64,000 nt of DNA from Sipunculus nudus. Taxonomy: Eukaryota; Annelida; Sipuncula; Golfingiida; Sipunculidae. A model generated the notes under the pieces. That model saw only the letters and a program-made list of their open reading frames with translations. It ran no database searches and was not told the origin of the DNA. Below are positions 1-64,000 of the stretch, one piece after another. Numbering within the stretch: position 1 is the first letter of the stretch; every line of letters starts with the position of its first letter. The translations under genes were made by a program, and so were the position numbers. The DNA is taken from positions 7,090,576 to 7,154,575 of the forward strand of contig CM049309.1 in NCBI GenBank assembly GCA_026874595.1, in the 5' to 3' direction.

Positions 1-2593
1 CTTAACCTAATATGTCTCTTGGTTCTTTTTTAACCAAGTATACATCACAACACAAGCAATCACATGATATTTGAAACATCAGTCCTCTAAAATTATATAT
101 ATTTATATATACTACCTATATACCAAGTATTCTGCCAAAACAAAACAATCATATGATATTTGATACAACACTAAATATTTTGATTTTTGTCCCCCCCGCT
201 TCAGCGGAACAAGGGACATTGATTTAGGATTGTCTGTCTGTCGACCCCTCTGCCTGTCCCTTCGTCAGGTTTTCATTTCCATGCAATAACTTTCCTAAAC
301 ATCTGATTTCATTCAGGTTTGGGTCAGTGATTGCTCTCATGCATACATTGGTTGGGTTTGGTTTTGGAGTGTCTGTCTCAAAATCACCAGCTCCAAAACA
401 GAAAAATTTTCCTATTTGTTCCCACTTTACATCAATAATTATGTGGAGTCATCTTCAGGGGACAATGAAAACTAAAACACAAGTACTTTGACATGTGGAG
501 GGCAAAATAAAAACTAAAATATATTGACAAGCCAAGCATGAAGATCACAGGAAGCTGAAATTACAAGAGGTGGAAGTGGGGAACATAAATTCCACGAATT
601 TGGTTGTTATATATATATTTTAGCATTGAGTAAATGCAAGTCATGCCTTGCCTTTGAGATGGACTTGAAATTAGTTTTTTGCTTGGTCTTTATTATATTT
701 TTTGTGTCCTCTGTTTTGAATATATTCAAGTTTAGGATTAAGTTCTTTATAAATATGGATGTCAGTTCTGTATCTTGAAATTGCGATCAAGTTCATTAAC
801 ATATTTAGCAAAAAAGCCTGGTAACAATCATGGCCCTGGGTGTCCAGTGACTTGATTAAAGAACAGAAAATTCAGCTGAATGTCATTGCCCATGGGCTTC
901 CTTGTTGTTGCCACTTAGTGTGGTAAAATATATCCCTGTTACGCACAAAACAGTAAAAAAATCACTTTTTTTACAATGCAGATAGATCAGATTGGATTCT
1001 GAATTTTGATGCATGTGAACACACTGCATTCAGTATGGATTATAACTGTTTTCAATTTGTCATGTTAAAGGGATTTTATATTCCAGTGGGCTGTCCAAAG
1101 TGTTTTCACTAATTTCAGTTTGAATATACATTGTTTGTAATCCTTTTTAGTTATATTTTGACTGGAACATGCCGAGGATAACTGTCACTATGTCTGTTGT
1201 GTTTCATGGCAGAGGTGGCATGTTTCCACCTTGAACTGTCCTTGTGCCTGTTTGAATGCATGTATGAAGTGTATTGAAAAAGTTTCATTAATTAACTTGT
1301 TTGAAACAGATATGTGTGTTAGAGGTGAAGTAACTGTAAAAATGTCAGCTTACTGTCATGGCTCATGGGTCAGCTTGGTGATTCCAGTGTTACCTGGTGG
1401 TGTTTTAAAACCAAAACCAAAAATGAGCGCAATTAATGTCTACAGGGTTCAAACTGCATCATGGTCCAAAAGAGACTTACCCTGGGAAGATGTTAAAACA
1501 TCCCTCGCAAAATGGTGTCACTAATTTGTTGTGCAGCCTCTTTTTGAGGTGGAACACCAACTGTGTCAAGAAAACCGGAGGTCTTAATTATCACTGCACA
1601 GTACTCGGTAGTGAAACAAAGAGCTACTGACAAGAGCTACTGAGCATAAAAAATGTCAAAGAACTTGTGTTTTGGTGTTATAAAAAGCATGTAGATTTTT
1701 TTTACAAGGAGGTAGTTCTTCCTCTTGTTAATAAATCAAGCTAGGTGCCATTGGGATGATGATTGCGGTATATAAATGCACGGACATGGCCATGTTTTGG
1801 TGCCTGTTAGATCAGCCATCCACAGGATTGGCGAGATTTTCACCACTCCGTTCAGGCATTTTTGTTACGGAATAGTTTATTGCCGCTGGATGGCTTCCCA
1901 AAGGATTAAAGTGTTTCTGGAAAACACAAGCACAGTGCGATAATACCAAATACTGACTGACCCCAGAGGGTAGACTTAACAAAAGCTTTCTTGTCTCATG
2001 CACCTGGTTTTGAAGTGATTTGGAATTTATTTTCAGCTGTGATGTTTTTGGACACCCGATAATTACTGGGTTGTTGGGTCATTCGTTATATGCTGCTAAT
2101 GATGCTGTATTGTACCAAGTTTTGAAATTGGCTTTTAGTGATATTTCCGTCTTTGTGCATTTACACAAAGAAAAAACAACACAAGGTAAAATGTTAGTTT
2201 AATATTACCCCTGGTAAAGGACTGGAATATTGAAATTTATAATGGACATTTATCAGTCCCCTTGATAAATGTAAATTAAACAGGAAAATGTGAAAGAATA
2301 TTAATGTTTTGGCTGTTTTTCGAAAAATTATATAAATGCCTGTTTTTTACTTTAGATGTTACTTAACTAAACTTGTTAGATTTATGTGCTTAAATGAATT
2401 CCTGTGTTAAACAGTTTTTTAACATGATTAAATTTTAATTGCTGATCAAGTATTGCAGCATCTTATGTTGAATTTTCAGCCTGTGGGGTTGTGAGTATTT
2501 CAGACAGTGCGTATAGCACTCATAGCTCAGCTGTTCATTGATGTTTACACTCGACTAATCCAGAATTAACCTGAACATTGATTGTCATTTCAG
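1..2593 (+). other. Intron or 5' region left of the MFSPPV exon
   Basis: The stretch is AT-rich with no supported coding exon. I looked for a sequence encoding the family LDFS motif followed by a donor and did not find one, so the preceding exon is expected outside the window. Short open frames (for example 1231-1524 and 1436-1630) have no recognisable content. Confidence 0.5.
181..420 (+). repeat. Interspersed repeat with GTCCC/GGGAC hairpin head
   Basis: The unit starts with a short nested inverted repeat: TTGTCCC and CCGC pair with GCGG and GGGACA at about 187-220. It is followed by a tgtctgtctgtcg run and a CTGTCC/TTCGTCAGG segment, then TTTCATTTCCATGCAATAACTT. This arrangement resembles a repeat I recall as scattered widely through marine invertebrate genomes. 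Its right end is not defined here. Confidence 0.4.
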
Positions 2594-2657
2594 ATGTTTT
2601 CACCTCCCGTGCCAGGCGGAGGGAGTCGGAATGAGAATTTTACACAGTACAAACCAG
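2594..2657 (+). CDS. E-protein exon encoding the MFSPPV part of activation domain 1
   Basis: This is an internal coding exon of a class I bHLH transcription factor (TCF4/TCF12/E2A/Daughterless family). The acceptor is cattgattgtcatttcag and the donor is CCAG|GTAGGA. The 64 bases read from phase 0 as MFSPPVPGGGSRNENF... and end in phase 1. In vertebrate E-proteins the sequence FSAMFSPPV closes activation domain 1, the helix that recruits p300/CBP and TAF/SAGA-type cofactors, and from memory an exon also begins at this Met. That, plus a good acceptor directly before the ATG, argues that the Met is internal and that an upstream exon encodes the LDFS half of AD1. No such exon is visible in bases 1-2593. 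The downstream intron is 33,539 bp. Family assignment is strong; which vertebrate paralogue it matches is not meaningful, because invertebrates usually have one E-protein. Confidence 0.87.
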
Positions 2658-5600
2658 GTAGGACAACACATGTAGTTCTCGTATTGTCAGAAATATATTT
2701 GGTCCATCAGTAAATTTTACACAGCACCATATTGCAGGTCAATAGTTGACTTGTCGCTGTTGCTTGCTGCTCTAATCAAAGTGTCCTTTTGTTTTAGCTC
2801 ATTTATATGAAATCCAAAGTTTCATTTTCCTTTTATAAAATTCTCACTATATTGGCTCGTACTGTTACATAAACAGCAGGTGCAGTGACAGCATTCATTT
2901 GACTGACCCTGAAATTAACCTGGCGTTATCAGTTGTCAAACTTTGACTGCAAGACAGTTGAATGCATAGACAGTTCTGAGCTCTAGGATCAAATGTTCAT
3001 TTCAGTAAATGACTCTTTGCCTCTGTTTGTCCTAATAGTTTTTCCCTAAATGATGCATTCCCAAAATGAGGTTTTTCTGTTAGGAAGTAAATATTACAAT
3101 GAGTATTAAGCAATCTAACACTGGTGAAGCTTGGATATATAACTTACTAAAGATGTGGACATATTTGCTAGAGAAATCTGGTGAAGACCAGTCTCTATTT
3201 ACGCCCACACAAATGTTTTCATAGATTAGGGAGAATCTTATCTTTCACAATTATAGGGTTTCATCAAGTATATTATTTTAAATAATTAAATCTGTTCAGT
3301 GATATTAGCTTGTTTTAGTGGAAACAATGTAAAAGTCCATAAAATATTATTCCTTCTTATTTACACCAAAGATGTATAAATGAAAAAAAAAAAAAGGTAA
3401 ATTTTAATTCCAGGAATCATAAATGGATGTCTTAGTGTATTTACATGATAAAAAGTATAAATTATAATCTCAAAATGTGTGCCATTTATAGACAATATGG
3501 ATGAGAATTCTACCCCTGTGGTGACAGTGCCTGTCTAAACAAGCTGGTGTTACTACAGAGACAAATGAAATATATAAAATAAGCAGTACAAGTCCAGTCA
3601 TAACATCTAGAAGCACTCAATCCTTTATCACTAAATACACGTCATTTGTATCACTCCTTTAATGATATGGATTCATGTATGCTGTCTTTGAGTGCTAAAT
3701 ATAACTTCCATCTATTATACAGATATTGTCTCCAGCTGATACTCAAGTCTCCTTTGTAGTCTCCATTTCCTTAATACAGAAAATATACTTAATTCTTATA
3801 ATGCAACGCAAATAGCTGATAGTGTCATAGAGTGACTTATAAATATACTCTGTAGATCTGTATTTGTTCTTTAAGTTGTATAGAAATGTGTGTGATAGCA
3901 GATTTTGATACCTATATTGCACTCCTGAATTGGTAGTGAAAGGGATTGATTTGTTGAAAAATAATAATTCACTGTGGTACAATCCTGTTAAATGATGTGA
4001 CCATTACTGAGGCTTGTGTACATATATGATAACTATGGATGTTATAGGTTTTAGGCTGTCTTGGTTGGTACAGGTTAATGACCATGAGCTTACCATGAGG
4101 ACTGATCCCCTAAGAATTTTTGCAGTGGTTGACACAGTGGATCAATCAAGTTTAGATTAAACTCTTCTCCCGCGTGTGAACAACAAGATGTTCTTTTTGT
4201 ATTCCTGTTAATTTGGCGTATTCAGTTGTGACGCCTCAACACATGTAATTATGAAAGCTTGTTGGGAAGGTGATATATCAGCCTATGTCTTGTACGTTTT
4301 CATGTCTGCCATTTCATTCGCACCCATAGTAACACACACCTGAGCCACTGTAGAATATTGCATGTACCCCAGTCAGAATTAACTTTCTTAAGGCTCCTTT
4401 TCATGGTATTTTAGTTAGATACCGCAAAACCCTTCTAACATTGTAACCATTAGGCCTACCTGGTTGTGTCGTCGTGCCGGTCATGTTAGGGCTTCAAATA
4501 GTGTCAATGGCTTTTTGTTCAAAAGGGTTTCAGATGCATGATAATTGTGATTATAAATCACAAAAATAAAACTGGTGTTGTGTCTTGTTATTCAGGATAT
4601 AAGCCACTTAAAGTTGACAAAAAATCGAGCTGAAAGGCAAAGATTGATATGATAAATGATAGATCTTTTGTTTTACCCATAAATCAGACTGATTTAATAA
4701 AAAGTATTCATATCATCTTCCAATATGAACAAAAATTTCAAATCTTTCAATGTGCTCTGGGGTCCTTGTAAAAAATTGTAAAGATTTTGTGTGAATGTTA
4801 AATAATAAACATACCAATAGATACACTCTTTGTAGGTTCCTGTAACAATGTGTATGGTAAAATCTTAAAAATTGAAACACCAAAAACGTGAAAAACGTGA
4901 AAATTTAACCCGATGGATATGCACCAAACCATAGTGTCAAGTCATATTCTATTTTAGTGGTTCATATTTTCTGAGTGGTTATATTTTTGTTCTGGTTTTG
5001 TTTTAGGGTAGTGTTTTAAATAAAATCCCAATAAGCTCTACATCCACTATAGGGATATTCAGGGATACTACAGGGGAGACTTATGAGGGTCTTGCTTGAA
5101 AAGAGGTGCCCTATAGTGATGCCTTATAAATATATATGTTTTAATGCCTGATGAACCTTTTTGAGTGGGATGTCTGATGCATGTCACCTATAACTTCTGG
5201 TATACGTAAGTATACTGAAAACCCATGTTAAATTGTAGACAGGAAGGCTGTACAACACCCAAACATGTCAGAATACAATGATACTTTGTATTGTGGGGTT
5301 ACTATGACTGGCTGGCTGTAAAATGTTTTGCAATGTGTAGTGTTAGTGTCAGGATGCAGTACTGTATTATGTTACAGACTCTAAATGTGTTCATTAACCG
5401 TTAACCTTATAGGAAACAACCTACACTGTCCAGACAACTAAAGTAGACAAGATTGTTTAGCCTACAGATACCTGAAACCTCACATGAAGAAGGATATGCA
5501 AAAATAGCTGTACAATTGAATAACATAAGCACATCAGTTAACTTTCCTAGCTTCAATGGTATAATTTTTTTTGGTATTATAAATGTATCAGTTTACCACC

Positions 5601-5869
5601 ATGTCATAGAGCTGTCAGTTTTCTGTTTAGTTGATATAAATATAAATAGATTTTCATACAATGAAGATGAACATATTTTTATTTACAGATGTGATTTTTT
5701 TTTGTCACTGTGTCCTTTATTTACTTACTTAGCTTAAACGTAAAATGTATAGTCTTTTAGAATTAAAAGTCTTGTCAGTTAGTGATGTATTGAGCTATAA
5801 AAAAATTTGGTATAGGATGCTTGGTCTGAAATATCTATGTACGGTACTAGTTCTGTAAGGTAACGGGTC

Positions 5870-6200
5870 TCCATATGCTGAGGGCCCACGGCTACCATCA
5901 CTTATATATCAATAATTGAAAATGGCATGGGGAGCTAGCTTGGGCTCAAATTTCCATTAATTGTTGCTTGCGGCGTCAAGGTGAGACAACTGAAACTGAG
6001 GTGGCGCCACGTGGTTGCCTGTTGTGAGCTGACCTTCTTTGTTTGCCTGTTGAACTGAGGTTGGTCAACAAAGGGTCTTTAAAGGAGACGCCTTCAGTTT
6101 AATTCTCTTCCCCAAGGGTACAACTCTCTAATGCTAGTTGCCTAATTGAGCCCTTGAACAAGCTATTCAATGAAGTGAATCTAATGCTGTTGTGATCATA
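5870..6200. promoter_or_regulatory. High-complexity intronic island
   Basis: GC-richer than its flanks, with a perfect 10-bp palindrome GTGGCGCCAC, CACGTG-like overlap and an ACAAAG/CTTTAAAG pair. No open frame was found. Proposed as regulatory DNA on composition only. Confidence 0.25.
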
Positions 6201-7199
6201 CAAGGTTTTCAGACACACATTTTGAAGAAAAAAATACCACCTTGTGCGAGGAAAATCAATATTAGTAAGAGAGAATCAAGGCACATTGATTGCTGATTGA
6301 ATCTTGAGGCATTTATTGACTCACTCTTTACCAAAAGATATACTACAGTTAAACCACCAGAAAATAAAACAAGGAAAATTAGGTCAATATGACCTCTTTT
6401 ATGAGAATAATGGTTATTAGTCTCATATACTTATCTCACTGGAAAGCAGTTTAATATGATCTAATCATGCAGATATTACATAAGTGTGTCTCATGAATTT
6501 GTCTGATGAATATTTTAATTAATATTTCAGTTGAAGATCCAGAATTCTTCTTTTAATAATGATTGATCAGGACAAACCGTGCCATGCAGTAGAGCAAAAA
6601 AAAAAAATACTTAAAAGATTAATGATTTTCAGAAATTTCAATATTTATTTATACCATTTAAGTATTATGCAAGTATGTGACCAATATTGTGTCTTATAGG
6701 GTCTTTTGTGTTTTTCTGAATGGATGAGGTGAGCAAAGGTGCAAAAATTAGGGGGGGGGGGGGCTGTTCAAAAATTTATTTTAAATGTTAGAGTTTGCAA
6801 AGTATTAAATATTTCCTGACTGCCTCTTGTATGCTTGTCCAGACCATGCAGTGCATGAAACTGTGGAAAGAATAATAGCGCCACATGAATCTTGTGTCCT
6901 ATGTTTTATATATGATATCACATACACTATTCCAGTCCAGTAAAGAGCAGATTACATAAATTATTTATTTGAATTCTTTCTTCAAAGCACAACATAAATG
7001 GTCAAGCCGTAATCTGATTATGCCATCTTTTCATGGTTTATTTGGATTGTTTCAGTTAATTCCTTTGTGGCTGTTAAATGAACATATTGAAATCTATTAC
7101 TCTCGTGGGACAACAGGCACTAAAGCTCTATATCTATTTGACAGATTTGTGTAAATTGAGCATAGCGGTCTTGTTGAGCCAGTGTTTGTCGTTTTCATG

Positions 7200-7900
7200 T
7201 ATTGAACCAGTTGTAACAGAGTTGTCAGAGAGTGCTACTTTTTCAACAATGATGATAGATTACGCTGTCAATAGAGGCATCACGCACAGCCTAGTGTTGG
7301 ACAGATCTGCTTGTCACGGAAAATGTGTTTGTCCCAGTAAAGACGGCAACAGGGCACTCGTGGCAAGTTATTTAATTTCCCGGGGAAGCAGCAGACAAAT
7401 AGATTTTACAAGGCAGCCTGGTGTTACTGAAAGGAAGTGCTGATGACCCCAATGCATGTACAGAGAGCACGCTTCGGTGTGCTGATCGATAATTTGACAA
7501 AATCAATGCGAGGTAGGCAGATACCTTTTGTTAACCGCCCTTGTCAGAATTGAATCACGCTGAAGGGGCCTAACCTATTCGCCGCCGCCCTGTGGGCAAC
7601 TCAAGCCAGAGTGTTCTCTCTATTATCCCACCATCTCATTGCTCAGAGCTCCCGTTATCACGCTAGTTTCCTACTGAGCTGCTGTTTGAAATTAGCTCTT
7701 TCATGCAAGTTACATTGTATCTAAACTGCAAGTTCACATGACAGCTCAATACTCTGGTGCGTTGAGCATTTTATTTCTCCTGGTTCATGAGCACCGCAAT
7801 CACGTCAATGTACTTATAAAAAAATCCACCTTGTTCTGATTGCTCTGATAGGGAATGCAGACCTACGTTAATTTGGTTACGAGCCAGTTATGCTGGTATT
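7200..7900. promoter_or_regulatory. High-complexity intronic island with candidate start exon
   Basis: GC-richer, non-repetitive block containing the weak first-exon candidate at 7443-7512 and a CGCCGCCGCC segment near 7580. It could be a promoter or conserved enhancer. Confidence 0.3.
7443..7512 (+). CDS. Weak candidate alternative first exon
   Basis: An ATG at 7443 (in-frame stop at 7428-7430 just upstream) opens 23 codons beginning MTPMHVQRARFGVLID and ends one base into a codon before GAG|GTAGGC. The phase (1) matches the 36197 exon. It lies in a GC-richer island. A 23-codon open frame meeting a usable donor in the right phase can easily occur by chance, and the start context is poor. 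It is listed because it repeats the pattern of the much stronger 28811 exon in the same intron. Confidence 0.18.
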
Positions 7901-10846
7901 TCAATTTGCGGCCCTGATAGCCAGTACTCAATCAGTACAGTAATTGATCCCGGATTTAATTATACTGCACAGTGATGTATTATTTGCCATGAAAATTTGG
8001 ACGGTGGCCAGATAACTTTGAACCTATTTTATCATTCTAAAACAAAAGTTTACATACACTGCTCAAAATATTTGAATTATTTTAGATATATTATTGCCAA
8101 TGATTCAGATATTTTACAAACCATTAGGTTATCATTTCATGTACTTTTTGGTTTTAGTGTCTGTGTGGTAAATTGACATTCTTGGTATTGGTGAATTTCA
8201 GAATAAAGTATCTCTTTACTAGCTTGAAAGCCGGCCAGCATATGATAGACAAACATAGCTCACAGAAAATGACCATTGTAAATAGTCTGTGTGAATAACA
8301 AATAGGGCTGATAGAGTTTTGTCTGATGACAAGCTCTCGTGGGCTTTGATGTGCCAATTTGTTTATGATTACATAAATAAACCCATAAAGCATTTACGTC
8401 TTTTAAGTGGTCATATCCAAAAATTGTTTTCCTGCCCAGGGTTGTTCAGATACAAGAGACGACTATCAGATCGCATTGGCTGTGATTGGTCGCAGTTGAT
8501 TTTAACGATTATGTTGGTGTCAGATATGAATTATAGTACTGAGTAGTTACCAGATTGGGCCATTTGTTGTTGATGTCAGTGGTATGGCATAGCCTCCAGG
8601 GATGATATTAAACTGATCTATTTGTGCCTCCGTAGTTATATAAAAATCAGTTTTGCGCCATTAGCTGCAAATTTAACAGAGAGGCCCTTTTATTTCCAGT
8701 GTAAGCCCATTCAGGTTATATTTCCGGATTGTTTGCAGGTTCGCTGATAAATTTATCTGTGCATTTACAACCATTTACGTTTCATAGAGAATTGATGGCC
8801 ATAATTAACATTGCTACAGTTCCGCTTCATGTAGTGGTCTAATGGCAACTCACCCATATTTTGAATGGCTTTTTCATGTTCTAGTGTTTTATGTTAGTTT
8901 GTTTTATAGGGATATATAGATCACTGGTTTATTGTCTCGCCAGAAAGCTATTGCGGAGCCAGCCAGTGCTGCACTGCTTGATTCCTGCTGCTGCCAATAT
9001 AAAAGCCAGCCAGTCTTGAGAAACTCTCGAGCAATGCTTGTAAATCAAGTTGTACAAAATTATTTTAGGATTTAAAATTTGTTACACATATTTATATGTT
9101 GTAAGGTGGACAATTTTAAGTGTTTATGTGCAAATATGTATATGTATATATATATATGGAAAATAACCCATTCCCATTAAGATTTTAAACATGCATAATT
9201 TTGGGATTGTCTTGTTGATATTAACAAATATGAAAATGTTTGCTCTCACAAAAATACTATTCACAGTTATAAATTGTTTACATAGTTATAAATATTTAAA
9301 TATCTGAATATAAGGAACAGGGTTTAGCCTTGTGGTTCTTGGCTTTTAAAGTAAAGTCTTTGGTTCAAGTAATATCACTGGGACTTCTTCTGATAATCTG
9401 TTAATAGCTGAATTAAGGCTGGCTATCACTATTAGTTTCACGTCAAATATCATTCCTGCTTCAGAGCTTTATGATAGATAAAATATCAATATTTTCTTAA
9501 TGTTATTTGTAGTATTAAATGAAATTTGTTATTTGTAGCATCAGTTTGTAAAGGCTCATTCCAGAGCTATTTAAAATCATATTGGTCAATATGCATTGAA
9601 CAAATTTGTGATAAATTGTTCCAGTCATAACTGAATTCTAGATTGCCATCAACATCTTGTTAAAGCCAGCTATTCACTTGCCGTTCCTGTAAAACTTCTG
9701 GTTTACTCTTTGTATATATTAATGATTTGTAGGTTATTCCTTTTAAAAAGTTTGTATAATCTCTGCCAGATTTTTTAGCTTGTTTATCTACACACAGTTT
9801 ATAAACACAGCAATGTTGACAAACAAAAATTAAGTCACCTTAAGTGGTTGGTCACATATGTGCGGAAGTTGAAAGGTTACTTGTTGCAAAAGGATGCCTT
9901 TTGCAAAACTCTGGTTAGTCTGACTTGCCACCAGATGTCCTTGTTGAATGTGTTTGGGTTATTTGGGCTGATACCCCACATGTTATAAACACAGGATTGT
10001 AAACAAAATGAAAAATCTGTGTGTGGTGGGATCAGTGTTTTCTGGCCTAGATTTATAAAGGATTCAAGGGATTATCTTGAATAGACGTCAGATATCAGAA
10101 TAGGAACCTTTAAAAAAAAATATAAATCTTAGATGCCTTCATGATACATACTTGTATTAGCTGCCTTCAGTGTACTTGGTTAAAGTGCCAATCGATATGA
10201 TCCCTAACTATAAAATTAAAAAGCATCTTAATTGATAAATCTTCATTGAAGGCCTGACACAAGTAAGGTCATGGTCGTTCATTCACCTGTGATTTTATTG
10301 TAACTATCAGTTTAAATATGGCCGAGAGCAAGTGGACCTGTATGAAATATTAAAAGTGAGCAGTTTATATTTAGGCACACTTGCACATGCTTGGATTGAA
10401 CTGTATATGGTAAAAGCTAGGGAGGTGTTTGATAATTTATAGTAGAAGATAAAACATGTCAAAGTTTACTTCTTTCTGAACTACATTGACACAAGAGTTT
10501 GTTAATAACTTTGGATATCTGAATTGCCACTTGGTGATAACTGCACACCTGTTTCCGACAGTATTTTCCCAGACTTCACTTGAGGTGTGCTACATGTGGA
10601 CAGGTGTAATATATAAACGTGGGAGTCTAAGTGCGTTGAATGCCTCTTTTTAGTTATAGCAAATAGCCGGTGTCCTTATCATGCCTTACATGGGGTTTGT
10701 TAATTAAAACATCTGTATAGATATGTTGTTTGTATATCATGCCATATCTTCATACATTATGCTCCATTTAATACACATCACTATAACGGTTCTTAGATCT
10801 GACAGCTGATTTTCCTTGTTGTGATTTGCATTGACTACCTTCTTAA

Positions 10847-10864
10847 CCCCCCCCCCCCCCCCCC
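10847..10864. repeat. Poly-C run, 18 bases
   Basis: Uninterrupted C homopolymer in AT-rich intron. Similar C runs occur at 15243-15257 and 23726-23740. Confidence 0.95.
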
Positions 10865-13285
10865 AGCCCTCTTCCCGCCAGAAAAAGTAAGATACAAAAC
10901 AAAATAAAAGCTAGACTATCTTTTGTTACCTATTATCAGAGATTATAATTATAATTTTATTAATGTTGCCAATGAGTAGTTAATGACAATTTGTACATTA
11001 ACATACAGGTTTGGGTAATTTAAGGACAGTTTATAATATTTGATTTAAGAAGCCAAGTTTGTATCAGTAAGACTCTTGGTATTTCTGACCATTAAAATAT
11101 AAATGTCTTGTCCAGTTTAGCAAGTTTTCATATTCCACTTATATGTAAGAGAGATGTGCAGCTAAATATCTTTTGTGAGAACTAACTTCAGGTATAGAAG
11201 ATTTTAATTTAAGGAAAAATCATGAAATTGCTCAGTATGTAAAATGACACCAGTTTTTCCATGGATCAACTTGGCTGTGCAACCAATTATTCCCTGGTAC
11301 ACTTATGGTAAGCTTAATTAGCTGGTTTAATTAGTCGCTATTCATTCACTCAGTGGGTCCCAGGTGCTTTTAGAACTAATGTAGTCCATGTTTTGTTTTG
11401 AGTCTTTTCACACTAATTGATAAATACATTGTTTCTACAATATCATGTGATCTCTAGTCTCTACTGTGTCCTATATCAAAGTCAGGTATTTTTAACGGTC
11501 TTGGTGCATAGGTACACATGTTGAATCATATTTGTGCACTCCATCTAGTATTGTCAGATTCAGCTAATTTGAAACAGATTAATATATATCAACAGAGCTT
11601 TGATTAAGTTGGTGCTTGAACAGTAGCCTGTGCTTGGGGTTATTGCTTTTTGGATAGATGCTGGTAGTGTAGTGGAATGGTCCAGTAGTAATTAAAAATG
11701 CTTTGGTGCAATAAATAGTCTTTCTGTTATTTGCTCTTGATGTTACTACCTGCGTAAATTTTGTAACAAATGGGCAATTTAGCTTTAAACTATGATGCAG
11801 GCAAGGATTTGAGATATGTTTTATTAAGGCATGCCTAAATACATGCCTGATACAACCCCAAACAACAGAATCTGGGTACTTATACTAAAACAGAAAACAT
11901 CCTTACTATTTGGGATTGCCGCTAGAGAAACAGAGAGAGACCATTGCCCTTTCTCCATAAACAAGAGAAGTTTTAAATTGAATTGATGAAGTTTGAAGTG
12001 ATGTTGCCTTGCTGCAGAAGCCTGTGACACACCTCCAATGTAAACACACTGCTGGGATAGCATATCTGACCTCTGACCCCTGTATGTTATTGGAAGAGCC
12101 AGGGTTTTACGTTTCTGTCTGTCCCTGGGGTAGTTAAAACATTCTGCATTGCGTACTGAGTCACCCTAAGTCAATGTTGGGCTTTTCTTGAAATCTGTAG
12201 TTTGCCACCACAATATGTTAAATGTCCATCCATATAAGCACTGGTAAGGGTGAAAAATGTTTGCCAAATACTGTAATATAATTGACATTTAGTATTTTGT
12301 GAATTCTTCCCTCTTGGTGTTATTTTAACATTAAATATGAACAAGTTCCAGTATTTAACCTATTTAAAATCCATCCAAATATTTGTTGTAGAATGGAAGT
12401 TGTTTCAAGGCTCTAGTCATATTAAAATTAATTCTGATGTTTGTAGACCTTGATATATGACTCATGTCACAAATTAAATTAGAATCTAAATATGGTACTA
12501 CTGTCTAAGCATATGCCATTTTATCATATAGTCCAAACTTGGTATATTCTTTTTGTAACAGTGAATCAACCTGGTGTGACCAGTGGTATACCCTTAAATT
12601 TGATTTGACATGCGACCTGTGAAAGAGTTCTGTTGTGTAATCAGAATGCCAGCCCCATGAGTTTTGAGAAACAAAGAAAAATAACCTGTCAGGGTTTGAA
12701 AAGGGTGCAAGGATGTGACACAAAGTAAGGATGGTGTCTAGACAAGGATCTATTAAAGTTTTGAGCAGAATGATGCTTTTTCTTGACCACAGCCAAATCT
12801 TCCTGCCATTGCTGCACTCACCATACTCCAAATTCACAACTAGGCATTTATTTAGTTGATATTTGGTAAGATCATGTTGGTTCAGTGCATGCAGTTTTAA
12901 AAAAAATCATGTAGACACATATTCCTTGGTACAAGTGTTGTAGAGTAATCCCCCAGGACTGTGTGAAGTAATCATCAATGGTAATTATAATCATAACATA
13001 GAGCAGCAGGAAGGTTGTCAGGTTTAAGCAATGCCTGGCTTTAGTTGACACAAAAGGTCACATTGAAATGAGAGTGGTATCACTGCTCATTGTAAAACTG
13101 TTACAAATGCATGATGATGATCTGGGAAATATTCTTCAAACAGTTTTAGTATTTAAGCTCATTTTGTAAGAAGCATGCCTGTTATAGTGATCCATGAATG
13201 TTTTACTCAGTCAAATAACTTGGTCAGATGTTATGAATGTTTCATTAACTGTGTTAGGCTGTAAAGTGAGAGAGCAGGCTGAACT

Positions 13286-13343
13286 ACCATGGTTACAATT
13301 GTGATGTCATAATGGTTGCCATTGGTTGGCAGGTAACCATAGT
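13286..13343. repeat. Inverted repeat, 11-bp arms
   Basis: ACCATGGTTAC at 13286-13296 and GTAACCATAGT at 13333-13343 are reverse complements at 10 of 11 positions. The 36-base spacer contains GGTTGCCATTGG, an RFX/CCAAT-like string. It could be a hairpin or a binding-site pair. Confidence 0.4.
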
Positions 13344-13931
13344 GCCTTAAGTAAAATGACTGAAGTCCTCATGTCTGAGGCATTTAACATTACAAAACAA
13401 AGGAATGACATGGTTCTCAACTTTTCATGAACATACATTAATTGTAATTATATTGTCATAACATGTTTTAAATGAGGAAATAATTTTTTTGTTTTGCAGA
13501 TTAAGTCAGACATTGCCTGTAAAGTTCATCACAAATATATGGTTATGACAGTTGAATCTATTTTACTGTATTAAAATTTTTTGTCAAAAACAATGATCAT
13601 GAATCACTTTACAGTAGTTCCACAAATCACCAACAGGTGTCTCACTAGTAAGCTATGATAATGAGGCATCCCAGTCTTGTGCAGATTTCCATAAATAATG
13701 TGTGGCTTAAATCCATTGTCATATCAGTCATTTTAGTTTTTAATTTATTGTTTACATCATAAAAAGAGGAACAAGGATGCATTTTAAATAGGCTTACTTA
13801 AAAAAAAACCTCAGATTTTCTTAAAAAATTTAAAGAATTACAACCAAGGCTGCATGCGGATTGAATAAATCTGGTTTAATTAAAGTCATTTACCGAGGTG
13901 CACTGATGCCAATGCCATGTGAGACCCTAAA

Positions 13932-14125
13932 GGGGAATCCCCGCCAGCTGATGGCAGGTGTCTGGGACATCCCCAGATGTTCAGCATCAGGCTGAGCCAA
14001 CTTGCAGGTTGGGAATTCTCAAAGGGGATTCCCCCTGTAGGGGTTTATGGGATACACAGGTTTGTGCATGATGACAGGTGGGGGAGTCAGGCTTCTGCTG
14101 GAATGTTGTTGATTTCATGCAGCTG
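13932..14125. promoter_or_regulatory. kappaB-like and E-box cluster
   Basis: Three matches to GGGRNNYYCC lie within 103 bases: GGGGAATCCCC (13932-13942), GGGACATCCC (13964-13973) and GGGGATTCCCC (14024-14034). A one-mismatch GGGAATTCTC sits at 14011-14020. E-boxes CAGCTG (13945 and 14120) and CAGGTG (13955 and 14075) are interleaved. This would suit a Rel/E-protein responsive enhancer. The outer kappaB sites are also reverse complements of each other, so an RNA hairpin is an alternative reading. Confidence 0.4.
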
Positions 14126-17100
14126 ACTAGCAATAGTGGATTTCCATGAATCTGGCTCGAAATTAAGTTTAACGAAATTTTTTTTTGTTCGGTGTAGGAT
14201 TGTTACCTTTTACCTGAATAACAAAATCTGTTTTAAAGTTGTGCACTAGTAATTGTTGCGAGATGCAATGGATTATTATTTACTTAAAAACCTTACATTA
14301 GTCACATGTAAATATTGAAACAATTTTTTTTTTTCAATTTATGTTATTTAGATAAGTATGGTTAATGCTATAAAGTTTACAAGGATCTCATAAAAACTGA
14401 ATTAATAAATTATTCCCATGAGTGTTTTTCTTTTACAAATTTCTTTCCTTATTTAAAATCACTGTTGGTAATCATAGGTTCAAAGATATTATCACTTAAT
14501 AAAAATGAATGCATTAAAGATAAGTCTGAAATTCAGATGATGATAGGTCATGTTATGAGCAGCATTGAGGTGTTGGAAAAAGAAAAATTTTTTCGGGAAA
14601 AAAGTTAAATTTTCCCTATTAGTGATAATATCAACACAATATTTCCCTGGTGGTCTTGTAGTCAACACATGGAGACGATTTAACCATCTGGAACAAGTTT
14701 TGTGTACTAGATGAGCTCACAGCTCAAGGCTGTCTTCCTAAATGAACAATTACAGTTACGCTGTTTGTAAACTGCTCATTCTTTGTGTGTGTAGACATAA
14801 ACACATACACAGCCTTGGGGGATAAATTATGAACATGTGAGTGTTGATGACTTTTGGCCACAGGTGGTTTCCAGACATTCCATACCAGGAAGGCTTGTTA
14901 GATTTGTTAAGTACAGGGAAGAACAGGTAAAAGAAATAGAAGGCAGGTCCTAATGCCTGGTCACCACTTGTTTAAATAAGAAATCATGTTCCTATCAAAT
15001 AACAAATTGTATACAAGCTTCTTTACAAAAAAAAACCCAGAAAGGTTGGCAGTGGTGATAAATAGCGGAGTAACTCGCATCTCATCATGACAACTCGTTG
15101 AAATAAAATTAATACCCTGGTTGTATAAGTGATGTTTGTTTATAGAGTAGGGTTAACACATGTGTGAGGCCCTAGTATTTCCCTGTCACCACGTTCTTGG
15201 TGTTGTAACCGCTGACTTCTCAAACTCTTGAGAGATGTGCCTCCCCCCCCCCCCCCCACATCAGGCCACCACATGGGGACACAGGACGACTCACTTGGTG
15301 CGATGCCTGGAGCATCTTCCAGCCCTGATGGCTCATTATGGGTGGTCTCCTGGACTGGAACAGGGCTCCCCGTGCTGAGAATCCTGTTAACCTTGCTGTT
15401 GGAGCATCGCTTTTTGCTGGATGATATCTGCCGAAAAAAGCCTATTGTTTGTGCTAGGATGATAGGCCTTTAATGGAAGTGACTGCTCGACCAGGGTAGC
15501 CACAACAGTTCCAGGTCAAACTCTGGGATCACAGATTTGGTTCAAAGGAAATTTCTTGTGAAAGACCACCCTGTTCTCTCTTCCGATAATGATTTGAAAA
15601 GCTGGTGATAGCCTTGTCTTTGTTTATCCTTTGGGACAAACATAAATTGAGAAATGGTTTGTTAAGCTGCTTCAACCTTGGGCTTTCTGATGGCAATAAA
15701 ACTGATTGCTGGAAAGCAACTGTTGATGTCAGTGTTATATTATATTATGTCCTGGGGCAGTTTTCATTCAAAGGAGCAGTTTTGTTAAGCATTTCTTTTT
15801 TGGGTAATGTAACTTAGGGAAAAACAGCCTAGAAATTTACATACCAGAACTACACTGATACATTGACTAGAAATTAACACTTATGTAAAAAGGATTTCCT
15901 TGAAATACATATTTCAGAAGTGTTAATACATAACTTAGGAATAAACATTTGAGATCATTTTTGATGAATTGGTGAAATTTACCTTTCAGATCATTTGTGG
16001 TTCAGAGCCTTGAAATCAAAATTACAAAACCTTTGTAATGCCCACGCTTCAATTTATTGACATTTTAGAATCTCAGAAACACATGGCCTTGAAATAAACA
16101 CATCAGCCTCAGGAATGCATACCCTTGAAGTTACAGTAATGCACATTATGAAATTTACTTTTCTGAATCGCCATATGTAGATTAAGATTAACGTTTCAGG
16201 GCTTCATTAATGCACACCTTTGAAACCAATTTTTCAGACTAAAATTGATGCATAGCTCCCTAAAACTTTTGATTCAGGATCATGTTGCATTATATAAATA
16301 TATATTATGAATGTTTGTAATTCCATCTTCAGGTTAATGTTTTATTTAATTTGACATTCTAATTTTTGATAATGTTGGGATGCTTTATGACAATGATTAA
16401 AATTTGTCTAAGTATTCACAGAGTTAACTTGCTAGGATATTATTGATATATTCATACAAAGAGCCTCAACCATGTAAAAATATTACGAGTCTCCAAAGTC
16501 TAGTTCTTTCATTGGTTGATATGATTTTTAACCAAGTCATGCACATTGACCAAGTGAAATAGATGGCCAGGGATATCAGGTTGAGTTATATTATGCTGTA
16601 GTACTTTCATTTCCCACCAGATGTCCCCAAGGGGGTCTTTTGGATAAATAGCCTGGCATATTATTGAGAAAAGTTGCTCCACTTGTGGGACAGTTAGCAC
16701 ACAGGGTATTCAAGTGCCTACCGGATATTCAGCGAGAGGCTTTGTGCTTGTTTTTGTATAATGCATGTATAGGTGTGGCTGATGATCGGATCATGATACG
16801 GCAGTTGCGTGCACTTGAGAAAATAGTCCATTGGTTTAATAGGTTGAATATTAACCCGCTTAAATTTTATAAACTTATATGGGCATTTTTTGTGTTGAAA
16901 CTGATTTACTTATTGTATTTACTGTTATTTACTGTATATGACTGGATGTTTGTAGCATAAATAACAATTGAAACAATTGGGTGTTTGAAGTTTCTTGAGT
17001 GTTCATGTTTTATTCTTATATGAGATCATAATGATCATATAAATGAAGTTAATAGGAAATTTAGTAAATTAATGAAAAAAAACTTGCATTTCTAATCAAA

Positions 17101-18571
17101 TTTGTGTGATTTAAATTTGTGTAATCAGTAATTGTGTTTATTTTTATTTTCTTTTTTTTTGTGTTTATTTTTATTTGAATACTGTTACCAATAATTGTAA
17201 TTAGATTGCTTAAATACTTAAATGTTCACCATGATGTTTAGTCTCACAAGATCAAAATGAATCAACAATGCTTAAATCTTTAAAAATCTAAAATACATCT
17301 TCTTGAAAATTAATGCCAGTCAACACAATTTTATAATAATTACTTTGTTGTAATGCATGTACACAGTGCCTGACTTAAATAATAACAGAACTTGATGTAG
17401 TCTGTCTGCATGTTAGAGTTTACGCAAATATATTGGTCAGTGAGTGGGTGGAAGAATGAGACTTGTTTCTGGACCTATTGAACCCGGATGTCTATATGAT
17501 TTGCACCAAGATGGCTGCGTCTTGGGCAGATTATACTTGTAATTCTCACGTAGTCTTGTCATTTTGAGAGTTATTGGTGTGGCACTTCAGGTAATATTAG
17601 CTTGGCATCTTTGAGGGCTTTTTCAACTTGTTTGCTTACTTAGTTCACTTTGACCACACACGCTCATCAAAGCTTACATACCCCCACCCAAACAATCATC
17701 TAAAAAGCTTTTGTATTGTTGACCAGATAATTTTACTCTTATAATCACTTTAATTCTAGTCCATACTGTGTCTATAAAGCATTGTAGTTCTGTCGTTATA
17801 CATTTTCCATAGATCATGTGATTTTATATGAAATGTTTTCATTCAGTTTGCTTTTACAAAGCTGGATCTCAGGTACTCTCATACTAGTTGTTACCTAGGC
17901 TATGATTTACTTCATATCTATAAAATCAGCTGCATATTGTTCTAAAATAGGTTACATCATTTAATGTGGCAGAAAATCCCAGACAATCGTAGTATTGTTG
18001 CATTTGAGGAATGGTCACAGACAATCAAAAGACAATTACAGATGAACATAAGCTACTGTCATATATGTTAAATGTCAGACAGTCTGTGAAAGGAGGTCGC
18101 AGCATCTAAAATTACCATAGAACACATGTCAAAAGTTTTGAACTCAGTTTGATCATAACTTTATCATGCATATAATTGATTCTAAAATCAGAATGCAAAT
18201 TTTTTCCAAGTTGGATCATCAATTATAATTAAACAGAAGTGAAACTGAACTATTGTACATATGATATTAATAATAATTCATGATAATCTCTATCTGCTGC
18301 ATAGCAGTGGCTGACTGTAGAAGAACACATCCCTGCATGATCTGCACTTTGACTGAGGAAACAGGTTTCACAGCTGTTGGTTCTACATTACTGGATCTTA
18401 AGGGGGATGTGTTAGTAAAGAACTAGAATCAATATCATCTATTACAAGTATAAACATGGGATGGCTGCTTGTTGCTAGCGTCAACATGTTTTTTGACATA
18501 TGCGGTACATTTGTGGAACTAGGTCAGATGTTAAATGTTGCCAGGCAGCAGAGGGACCAGTTGTGGTGTAC

Positions 18572-19198
18572 CACCTGGACAGTGCTGAGCCAGGGCTGCG
18601 ACAGCTGTCCGCCTGAATTGCATTTTCTGAAGCTTGTGTCAGTAGCACCTGTATTCAGTCGCCAGGAAACTGACTAGATTTCCCTGAAAGATGGCCACCT
18701 GTATCCAACTTAAATCTCATTTTAAAATACTTTGTATTTACGTAAATGAAAAAAAAATCATAAGTATTTTTTCATGCATGCATGTGTATGTGTATGTATT
18801 TGTCCTTAAATTGGGCCTGTTGACATGATGTGCACCTGTTGACCTTCAGAACTGGCACTGAGGTCCAGCACCTGTGCTACTACAACTTCTATAGTAAATT
18901 TGGCCTTGAAATGTACAAGGTGTTGGTATTTTGCTGACATTGAAATATACCACAAGGCTGTAGCATCTGTTGCACTCAGTAGTACTCACTGAAATGATAT
19001 GAACACCGGCCTGCTGGCACATGAAATGTACATGCTGGAATGTGACACCTGTTTCATTCTGGTAGATAATATTAAGTCCTGCTGTATGGACTGTTGTTTA
19101 ACCTGCAGCAGGTCTAGGTTCTGCCTGCCACATGGCTGCTGTGCTGTGCAGGTGTGGAGCTAGTGTCTGCCAGTGCATAATACACCTGGCCCACAACT
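18572..19198. promoter_or_regulatory. CACCTG E-box cluster
   Basis: Eight CACCTG/CAGGTG sites lie at 18572, 18646, 18696, 18833, 18869, 19046, 19149 (as CAGGTG) and 19193, plus CAGCTG at 18602. About 0.3 would be expected at random with equal base use. Five read CACCTGT in the same orientation. CACCTG is the preferred core of E-protein dimers and also of Snail and ZEB repressors. Position inside an E-protein gene intron makes autoregulation or Snail/ZEB control plausible. Confidence 0.42.
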
Positions 19199-19708
19199 TT
19201 GTTTACAAATAAACGGGTGTAAACATAACTGTATGAATATAAACAAATAATTCAATTTACCTCAGTCAAATGTTTTTGCTATCATTGATGTTTATATCCT
19301 ACATCCTACTATTATTCTTTTACTGGTGTTTAAAAAACTTAAAAATCCTCTGAATTATTTGTAATGTATCTAAAGATATTTATTTTTTTAATATTAACTA
19401 AAGATTATTGTATTTAGTAAATAGTCATAAAAATTTATGGGTTTACTTCATAGTTTTTCATGTGAATTATTCATATTCTGCAACATATGAATGAATAGGA
19501 AGATTTTTTCCCCTCAAAGAGGCCTTTGATTGAGGTTGTATACAGTCCTGTTGAAATGTATTTTATCTGACAACTTTGAGACTATATATAGACTCTTATA
19601 AATATGTCAGTGAGGTTGCTGAAAATTGTAGAGATTTAGGCTAATATGAAAGAGTCTGACGCTAAATACAAATTTGTAATATGAAGGCTTTCACCCCCAA
19701 TAATTATA

Positions 19709-20113
19709 ATGGAACATCACATTCATGTTGTGTTTAAAGAACCAAGTCAAGGATTAACTGAGGGGTTCAATTATTGCGATATAGTGTGTGGGGTGGAGGG
19801 AGGTTTAGATATGTGCAGACATGCCTGGCCAGGTCCTGTTGTATATAAGCTTTGTGACCTTACGAGGTCCTGTTACCCCTGGGGCAGGGTGAACCCTACT
19901 GAGCCAGCACCTGCAGTTCCCTGTTGGAAGGTGCTGGCTGTTTACAAACATGGCCTTAGCCCCATAGGCCTCAAACCAACTCCAACAGTTTGTGAAAGCC
20001 CTAGCACTCCCATGCTGAACTGTGCTGATGCAATGAACACAATGCTGCAGACTCTTCCAGCACTGTCTTGTTCCTGTGACTGGTCTGCAGTGTTGTCAAT
20101 GATTATGCTATAG
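19709..20113 (+). other. Longest open frame in the window (134 codons), unrecognised
   Basis: An open frame starting MEHHIHVVFKEPSQ and ending SAVLSMIML, in a GC-richer stretch. It is Cys-rich and Pro-rich without recognisable domain, signal peptide or membrane segment, and no splice sites fit it to the E-protein gene. It is most likely a chance frame in a less AT-rich segment. Confidence 0.12.
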
Positions 20114-22830
20114 TTTTTGCTGCTGAAGACGTTTGGTCAAGGCTTTGGCCATGTTGGGAGAAGTTGAAACTTCAACATGGGGTTCTATATTATTATGTAT
20201 TACTTATATTTAAATATATCTATTGCAAAATCAACCTTTATTCTTTGTTATGTTATTACATTGGAAATAATCATTAATATTAATTGTTAATATACCTTAT
20301 GTTGTGTGCATTATGAATATATCTTATATTAGCTTGTCAGTATAGAATAGTTTTGAAAATATTGCATTGAAAAAGAATATGACAAACCTCCCCAGCACTG
20401 ACAATAAAACCTGATGAAATATATCAACGATAACTGTCTTTGGAACCAGTATATTTAATCTGTCAGTCATAAGCAATGAATTATTTTCTTTAAAGGAATA
20501 TTATACATGAATTCATGTCAAACCATTATCCCTTCATTTCTCAATAACACTGTACTAAGCTAAGATGAGCATTGTTGAATGATATTTCTGTTACAAAACC
20601 CTTTTAGAAATAGAATAACAATATAATTCATAAACACATGTTCTTTTCTTAGTAGCTCTGATCAGGATATATGTGCCAAAGGAATATTACAAATAACCAA
20701 AAAGGTATCCTTAATAAAAAAAAAAATAATATTATGGTGACCGGTAAACGATATTGATGTAATTTTTGCAGGAACTCTGAACACTTAAGTTTGAGAATTA
20801 TGATGAATAGTAACTGAAATTATAATTGCATTAATTGTTTTGATCAATTATTAATGATTATTCCTGTAACAAAAACACACTGTCAATATTTACAAACTGT
20901 CTTGGATGGAATTATATAAGTTAATATTCTGGGCTCTGAACAGGCTTCGTGGCAGTCAGAACGATCACGGCCAGACATGGCGTACGTGTAATCACCAGGG
21001 TGAAATTTAATATAATCACAGGACCATGCCTAACTGTATGTAATTACGCTGGGTACCATATGGGTAATTTTCAGTGATGAAGGTTTGCTGCATGACCCAC
21101 ATTAAAAAGCAATGATGGGCATTCATCTAGGCAATCAAGTGAATGATATTAAAGACTTAAATCATAGACCTGAGTATTTTTAGCACTGGAAGAGCATCCA
21201 TGGGTAGATCTTGATTAAGAAAGGACCAAAAGGAGCTTTCCTTTCTTCAGTGACATTTATAAAATCTATTTGGTCGTACACAATATTATTTTTCAAGGCT
21301 GTTTATCCTTTGGTGACCCAAGACGATTTATATAATCAATTGTTTTTTACCCCTCATGCTTGTTTGCAAATTATTTCTGATTTTTTTGCATATTTATGGT
21401 GACAGTGTAGCTATTTATAATATCTTGTGGGTTCTTAGGATAGACCATACTAATTATCTTAATTTACAAATTAAAATAGTGTTAATGTTTAATACAAATT
21501 TCTTAAATTTGATTATATTAGATCCGAGTTTTTGTATGCCTGTCATATAAAAGTATGCTACATTCAGTGTTTTTCCGTATATTAGTTTGTCCTTTTGTGT
21601 CTCCTTGATAATGAACCAGGAATTTGCATTATCATGACTTTGGATATAAAAAAAAACTATTTATATAATACAGATGCATTCATATTGTTTAACCATACCT
21701 ATATATAGATTTTTTAAAAAATTGTCTTAAATAAGACATTACAAATTGTACTTAATAAACTCTGCAAACACCAGCAAGTGTAGTAATCACTGGAAACCAT
21801 CAACTGTGGCAGTGAGTGCAAAAGTGCTCATTAGTTTTCATACCTTTAAGTAAGGAATTGTTTTATATTAATTATACTGATTTGCTTATATAATCTTGTA
21901 TATGATATGATCATATATTATTTTTTCCCAGAAGGTCCACAGTGGCTTATACAGGCCTGCTTGCCCTCAAAATAAATTTTAGCCATAATTTTAGCCACAT
22001 TCATGTAAATTTAGTCATAGTATTATTTTAGTTTAATTAAAATTGTAATCCATCATGAAAAAATTACTTGTTTCGTGTGTTCATGTCCCATAATTGTATT
22101 AATGAAATATTCATAATCTATTACCTGATCAAATGATACTGTTTCATAGTGTTTTCTAAGTGACCACAAGCAGGCAGTTATTCCACAGTCAGCCAGATTC
22201 ACCAAAATTATGTCCTAAGTCTTTTATACTTTGAATTTATATAGTATTAAATTTAAAGTGGGCACAAGCTTTAAGTCAGCCGTAATTTTGTCACTTGATA
22301 TGTTCCCTACCATTCTGGTTGATCTTTTGTTTTTGGTTGAAGGTTATATATATAAGGTGCATGGGTGCTGCTTAAATCTTGTGTTATTGTGCACAAGCTC
22401 AATATAAATGTATGTTGGCCAGTGAGGTCAGAGGCTCTGTGCAGGTTCGAGTACAAGGCGTTTCCGGTCTAGTTGGCCCACCAGGGGGTGGGATGTAGCT
22501 GCTTTATGATCATACAAGAGCTTGATATGTGACTATGAGAATGGAGCTGGTCCTAAAATAAACACATGTAGTTTGCCTACTTCCTAACTATCAAATGTTA
22601 CAGCTTTGCTCTGTGTGTATAGTGGAGGCAATTGTGTTTTGCCAAGAAATAAAAGCTGCAATATAAAGTGCATTCCCAAGTAAGAAAAAAGCAAAATGAT
22701 GGAAACTCACCAGATTTGTTTATTTAAAGGTGATACATATGCTAAAGCTTAAAAGGTGATGATTTTCAAATTTTGTTGTTTCTGTATGCCAGACGACTCA
22801 GACTTCTTAGGTTATTTTGGTCCAGAACCA

Positions 22831-22940
22831 GTTAGCCTCCAAACCAGTTGGGACTAAAACTGATCTGTCTCCTAAGCTGTTTGGAATAAAACTGGATAGT
22901 CTCCAGAGCAGTTCAACTAATACTTGTCAGTCTACAAGTC
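22831..22940. repeat. Degenerate 32-bp tandem repeat, about 3.4 copies
   Basis: Units begin at 22831, 22863 and 22895, each of the form ...TCTCCAGAGCAGTT... followed by ...ACTAAAACTG, with a partial unit after 22927. Copies have diverged substantially. Confidence 0.6.
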
Positions 22941-22973
22941 GCTAAGTCGAGCAGACCTCTCTCAAAGAGGTTG

Positions 22974-23072
22974 TAATAAACATATATACTAACAAACAAT
23001 AACAGGTAATAAACAAATATACTAATAAACAATAACAGCTAATAAACATATATACTAACAAACAAATACAGT
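22974..23072. repeat. 33-bp tandem repeat, 3 copies
   Basis: Units begin at 22974, 23007 and 23040 with TAATAAACATATATACTAAC and differ at few positions. The array follows directly after the 32-bp array. Confidence 0.75.
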
Positions 23073-23127
23073 GAACTGATCTTTCTTCACAGCTTGTAAT
23101 CCAGATCTAAACAATTTCCAAAACTTA

Positions 23128-23335
23128 ATTCCTTTTAAATCACCTCAGCCAGGTCTTTCTCTTGATCACATTAGCCAGAACTGGTTATTATGCAAATCAC
23201 CTTAGCCAGAACTAATCTTTCTCCATGGTACTTAAAACATGCACTGGATTCTGCTTCTGAACTGAAATGATCATACTGCAAATCACTTACACCAGAACTG
23301 ATCATTCTCGTAATCACTTTAGAAATAACTACAAT
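23128..23335. repeat. Degenerate tandem repeat around AATCACCTTAGCCAGAACT
   Basis: Variants of ATCAC-x-TTAGCCAGAACTG recur at about 23140, 23168, 23196, 23281 and 23311 with irregular spacing. This is a third repeat family in the same 500-bp zone. Confidence 0.5.
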
Positions 23336-24059
23336 TTAACTGGCAGAAATGGCAGGCCTCAAACATTATGTTGATTATATCTCCATTTATCCTTTTCCTT
23401 CGTAACATGTAAATTGGCTGGTAGTTACTGCGTTGTTGATACCAATTGCTGGAAATTTAACAATTCTGGTCTTAATCACCATTGTTGATGTAATTGGTCC
23501 ATCATGGTCTCATTGGAGTACAGGTTTAATGGATTGATAAAAAATAATGCACAAATTCTCTTAAGTCATGATTGATTTAAATGCTTGTGGATTTTTTGTG
23601 GATTTTAATTTTTGCTTCGGTGTAATAAACATATATGCTTATGCAGCGGAACTTACTTTGCAAGGATTAATTTCTGACAGGAAATGTTCAGCTTAAAAAT
23701 TTAATTAATATTATCAGTCAGTTCACCCCCCCCCCCCCCCATTGGAAACAAAACAAGCTATGTGTGTTTGAGAAACCAAATCAACCTGTGCTGTCTTCCT
23801 TGGCAGGATTCAGCTCACAGTGCAAAATACAAATATAATAGGATATAAGTGAAAAGAAAACCCTGTGTTATATTTTCAGTGCAGTACACTAAAAATGACC
23901 TCGAAGACTGATATAAGATAACTTGCATTTAGTGCAGAACTGAGAAAAAAAAACGAACTCCCAAGATGGATCAAGTGCGAGACTAGAGCCATGTTGTATC
24001 TTGTTTCTGTCACCATAACTATTACAAGTTTCTTTTTCGTACTTTTTGAGACTGTCTTT

Positions 24060-25020
24060 GATTGTGCGTATTACTCCTCAGGGATGCAACAGCCTATTCT
24101 AGTCATGCAAAATGCTCCCCAAGAGAGCGTATTGCTGATTTTCTTATAGGAAGGACAGCCAGGCGGCAAGAGGTGTGCGGCGATTTATTGAATCATAGCG
24201 TCACAGCTAGTGTGAACATAAGTGACAGAATAAACTCAAGTGAATTCCCCCGGGGACGACAAAAAATAGGCTCGTTGGCTTGAATGTTTAACCAATTATT
24301 GGGTTTCCAATTTAGTGGAGCTACTATATGAGCGCCCTGAGAAGTAGGTTTGCAAGTAGTACAGAGTAGTTTTTGTGTGCATGGCTATCGAGGAGCTCTA
24401 GCGCTGCATTTAGAGCCCTCCATTGGGTATTTATTGAATTTGCTGGGACAACATTGTACCTCAGAGGTGTGAACACGGTGATAAAGGTGTGACCTGCTGA
24501 TAAGGGTGTTGCGTTACACGCAGAAACCTTGTTGTGACTCTTGTCACATGCCTGCCCTTGTCACTCACTGCTGATCCCCTTGCTATTACTTTGCTCGCCT
24601 TATCACAGATCAGTCTTTATTTCATTAATCATATATCATTTGTCATTCTTAATCCCAAATACCATTGTACTGGGCATCGGTGTAATGGAGGGCACTGCCT
24701 CCATGAGACTCCTGCCGTCCCCCATACTGAAACCATCCTGCATACTTGGTATCCGCAACAGGCTTTATCCTATCATTTGGTATTGTAAACTGTGGAGGCT
24801 GGGACAGACTGGATTAAGTTTATTGATCATCTGAAATGCCCCAGCAATCATTTTCACTGATCCACTATCTGCTTGCCCTACTAATTGATATATATGTAGA
24901 CACTTGATGAACGACCAGGCTGGATTAATTGTTGATTTACTGTGAATGAGAATCAAGTGTTATCACTCCGTTCTGAAAGGAAATGCCTGCGCTAATTTAT
25001 AGTGACGGCTATGACACTTT
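24060..25020. promoter_or_regulatory. High-complexity intronic island
   Basis: About 1 kb of GC-richer, non-repetitive sequence flanked by AT-rich intron. It supports several short overlapping open frames on both strands (24062-24283, 24534-24834 and 24765-24956), which is typical of less AT-rich non-coding DNA rather than a gene. No consensus donor was found in a suitable phase. It is a candidate conserved enhancer. Confidence 0.3.
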
Positions 25021-25738
25021 GACAAAGCATTTACCTGCAACCCTACCTAGGTTTACCAAGACAGTGATTTGTATCTTTCCAAAATTCCAGGACTACATAA
25101 CACACTCTCAAAGACTGGAGACTTTGAAATTAATAAATACCTTGAAATTGACAACAAAAACAAGTGTGGGTGTGGCATAAATTTCACCCTTGGATTCTCT
25201 AACTGAAACAGGTCTTTGGACTTTTCATTATCTGGTGCCTGTGTTCTTAAAAATTATATAAATTTACCTTTGATTCTCCAAATTCCAAAAAAAATTATTA
25301 GCAAGCATTTGATGCATACAGTTTAAATTTTTGTAATATTAAGCTTTCCTTGGGGAAATTTCTTTTATTATTTTTTTTAGTTTGGATAGTAAGTTCTGCA
25401 TTTTGGATTGTTACTGAGAACATAAGGGGCAAAGTTAAATATTAGGCCTGCTTTCGTGCCCTATGCTTAAAACAGTGGCACATGAAAAAAATTTTTTTTT
25501 AAAGTTATGACTTCAACAGGAAGCTTATGAACTTGGAACAGTTCCTACCCAGCATGCAAATGTAGGGTACTTCATAAAGCGTAAGGGATTGTCTTTAGAA
25601 GTGCTGATAGCTCAAGTATCCTGGAGATTTAAGAGTGTTGCCGCTTAGTTACAGGGACAGATCAGGACCTTGCATTTAGTCACATGTTGACTGAACAAGC
25701 TTTTTGTGTGGGAGATTGTTTGGATCATGGTCCCGTGA

Positions 25739-25761
25739 GGTGTCAAAAACCCCTTGACACC
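25739..25761. repeat. Perfect 8-bp stem hairpin
   Basis: GGTGTCAA at 25739-25746 and TTGACACC at 25754-25761 flank a 7-base loop. Confidence 0.5.
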
Positions 25762-27289
25762 TGACCTCGTCGGTTTCAAGCTGGATACAAAAATATGCTT
25801 GCTCCCAAAATGGACAAACTAGCTGTAAACTTTCCTCATGCACTCAAGTTTGACTCAAGTTTTTTTTTGCTCCCTCGGGGCAAAGTCTGTTTGTTGCATT
25901 GTTTGTTGCCTTAAGTGATACAAAATGGCCCTTCCCACAATCCCTCCCTCCTGTTGGAGGTCACATCCAGAGAATTTTTACATGGATTTTCTGTGTGTTT
26001 AGTTATTCTGCAATTTTTTTTTGGCAAGTTTATAAATGCACATTTCCGGCAGCTTCACCTACTGCAACAAGTTTAGCTATAAGGGTGGTACCTTCATGCA
26101 TTTGCATTGCTAGAACTAGAATAATTAGTTTTGATTGAATCTCAGACATATAGCCAGTGACTGTGACTAGAAAATGACCTGTTCTCATGTTGGACAGATC
26201 TTGGCAAAGTTTGCTAGGTATGTCCTGGCTGGGTTTTCCATGGGTCCAGTTGGGATACACTGGCTTAGTTTCAGATTGATGGTTCTGTGATAGACCCTTC
26301 ACAGTCTTTTAAAAATTATTGAAAATGACCCCCTTAGGACACATTTGGCATCATTCCTAGACCTAGCATTCCTCTGGCATTGCCCCAGATGAATTCCATG
26401 CCAGTGATTTGGTATAACTGTCAGGTATAATATCCTAGTTTAATACTGATCTTAAGTCTGATTCAACTTTCATCTAATGCAGACTTGGATATACTGAAGA
26501 TTAATTTCCATTTGCATTACCTTGTAGTTAACTTCTTTACCAATGTTGTATTGATTATGAAATGGATCCAATAATAACTTCTGAACTTTTCTGTACATCT
26601 GAGCAGATATGGAGCATATATTACACTACTGGACTTGTCAGCAAGGAGTTTGGTATCCCTGCTTATATATGCTTTTTCAACATTTAATGGAATTGATGGA
26701 AGAGCTTTAGTCTCGCAGAATATGGTGGATTAGGGGTTATGGATGTGCAGGACTTGATATGCTACAGTGTCCGTAGATCCAGAAATGTGCTTATAATCGT
26801 TATCTGACATCTGGGATTGTGTATTAATTTTGACTTAATTAAGGAATTATGTTTTATTTTATCATAAATGATGTATGATTTTGTTTGAAACAGATTTTAT
26901 TTAAAAGAAAAAAACTATTTATGACTGTAGAGACTTTACAGGCTCAAAATATGTGACTTTCCATATAAAAATTCTATATCTTCAGTTGTAGAGTGAGCAA
27001 TCCCTCATTCTGTAATTAAATGCTTTTACACATGTCTCTTCAAGTTCAGTTGAATTAATGTTAATGTTAGCCATTTCATAAAAGCTAAAAATATATTATA
27101 TACTTACATTGGGAATGGTCAAAGGCACTGCCTGCTGTATTAAGATAATTGTAGTCTAAAGTTTAGTATCCAACACTAGAAGTATTGTCACTGAAGTATT
27201 GCAAGTTCTTATTGATTTGTCCATAGTCTTCCCTTAAAACTTAAAATTTGAAAAAGGTGTAAAAATGTTTCTAATGAAACGTAACACTA

Positions 27290-27361
27290 AACGTTCACAG
27301 TACTTCAAATGTCACAATGCACTTGAACGTTCACAGTACTTCAAATGTCACAATGCACTTG
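27290..27361. repeat. 36-bp perfect tandem duplication
   Basis: AACGTTCACAGTACTTC... is repeated with a 36-base period (second copy from 27326). The copies are essentially identical, so the duplication is recent. Confidence 0.85.
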
Positions 27362-28810
27362 GACTTCAGAAACAAGTTTATTTACCATATTTGTTTGAGC
27401 AAACTTTGAGCTAAACGCCCCAGCCTTTGTCCTTTGTTTTGATGACTGTCAGATATTTGCAGTGTGTCAGTTTTCTTCTTTGAGATTCTTGAAACTTTTG
27501 AAGGTTTATGTAAAAAGCAAAATACAGGTGAGTTTGTCCAAACAAACTCATGCTTTTGGTTTCTACTTGCGATTTCTGTTATGACGTATTTACTGAAAAA
27601 AATGATGCCTCAGTTCAGTCTTTAGTTCCCTTAGTTGTGATCTCTCTTATACTTTCTTGTCCAGTTTTGTATTCATATATTAGTTACTGAATTTTACAAA
27701 TTAGATAGTTTTAGGTTTTAATGTATGGTGCATCTTAAGATCAAAATCTAAAAGATCAGTGAAAAATTCTGGTATGAATAACAGACATTACATCTGGTAG
27801 TGTTCCTGTTTCCACATAATCACATTATGTGTTCTCTGGACTTCCTAAAGAAATATTTCTTTCAGTTTAGTTCTTTTAACACACAGGAGTTTTTTATCAT
27901 TCTTTATTTCCTGATCAGAGTACGCTGTTCTTTTAAGTTGCGCTTTCCGCAAGTTTGACACTTTAAAGACTATGTCAGCCCAGCTGCAAGGAAGGCCCAC
28001 AGCGTACAATTATGACTTGAGTATTGAATGTGACTGACTAAGCAGTTTTCTGCTTTGACAAGTTGGAGTCATAGGTTAACTTGGGCAAGATTACTTTTAA
28101 TCACAGTTATTAACCTGTGCTGTGTTACCACATGCTTCTAGTTTAATTGGGTGTTAAGTTACAGTGAGGGGTGGTTTGTGTTTGTCAACATTTGCGGTGG
28201 TAATTCATTTGACCCGTTCAGGTATGGAGCAAGTGAGATGTGGTTGATAGAATTGGTAAATACCAAATTGCTTATACCTACAAGTGATTATGGCAGTTCA
28301 AAGGCACAGGCACCATAGAATTGGGCTGTGGAGAAGTGGGAAATAAAGCAGCAAGTGGAATTAACTTCGCTGTACGTGCCACTTGCTTGTGAATTTGTAT
28401 GAACAAAAGAGAGGTGTCAGAGAGATCCAGAGGGGCCCCATTCATTCACAGTCCAAGACTGTGAGGTAACAGCAAAAACCAAAACCTCTCCCATGTCACC
28501 CCTTGGCCTGGGTGCTTTTACAGCTTGGGCCATGCATTGAGAGGTGTTTCAAGTTGCTAGAGCATGTTGGGAATTCCTTACACCGCAGAGGGGATTTAAC
28601 AAACAGCTGAGGGGGTAGCCGGTGCAGGCGCCACTCTGTCTGGCGGAGGAATGGGGTCACGCTTGGTGACTCATGGGTAATTTGTTGACATGATCGGGGA
28701 GCGAGCGGCCCAGACATACTGGCACCGGGGAAGCCTCCTAGAGGTGATAAGCTGCTTTGGGAAGGAAATCCCTCAGATTCACCTGTGATCCCGCTCAATT
28801 TTGCTGCCAA

Positions 28811-28877
28811 ATGAGGCCCTGCCGCTTCTATAGGCCGCCAGCCCCGCAGTATCCTCCTCCAGGATACTTTTGGCCAG
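28811..28877 (+). CDS. Candidate alternative first coding exon of the E-protein gene
   Basis: An ATG at 28811 opens 22 codons that begin MRPCRFYRPP and end with PPPGYFWP plus one base, directly before a perfect CAG|GTAAGT donor. The frame upstream is closed by TAA at 28748-28750 with no other Met between, so the ATG is the natural start. The exon ends in phase 1. The next downstream E-protein exon (36197) requires phase 1 and supplies GA, giving ...YFWPG-VEDTGGG. The peptide is Pro/aromatic-rich and the codons are GC-rich, unlike the surrounding intron. The product would lack MFSPPV and so lack AD1. Vertebrate E-protein genes are known to use alternative 5' exons in this way (short TCF4 isoforms, HEBAlt). 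The Kozak context (CAAATGA) is ordinary to weak. Transcription has not been shown. Confidence 0.62.
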
Positions 28878-29027
28878 GTAAGTGAAGTTTGAGCGAAGTT
28901 TGAAAAGTTGGATGCTAAAGCTCAGGTAGAGGCTCCCGGGCGTGTGCTATATTTAGCTCAGAGCAGAGCCCGAGTGGGATACCATTCTCAAGCCCTGTAA
29001 TGTCATTTACTATCATGCATGGGTGTC

Positions 29028-29054
29028 CCTGGTTGCTAACGGTTAGCAACCAGG
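29028..29054. promoter_or_regulatory. 27-base palindrome, RFX-like half sites
   Basis: CCTGGTTGCTAAC at 29028-29040 and its exact reverse complement at 29042-29054 are separated by one G. GTTGCTA resembles the RFX X-box half site GTTGCCA, but the half-site spacing is wider than in a canonical X-box. It lies about 150 bases after the donor of the candidate alternative first exon. Confidence 0.5.
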
Positions 29055-30713
29055 CTGCTATGGAATGCTGCTTGTCATGCCCCGACTCTGGCCGATACAC
29101 TCAACTGGTGATGGCAAGGTGATAAGGCACCTCGGACCACAGTCTCATTGAGGATAAATGTGTCAGACCCTTGATAGCTGGCAATGAAATATTAAAACTC
29201 AAGTTTGATTGGTAAACATTAGGTAGGGTGCCCCACTGACGATTGCCTTTGTCAGGGAGCGCAACGATTTGCGCCCAGAACTTGTGATTGTTCATTCGCC
29301 CTGCAAAAGCATATAATGGGACTGAACTTGAAAGCACCTCCATGTTATTGATGCCGTAAAACAATTTCAAGTGTACTTTTTCACGCCAACGGGCCAGGGG
29401 GGCAATGTATAATGGCATGAGTCTAAGACATTTCACACCTTGTGGTTGTTAGACGCCTGTATTTGCAGTACCCCAGAGAGAGAACTTGATAAGAATAAGT
29501 AAAAGCTGCATATATATTTTATATGCTAAAGCTCTCTGTTCCCTTTATGCTATTCTCATTTGATTAGAAGAAAACATCTCTCTTTTAAACAGATGGATGG
29601 CATTTAAGATGTTTCATCAAACCATCAACATATATATCATCATGTTACTCTTTGCATCTTCAGGAAACTGAATAATTAAGATTTATACATATTAATCCCA
29701 GTTCACATAAACCTGTTCATAAACCAATTATGCCAGAAAGGCAAGCAAAATCTGCTAACAAAAAGTTGTAATGTGAGAGATAAAAGGAAATTATTCTTGG
29801 TATATAAACTATACATAACATTACAGGTGATTTTTTTTTCTGTTCTTATAACCATACTAAACATTTTATCAACTTGTGAAATAAAAGCCAATAACAAACA
29901 TATTCATGACTTTGTAGGACTATTTAACACACCCTATGGACAGGATGAAAATTTAGTTTTCAGTTTTTAGTACATAATATTACTAATATACCAAGGCTGC
30001 TAATGCATGAGTACCTCTGTGCTTCAAATAAGATTTTGGAGAAATAAAAGCAGAGTTATAATATATAAATAAAAATGTCAACCTTATAAAGGATGTGTCA
30101 TGTTAAAAACCTTTTAAATAATTGAAATTCAGGTCCCATTTGGATTTTTCCCATGTGTGCGTTTTATTGATTAGTAGGTAGTTGTGTCACGTACCAGTCA
30201 CAATTTAATTCTGATTAATTTTCTTTGGAAAATATATAACATTTTTAAAGGAAAAGTTTGTGAATGTATACAGTTTAAGCCACATAAATTTTGGAACAGA
30301 ACCTCACTAGGACTTTCATCATAAGTGAATGGACAGGTCCAGATGTACAGCAACACTTGTACAACTGAACTTAAATGAAAAAGCACATTGATTTATATAT
30401 AAGATAGAGGATTATAATATATAAGGTAGTGAAGTTGTTCAATTTGTGCCACATTATCAGTTCACCAGAACTTAATAATATAGCATTCAGTATAAAACTG
30501 TTCAAGTGAGTAATGGAGTCCAAAATAGTCCACACACTGAGGGACAACAACATTTAACTAACTGCACTGTACAGTTGCATATAGACTAGTTAAATCCATA
30601 ACATTTCCATAATAGTGACAATTAAGCCACAGTTCTTGAACAAAAAAAACTTTACAGAACACTTAATATGGAGTTCTGTCTCTAAGATGGTGTTAAATTT
30701 TGGTCAAAATACA

Positions 30714-30990
30714 AGTGTATCCTTAGAACTGTTGAAATCAACAGTGTTTGAGTCCACATTAATTGAAATACAAAACTTAAAATAAAATTGTATCTCTTCT
30801 AGTTTGTCCAGATGAGCTACCATGATTCTTCTACCCCTGAACTTGACCATAGAATTGTATCCCAGTTTATGGTGAAGTCCAAATGAGCCACCATACATGT
30901 AGTACAGAATTTTACTGTACAGTTGTATCTTAGTTAGTGGATGTCCAAGTGAGTTCCACAATAACCAGAAGACTAACTGGGCAGTAAGTG
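30714..30990. repeat. Degenerate 67-73-bp tandem repeat, about 4 copies
   Basis: Copies are recognisable from the recurring ATTGTATC start (about 30714, 30787, 30854 and 30922) and a later GTCCAxxTGAGxxACCA string. Confidence 0.55.
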
Positions 30991-31109
30991 GCACACCTTG
31001 TTAAGTGTACCATAGGGTACCCCTGTGAAACTCAAGTAGTGTAGGGGCAGGTAGCGTGAATTCTTGTCACCGTACCAGAGCCAGGATACTATACACTAGA
31101 TAGCATGAA

Positions 31110-31340
31110 TGCTCTCTATTGTGCCGCTGGCAAATACTACCCCATACAAGCCCTGTCAACCGTGACAACCATTTGCTCACATCGGTCAGCCGCTAACAGT
31201 CCTATTTTGTGCTTCATCGAAACCTTATTAGACCTTATTGCTTGCAATTAATAAGCGACTTGCAAGTGGTGTGATGTATTGCCTGATACATTTATTAATA
31301 CTGATCTGCTTGAATAAACCTGATCAAATCATTCAGGTGT
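31110..31340. promoter_or_regulatory. Small high-complexity island
   Basis: Less AT-rich block with TTGCTTGCAATTAATAAG and TGATACATTTATTAAT homeodomain-like sites. Candidate enhancer, from composition only. Confidence 0.22.
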
Positions 31341-31643
31341 AAATATCAGTTTGTTAAATGTGACCAGCATGGTGGCTTTTGGGACACTCAGGACATGTTA
31401 GCTTTAGGCTAAGTTGGCGTGTTGACATAGCGCAGTTGGAGGACTGTATAGTACTGTATGTCCTTCTTCCTCAAATGACCCCCTCTATAGGGACACAGCT
31501 GACCATTGGTCAGTTTACTACATAGCTCATATATGCCAAAGCTTCTATCTACCTTTGGGTTTTCTAATTTATTTAAAAAGCTTTTTTGAACAGAGTATTT
31601 TCCTGCATTACAAGTTTCTCTGAATTTTATAAGAATACATGAT

Positions 31644-31820
31644 GAATATGTCACAATATACAGCCTCTTGAAAGTATATAAGATATCCTTTTAACAATAT
31701 TTTATAGGTTGTTTCAATAGTAGTCATCATTTGAATATGTCACAATATAGAGTTTTTGAAGATAAATAAGTATATTTATAGCAATACTTTAATTGGATGA
31801 TTTATAGAGGTAACAGTCAC
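31644..31820. repeat. Degenerate 89-bp direct duplication
   Basis: GAATATGTCACAATATA occurs at 31644 and again at 31733, with similar following sequence. Confidence 0.5.
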
Positions 31821-34800
31821 TATTTTTGGTCTGTGGTTTTTCAATATTTTTAAATTAAGTAATAAGTATAATTAATTGATTATTAAATAAGATAATAAAG
31901 TCTTGAAAACTTGCCTTTTAAATCCTCATAGTTTAACCAGCTGGCTTACTGTATATAAGTATATATATTTAATGGGTATATACAATGCACAGATCTATAG
32001 ATATTTACTAATTAACTGAAATTTTAATTTTGGCATGAGCAGGATTAAACACTGGTTGATGACATGGCCGAGTTCCCTAAAAAATTGTCATTTCCTTTCT
32101 CCAGTTATTTCTCTAGTCAACTTTTATTTTCTATCAGTGTCACTAACTGTTTATTTTCACATCTTAAATATCCAGCATTTGTATTTGTCAGTAGAAATAT
32201 TACTCTTTGACTGTAGAAGTGATAAAAAAAATGACAAATTATGTTCTCTTTTATCAAAACAACATTACTAATGACACTTTTGTAAAGCTTGAAAAATTAT
32301 CAACCCTGCCTGATGCTAAGTTTACTAATATCGCAGTCATAATATCACCTGCGGTGTAAAAACCACGCCAGGCACTGAGCCCTCATTCATAAATATGCTG
32401 TCATGGCATACATTGCTGTGTATGGATTACTCAGGCTGGAATTCCAGCACATAAAAAAAATTACAAAGGATAATGAGATACATCATTCTTGTGGGGATTC
32501 ATGGAGAGGTATTTTTTGTCCATTTTATAAAATAAAAAAATGAATAACCCTCTTCTGTTGTGTGAAAATTGATAATTTTGTGAAAAAAGTATAATGAAAA
32601 AAGAATAAAGTAATATTTTTGTATTTGATTATATCTTTTGACAACTAACCTATTATGCTACATTTTAAGCAGGCAGTGGTCTTGTCGATTTTTACTCTAA
32701 CTCTTGTAGTCTGTATTTATTTCCTATCATCCAAATTTCTGAGTGATTTGGTGTTCTGTAGCCATGTATACTCATGTATATTGTTGGTTTGTTTAAAAGA
32801 TATTTCTTTCCAATATAGAGAGAAAAAAGATTACTTAAGATTATTTTTTATCAATTTATTTGCACAAGGATATGCTCAACTGAATAATTTGATACTTATC
32901 CAATTTGTTAATTGATAATTAATGACCATCTTTAGATCATTACTGGCAAATTTAACACATTAGTTATATGTTAAAAAAAGATTTAATCTGCAAAATCCAC
33001 AGAAAAAAGTACATCCTGAATGGATTATGTAGATACCGTTCTCTTTGTGGTTGCTTAGTATGACAAGATCTTAATTGATATGTACACCAAACACCTGTAC
33101 GAGTGGTATAAAGAAAAACTTGGTGTGTGAGTGGTGCAGCGGATCATTAACTAGTACTCATTGTCACTGAGGGTGTCAGCACCTGTGGTTACGAACACCC
33201 TGGTACCACCACCTCATATCCCAAGTAGGACTTATTACCGTCAGATCAAGGGCCTGCTATCGTTTACTCATGCCCTTGCTGCGATATTTGCAGTCATTGT
33301 CTTGCATTTATTTTTCATACTCATTGCCTTTCAGTGTATTTTAGTTGCGCATTTCATAATTCATAAAGTATTTTTAGACGTTTCACAAGTCAGCTTCAGA
33401 AACATCCCAGAAACATTTCACAACTGGCTTGTATTCAGGCAATATTCCAGGTCTTTCTCTCAGAGTGTCTTTCTCTTTGTTTCGAAAGTGCCACTGTAAT
33501 CATGCGTGTTCCATGTGAAAAAAAAAATTTCATAATTTTTCATAAATCACTTTTAGAATCTTATGGTGCCTTTAGTCATGTTTCAAATATGTCTCTTAGT
33601 TATTGAATATATTATGTTCTGGTTATTGTTTTTCTTACCTTCACAGTCACATATAGAATTTTGTTCATGTTGAACTTTTTTCAATAATTTATTGTTTTAA
33701 TGGCTTGATAAGGTTACTTGCCCCCTATGTGTACCCTAAATATTAGGAAAATATTCTGTAGAAGTAAAAAAAAAAACTAAAAGGGCACCTTATTCAAGGT
33801 AAGAATGCAACCTTAAACACAAAAAAAAGTCATAAATGGATTTTACATAGTTATTACTATATGATTAATTAAACAAAACCGTGCATACACTTTTTGGATA
33901 CATTATACTTGATATATGGATGAACTGACTTTAATACATATTCCTCAGTGACACATTACGGCATTTGTATAAGGATATTTGTATCTGAATATAATATTGA
34001 ACAGATTGATACAGGAGAATTGCTCAGTGTGGCTGCCTAGCATTCTCACGAAGCTCTCATTTTAATGTCAGTAGCTCAATATTTTTTTATCTCAGGTCAC
34101 GGAGGTCAAATATTTTAGCACCTGCCTGACGTAGGTGCATTTGATAACAGCCATAATATGCCAGTTAGAAGTATTATGTCGTGCCCAGATATAGGTGTTG
34201 GGAGAGCTCCAGGAGTGTTTTGTATTTCCATTGTTGTTATGTACTTTGACGTGAAGGGCTTTATATTGCCATATTTGAAGAGCTAGTGATGGAAATGACT
34301 TGGGGTGTTAAAATTAGGGGGGGTCTCATTATGTTGATGGGATCACTTGTTACGGGTACTTAGTCCTTAGCCTGAGGATCTGCCCATTTTTTTTTTTGTC
34401 GTTATGAAAAGTTCTTCAAAAGTACTATAATGTGTTTAAAGAACATCGCTGCCTGGTGTAAAAATACACTGCCAAGTCTGGACTTGAACACTGTTTGCAT
34501 GAAATAATCACCATTGATAATGTCTTCTTATCATTAATGGAAGGGGCCAAGGTCTTGTTAAGGGCGAATACAGGTGTAATCAGATACTGTGATTTAACAC
34601 AACTTAATTGACAGCTGTGACATTAGCCAAGGACAAATTGCTATATACTGATGGAATTATTATTATCAAGATGGCCTATATTCATGTTTGGCTATATTTA
34701 GCAGTAAAGGTGTGATTATTAATTACTTGAAGTTCAGGTTTTCCTCCCATTTCCCAGTGACTGGAAGACCTGGAATTCCAGACTGCGAAGACCCTCACAT

Positions 34801-36006
34801 CACTACATACATATCCATTCTGAAATTTCTTCTCAGGTGGTTTAAAAGAGCAAACTTTATTAAAAATGTTTTTGATCAGTTGATCCATATATTGAGAATA
34901 ATCATACATATATAAAATAAGATAATCATACAACTACCGATACAGCCGGGTTACACAATACATATTGTGATACATTTGATTTCCCAAGTGTTTATAAGCA
35001 CTTGTTGTCTTTATCAACAGATGCATGATCAGTCAGAGAACTGAAAAAAGGGGCTGCTCAAAGCAGACTAAAATCAAATAAAATAATCATTGTTCCTTCT
35101 TCATTTATGAAAATTTGCTCTTCAAACATGATGTTATTTTTTGTGTAGTTTAAAACATAATCTACATCTTCTTAATTTTCATGCTTTGCACATTTTGGTG
35201 TGTCAGACATTATCAATACTTGTGTTCCTGTATTGATACATGTATTGTCAATGCATAGATGAATTGATCCAACTTTAGTTTGATAATTTACAGCATACTT
35301 TATCATGCCTTTTAGACTTTTTGTGTATTCACACATGTATTTTTAAGGTTACATATATATTAAAGTGATATATGCTTTACATAATTGTATACCATTAAAA
35401 GAACACTCACCACAATTCAAAACTCCTTTCAGTATATTTTCCAAGCTGTCATAACTTTAACAGTTACATCCCAAACCAGACTGCTTTAATTCTGTTGTGG
35501 AATTAATCAGAAGCCTAGGTCTTCAGGGTAAATCTGTGTTCCCCATGATCTGTCACAAGCTAGGTTTCTGGGAGCAGGGTAACCTGATATGACCAGGGTT
35601 ACAAGCTGGGGTAGATTGCACTCTTTGTTACCACAATGTTTCTTTTGGGTGAAACAGAAGCTTATGTAACCAGAAGTCACTTCATGGGGGCTGTTTCCTG
35701 GTTCTGGTACTGTTTTTTACAGCGTCACTCCATACAGTACAGCCTGTCCTCACCAGTGCTGATACAACGCTGTGCTGTGCTGGCTGTCCCCCTCAGTAGG
35801 GTGTCAGGGTTTTGTGCGTTTCTGTTCAAGGTCCACACTATCACATCAGTTATTGAATACCTCAATAAACAAAAGCTTTATTTGGATTAAAATGGTCAGG
35901 TATAAGATTTCTATTATATACTTCAGCCTGTTTGAGTAAAAGAAACTGTAAAAAACCATAGTTTTAAAAAAAGGAGAAGGCACCTTAATCTTATCCATAT
36001 ATTCAT

Positions 36007-36186
36007 ATTTACCTATGTGGGCATGGATACAAATTTACCTGTATGTCTTCATATTTACCTGCATATATGTACATATTTACCTATATATCATTCATGTTTA
36101 GATATATATGTTTACCTGCAAATCCAAACATGTTAACATATATATCTATACTTACCTGTAGATTTACGTATTTACCTTATATTTGA
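36007..36186. repeat. TTTACCT repeat array directly upstream of an exon
   Basis: Seven copies of (A/G)(T/C)TTACCT separated by about 20-30 bases of ATAT-rich sequence end about 10 bases before the acceptor of the 36197 exon. On the transcribed strand they resemble the 5' end of U1 snRNA (ACUUACCUG) and are complementary to consensus donor sites. Confidence 0.65.
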
Positions 36187-36196
36187 TTATTTGTAG

Positions 36197-36261
36197 GAGT
36201 GGAAGACACAGGGGGAGGTATGGGATACAACAGCCAGACAAGCCCTAGTTATAATTCCAGG
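36197..36261 (+). CDS. E-protein exon, VED...SPSY linker
   Basis: This is a second internal exon of the same gene. The acceptor is atttgattatttgtag and the donor is CCAGG|GTAAGT. It enters in phase 1, its first two bases completing a Gly codon begun in the 2594-2657 exon, and leaves in phase 0 after 65 bases. The peptide is VEDTGGGMGYNSQTSPSY followed by NSR. Vertebrate TCF4 has VEDRSS...GHPSPSR at the same place directly after the MFSPPV exon, so order, boundary and VED/SPS anchor residues all agree. The region is a disordered linker after AD1. The exon is also the phase-compatible acceptor for the alternative first exon at 28811-28877. A run of TTTACCT-type repeats occupies the 190 bases upstream, one of them complementary to this exon's own donor (see findings). 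Confidence 0.87.
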
Positions 36262-36838
36262 GTAAGTATTTGTGTCAGAGGAACAGATTTAAGTGTTTCT
36301 AGTAAATTCTACCCATGTTTTCCCTGAAATGTGGGTATAGACACAGGCACCAATGTATTTAGTGGCTTTAATCTTATATGAAAAATTATGTTATCATGGT
36401 GATACCTGTGCAGAACTTTATTTGGCACTGCATGTGTGTCCTGATCTTAAAAGTGGAAAGACTTTTCTGTTTTATCATATTATAGTTCCGACAGTTTTTG
36501 TGTCCATTTGTATATCTATATTGATGTCCCAAAATGAGGTAACAGCTTTATCCTCTTCCCTTATTCTATATTGCTGTTTCATCAGCTTCATCAAATTTAT
36601 ACATTTTCTTGGACAGATAAAGAGTTGAAAATAATAAAAATTAATGACTATAAGGATGTTTTTGCAAGACATATATTATAAGCCAGTGATTCCTATTTTA
36701 TTGGGAAAGTTTTGCAATTGAATGGGTTGTAATTACTCATTAAACACACCCTCATTAGCAGTGCAAGATAATGTCACATGCAGTGTAGAGATTTAAAGGC
36801 AGGAAATTTATCATGAAATTTATCATGCTTTATTTCAG
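36262..36838 (+). other. Short intron (577 bp)
   Basis: Consensus GTAAGT...TTTCAG intron. Open frames on both strands here (36353-36628 and 36475-36672 minus) are unsupported chance frames. Nothing else is seen. Confidence 0.8.
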
Positions 36839-36923
36839 ATGTACGATAACCAGAATTTTAATGGACAGATGCCCGAGAATATGCATCCGTTCGTCAGAAA
36901 CAGTGACATGCCATCACTCATCA
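36839..36923 (+). CDS. E-protein exon, Asn/Met-rich linker
   Basis: This exon follows a 577-bp intron, with acceptor tttatttcag and donor ATCA|GTAAGT. Its 85 bases enter in phase 0 and leave in phase 1. The peptide begins MYDNQNFNGQMPEN, continues with HPFVRNSDMPSLI, and is completed by an Asn codon split across the next junction. It corresponds to the vertebrate stretch containing [21 protein letters not shown]: the HPFVRNSD segment resembles PPFVNSR. It is part of the poorly conserved linker between AD1 and the later domains, and no structured domain is expected. Both splice sites are near consensus and the frame is continuous with both neighbours. Confidence 0.85.
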
Positions 36924-37369
36924 GTAAGTGCAGTCTCTATCATCCCACAAGTGTTATGTTGTGAAACAAAGGATTGCTGTATGTCAGCAAATCAACAGTG
37001 TTCCTGCAGATCCTTGAAACCCATAAAATTGTGGGCTTTAAAACCTAAAATTCAAGGGCTTGAAAGTCCTTTAAATATTATTTTTGTCCCCTCCGGTCAT
37101 TAAAAGTCAGGAAATGGTCGATTTTGACATTAAGGGAGATTAAATCTACAACCTTCTAGCATTCATAACAGGCTTATTTATTGCAAAATGATGCCATCCC
37201 CAAATAAGTTCTTCAGTTGTTAGAGAAACTGTGGACTAAGCGTCTATTTTTGCCATTTGCTTGCCCACCATGCCCAAAAACTGAATGGTATTAGTCATCA
37301 TTAAGTCATGTAGTTAGTCATTTATTCCTTGCATTTAGGACCTGCCAGTGATTATTGTCTCTTACAAAA

Positions 37370-37586
37370 ATCAATAGGATTATCAATGGCTTTGACCAGA
37401 ATCAATAAGATTATTTGTGGCTCTGACAAGAATCAATAGGTTTATCAATGGCTCTGACCAGAATCAATAGAATAATCAATGGCTCTGACCAGAATGAATA
37501 GGATTATCAATGGCTCTGACCAGAATTAATAGGATTATCAATGGCTCTGACCAGAATGAATAAGATTATCATTGGCTCTGACAAGA
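37370..37586. repeat. 31-bp minisatellite, 7 copies
   Basis: Units start at 37370, 37401, 37432, 37463, 37494, 37525 and 37556, with consensus ATCAATAGGATTATCAATGG then CTCTGACCAGA. The period is exactly 31 bases, with a partial eighth unit. Base substitutions occur between copies but no indels. Confidence 0.92.
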
Positions 37587-38692
37587 ATCAGTAAAATATA
37601 AGTACAGTTTCACATGCTGGTTTGGCAAACTGTACAAGTTTTCAGATGAATCAAATTTCTGTTGCCTGGAAGTTATTAAAGAAAGATTGTGCTACTCTGT
37701 TAAGATATTTCAAGGCAAATTATGTGCAGTTGAAACTGAAGCATTTAGTCTTTTGGGTCCAACAAAGACAGTGCATTTCTGCTACAAATATTGTTGCCAG
37801 GCATTACAATTATAATAAATTCTCATGCTATAAAAATTATTTCTCAATAATTTTGTGTTGATAATATATGACAGTGTTCATGAAACTCATTCCTTATAAA
37901 ACTGATAAAGGATCTCTGATCCCTTGCTGATAGTTGATGGTAACATTTCTCAGAACCATCCCTTGTGGTTTATCTAGTTAAATTGTGATTTGCTAACACG
38001 GCAGTTATTAGTAAAAAGATCAGAAGCCATACATATGAGCATCCCTGAGTCTGACATACTAATTAAAACTGTACAGCATATTCTGCTTCAGGATGTTGGG
38101 AAATTTCACACCCATTTCACAGTAATCAACGCTTTATGTTACTTCCTTTGCTGAACCAGTGTCAAGTCTTAGGATATTTATATTTGCAGAGTGACCCTGA
38201 GAGTAGGAAACTAGCTGTGTTGCTAAGGTTGTTTTGAAGTATTTGTTTTGTTCATGTAATATTACCTTGATCTATCTGTATTTATAACACGTTAAACCAT
38301 TCACAACGTATCATATGAAAAATTGCTCCCACTTCAACAGTTCATGCATTAAATTGATGTTGTTATGTATATAATAGTTCAAGTATTTATTAGATGTATA
38401 AATAAACTAGAAATCTGCAGTCTACTGAATGCAAGCCTCAGCTGTTCACTTATTCGGCCTAATTTCCCAGGTTCATTTGTGACTGTACATTTGTAAATAT
38501 TTATCGATGATGTTCTTCTATCCATATCATTTGACGCATCTACAGCAAAATCTAACCAATTCTTCATTGGCCAATTCCAGAAATGCCCTTAAGCTTTCAT
38601 AAGATTCCATTCACGATTGTGTGTTTTGTTGTAAACAAACACTCATACACAACCACACAAATAGGAATGGACCTTACCCTCCTTGCGGAGGC

Positions 38693-38694
<2 letters not shown>

Positions 38695-38752
<58 letters not shown>

Positions 38753-38769
38753 ATATATATATGTATAAA

Positions 38770-38814
<45 letters not shown>
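38695..38814. repeat. (TA)n microsatellite
   Basis: Three long TA tracts are broken by ATTATAA and GTATAAATTTA. The open frames predicted across it are artefacts of the repeat. The DNA can form cruciforms. Confidence 0.95.
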
Positions 38815-38818
<4 letters not shown>

Positions 38819-39039
38819 TGTATTTAGTTATACATATACACACGTTGTAATCTCTAATGAACCAATAAAAGAGCAGTCTTTATTCCATTGTTCTAGTGCT
38901 ATTGTCAAGGCTTTTCAAGTGACCGAGTCACCAGTTTGTTATTTCATTTCGGCAAAATGGCAAACAAATGAATTGAATTGAAAAGTGAGAGTACATTATG
39001 TTGGAAGCAGGAATTTAAAAGTGAATAAATAAGATTTAT

Positions 39040-40490
39040 TATGTCATTACATCCCGCACTCAGGTGTTACCGCTTTTTCTGACCTGGGCTAATAAGGTTG
39101 TGTAAGCTGTGACAAGTTGTGTTTTTGTCAGGCCTGCAAGAGTGTCATTTTGGTTACATCAAATAGCTGAAAGGAGGGAGCTTCAACCTTGCTGTAGAAT
39201 AACCGCTGATTTACAGGCAGCCTGCGATTGTGGCATTGAGGGTATGATGTACAGAAATTGTCCACCACAGGGCCATGATTGACACATGCACATCACAATA
39301 AGCTGCTAGGCACGACTGGGGCCTAGGGCTGCAGGCTACCTAAGGACTGCAAGCAGCTCATACCAGCTACCATCACAGCCACATAGAGCAGCCAGCTCTG
39401 TCATGGTCGTTCCTATATTGGCTGGCCACTTCCCATCCTCTGGCTGTTATCTGACAGCCAGCGCTGAAATACAGCAAAGCCATTCAGCGCCCCTCGTTTA
39501 TCTATAATGAAGAACCCCTTACAGGTCGCCAGCCAATCTGACGGACTGGCACAACATGTTCTGTAGTCACTGCTGAGGAAAATTGAATCAATTTGCCTTC
39601 ATCCATAATTTTCAGCCAAGGAGCTAATCTGTCTAAATGGCCTTTTCATATGACGACCGGCATGAAAAATTCATACACCCTGGTGAATTGCAAATTATAA
39701 ACATGATATAAACTGTCCCCCGACGCAGGCAGTTTTCCCAATTAGCCTCAATGGGGCTTTTCAAAAAGTGGGATGTTCATTCCCAGTGTCATCACACGGG
39801 GACGATCGTGTAAATCAAATAGTGGCTCCGCAGCTCGGCGGGAATAAGAGCAGAGCCTGGAAGCTGTTAGGATGCAGTAGGCCACATCGCGCCCGACAGC
39901 CCATGTTGTTTTATGCCTGATTGGCCAGGATGGGGCAAGCAGAAAACCCGAATGGATTCACGGAGCCTTCATTGCCAGGTCTAGCCCTTTTGCATTATGG
40001 ATGACTTTGGATTAGCCCCTACATAATTGGGCACAAATTGAGAAATCATCCTTTTTATCCATGCCTAGCATCCCCAAATGTCCCAGCTTCGGCCACAAAG
40101 ATGTAGCCATGTTTTGCGGGTGAATGGCAGGAATTATATACCGAAGACCAGAGACCCTTAAAAATGAAACATACTTAATGTATGATTTTCTGCCTGACTT
40201 GATGGTCGAATTTGCTAAAGAAGGCCGCAGAAACACACGTTTTGGGAGTGTTCATTTGTTTTAAGGCTTATAACGCTAACATGTTAGGATTTCTTTTGCC
40301 TGTCTCTGTTTGTTACATTCCCCATGTATATCAGTTAAGGATCAAACTCTTTGGGGCTTTAGAGTTTTTTACAGTATTAACCTTGTCCCAGATAAAAGGG
40401 ACGGATCGAGTCCCAGCGGGCTGAAGATTGTATGAAATGTCCGAGGCTGCATTTGGCCCAATAAAAGATTGTGGCTCAAAGATTGCGGTG
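39040..40490. promoter_or_regulatory. Large high-complexity intronic island
   Basis: About 1.45 kb with high sequence complexity and raised GC between AT-rich flanks. It contains many TAAT/ATTA homeodomain cores, E-boxes and CAAT-like motifs, for example TTTTCCCAATTAGCCTCAAT near 39735, but no open frame with splice signals. Short frames on both strands (40012-40236 minus and 40212-40424) are non-specific. It is the best candidate in the window for a cluster of conserved non-coding enhancers. Confidence 0.38.
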
Positions 40491-41039
40491 ATCTGTGAAC
40501 TTGGGAGTTATATAGACTTGTTTCTGGCATACTATTGTTGTCAAATGTCTCTTTAATGTCTGTTTAACAATAAGTTCTGGATAAGTTTTTCTTGAAGATG
40601 TTAATCTTGTCATTGTTTGTAAAAAAAAACCATTACACTTAATTTTATCATGCTGATGTAATGCTGACAACAGCATTTCCAATAAAAAATGTTCTAAAGT
40701 TAAATAAAATCTAATACTACATCTCTTATCTCCCTGTGCTCCTTTTCTCTCCTGGTTTAGGTCTTTTCTCTTTTTTTTTTCTTCTTTTCTCCTTTGCTTT
40801 TCTTTTCTTTTGCTTTGTTCTAAAACTAACTTGATTTGAAATTTAAAAATCAATAATCAAAGGATATTTATATTATTTTATTGAAAATTCTTACACTGTA
40901 TTTTACATGTATTTAACCAAAATTATTTGTTGTGGATTTTTTTAATTGAGAATATGTATTCGTTAAAGAAGATGCATGATGTTATGTTGTTTAAAAAAAG
41001 GGGGGGGGGGGGAGTTGGGGATAGGACATGCAGAATTGA

Positions 41040-41350
41040 TCGACATAAATGAATCTGTCACAAGATGAGCGATCACTTGGGCAAATCTTCACCCTTACAG
41101 GTTAGCGGTGCCCTGGCACAGGAGACCACCCTAGCGTGTATACAATCACCGATAAGTGTAACTTACACACATTCACCAGGCCAGATAATTTACGTGGTAA
41201 CCAAACAGTGGCGCTCACTTGGGAGCCTGTTTCTGCCATGACTTACCTGAGATGAACAATACCTTACCTTTATGCTCCATCTCGGTGATCAGGGAGACTG
41301 ACAATGTGCCGAACTCCCTCGAGGGATCACTGATTTCAGAGATGTGTAAC
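41040..41350. promoter_or_regulatory. High-complexity intronic island
   Basis: GC-richer block just before the AT-rich approach to the 41959 exon. No coding signal was found. Regulatory role is inferred from composition only. Confidence 0.25.
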
Positions 41351-41958
41351 AAAGGATGATAGCTGTCCTATTTAATACAGCAATCTGTAACAACATTTGC
41401 TTGTACATGGTATTGATTTAATTTTATATTAATAACACTTGCTTTCATTGCTTGTATTGTAATGTTAAAGTGGTCCAGTTAATTTTAAAACTCTGGTAAA
41501 GAGAGATTTGCACACATCACACGTTTTGGTAGTACTGCCAAACAGCTTATGGTGCTGCCACCTTGTGGTGGGGTCTGGCACAATTTGCACAAAGGCCTCC
41601 CTTGATCACATTGTTTTCATGGACTTGTGTATACCGTGAAATGTTTATTTACATCATGGTAATTTGTTGGTTCTTTATAACTGTAAATAATGAGAATTGG
41701 ACTATATAATTATTCACTATTTATATGTTTGAAGTTAAATTTGATAATAAACCATACATCGTCCTTGTGGAAGCAAGAAATGCACTCTTACTTCACATAC
41801 AAGTAAAGTAACATAAACATTAAAAATCATCACTGGTACAAATTATGGTTCTGAGAGACCAGAATTTCACATGCTTACTTGCTGGGTCACTATATGTAGT
41901 GTAACAGTAAATGTTTTTATTGTGTAACAGTTTTGAGCTTGTTCTGTTTTTGTTTCAG

Positions 41959-42020
41959 ATAAAAATAGTGAGCTGCCTTACTCCTCTCAGTCGTATCCTT
42001 CCAGAGAAAGGACCCCTCAG
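41959..42020 (+). CDS. E-protein exon, Ser/Tyr-rich linker
   Basis: The acceptor is gttctgtttttgtttcag and the donor is CCTCAG|GTAAGT. Its 62 bases enter in phase 1 (the first two complete an Asn codon) and leave in phase 0. The peptide includes KNSELPYSSQSYPSRERT and ends PQ. Vertebrate TCF4 has KTERGSYSSYGRE at the corresponding exon, sharing the K-x-E, YSS and S-R-E spacing. It is part of the disordered Ser/Pro/Tyr-rich linker. A 5,035-bp intron lies upstream and a 6,685-bp intron downstream. Confidence 0.86.
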
Positions 42021-42286
42021 GTAAGTCCTCTCATCTGCTCCCAGGTGTTATTTACTCATTTTATAATATCTCTGATGTTTAGAAACCTTTCTTGTAGAAG
42101 CTTAGGTGTCTATTGCTCAATTTGCCATTATTTATATATTGTGTGCATGTATGGTGTCAGTTTGTTAATGTGGTATGTTTATGTATTCATCAGAGAAAAA
42201 TATATTTTTTTTATTCATGGGGAAAATAATATATAAATATAATTGTTTTCTTAGATTTTAGATTTTTATTTGAAAGGTCTTGCAGA

Positions 42287-42396
42287 TCACATAATTATGA
42301 CTGACAGATTATATTAGCAATTAATAATTAGAATTTTGTGGTCACATAATTGTGACCAACAGATGTAATTAACAATTAGTAATTAAATTCAAAAGT
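42287..42396. repeat. 55-bp direct duplication with a GGTCACA...TGTGACC palindrome
   Basis: TCACATAATTATGAC... at 42287 recurs at 42342 as TCACATAATTGTGAC. The second copy includes a perfect 7-bp inverted repeat around TAAT. Confidence 0.65.
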
Positions 42397-42999
42397 ACAA
42401 CCAGAAAGCCAGAGAGGACATTGACAAGCATGCCATGGTTAGTTTCATTTTCTGCCACTAGGGGGCAGTAGAGGGTGGGTTACAGACAATATGCTTTGAA
42501 GGTTGGCTATTAAATGGTGGTGATGAGTAGTGTGGAGCCACAGGCAGTATAAACTGAATATACTGACTTGTAAACAAACCTAGAAAATAGATTATTTTTC
42601 CTTCCAAAATACACAGAGCACATGGGCATGGCTAAAAAGATTTTTAACTGGAATTGTAAAAGTTTTCTTCAAAAGGGAAGGGGGGGGGGGGGTGAGGGAG
42701 GGGAGCTTATTTATTGTAACATTTATCTTTTAAAAGGGGGTGGATTATATAAATAGAAATTGGAGGTGTTACATGAAGGATTGATCATCTTCATTTTGGT
42801 TAAAAAAGGAGGAAATAGATGGACCATATTTCACACTAAAATTAAAAACACATTGGGAGCACATTGGGAGACAGCATGTAGAGCTGTCAATATTTTGTTT
42901 GTCTCATTACATATCCGTCACTTTAGTTGGTAAGTTTTCATAATGGTGGAACGTGAAGGTTTGGTTAAGTTTGGCGAACTGAAGTGATCACTCATACAG

Positions 43000-43380
43000 T
43001 AATCAGATGGGACGAGGATGGCCACTTGTGACTGGGTAATAATGTCTTGATGGGTTTGTCCTCCCGTGAGGGGTTTGGTTGGCAGGAATAAGGCAGAGTT
43101 TAAGGTAAACTAATCAGATTATGGGCACCAATCCACCTGAGCAGTTTTGGGCGGAAAGCAAGCCCACTTCTGAAAGCAGATTACGCGGCGGCTTGTGTCT
43201 GACCTGTCTGCCTTTGCAGCTCCTGAGGGAGGGGTAATTATTAGCTTTCCTTTCGATGTACTCCACTTGCGCTCTCTGATCTTGACATCACTACAATTAT
43301 GATCGGTCTGTGATAGCTGCAATGAGGATATATGGTACAAGCTTAACAATCGGTCGATTATCAAGGACTTGCATAGGATT
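43000..43380. promoter_or_regulatory. High-complexity intronic island
   Basis: GC-richer block containing GATTACGCGGCGGC and several CACCTG/CAGCT-type E-box fragments. There is only a minus-strand chance frame. Candidate enhancer. Confidence 0.25.
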
Positions 43381-44699
43381 AACTGTTACAAAGTGATTCA
43401 TGTGGATTGTTTTCTTTTGTCTAATGGCTAGAGTAAAGTGCTCGTCATTTCAGTTGTCTCTGTTAACTCCTGTTAATCTTGTATTTAGGATGTCCGTTGT
43501 CCACAATTAATGTGTCTCAGACCCTTGGACAGACAGACATTGGACAGATGTCCTTCATATGTATAATTTGCTAAAAACACAAAAATGGAGATTTATATGT
43601 CTTTATCAGTTCAGTACTTGTGTTACTGCAGAAACTTTATAAACTATATAAATTCAGAAAGTATATATCCCTGAAATAAATATTTGATAGGAAAAAAACA
43701 TAGAATTTGGAATTGTTGGCACAAAATTATTAAATTTGATAACATATTATTTGGATCAACTGTTACTAAGTAACAATTAAATAATCCAGAAATTCTATAT
43801 ATTATTATTTTTATACCAAATTTATTTGATTTTGTAAAATAACATTTGGATTAATCTTTATTTGATAATATTTAAAAAAATCTGGATATTTCAAGATGTT
43901 ACAATGAAAAGCGCATGGCCATTTGTGAATAAGTGTCATTGTTGTTGAACCAAAATTATTTTATTTGGTAATATGCTCTTGGATTAACCATAATTAGATA
44001 AAGATTAGATTATTCAGAAATTCCAAGTTATAATAAATATTTGGTGGATATTGTCCATATATGTTTATTCAAAATCTGTAAATGAAAATAATTTTTTTAG
44101 CTAATATATTTCATAATTCCTTTTTTGTTAACAAAATATTTTCATTACCTTGGGTATAAACCAGAAAATAAATATAATTTTGTAGTTAGCTGTTCCCAAC
44201 ACAAAGTGAAATAGTCATGCATACCTTTTTAGGCATTCTAACTAAATAAGGCATTGATGCCCTGTTGCAATAAAAAAAGGTCTCCAGCTTTCATCAAGGT
44301 CACCATGGTAATAATGTTATTTTCTTTCATGTGCAATTTCATTATTGAGAAAATAAATTTTTTTTATTTGAATTATTGTATGACATTAATGATATATGTT
44401 AGGTTGAAACTTCCTTCAAAACAGATGGCAAAATTGATATGACATAAGACTTCCACAGTAATACTCTTTGAGACAACCCAGAAACCAAGTCAGATAAGAG
44501 ATAGAGGATTATGTATGTGAAGATTAAGTCCTGCAGACAGCCACCTGTCTGAAGGATGGTGTCAGTGCCACCAGGTGCTGCCAGCACCAGCTCTGCTAGG
44601 AAACCCTGACCACGTGTGGACAGTCAGCACAGGACTGGTCCTGTTTGTAATCATTACAAATATAAGGGTGCTTGCTGGTGTTTTTACAAGTGGCTGGTG

Positions 44700-44960
44700 C
44701 ATTATGGGCCTCTAATTAGCATGTTATGGGCAAACACACCCCCACAACAAAGCTGGAAACAGTTTACCTAATTATTTTGCTACGGTCTTCATTATCTTTT
44801 GATCTGCGACGGGAGCCATGCGTCCAGCGTGTGTTGAACGTATCTACAAAAACATGAGCGAGAACGGGGATACCAGTGCTGAGAGCCTGATCCTTCAGTG
44901 CCTGGTCAGTGATGCAGCTTTTGCAGACAGCGCCATCCCAGATTGTTGACCTGTTACATA
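44700..44960. promoter_or_regulatory. Island around the 44818 small ORF
   Basis: Less AT-rich sequence containing TAATTAGCATG and the 43-codon frame. It could be the promoter and first exon of a short isoform, or a conserved element. Confidence 0.25.
44818..44949 (+). CDS. Candidate small ORF or alternative first exon
   Basis: An ATG in a good context (gagccATGc, G at -3) opens 43 codons ending at TGA 44947-44949. The peptide starts MRPACVERIYKNMSENGD and continues TSAESLILQCL. Composition is protein-like (acidic, Ser, Ala) and GC-rich against the AT-rich intron. If a GTCAGT donor after codon 29 (exon end 44904) is used, the exon ends in phase 0, which is what the next E-protein exon at 48706 needs, so an N-terminally shorter isoform is possible. 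The donor has an unusual C at +3. Alternatively the frame is a short independent peptide or a chance opening inside a conserved regulatory island. Confidence 0.33.
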   Translation: MRPACVERIYKNMSENGDTSAESLILQCLVSDAAFADSAIPDC

Positions 44961-45463
44961 AACAAAAAGCATGGCTGGCCAGTCACAGTTGACTTTTTAG
45001 TGGATGTTCTAATCCTTTGATGTTTGTATTAAAACACATTCAGATGGATGACTGTTAATATACTGCTAGGCCACCTTTGATCTTCAGTTGAGTGTCAGAA
45101 AAGCATCTTCCATTAAATCATTACACAATTAAAGTATGTCCCCATATTGATTTGTCTGAATGAATAAAAACTTTATTCAATTCCACCATATGGTAATTTC
45201 AATCCATTAGGAAATCAGCATGTGCAAATGCATTTTGTTCTTCGAAAAGGGGGACATTAAATAGTCTGTGGTGACACACATACATTAATGTTTTAGTGGT
45301 GGTCTGTTAGTATAATCATCTCTGAAAAGACACCACCCAAAGGAATGTCAATTAATATTTAATTAATTAAAATAAGCAATGGTGTTATGGTTTCAGAACT
45401 ATGTTTATTTATGAAAATATAAAAACTAAGATAAATATATTAGAAAACTATTGAAATGTATTT

Positions 45464-45480
45464 GGGGGGGGGGGGGGGGG
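45464..45480. repeat. Poly-G run, 17 bases
   Basis: Uninterrupted G homopolymer. Similar G runs occur at 6751-6763, 41000-41012, 42680-42692, 56106-56119 and 59809-59825. Confidence 0.95.
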
Positions 45481-46239
45481 TAGAGGGGTGCAAATACATT
45501 AATATGGGTTAATAAAGGCTTAATATGCAAATACTATGCTGATATAGTCAAGCTGCAGTTGAAAGTCTATATGAAAGCCTCAAATTTTAAGTTTCTTACA
45601 GCAAAATATAAATGCCAGATAAGGTTTCATATCAGCAATATAATTTTAAACTTAATCACCTTTGAACCAAAAAAAAAACCAGGTTCATTGGGGATTAAAA
45701 GAGATGATTAATTTACTTTTTAGATCAGTTGAACTCGTGAAAAAGGTTCGTGAGGATCTCTTGTGTTCTTTGGTGATTTGAATTCAATTCAGAGTTAATA
45801 CGAGTATACAAAACATAATACTATAGGTTTACGATTTAGGGTCCGCTTCACCATGTCATGCGATGATAGAAAGAGAATCGTTCTCAGCAGATGATGTTCA
45901 TTGATTTTGTTGAAAAGTAACGTTATTCGTTATTATTTCCTCAATCATGTTAGAGAACCACTGTGACATACCAACATATTCTCCAGCTGTGCCCCAGTTA
46001 AGGTCAGACCCACTCCACAAACACAAAAAGATCCTCTTTTATTCATTAAGATCAAGTGCCACAGAATATTAAAGTCTATCAGCCGAAAAAATACTGCAGA
46101 AGAAAAAAATAAGCAAATATGTTTTGTTTGAAAAATGCTTGCATTTAGGATAAGTAAAAAAATTCTCATCCTTAAAGTTCATATATATGAGTTTTTGTGA
46201 GTTGAACAGAATTATAAAACCACACTACCTGTGATATTT

Positions 46240-46480
46240 TGGGGTTCACAGAGGGCGTGTCTGTTGGATAGAGAGAAAGAATGAGGGGATGTGAAGTATT
46301 AGTGATTGGGACCCGATGACTGGTGGGGGTGCTTCAGTCAGACTTCCTGCACCTGAGACCAGCTGGCCGGAGCTCGAGAGACCTGTTCCCTCGGTCTCAG
46401 GTGATCAGCTCTGATCCGCAAAGATCCGGATGCCCAATTACCTGGCTTGTCTCAGACAGGGACAGTCTCCAAAATGCCGC
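46240..46480. promoter_or_regulatory. High-complexity intronic island
   Basis: GC-rich block with CACCTGAGACCAGCTGG and GATCCG repeats, ending abruptly at an extremely AT-rich stretch. Open frames at 46316 and 46323 do not splice in phase to the next exon. Confidence 0.25.
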
Positions 46481-47329
46481 CTCAGATTTTGTCAGAAAAT
46501 ATCTGAAATAAATCTATTCAGAATTTATCTGTTTTATCTGTTAAAAATTTATGCTTTTGAAAGTCATATTTGAATATAACTATATTTAAAAATAGTAATA
46601 ATTATATCTGATTTTATCTTATCATCATTTTTGTATCATTAAAGTGAAAAATATAATATTCTTAATATTTTTAATATTATTACTTTTAAGATAAAGTTAT
46701 TAAATTTGTAATGATATATTTTAATGGATACATAAGATAAAGAAGTAAGTGATAATAAATGATATAAAGTATATTTAAGAGAACATGCAATTACATAATG
46801 ATCATATTAATACATTAAGAAAAATTTATTATATACATAGTAATTAATAGACATTAAGATAATGAAATATAACATAGAAAAAAATAAAGATAAATAAATT
46901 TATAGTGACTTTTATAAGGGAATGACTTGTTTAATAAATAAATGAAGGAAATAATCATGTACCAGGAGAATTTTTTATGTTATTGTGTATTTTAAAAATT
47001 ATATACTTTAATTAATTGAAAGATGAGAAACCCCCCAAAAACTTACTCAGTCACAGACAATTTATATGTCTTTGCAAGTTGGTAATCTTTTGATTAGACC
47101 AACTGTCAAACTTTAACTTTGGTATAATTGTTTATTATATAAGTATAATATTTGACTTAATAGTCTGTTATCATTTCTCAGCCCAGCTGTTCACTGCAAG
47201 TCTTAATCCTAAAAGGAAAACAAAAATTAAATATAGTTTGTGTTATGGATATATTAGAATAACAGTAAAGTTTTCAAACAATAATACGATATGATTAAAC
47301 ATGAGTATCACACTTTGTATACGACCCCC

Positions 47330-47670
47330 AGGTGGCTAGCTGTCTATTGTGATTATTTTTATGACGATGCCTCGAGAAATGAAAATGACGAGGTTTTGAA
47401 GTATTCATGGGCTTGGTGATCTCGGCGGTCTAATGAAATCTGTACGGCAACCTGCTCCCTCTATCTTCCTTAGCGTCCGGTGGCGGCACGCCGGCCTTCC
47501 ACTGCACCACTTTGTCACACTCTCGGCTGACACTGAGGCGAGATTTGTACACCTTAAAGCTGCCACTGTAGTCGCTGTCTTAGCCTCATGTCCAGCATGT
47601 TCCCAGTGGCAGCTTTCTACAATAATTGGATCTATTTTTATCCACAGTTTTACATCAGCCAAGTAAGCTA
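47330..47670. promoter_or_regulatory. High-complexity intronic island
   Basis: GC-rich block (CCGGTGGCGGCACGCCGGCC near 47475). It is open in one frame on each strand (47433-47666 plus, 47405-47662 minus), but neither is recognisable and the only donor-like site (AA|GTAAGC) gives the wrong phase for the next exon. It is a candidate enhancer or non-coding first exon. Confidence 0.28.
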
Positions 47671-48705
47671 TTGTCTAGCAAACTGTTTGTGGTCATTGTT
47701 TATGTGTATGCTTGCTTTTTTGCCTGGATAATGATGTTATAGGTGTATAAACAATAAGTATATTGGTGCCTTTGAAGTTTTACCCATAGCATAGTGTTAA
47801 TTCTTTATTTTCTGTTTGGGAGAGGTATAATAATAGCTTTCTTGTGCCGATGGTTTATATAAAAATTGAAATGTGTGTTATATTAAAGTATTTGCAAAGA
47901 GTGGTTGATGTGTTGGCTGTGTCTGTATGGGTAATATATCATGACATCGTGTATGTATCATTTAAAACATTGTATTCTTCTTGTCTTACCATATGTAGAT
48001 TAGTGTTTGGCTGCCTGTCAGTGTCATATTAATACCATGATATTTAAAAGTTGTGACGTTTATTTAGTATGAGTGATTGTGTGTTTTGTGATATTTTCCT
48101 TTTTTGTGATAACTGTACTTTCATTCAACTCTTACCTGATTAAACTAATTTGAAACATTTCAATCAAGAAAACACAGTGATATTTTCTGGGTGTAATATC
48201 AGCTTTTGTCAATTTTTGCCTACTACCAACTTTAAAATAATATGGAAACTTGACATGTGAAATAACAGTACACCAATCAAATCAAATGTTTTCTGATGCA
48301 GTTATCACCTTTTTTACAGCTGTGAGATATTTCAGTGTTACTGTCATTTGATAAAGAAGGCATGAGAATAAAAATGAATTTACACCTTTTCCAAATTTGA
48401 AAAGATTGTATGACCTATGATATGTCATGAATCTGTTATCTGGCCAAACTGCACGTACAGCTCCCTAACCTTTACATTAAATTGTACTGTGCAACTTTCC
48501 ATTGTTCTGAAACTTAAACCAAGAAAATTTTTAAATGTTTCAGAAAAAAGAGAGCTAATAATATACAGGCGGGTAGCGTCTTTGCATCAAAATATTATTG
48601 TACCAGTATCTATGAACTGGTCAAATGAGATCATATGGTTTTGATCACAGTGTCCAATTGCTGTTTTATATAATTAGCCTAATTTGATTTTGCTTTATTT
48701 TTCAG

Positions 48706-48760
48706 GGGATGTTAGGGAACAATTTATCAATGACACCTCCAGATCCAATGTCACCTACAG
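48706..48760 (+). CDS. E-protein exon, LLG...SPT linker
   Basis: The acceptor is ttgctttatttttcag and the donor is CTACAG|GTAAAT. Its 55 bases enter in phase 0 and leave in phase 1. The peptide is GMLGNNLSMTPPDPMSPT. Vertebrate TCF4 reads SLLGGDMDMGNPGTLSPTK in the equivalent exon, so the LG, the central Met-x-x-P and the terminal SPT align over the full exon length. This is one of the clearest family matches in the window. SPT and TPP are potential proline-directed phosphorylation sites, which is inference only. The next intron is short (634 bp). Confidence 0.86.
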
Positions 48761-49394
48761 GTAAATGATCCTTGTATTTCTGTTTTACACTTTATATTCT
48801 GCAGTACACTCTAATACACTGAACAAACTTGTAATACCTGCTTTGCAGCATGTATGTGTACTCCCCCAAGTCTTTCCATGTAATAAAAGGGTGCCTTTGT
48901 ACATTCACTGAATAAAATGTGATTTTCTATTATTAAATTTAGTTTGATTATAGTTGAGTCTCATTTAAATCATTAATTAAACTTAATTGTATGTACCAGG
49001 CAGTAAAAACGTTGCATATATTTATCATTTTTATTTTTTTTAATATAAGCTTATCATTTATGTAATACCAGTTTAAAAAATGGTATTTGTAAATAATTTT
49101 ATCAGTTGCTTTTTTAAGAAACTTCAAATCTGTCTGAAAATTTATATATAGTGATAAGATTGATATCATTATATTATAAGATTGATACAGTACTAGAAAA
49201 AGTATTGATAACATTGAAAAATCATGGGTAAACAAGATTTAAATATAACAGGAATATTTGGATGAATTCTGCAGTGATTGTTTACTGATGCAACTTGAGC
49301 ATAATCCAGATATAGTATATGCTGCCAATATGATATTATAAGATAGATATTGATAATTAGTTAATTGGTAATTATTAATTTATTTCACCCTCAG
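48761..49394 (+). other. Short intron (634 bp)
   Basis: GTAAAT...CCTCAG intron, AT-rich. Nothing is seen inside beyond a minus-strand chance frame at 48948-49235. Confidence 0.8.
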
Positions 49395-49459
49395 CGGGGA
49401 GAGGAGGCTCCAGCAAATACCCCACAGCACCACCAAAGAGAAGTAAAAGACCAGGCGCG
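49395..49459 (+). CDS. E-protein exon with basic NLS-like cluster
   Basis: The acceptor is tttatttcaccctcag and the donor is GGCGCG|GTAAGT. Its 65 bases enter in phase 1 (completing an Ala codon) and leave in phase 0. The peptide includes SSKYPTAPPKRSKRPG. In vertebrate TCF4 and TCF12 the matching region carries NNPRRRPLHSS and TKKVRK and acts as a nuclear-localisation signal. The KRSKR cluster here is a good monopartite NLS candidate by position and composition. It is the last exon of the gene that can be assigned with confidence. The intron after it runs at least to the end of the window, so AD2 and the bHLH exons are outside. Confidence 0.85.
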
Positions 49460-50231
49460 GTAAGTCTCTGGGATTTCTCTCATTCTCTCTGTGTTTTGTG
49501 CAGCTGTCCAGTCAAGTCATGCAAATTGTGTGCACGGATTTTGGTAGTCAGTAAATTAAGAATTCCCCATATTGAAGTTTTCCAATAAGTAAATAAGTTG
49601 CGTGTTTATAACCACAAGTAATAGAAATAAAAGTATTCGTTTTCTCAGTAATATAAATAGTATGAGATTGCTTTACTTATGCATGAAATGTAACAATTCA
49701 TATTTTGTAATATCTCCTGGTCCACCACTTCAGCATCAGTTGTTCAGGAAGAGTCTAAAAAAAACCCCTAGATTTCTCAATTTGTGCACAAGGGAATCAC
49801 CCAGTTGGATAGGTTTTGGAGCACTTTGCATAACCTTGAAACTTGAAAATACCATTTGCACAACCTGACTGGAATCCAGCATTGGTATTCCAGCCTTTTC
49901 CATTGCATTTTTAATACACAGTAGTTTTAGTCAAATGATCCTAGACACTTTTTCAAGGATTTATTTGGAAAAAACAGTGACCAAACCATTGTAAGTAGAG
50001 GAATATTATATTGTGAAGCCACATATCTAACTTGGCCTTTTGAGGAAGATGGCCCCTTTAAAAACTAAAAATTTTATTTCATTAATGTTTTCCCAACTGG
50101 TCTCAATACCAGCTTAAAAAAACGAAATCCCTGTTATTCAGATATCTTTATGGTTATAAAATATATATGATGATTACTAATATAATTCTTTTATTTGTTG
50201 AATATTAAAAAAAAACATTTAAAAACAAATA

Positions 50232-50233
<2 letters not shown>

Positions 50234-50286
<53 letters not shown>
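50234..50286. repeat. (AT)n microsatellite
   Basis: Uninterrupted AT dinucleotide tract of about 53 bases. Confidence 0.95.
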
Positions 50287-50289
<3 letters not shown>

Positions 50290-52239
50290 TTATTGAAAAT
50301 AATTTACAAAATTGTTGAAAATTGTTAAAGGAAATTTACAGATTTTTTGCCAGATGTTGCAAGATTTTCTTTTTAGAAATCCACTTTTGTTATCTGTCGA
50401 CTTTTCCCTCATTTCTGTCAGTGTCAAGAACCCTACTTAATATAACAGTCTGTATGCTTTTGTCAGTGATTTTAGGTTTTCAAAAAAAAAAAAAAACTAC
50501 TTTGCTTACAGACTTTGTTTTCTGCTGTCAGTTTAAATGCTGCTCTTTATTAATATTGATTAATATACTCTTATGTTTAGGGTCAGTTTCCTGTGTGTTT
50601 TTGTAGTTATATTGTGTGTTCATGTTGTTGTAGTCTCATTTTAATATAAATCTTTTCAACTGCTCATCCGACCAGTAAATGACATGGCAAGCAGTGTCCA
50701 TTGGGACATCCATTGACAATTTCAAAATCCTTCTTCCCCTAAATTTCTCGATTAATTTTGTTTCTGTTTGTTTTATCTGTTAGGGCTATAGATGGGGCTT
50801 TTTAAACTTCAGCCAGTTAATTATGCAAAATTATGTAAATTTATATAAAATTGCAAAAAGGGCTTCTCCTTAATTTCTTTTCTTATTTCGTATGTGGTTG
50901 TAACCTGCTGGTGGTGTCAACTTAGGGGACCCACTTTCTGTGATTCAATGCGTATAATGCATAAATGTGAAATTGCATAGAATTTTATGATGTGGGGGCA
51001 CTGAATGAACACTCATATCATTGACATTTTTGTTTTTCTTTAGCATAGTACAGTTAAGAAAAGATAAAAGAAGTATCATTAATTACTACATTTATAAAAG
51101 TAAGGAAATGAAAATTAAGGTTCATGTTGAATTCACTTGACCCGTCAGACTTTTATCAAAATTGTATGTTATGCTGATTCAGATGCTACAACTATGGTGG
51201 CAGCCAAACTGTTATCAGGTTTGAGTGTTTGAATGTTTAAAGTTTCAGCTGTTCTTGTTGAGTTTGTGCCTGTTGAGGTACATTATCTGTTCTGACATGT
51301 TACACAACACTGTCCTTTTTTTTGATGTTGAAATTTTCAGATCTCCTATACATGGTACAAACAACTATTTAGAGTGAGCATATATTAAATATTAAATGAA
51401 ATTATCTTAAATTAGCAAATAATTAATATTAAATGATATATTCTCATAAATTAGCATATATTGATGGCTCAGGCATCATTTGTGTAAACCTTGAAACCTT
51501 CACATCCAAATTAACATCCCAATGATTGCCACAAAGTGTTTGCTTTTCAATGAAATTGCAATTAAAAAGCTGAGAACTAATTGTTTATGCATTGATTTAC
51601 AGGTGTCTTCAATAATTCTACCTTACGTTTGTTCAATTCAAACTTTGAAATGAAAAAAAACTACTGACATTTAAAAAAAAAATAATAATATAATTACAGG
51701 AAATAATTGATTGAACAAGAAGAGTTATGTTTGTTTAGTGGATTTCAGGATAATGATAGTGGGCCAAGAGAGTAGCTAGCAGCTGTTGCTGATCTTGATA
51801 TTAAAAGTTATTCTTTGGCAGTAACAAAGCAGGTTTACTGTTGACTGTTGTTTCATCTGTGTTGAATGGTTAGAATGATCAGAGTGATCTCAAATGTTGC
51901 TTTTATTTGAAACTTGAGAAAAGAAATGAATGTGTATGTGTACATTATCCTGAATACAAGTTTTATTTGTGCTGGCTTTTTTTTTATTATAATAGTTTTT
52001 TAATAACAAAGTGAAATCAAAAGTTCCTTTAAAGTCTTCCCCCCCCAAAAAAATAATATTTTCTTATGATTTTTAACGTTCCATTACCTATGGCTAAGGA
52101 CATATTTAGGTTTTAATTTTGACATTTTTTTTAGGATTTTTTAGGTTTTTTATTTAGTAGTTTTAATTTTTAACATATTTTAGAAACGCTTGCATATTCC
52201 AGTTCAATTCTTGGTACCCCCTTGTGGATATTCAGTCAT

Positions 52240-52600
52240 AATTTGATAATTAATATGACATTAGTATTTACTCTTCATGAGTGGGGGGATATACGTTTTT
52301 GGCCGTACAGCACACAGACACTTTAATTGATTCTCTCAGCTTCCGCATACCACGTTTCTGTGTTTATGCAAAAGTGGATGTATGCATGCATGGGATGAAT
52401 TTAGATGAAACGTTATTGATGAATTGATTTCACCGGAGGGCTTATATTGCGCTGTAGGTGTATTTATTTTATTCCACTGTTTGCACATGTGTGGATGCGA
52501 GCCTTCATGCTAAACATTCACCCAAGCTTATTTACAAAGACCTCTGTGGAGACCGGATTTTGATATGTGTAGAACAGTGTGTAGCGTTCAGACCAATCGA
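52240..52600. promoter_or_regulatory. High-complexity intronic island
   Basis: Less AT-rich block with a TATGCAAAAG octamer-like string and several ATTGAT/ATCAAT sites. No coding signal was found. Confidence 0.22.
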
Positions 52601-52938
52601 TAGCCTTTTCATCCTGTATTGATTAACAATTTGTACATGTTTTCTGCTGTATTTCCCATTTTATAAGCTAAGAGTGCTCCAAGGTTAAAATATATGTAGC
52701 AGCTGTGCTTTCATTATTGTACATTATACCCATAAGGAATGTAAAATGTACTTTTTTTGCTATGTTCTGAAAGTGTTGAAACAGGTTTTATATTTTCATA
52801 TCAACAAAAATTTTAAAAATTTACCAAGCAATACAAATTACAATTAATAATGCAATACAATAATTATGATATATCATAAGGTCATAAGTTCTTTAACATA
52901 TAATTTCATATTGTGGTAAAGTGGAGCGATAATGATAA

Positions 52939-52976
52939 TTATATTATATTATATTATATTATATTATATTATATTC
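52939..52976. repeat. (ATATT)n microsatellite
   Basis: About seven tandem copies of the five-base unit. Confidence 0.9.
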
Positions 52977-54590
52977 CATGTCATGCTGTGTCAGCAGAAA
53001 CATTGTATGGTTTCCACTGAGTCAGGATCAGGCAACATTTCCAGATCCAGAGTTTTATGGTTGATGGACTGGGGCTGCCCTGACTGTCGCCTGGTCATTG
53101 AGATAACACTGGCAGGTATTTAACAGTCACATTCAGGGCTGAGGCAGCAGCCCAACAGTCAGACAGTAAGACTTGTTGAGCTGTGATTAGATCTGTTTCC
53201 CTTATGCCTACAGGCATGGACGTCTGGGAAGTCATTGTGTACAGGATAAACTTGGGATGTGAGAAATTAGCTTGCTCATTGGGGATCCATTTCTATTGGA
53301 AGAGCAGGCCAGGGGAAGATTTCTGGCTATTATTAGTTTGAACTGTAGATTCAACATTTACCTGCCATTTTGCCAATTGTTCTGATTTGTGACATGCGGG
53401 GTTTGTTCAGCAGTTAGGCAAGCTATTTTTGCGTGCCAGTTATGGGTGGTTGCAATCGCCAGTTGGATCAATTGGATGACAAAGGCTATGTGTAATTGGG
53501 TCATGGTGTTGTGGGCTGCATGGCTATTGTTGCATAGCCAAGCCACTTGGAGGATTTAGTTAGTCAGGGTTGGTGGTGGTCACACACAAAGGCTCCCCAA
53601 GGGCAAGGAAAAGGGGGAGGTTACAGGGTGATTTTGATGGATAGGGTTTGCTGCTGATGAGGCAAGCTGATAAGGAAACTGGAGCTCTAACCATGCCAAG
53701 CTCACAACATGTACACAGGAGGGCATGTCACATGGACCCCTGAGTCTGTGTTGTGGGGCTTCCTGGAAGGAAACTACAGTTGACCTCTAAGCCCAGAATT
53801 ACCGGAGCCCTCTAGCTGTAGGAGAGTAACCTGATATCTTTGGTAGCACTTTCCGTGCACATACACAAACCCTGACTGTACTAGTGTTTACTAGGCAACT
53901 GGCATGATAGTAACCAAAATGTGGGTTAGAGACAGTAGCAGCTACACAGAGCTTACACCCCTTCAGGTAACTTTACTATATAATACTGGTGATGGTAGAC
54001 TTGGGTTTTGTCTTCTGGCTTGGCTGCCAGGTGCTGTGGCTGTCAGCAAATCTGCAGCCTGTGAACATGTGCAGCAGAGACTAATGGCTAGCACGTGGGA
54101 AGCAGGAATGGTGTTTATATATTTCGTACTTTGTGGGCTGTACTTGTTGTGACACAAAATGGCAAGCTGCCCCTTAAGGTGACACAATATGGCCTGGTCT
54201 CCCCTATTATCATTTGTGGTATATGACTAGCAATTATTATTCATAAATCCTTAGTATTTAACACAGGTTTGCCCCTCAGGACTTTGTCTTGGGAACAATA
54301 GATTGCTTTGGATTGTCCTAAAATAAGCCTCTTATTTCATGTTATAGCTATAGTAATGAGTAAACATTGCACAAAGTCACTAAATTGTTGGGTACCGTAC
54401 CCCTGAATTACAAGAAATCTTGGATCAGGGCAGTATGGGTATAACTGAGCACAGGAGGGTAACTAGTTGCTGTATTAAGAAGATTGTTTAACCGTTATTT
54501 TTTGCCTGTACGGTTTACCAAGCTCACCATGAAAACACATATGTAAGGATTAATAAATTAATGAAGGTGATAAAATTATATGATCTTTAT

Positions 54591-55103
54591 AAGTGGTGGG
54601 AGTCGGTTCCTTTTTCATAATCGATCATCGGTTTGAGCAAACCGATCGATGATCGATTATTAATCGGTTCAGATAAATATAAAGAAATATGCAATTATCT
54701 GTGAAACTGTACTTCATTTAACCCAGCTCACATGTCTGAGTAATTCTACCTTAAGAATATGAATTCTTGCCTTTTTAATTTTCCTTTTAATACTTAGTTA
54801 TGCTTTTCCAAGTATTATTTTAATTAATTATAATAATCAAGAATTAAACCAAAATTTATTAAGTTCTCCATTCTTGCATCTACTGTGTTATGCTAAGTTA
54901 CAAATGGAAGTTATTTGGGAACAAAGACTCATTATATGAAGTGCGAAATTATGTAAAAAATTAATCTTGTCTCTAACATTAAGGCATTCTGGAAAAAAGT
55001 TATGATTATGGTGTAATCGATAGTTGCCTTTGGTAATCGAGCGCTTGAATGTGGCAGCAAAGCGACTGACTTTCGATAAAACTCGATGATCAGCCCATCA
55101 GTA
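54591..55103. mobile_element. Non-autonomous hAT-type element (MITE), 513 bp
   Basis: The element is flanked by an exact 8-bp direct repeat ATCTTTAT (54583-54590 and 55104-55111), which fits the hAT target duplication length and NTNNNNAN pattern. Its ends, AAGTGGTGGG on the left and TACTGATGGG read inward from the right, match at 7 of 10 positions and resemble the CAGTGGTGGG type of hAT terminus. Both subterminal regions carry repeated ATCGAT/TCGAT strings, including an imperfect hairpin (AATCGATCATCGG then CCGATCGATGATCGATT). Such subterminal repeats are typical hAT transposase binding regions. There is no transposase frame inside. Confidence 0.68.
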
Positions 55104-56293
55104 ATCTTTATAATGAATTAATATTTTTTATCGCAAATTTGGTCCGTGACATTATGGATATTATTTAATGGTACATACATATAGGTTTAATATGCATTGA
55201 CATATTTGATTTTCTAAAGAAAAATAATAAGAATAAGTAGCAAAGGTTTCAGAACCTGTCATTCACAAATGTCATAATGAATTATGTTAACAAGTAACTT
55301 AATTTAAATACAGTTTTAAAATATTACTTGAGTTAAGTAAACATTTAAAAAATACAATTACTAAATAACTCATTTTTCATGCAGGTTTTAAATTTGTCAA
55401 AAATACCTGAACTTGACCTTTGCAAATGGCTTAGCCCTATTTTCTATTTTTTTTCCTATTGACATTAATTTTGAATATTATGAATTTATGATTTTGTAAC
55501 ATGTAGCTTGTTCTAGCTTTGTCTAATGTGACCGTACAGTTTTGCTGGGCCTGGTTCCTAACACATCTTGATTTTATTGGTTGCCTGCCTGTGTACACAG
55601 AGTGATTATGTTTGGTAACAAGGGTTTTATGTTCCTAAATGTTCCATATTCCATATCCCCATGTATAACTGCAACAGCAGGACAAATGATGGCTTTAACA
55701 GACGCAGCCAACCAGATGGTATCTCAATCAAGCCACAGTGAAGGTCGCTCCATGACCTCTGTTCATACACTGGTACCTCAAGTTGGCAGTGCAAATCCTT
55801 CTTTATGCGACAGTAAAAATACAAGTTTATATCGTGAGTTTGTCCAGATGGATGATATACACAGCCTCAGTTTGAAAATGTCATATTGATGTCTGCTGCA
55901 GCATCTTCCTGGGAAAAAAATGACAAATATGTGAAGTATTTCCTTTAGGGGCAGTATATACCTGAGATGAGCCAGATAATCCTGTTGATGCATTACATGT
56001 AGTTCCAATACTCCTGAAGCTGAAAGCCTGAAACAATTTATGGAAATGTTGTAATTAACTCTTTTTTTTTTTTTGGTCACTTGAGGCCAATTAAATGCTT
56101 TGGAAGGGGGGGGGGGGGGCTGAATATATCCAATAATCTTGACATTGGTATGAAAGTGACCATTTGAAAACAGTTCTGTTTTGACATTTTAAACTGATTC
56201 AGTGAAAGTTTCTGCCATTATTATGATATGTTTACAGCAAAGGTGCGTGTATGTATCTAGCTATATTTAAAATTATCAGTTGAAATTTGAATA

Positions 56294-56442
56294 CAGTGAA
56301 ACCTGTCTATAAATACCATCTATCTGGACCGTGGACAGAGAGCAGTCACATTGGTTATTATTGACCTGTCTAATAATCCCCCTTTGCATTAAGACCACTT
56401 TTGGCCAGTCTCACATATAGTCTTGTTATAGTGGTTTCATAG
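56294..56442. mobile_element. Small pogo/mariner-type MITE, 149 bp
   Basis: The left end CAGTGAAACCTGTCTATAA and the right end, read inward as CTATGAAACCACTATAA, form imperfect terminal inverted repeats (8 of the first 10 bases). Both are flanked by TA. TA target duplication and the (C)AGTGAAACC start are typical of Tc1/mariner/pogo MITEs. It is too short to encode anything. Confidence 0.6.
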
Positions 56443-57423
56443 TATATGCTATGAAGGGCTACTGGTGTTGGTCACAGAACTAGTGAAATTTTTACTTCCC
56501 TGGCTTCTTTGCTGAGTGCAACCTGGAACTTAATGGTTATGGAGGACATACTTTTTTTGTTGACTGCACTAGTGAAATATTTGCTTTACTGGACCCTTTG
56601 GCTAGTGTTACTTTTCCGTCATATTCAGCCCTTGATTATTTATACACTTTTGAGTGGAGTGTGATACAGTGATCACAGGCAGCACAGGGAGGGGATGCCC
56701 TCAGAGTGCCTTTTACCAGACAAAGGCGTGGAGTACATTCAACAGGTCAGGACAGATCAATGATTTTGCACAGGGCAAGAGAGCTTGCTCAGATCGATGG
56801 CTTCCCGGATGGAGCGGCCAGGGTCTGACGTGTTTACTTTAATCTCCGTATTGATTTCTGTCCCACTTGGCCTTGCTGGAATATTAACAATAATCCCTGA
56901 ACATGGCAGATATTCATTAAAACCCCTTCAGTCATTTGTATTTTCACTCACACAGGAAAACTGTATAGCTTTCAGCCACTTTTGATTATCTATGATGTCA
57001 AATAGATATTTATTTTTAGAAATATACTGTCAGTGATAATGCTTGCTTGTTAGGTTTGACATGATAACTCTACACTATTAGTTCCACAGAAGTTAACTTG
57101 TTATGAAAACTTATATAATTTTAGAATCAACTCCTCCATGTACCATACTTTGTTTACCTATAGTAGTACTACTCCTAGCAAACACCCAATTCAGGTAGAC
57201 ACCCTACCATGATAGACCAAGAATAATATATGGAATTTTGCAACATTATATCCTTTAGAAATTTGTAATGTCATAATTATCAATTAATTAAGAGCTTCCC
57301 TCATTTCCTCTGTCTCTACTTCCTCTCTCTCTCAATCACACATTTGCTCTCTGTTATGCATATATACCCAACAAGCACACAAATCATTATGATGAATAAG
57401 GAAATGATCATGCTTGAAAAAAA

Positions 57424-57480
57424 ATCTCTCTCTGTTGTGTCTCTCTTTCTTTCTGTCTCTTTCTCTCTCTCTCTCTCTCC

Positions 57481-57529
<49 letters not shown>
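57424..57529. repeat. TC/CT-rich microsatellite running into TA repeat
   Basis: Long TCTC tract followed by TATATA. The Ser/Leu- and Arg/Glu-repeat open frames across it are artefacts. Confidence 0.95.
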
Positions 57530-57530
<1 letters not shown>

Positions 57531-57659
57531 GTTTGCATGATATTTGGTATGTTTTATAAACCACTTCCTATGAAAACAGCAGTGGTAACATCATCCAAAC
57601 AAGTAATATAAATACACAGTTAAAATGCTATAAATACTATCTGACAATGGTCTGAATAT

Positions 57660-58010
57660 TTGCCTGCTTTGAACATGTACTGAGGGAGGGGGTTCACGAT
57701 AGTCTTGGCCGGGATCCAGGGAGGGGCAGCAGGATTAAAAAAATAGGCCTAGAAATCGGAGGTGACTAAGATATCTGATTTTGATCGTGGGTGTAGATTG
57801 TTTTGATCTGGAGTCCGGAGCATGGGGGCTCGCTAGGCGCACATTGGCTTGTATTAATGTGAACATCCCAGGTAATCAAGCGACTGGCATCTGGTGAAAA
57901 GTGAAAACATATGCCTCTCATCACCAGTGCCCCCTACCCAAGAACAACAGTATCAGTTTTCATGAAGAGGCATCAGTGAGGCTGCTCCAGGCTTCAAGGG
58001 GGCAGGGTTG
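57660..58010. promoter_or_regulatory. High-complexity intronic island
   Basis: GC-richer block (TGGCCGGGATCCAGGGAGGGG near 57708, GGAGTCCGGAGCATGGGGGC near 57810), without a usable coding frame. Candidate enhancer. Confidence 0.25.
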
Positions 58011-61000
58011 GAGAAATGAGGAAATGTATACAGGCAGCATGGGTTTTTTTTAGATCCAAGGTTATTATTAGGAAATTTAGTTAAACATTCATGGAATTAG
58101 TTAATTTGAACTTTTCCACTGTGGATAATCTAAATTTGATTTAGGGTATGAAACTCATAAAGAATGCATAATTATCCTAGAAGTTGGTAACTTTATGATC
58201 ATGTTGGTATTAATTCATTATATTTATTATATTTTATCTAAATGATATAAGTTCTCAGTTAAATGTATAAATAATAGAATGGAGGACTATCAGGTTAGAA
58301 GGCCAGGTGTGGCTGCTCAGTTTAACATTTGGGATTAGTTTGTCGTGGCCTGTCAGTACATAGCCCAAGTGGTGTTGTTTATTTGTATATTTGTCGTGAC
58401 CACTTTCTGCTGTAATTGGGGGACAAAAACGTTACAGCTGTCCACAAGCCACTGGTCAAGGAACACCAGCTGACCGGCCTGAAGGCATGTTTGTGCTTAT
58501 TGCTGGTAAAGCACTGCTGCAGCATTGAATGCTGTGAGTGATGCAACAGCCTGCTTAATCATTTCCACATACACCTACAAGGAGTCTTCTTATGGGGTTT
58601 CCACAGCTCACTTCCCCCACGGGGTCCCCCACTCAGTCCTGGACCTGCAGTACACTGAGTGGGTAGCCATAGCCAACTCTTTTCAACTTTTGACAGGCTG
58701 TACCCCTGACATGGCTAGGCTGTTGCTGTGCTTATGTATGAACCTCACCATCATTGGCTATACTACAATCCAAAGCTAACGTTTTAAAGGAGTTTTAAAA
58801 GTTCAAGTAGGAGAAGTTGATACTGTGATCTGCTGGTGTTATTAGCACTGTGGGCTTCTGATGTGATACAGCTTGTGTTGAACGTTTTCACCTACGCCAG
58901 CTTTCTGCACGAGGTGCACCATAACAACTGAGCCTGGCTGCTGTTCCACGTTTGTCACTGATGTTTTACTTTCCGCGGCCACGGTACCAGGTGGGCAAAC
59001 TTTATGCTGACTTGTTTGTTTCACATCCCCTCGAGTTGTTTTACCATCTCTCTATTGGTGAAAATCTGGCTCCTTTTCTTATGCAGTTATCAAGTTTTGA
59101 AATATCTTGAGAACAAAGGATAAGAGAGTGGGTGCAGTATCCAAAATATGATTTTACCTTTGTGTGTGGGTGTGTATACATACATATATAGTGTACTGTA
59201 TGTATATATAAACACAATATAAATATTACATGTATACTAAATATATAAATATAAATATATTGTTTTCTTGTATGTATATACATGCATTCTTGTATATATG
59301 TGCTTTCATGAACTATTGCAAAATATTGGTAAACTTTTGATTGATTTTTCTATGCTGGTATGGGGTATATAAAATACTTAAATTATGAAGTTTTGTAGTA
59401 TGATAGACAACATTATGCATATATTAGTCTGCTAATAATGCTAAAAACAATAATATAGCATGTAGCAACCATTGTGGTACTTCTGTATAAAGATAACCAG
59501 TATTTTTTTGTGTTTGTATTTTGGTATAACGGTAATATGTATTAATGATACAGTATTTGTTGACATTCAAGTGATGTAATAACAGTTCCTGGTCACCACT
59601 CTTGACCTCTTGTGGAAAGTATGTTCAGTGCAAGATGATTGTATGTGAAAAATTTGTGAAAGCAAGCTAACCCAAATCCTGTGCAGTTCCGGCGAAAAAA
59701 CCACACATGCGCAATTCATTGCTGAATGTCACCACAAAAAGGGGACCCTTCCTAGATCCAGGATGGTGTGCTTCTGCTCGTCTTGAGACACTTTTTGCGG
59801 TGTCGGTTGGGGGGGGGGGGGGGGGATAGGTGGGTTGAATATTATACAAGTGTTTTATCATACATCATCTATGATCTAAATTTGGAATATTTTTGTATTT
59901 AATTACTTTAAATTAGAACTGAATTGATAATAGATTATCTTGGTTACATTTAAATTGTTGTCCTTTCCTGTACCTTATATATTTATTTAGGTATATATTT
60001 TAACAGAAATATTGAGATTCTTTTATGAAAGTAATTTATATGTGCAGCTGGTCTAAGAGTCAGGTGTTACAGTTATTTTTCTGATAATCATTAAAAATCT
60101 TAATATCTTCTCTGAGATAAAAAAAAATGTATCCATTATTTAATTAATGCCATCTGCATCCTCAAAGCAAAAATTACATAAAATAAAATGTAAAAAAAAA
60201 TGATATATTGGAAATTCTGCTTCCAATATTTCTTTTTATGAAAAGTTTATAATAAAGTTGGAGAAAAACTTTAGACATTTGAAATATGAAAGCAGTCCTG
60301 TTGATTCAGTTGACTTTAAATTGAAATTTGAAATTGCTTGATAAAATAAATACAACAGGGGAAAAAATGAATATAATTGGTTATGAAAAAAATGAATAGC
60401 AGCTTAATTACAGAGAATAAAGTTAATTAATAGACCATCATAAGCCGGGTCCTGTTTAGTGCACCATGTAATAAACCAGGACCTTGACTAATAGGTGTTT
60501 TTCTGGAACATGTCAGGGAAAAGAGGGACAGCATAAAACCCTAAGGGTGTTCAAGAATGGGGTTGTCAGCAAGTCCTCTAAGCTACTGGAATGTATCCCT
60601 TTATGTCCTGTAGTCTCGTCTAGTTTTGGTTAGACTAACTGCTTTCAAGGTTCTCTGTATACCAGTAAATTAGGAAACATGTACACAGTGTAAACCTAAA
60701 CCAGAGACTGGTATCAGAGGTGGAAAGAGTTAACCTCTTTGTCAAAGTGTATTATTATGAGAACCTCTGTGGCTGGTCCACATGTTATGATACCAGCATG
60801 ATTATTTATTAAAGACACAGCTTAAGTATATAGGTAGTGTAGGGATTCTTTATTATTGTGCTATTTTGTACACACTCCTACTACTAACTGTGTACTGTAT
60901 AATATTTAAAAAAAAAATTAATTTAGCAGCATGCTTAAGAATGTCTTTCTTTTATAGGTATAGTCTGCTCATTTAGCTAGAATATTAATTTATAATTCAG

Positions 61001-63091
61001 ACAATAAATATCACTCTCGTAAAATCATTTGTGCTTATTTCACCCAGTCAACTGAATTTAATATAAAGAATTATTGAGAGAATGAGAAAAATATACAAGT
61101 AAGGAAAGGGAAAGCTAAATTATAAATATAGTGTCTTAAATTTACTTGCTTAAGATATCACACACTTAGGTCATGGTATGTTGTTTTTCTTTTGAAATTA
61201 AAGTTGCAAATTTTTTGCTTTAAAAAGCAAATGTCTTTTACATGTTTTTAAATTACTGAAACATAGTAAAATGCATTTCTATGCAATATGCAAAATAAGA
61301 AGGTTAATAATGAAAATTAGATGGCTGATTCATAAGAAATCATGAGGTACATTTACATCATCATCGTATTACATAATTTTAACAAGTGTATACATCCCAT
61401 AATTGTAATGTAAACATCGCAGGGTGTGCGTTGACAAAACCAGGAAATCAGGAGACTCCCTGAATTTGCAGGGATGGGTTGGTTTATTTGTCTTCTTCAT
61501 CCCTGATACGGCAGCAGAGGCTAACATTATATAAGATGTCATTACACTGTTACTATGAACTGTAGCAGGTCCCCATGCATATCAACTACAATTTGGGTGG
61601 TCCCAGCAATGGGATAGACCTTTTTTCCTGTAGGGCTAACTTCAGGGTCTGCTAGCTCTTGATTTTCTCTTTTCACTTCCTTTATTAAAACTTTTTTGGC
61701 CATTGTGCTGCGTGTTAAGGAACTGCAAATGTGTGACTGTGTTTAAATGTTGTGTGGGTCTTGCTTGATATGTAATCCTGGACATTTAGCAGTTTTCTCA
61801 GACCAGCCCAGGTTTTTTCAAGCATCTAATTTTTATGGAAAGCTCAGACCTGCATTGGGTTTCATGCATATGTAATTTCAGTGTTGTCTGACCTGAAGAT
61901 AGGTCTTTTCCTGGCATAAATTGAATTACTGCTAAAACAGAAACAAAATGACTGGTGTATCTAATCCTGTGATATTAAATTACAGTACATAGTAGCATTA
62001 ATGGCAGCTGTATCACCTATGTAGTCTTAATTTGAAAAAAAAATTGTATGCAGTTGTCTTTACTGTAAGGCCTTCATACAAAAATTTATATTTTGAATAA
62101 TTAGTGATTGATCTTATGACAGATCCATTAAAACCACATGAAACTTAAAAAAAAAAGGATAGATTCATTATCTGAGGAATTAAGTTTATAGTGTTGATGT
62201 GAAAATTAAGTCTCAGATTGTGTAAAATATTATACTTATGTACAGTTTAAAAAAAAAGTTGACCCATCTTCATTATATAATGTGCAGAAACACTGCCAGT
62301 TTGCATGTCTAAGGCGATCAACCAGGACTTGAGCCTGTTTAAATGATATCTGGGTCCTAAGCTATAACAGAAGTCTAAAATTTATGGGATTGAATTGGAA
62401 ATGCTATAAGTGATAAGTTTTCAGGAATATCAACTGGTCATTTAATGTTTCTGTATTGACTAGAGAAAACTGAGGTCAGTAGTCATTTAATAAGCTAGCA
62501 AAATCAGATATCCCAGGGAAACAGATTCTGGGTACATGATCTGTGGAGGATAAATCCAGTAAACAATAGATGCTGTCTACAGCTGAAGGCAGCCTGCATT
62601 GATGCTGGCATGTGGTCTGATCCTGACCAGTGCTGGACAGACTGCAGAAGCATGCTGTAACAGTCAGGAAGCCTGGCAGGCCAGCACGCTCCAATAACAA
62701 ACACACTGCACCCACTTGTTTAGATATGTCCTTGTTACACCATACCACCATGTCATAGATCCTGCTCCGGGAATTCTCTGTAGATATCATGAAAAATGTG
62801 TATTCACCTGAGAACAGTGATTGGTCTGTTATACCAAATATTCAAAAATAGGTGTAATATCCAGTGTTGCATGATGTACGTTGTATACACAGGCCTCGGT
62901 TCAGGTGTTAGTAAGGTGTATCCATTAGTATATTGAGCACATACATTTTCCAGAAGCAGGTCCTTTCTGCATACACAGGTATGGTGTATGCCTTCCATAC
63001 ATTTCATCTATCCTGAATTTTATATTTGTAACATCTAGGTCTCCTCATCAATGATATATATATATAGATTATTTTTCTATCTGAATCATAG

Positions 63092-63160
63092 GTCCAGTTC
63101 ACAAGTTATGAGGAATTTGTTGTTGATGAAGCATTGTACAAGAGAGCATCTGATCCATAG
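63092..63160 (+). CDS. Weak candidate alternative terminal exon
   Basis: After atttttctatctgaatcatag, bases from 63092 read in phase 0 as VQFTSYEEFVVDEAL, then YKRASDP and TAG at 63158-63160. The 49395-49459 exon ends in phase 0, so a splice would fuse PKRSKRPGA to this 22-residue tail and end the protein before the bHLH domain. The peptide is acidic and protein-like. No strong polyadenylation signal sits close behind; the nearest AATAAA seen is at about 63814. Chance is a real alternative. Confidence 0.22.
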   Translation, partial: VQFTSYEEFVVDEALYKRASDP

Positions 63161-64000
63161 CCATATTTAGTAAATTCTTTTGTAGTTGACCTCTGAACTG
63201 TTTTACAATTGTGATGTATCAGCATATATTTAAATACAGTATGAATCCTGCACTTTGATGTAGTTTAATTTCTTAATTCCAGGTTTCTGCTGTAAGAGTT
63301 GACTAGAGAACACAGAGAATTTCTCGCAGCGTTCTATGATAAATCCTGGGGTTTCCCAAGAACTGTCAGTTTGATGTAGTATTCACTTGTTAACTCCAGA
63401 TTTCAGCTGGATACTGTATCTGTGTGACGGCAGGGTTTATTTGTTGATTTCAGGTCTTCGCTTGAGTCATGTAGTCAGAAGACTATCAGTAGTGCTGGTA
63501 CATGGTGTCAGCGATGGCTGTGTACTAGCTGTGTCATTCTGTTGATGTATGAAGCAACTCCCCAGTGTCTGTGGTTATGTAGGCAGTTTGTTCAATGAGG
63601 AACACATAAATACAGTAAGAATCCCAGCTGTTGAGAGCTTGCTGTACAGCTGTAGAGTAGACCTACTGCCAGTAGTGGCCATGTGTGCCAGCTCCACCAG
63701 CTGGCCATGGTCAAATCCTTGTGTTCAAGTACAGACACACAGCTGTGCTATCATACATACACACTGGTACAGGTGAGATTTACTACTTGTATAATACAGG
63801 TGACTGAGCCAAATAAAACACACCAGCACTGGCCTGTTAATGAAATCTACAGGTGTGCTGTTGTTCAGTTGACACCTGGGCTGAGAGATAGTCCAGCCGC
63901 TGTAGTAGGTATTTGAATGAACATCTTTATATCATGTTAGTAAAAGGATAGGGCAATAACACAGCTGGGACCTCATAAGTTGCTTGCAGTATATTATGCA

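Follow-up and report, generated by a model that had tools for sequence, protein, structure and literature searches.

A candidate alternative first exon within the E-protein gene of Sipunculus nudus

Within the window analysed here, a 64-kb stretch of Sipunculus nudus DNA in whose frame all positions, including the minus and plus kilobase values, are given, the segment 28811–28877 is best read as the coding portion, at the 3′ end, of an alternative first exon that would start a shorter E-protein form, a reading in which our confidence, drawn from sequence features, is evenly balanced. From the observed sequence, reading frame, phase and donor of this segment, and from the E-protein identity of its host gene, we propose a promoter, a transcript, a protein and their functions, all as predictions.

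Table 1. Coordinates of the candidate exon, its neighbouring exons and the surrounding GC-rich island in the window.
Feature	Position	Strand	Basis or remark
Coding part of candidate alternative first exon, MRPCRFYRPPAPQYPPPGYFWP	28811..28877	+	Ends in phase 1; sequence read directly
Donor GTAAGT (CAG/GTAAGT)	28878..28883	+	12.7 bits
Canonical upstream coding exon (MFSPPVPGGGSRNENFTQYKP, MFSPPV)	2594..2657	+	Read by eye; ends in phase 1
Downstream exon common to both forms (VEDTGGGMGYNSQTSPSYNSR)	36197..36261	+	Acceptor and joined frame
Later E-protein exon (GMLGNNLSMTPPDPMSPT)	48706..48760	+	Weak tblastn match, splice sites fit
GC-rich island, candidate promoter/regulatory region	28201..29500	.	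GC 0.49; core 28501–29000, 0.54; rest of intron, 0.35

Identity and extent of the host gene

The window was extended by 100 kb on each side (264 kb in total) and searched by tblastn with human TCF12 as the query. The original prediction of an E-protein gene was borne out, since an AD1/LDFS exon, two bHLH exons and an exon carrying ERNLNPKAACLKRREEEK lie in order on the same strand. The AD1 exon with the LDFS motif, MNSIGTDKELSDLLDFSA, was found at −10.7 kb, further pieces were matched at 79.9, 85.8, 89.1 (weak, E 0.15), 89.9, 93.6 and 97.0 kb, the bHLH exons lie at +97634 and +99257, and the subsequent exon, with ERNLNPKAACLKRREEEK, lies at +100.4 kb. One weak match (E 0.45) fell on the opposite strand at −66.7 kb. 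Both bHLH exons scored above the cut-off for PF00010, which has 54 matches genome-wide, and the second bHLH exon, used as a genome query, matched both bHLH exons of this gene and no others. A second E-protein gene, sought as an internal conservation test, was not found in the genome by this bHLH-exon query; a single E-protein gene fits an invertebrate.

The MFSPPV exon resembles the segment of TCF12 that reads AMFSPPV, and the shared exon at 36197, which holds an in-frame ATG, is taken by exon mapping to be the TCF4 exon 5 part of AD1. An acceptor-like CAG precedes the ATG of the −10.7-kb AD1 exon, which thus appears to be internal and to have the canonical start site upstream of it.

The tandem bHLH exons (+97634–97779, starting RLRVRD, and +99257–99402, starting RVRVRD) are each 146 nt long, have equal phases and share 33 of 49 residues. 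They are apparently an E12/E47-style pair at the only E-protein locus found in the genome, with mutual exclusion suggested by this arrangement, and may be of more interest than the candidate first exon.

In 5-kb bins, CpG o/e is 0.12–0.40 from −25 to +100 kb, 0.64–0.93 from −75 to −25 kb, 0.46–0.59 from 100 to 115 kb and 0.63–1.14 beyond 115 kb; still further upstream, past −75 kb, it returns to low values (0.27–0.38). The CpG-depleted domain, about −28 to +100 kb, coincides with the gene body. In invertebrates, a methylated transcribed gene body would appear CpG-depleted, and the domain is likely the methylation footprint of the transcription unit. On this basis, and judging from 1-kb bins, the canonical start would fall roughly between −29 and −25 kb.

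Sequence and splicing of the candidate exon

The predicted ATG, 22 open codons, in-frame stop 63 bases upstream and perfect donor are all present. The ATG stands at 28811 and opens the peptide MRPCRFYRPPAPQYPPPGYFWP, the final exon base is the G at 28877, the stop is the TAA at 28748, in agreement with a stop-to-stop frame of 44 aa, and the donor is the consensus CAG/GTAAGT, with its GT at 28878. The claimed phase fit to the next exon also holds: the acceptor TAG/GAGTGG at 36197 accepts phase 1, and 28811–28877 joined to 36197–36261 stays in frame and reads ...GYFWPGVEDTGGGMGYNSQTSPSYNSR (fuller junction, MRPCRFYRPPAPQYPPPGYFWPGVEDTGGGMGYNSQTSPSYNSR). The segment accordingly combines an open frame, a start codon, a donor and a phase suited to the next internal exon. 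Its 22-codon peptide occurs once in the genome and contains PPGY, a match to PPxY, the consensus for WW-domain binding; in a Pro/Tyr-rich peptide such a match can be chance.

Among the AGs preceding the ATG (exon starts 28524–28777), six give an in-frame length, and five of the resulting exons begin before the in-frame stop; the sole in-frame acceptor after the stop, at 28752, has a poor tract (8/18 pyrimidines). An in-frame cassette exon is unlikely on these grounds, and a first exon is therefore the best coding reading. A frameshifting poison cassette of 101 nt (28777–28877), placed between 2657 and 36197, would run into TGA at 28812–28814 after 12 codons; the CAG at 28774–28776 and the stop in that frame are both evident by eye, but its polypyrimidine tract is poor (8/18) and we regard this arrangement as very improbable.

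A real alternative 5′ exon whose 22 codons are untranslated or only marginally translated seems to us quite unlikely. The frame is open, an upstream stop is present and the phase matches the next exon, all of which speak against it. In its favour, the base at −3 of ATG 28811 is C, ten more ATGs (28224–28690) would precede it if the start site were upstream, the in-frame ATG of the shared 36197 exon could serve instead, and in human TCF4 the 21 alternative 5′ exons yield 18 N-termini (PMC3137626). No ATG lies between 28690 and 28811, and the uORF begun at ATG 28690 closes at 28786; because this interval is ATG-free, a leader starting below 28690 would meet ATG 28811 first.

Base composition of the intron and the GC-rich island

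The intron is AT-rich and 33.5 kb long, as claimed (2658–36196, 33,539 bp; GC 0.35 outside the island). The claim that the island is GC-richer than the exon has to be reversed, with GC at 0.61 in the exon against 0.54 in the island core. When 500-bp windows were taken in 50-bp steps from −11 kb to +101.5 kb, the nine GC-richest all started within 28301–28701, and the candidate exon sits where the gene body is richest in GC. A search of the 1.43-Gb genome with 28201–29400 gave no match but the stretch itself, although very frequent words are passed over in such a search and the result is therefore no proof of rarity; nor does the island match any other part of the 264-kb region. A transposon origin is unlikely on both counts.

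CpG o/e, which is 0.28 in the remainder of the intron and has a median of 0.80 outside the gene, reaches 0.44 in the island and 0.47 in its core, less than in the DNA flanking the gene body (0.64–0.93 upstream and 0.63–1.14 beyond 115 kb). TpG/CpA o/e in the core, at 1.14, is as low as outside the gene (median 1.16), the figures being 1.33 for the remaining intron and 1.34 (median) for the gene body. The raw CpG/(CpG+TpG) ratio of 28601–29100 is the top of 1200 gene-body windows; after GC correction, 5%, 12% and 4% of GC-matched gene-body windows (300, 500 and 800 bp, respectively) equal the island's best. Because GC drives the raw ratio and 4–12% of GC-matched windows are as high, CpG retention carries little weight: in the island it exceeds the gene-body median, yet it is unexceptional once GC-corrected. 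No TATA[AT]A occurs in 28000–28811, and the case for a promoter within the island is thin.

Raised GC or CpG retention is also seen in other stretches of the gene body, at 7101–7800, 39001–40200, 47001–47700 and 54201–55100, which are possible regulatory elements.

Chance expectation for the exon and its donor

Donors were scored with a PWM. The candidate donor reaches 12.7 bits, against 6.1–10.1 bits for the eight real donors of the gene that were scored. The null was an order-3 Markov model of the intron (400 runs), in which phase-1 ATG-ORFs of at least 20 codons with a donor were counted; it produced 0.030 per intron with a donor of at least 12.67 bits, 0.095 with at least 11.6 bits and 0.38 with at least 10 bits. 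With a donor of the top class, simulated stretches of 1300 bp that matched the trinucleotide composition of the island produced 0.004 such ORFs. On the real 264 kb, with both strands counted and true exons kept, top-donor cases numbered three in phase 1 and six in all phases, candidate included, which without the candidate corresponds to 0.13 (phase 1) or 0.11 (all phases) per 33.5 kb. For donor and phase together, the odds thus range from roughly 1 in 8 to 1 in 30.

Within the intron, the candidate is the only phase-1 ORF of at least 20 codons with a donor of at least 9.4 bits on the sense strand, and the antisense strand has none; at 6.1 bits or more, the score of the weakest scored real donor, there are seven sense and four antisense ORFs. 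A weaker candidate (9.1 bits) lies at 7443–7512, in another GC-rich stretch of the same intron. Across the 264 kb, counting both strands and all phases and keeping true exons, 39 ATG-ORF–donor pairs have at least 20 codons and a donor of at least 10.1 bits. The candidate has the highest GC among them, two of the 39 reaching 0.55. Donors of at least 12.6 bits occur in six pairs, counting the candidate, whose donor is outscored by one. Its location at the GC peak is extra evidence for the candidate, though high GC itself favours open frames.

Similar pairs occur in two other introns, at −10036 (57 codons, 11.9 bits), 63707 (22 codons, 11.6 bits) and 64997 (36 codons, 10.2 bits); each matches the phase of the next known coding exon, and all three are apparently due to chance. 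The first of them, from −10036 to −9866, is an AT-rich ATG-ORF with the donor AAG/GTGAGG in the phase of the MFSPPV exon, perhaps a chance occurrence.

These counts bear on a rival explanation, under which the island serves as an enhancer or has another regulatory role within the intron, and a short ORF and a donor coincide there by accident, favoured by high GC. Chance ORFs with good donors amount to 0.1–0.4 per intron (0.11–0.13 on real DNA with top donors), the candidate was picked after the fact from a reading of the whole window, and CpG retention is raised at 7.1–7.5, 39.4–39.8, 47.0–47.2 and 54.6 kb of the gene body as well. Such an accident would nevertheless have to bring a top-class donor in the correct phase to the very place where GC peaks in the gene body, and we consider this explanation less likely than not.

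Proposed isoform and comparison with known E-protein variants

Under the first-exon reading, transcription would start from a promoter in the GC-rich island, near 28.4–28.8 kb. Splicing would then join the first exon, ending at 28877, to the acceptor at 36197, which takes phase 1, and the resulting E-protein would begin MRPCRFYRPPAPQYPPPGYFWPG/VEDTGGG. Of AD1, the isoform would lack both the LDFS helix and the MFSPPV segment; it would keep the remainder of the protein, with either bHLH exon. It would be expected still to dimerise and bind E-boxes while activating mainly via AD2, and the PPGY (PPxY) in its new N-terminus could add a WW-domain contact. Its original description as AD1-less is too strong: the exons carrying LDFS (−10.7 kb) and MFSPPV (2594–2657) would be lost, but the 36197 exon, matched by exon mapping to the portion of AD1 that TCF4 exon 5 encodes, would be retained.

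According to Sepp et al. (PMC3137626), AD1 of TCF4 is encoded by exons 3–6, the human 5′ exons 5a–5c directly precede internal exon 5, TCF4-F, -N and -R contain the AD1 part from exons 5–6, and activation by TCF4 isoforms varies with the presence of one or both activation domains. The appeal of the original prediction to vertebrate TCF4 and TCF12 stands, insofar as alternative 5′ exons are known there; with 5a–5c placed before exon 5, the TCF4 precedent is closer than was stated. Human 5a–5c resemble the candidate in being intragenic first exons spliced, as a rule, to the next internal exon, with the LDFS part of AD1 lost and the rest kept, and the proposed isoform would be of the TCF4-F/-N/-R type. 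By exon mapping, we place 5a–5c and the candidate in one and the same intron, which separates the MFSPPV exon from the SNVEDR exon. Unlike human 5a–5c, the candidate is predicted from sequence, and the likeness is one of position.

HEBAlt, an isoform of TCF12 that has a TCF4 paralogue also made with an Alt exon, is without AD1 and has a tyrosine-bearing N-terminus of 23 aa (PMC9385190). The candidate N-terminus is similarly short and tyrosine-bearing, but the Alt exon lies further downstream, between exons 8 and 9 of Tcf12; unlike HEBAlt, the candidate has no YYY motif, and its form would lose less of the N-terminal half. In HEBAlt, the Alt exon joins the VYAPS exon. Assignment of the candidate to the HEBAlt type was rejected, as it precedes the 36197 exon, the VYAPS-like exon begins at 79406 and YYY is absent. 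Three pieces of the 22-aa peptide had no occurrence in the open-access literature searched, and no invertebrate E-protein N-terminal variants were recognised from titles and abstract starts in one collection of open papers, which is weak evidence of absence.

Biological implications

Alternative 5′ exons are already well known in human TCF4 and in TCF12, and the candidate, if real, would be a further case. Given these coordinates, any RNA-seq data from the species could put the first-exon reading to a direct test. A more far-reaching proposal, which we consider unlikely, is that the exon marks an ancient internal promoter of animal E-protein genes, positionally homologous to that of TCF4 5a–5c and giving rise to an isoform that has lost the LDFS helix and carries PPxY in its N-terminus. 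If this were true, the alternative between isoforms that have the AD1 core and isoforms that lack it would be older than the vertebrate E-protein triplication. Mammals tune E-protein strength through N-termini with or without AD1, and finding the like in an animal that has just one E-protein gene would point either to an old device or to one that has arisen more than once.
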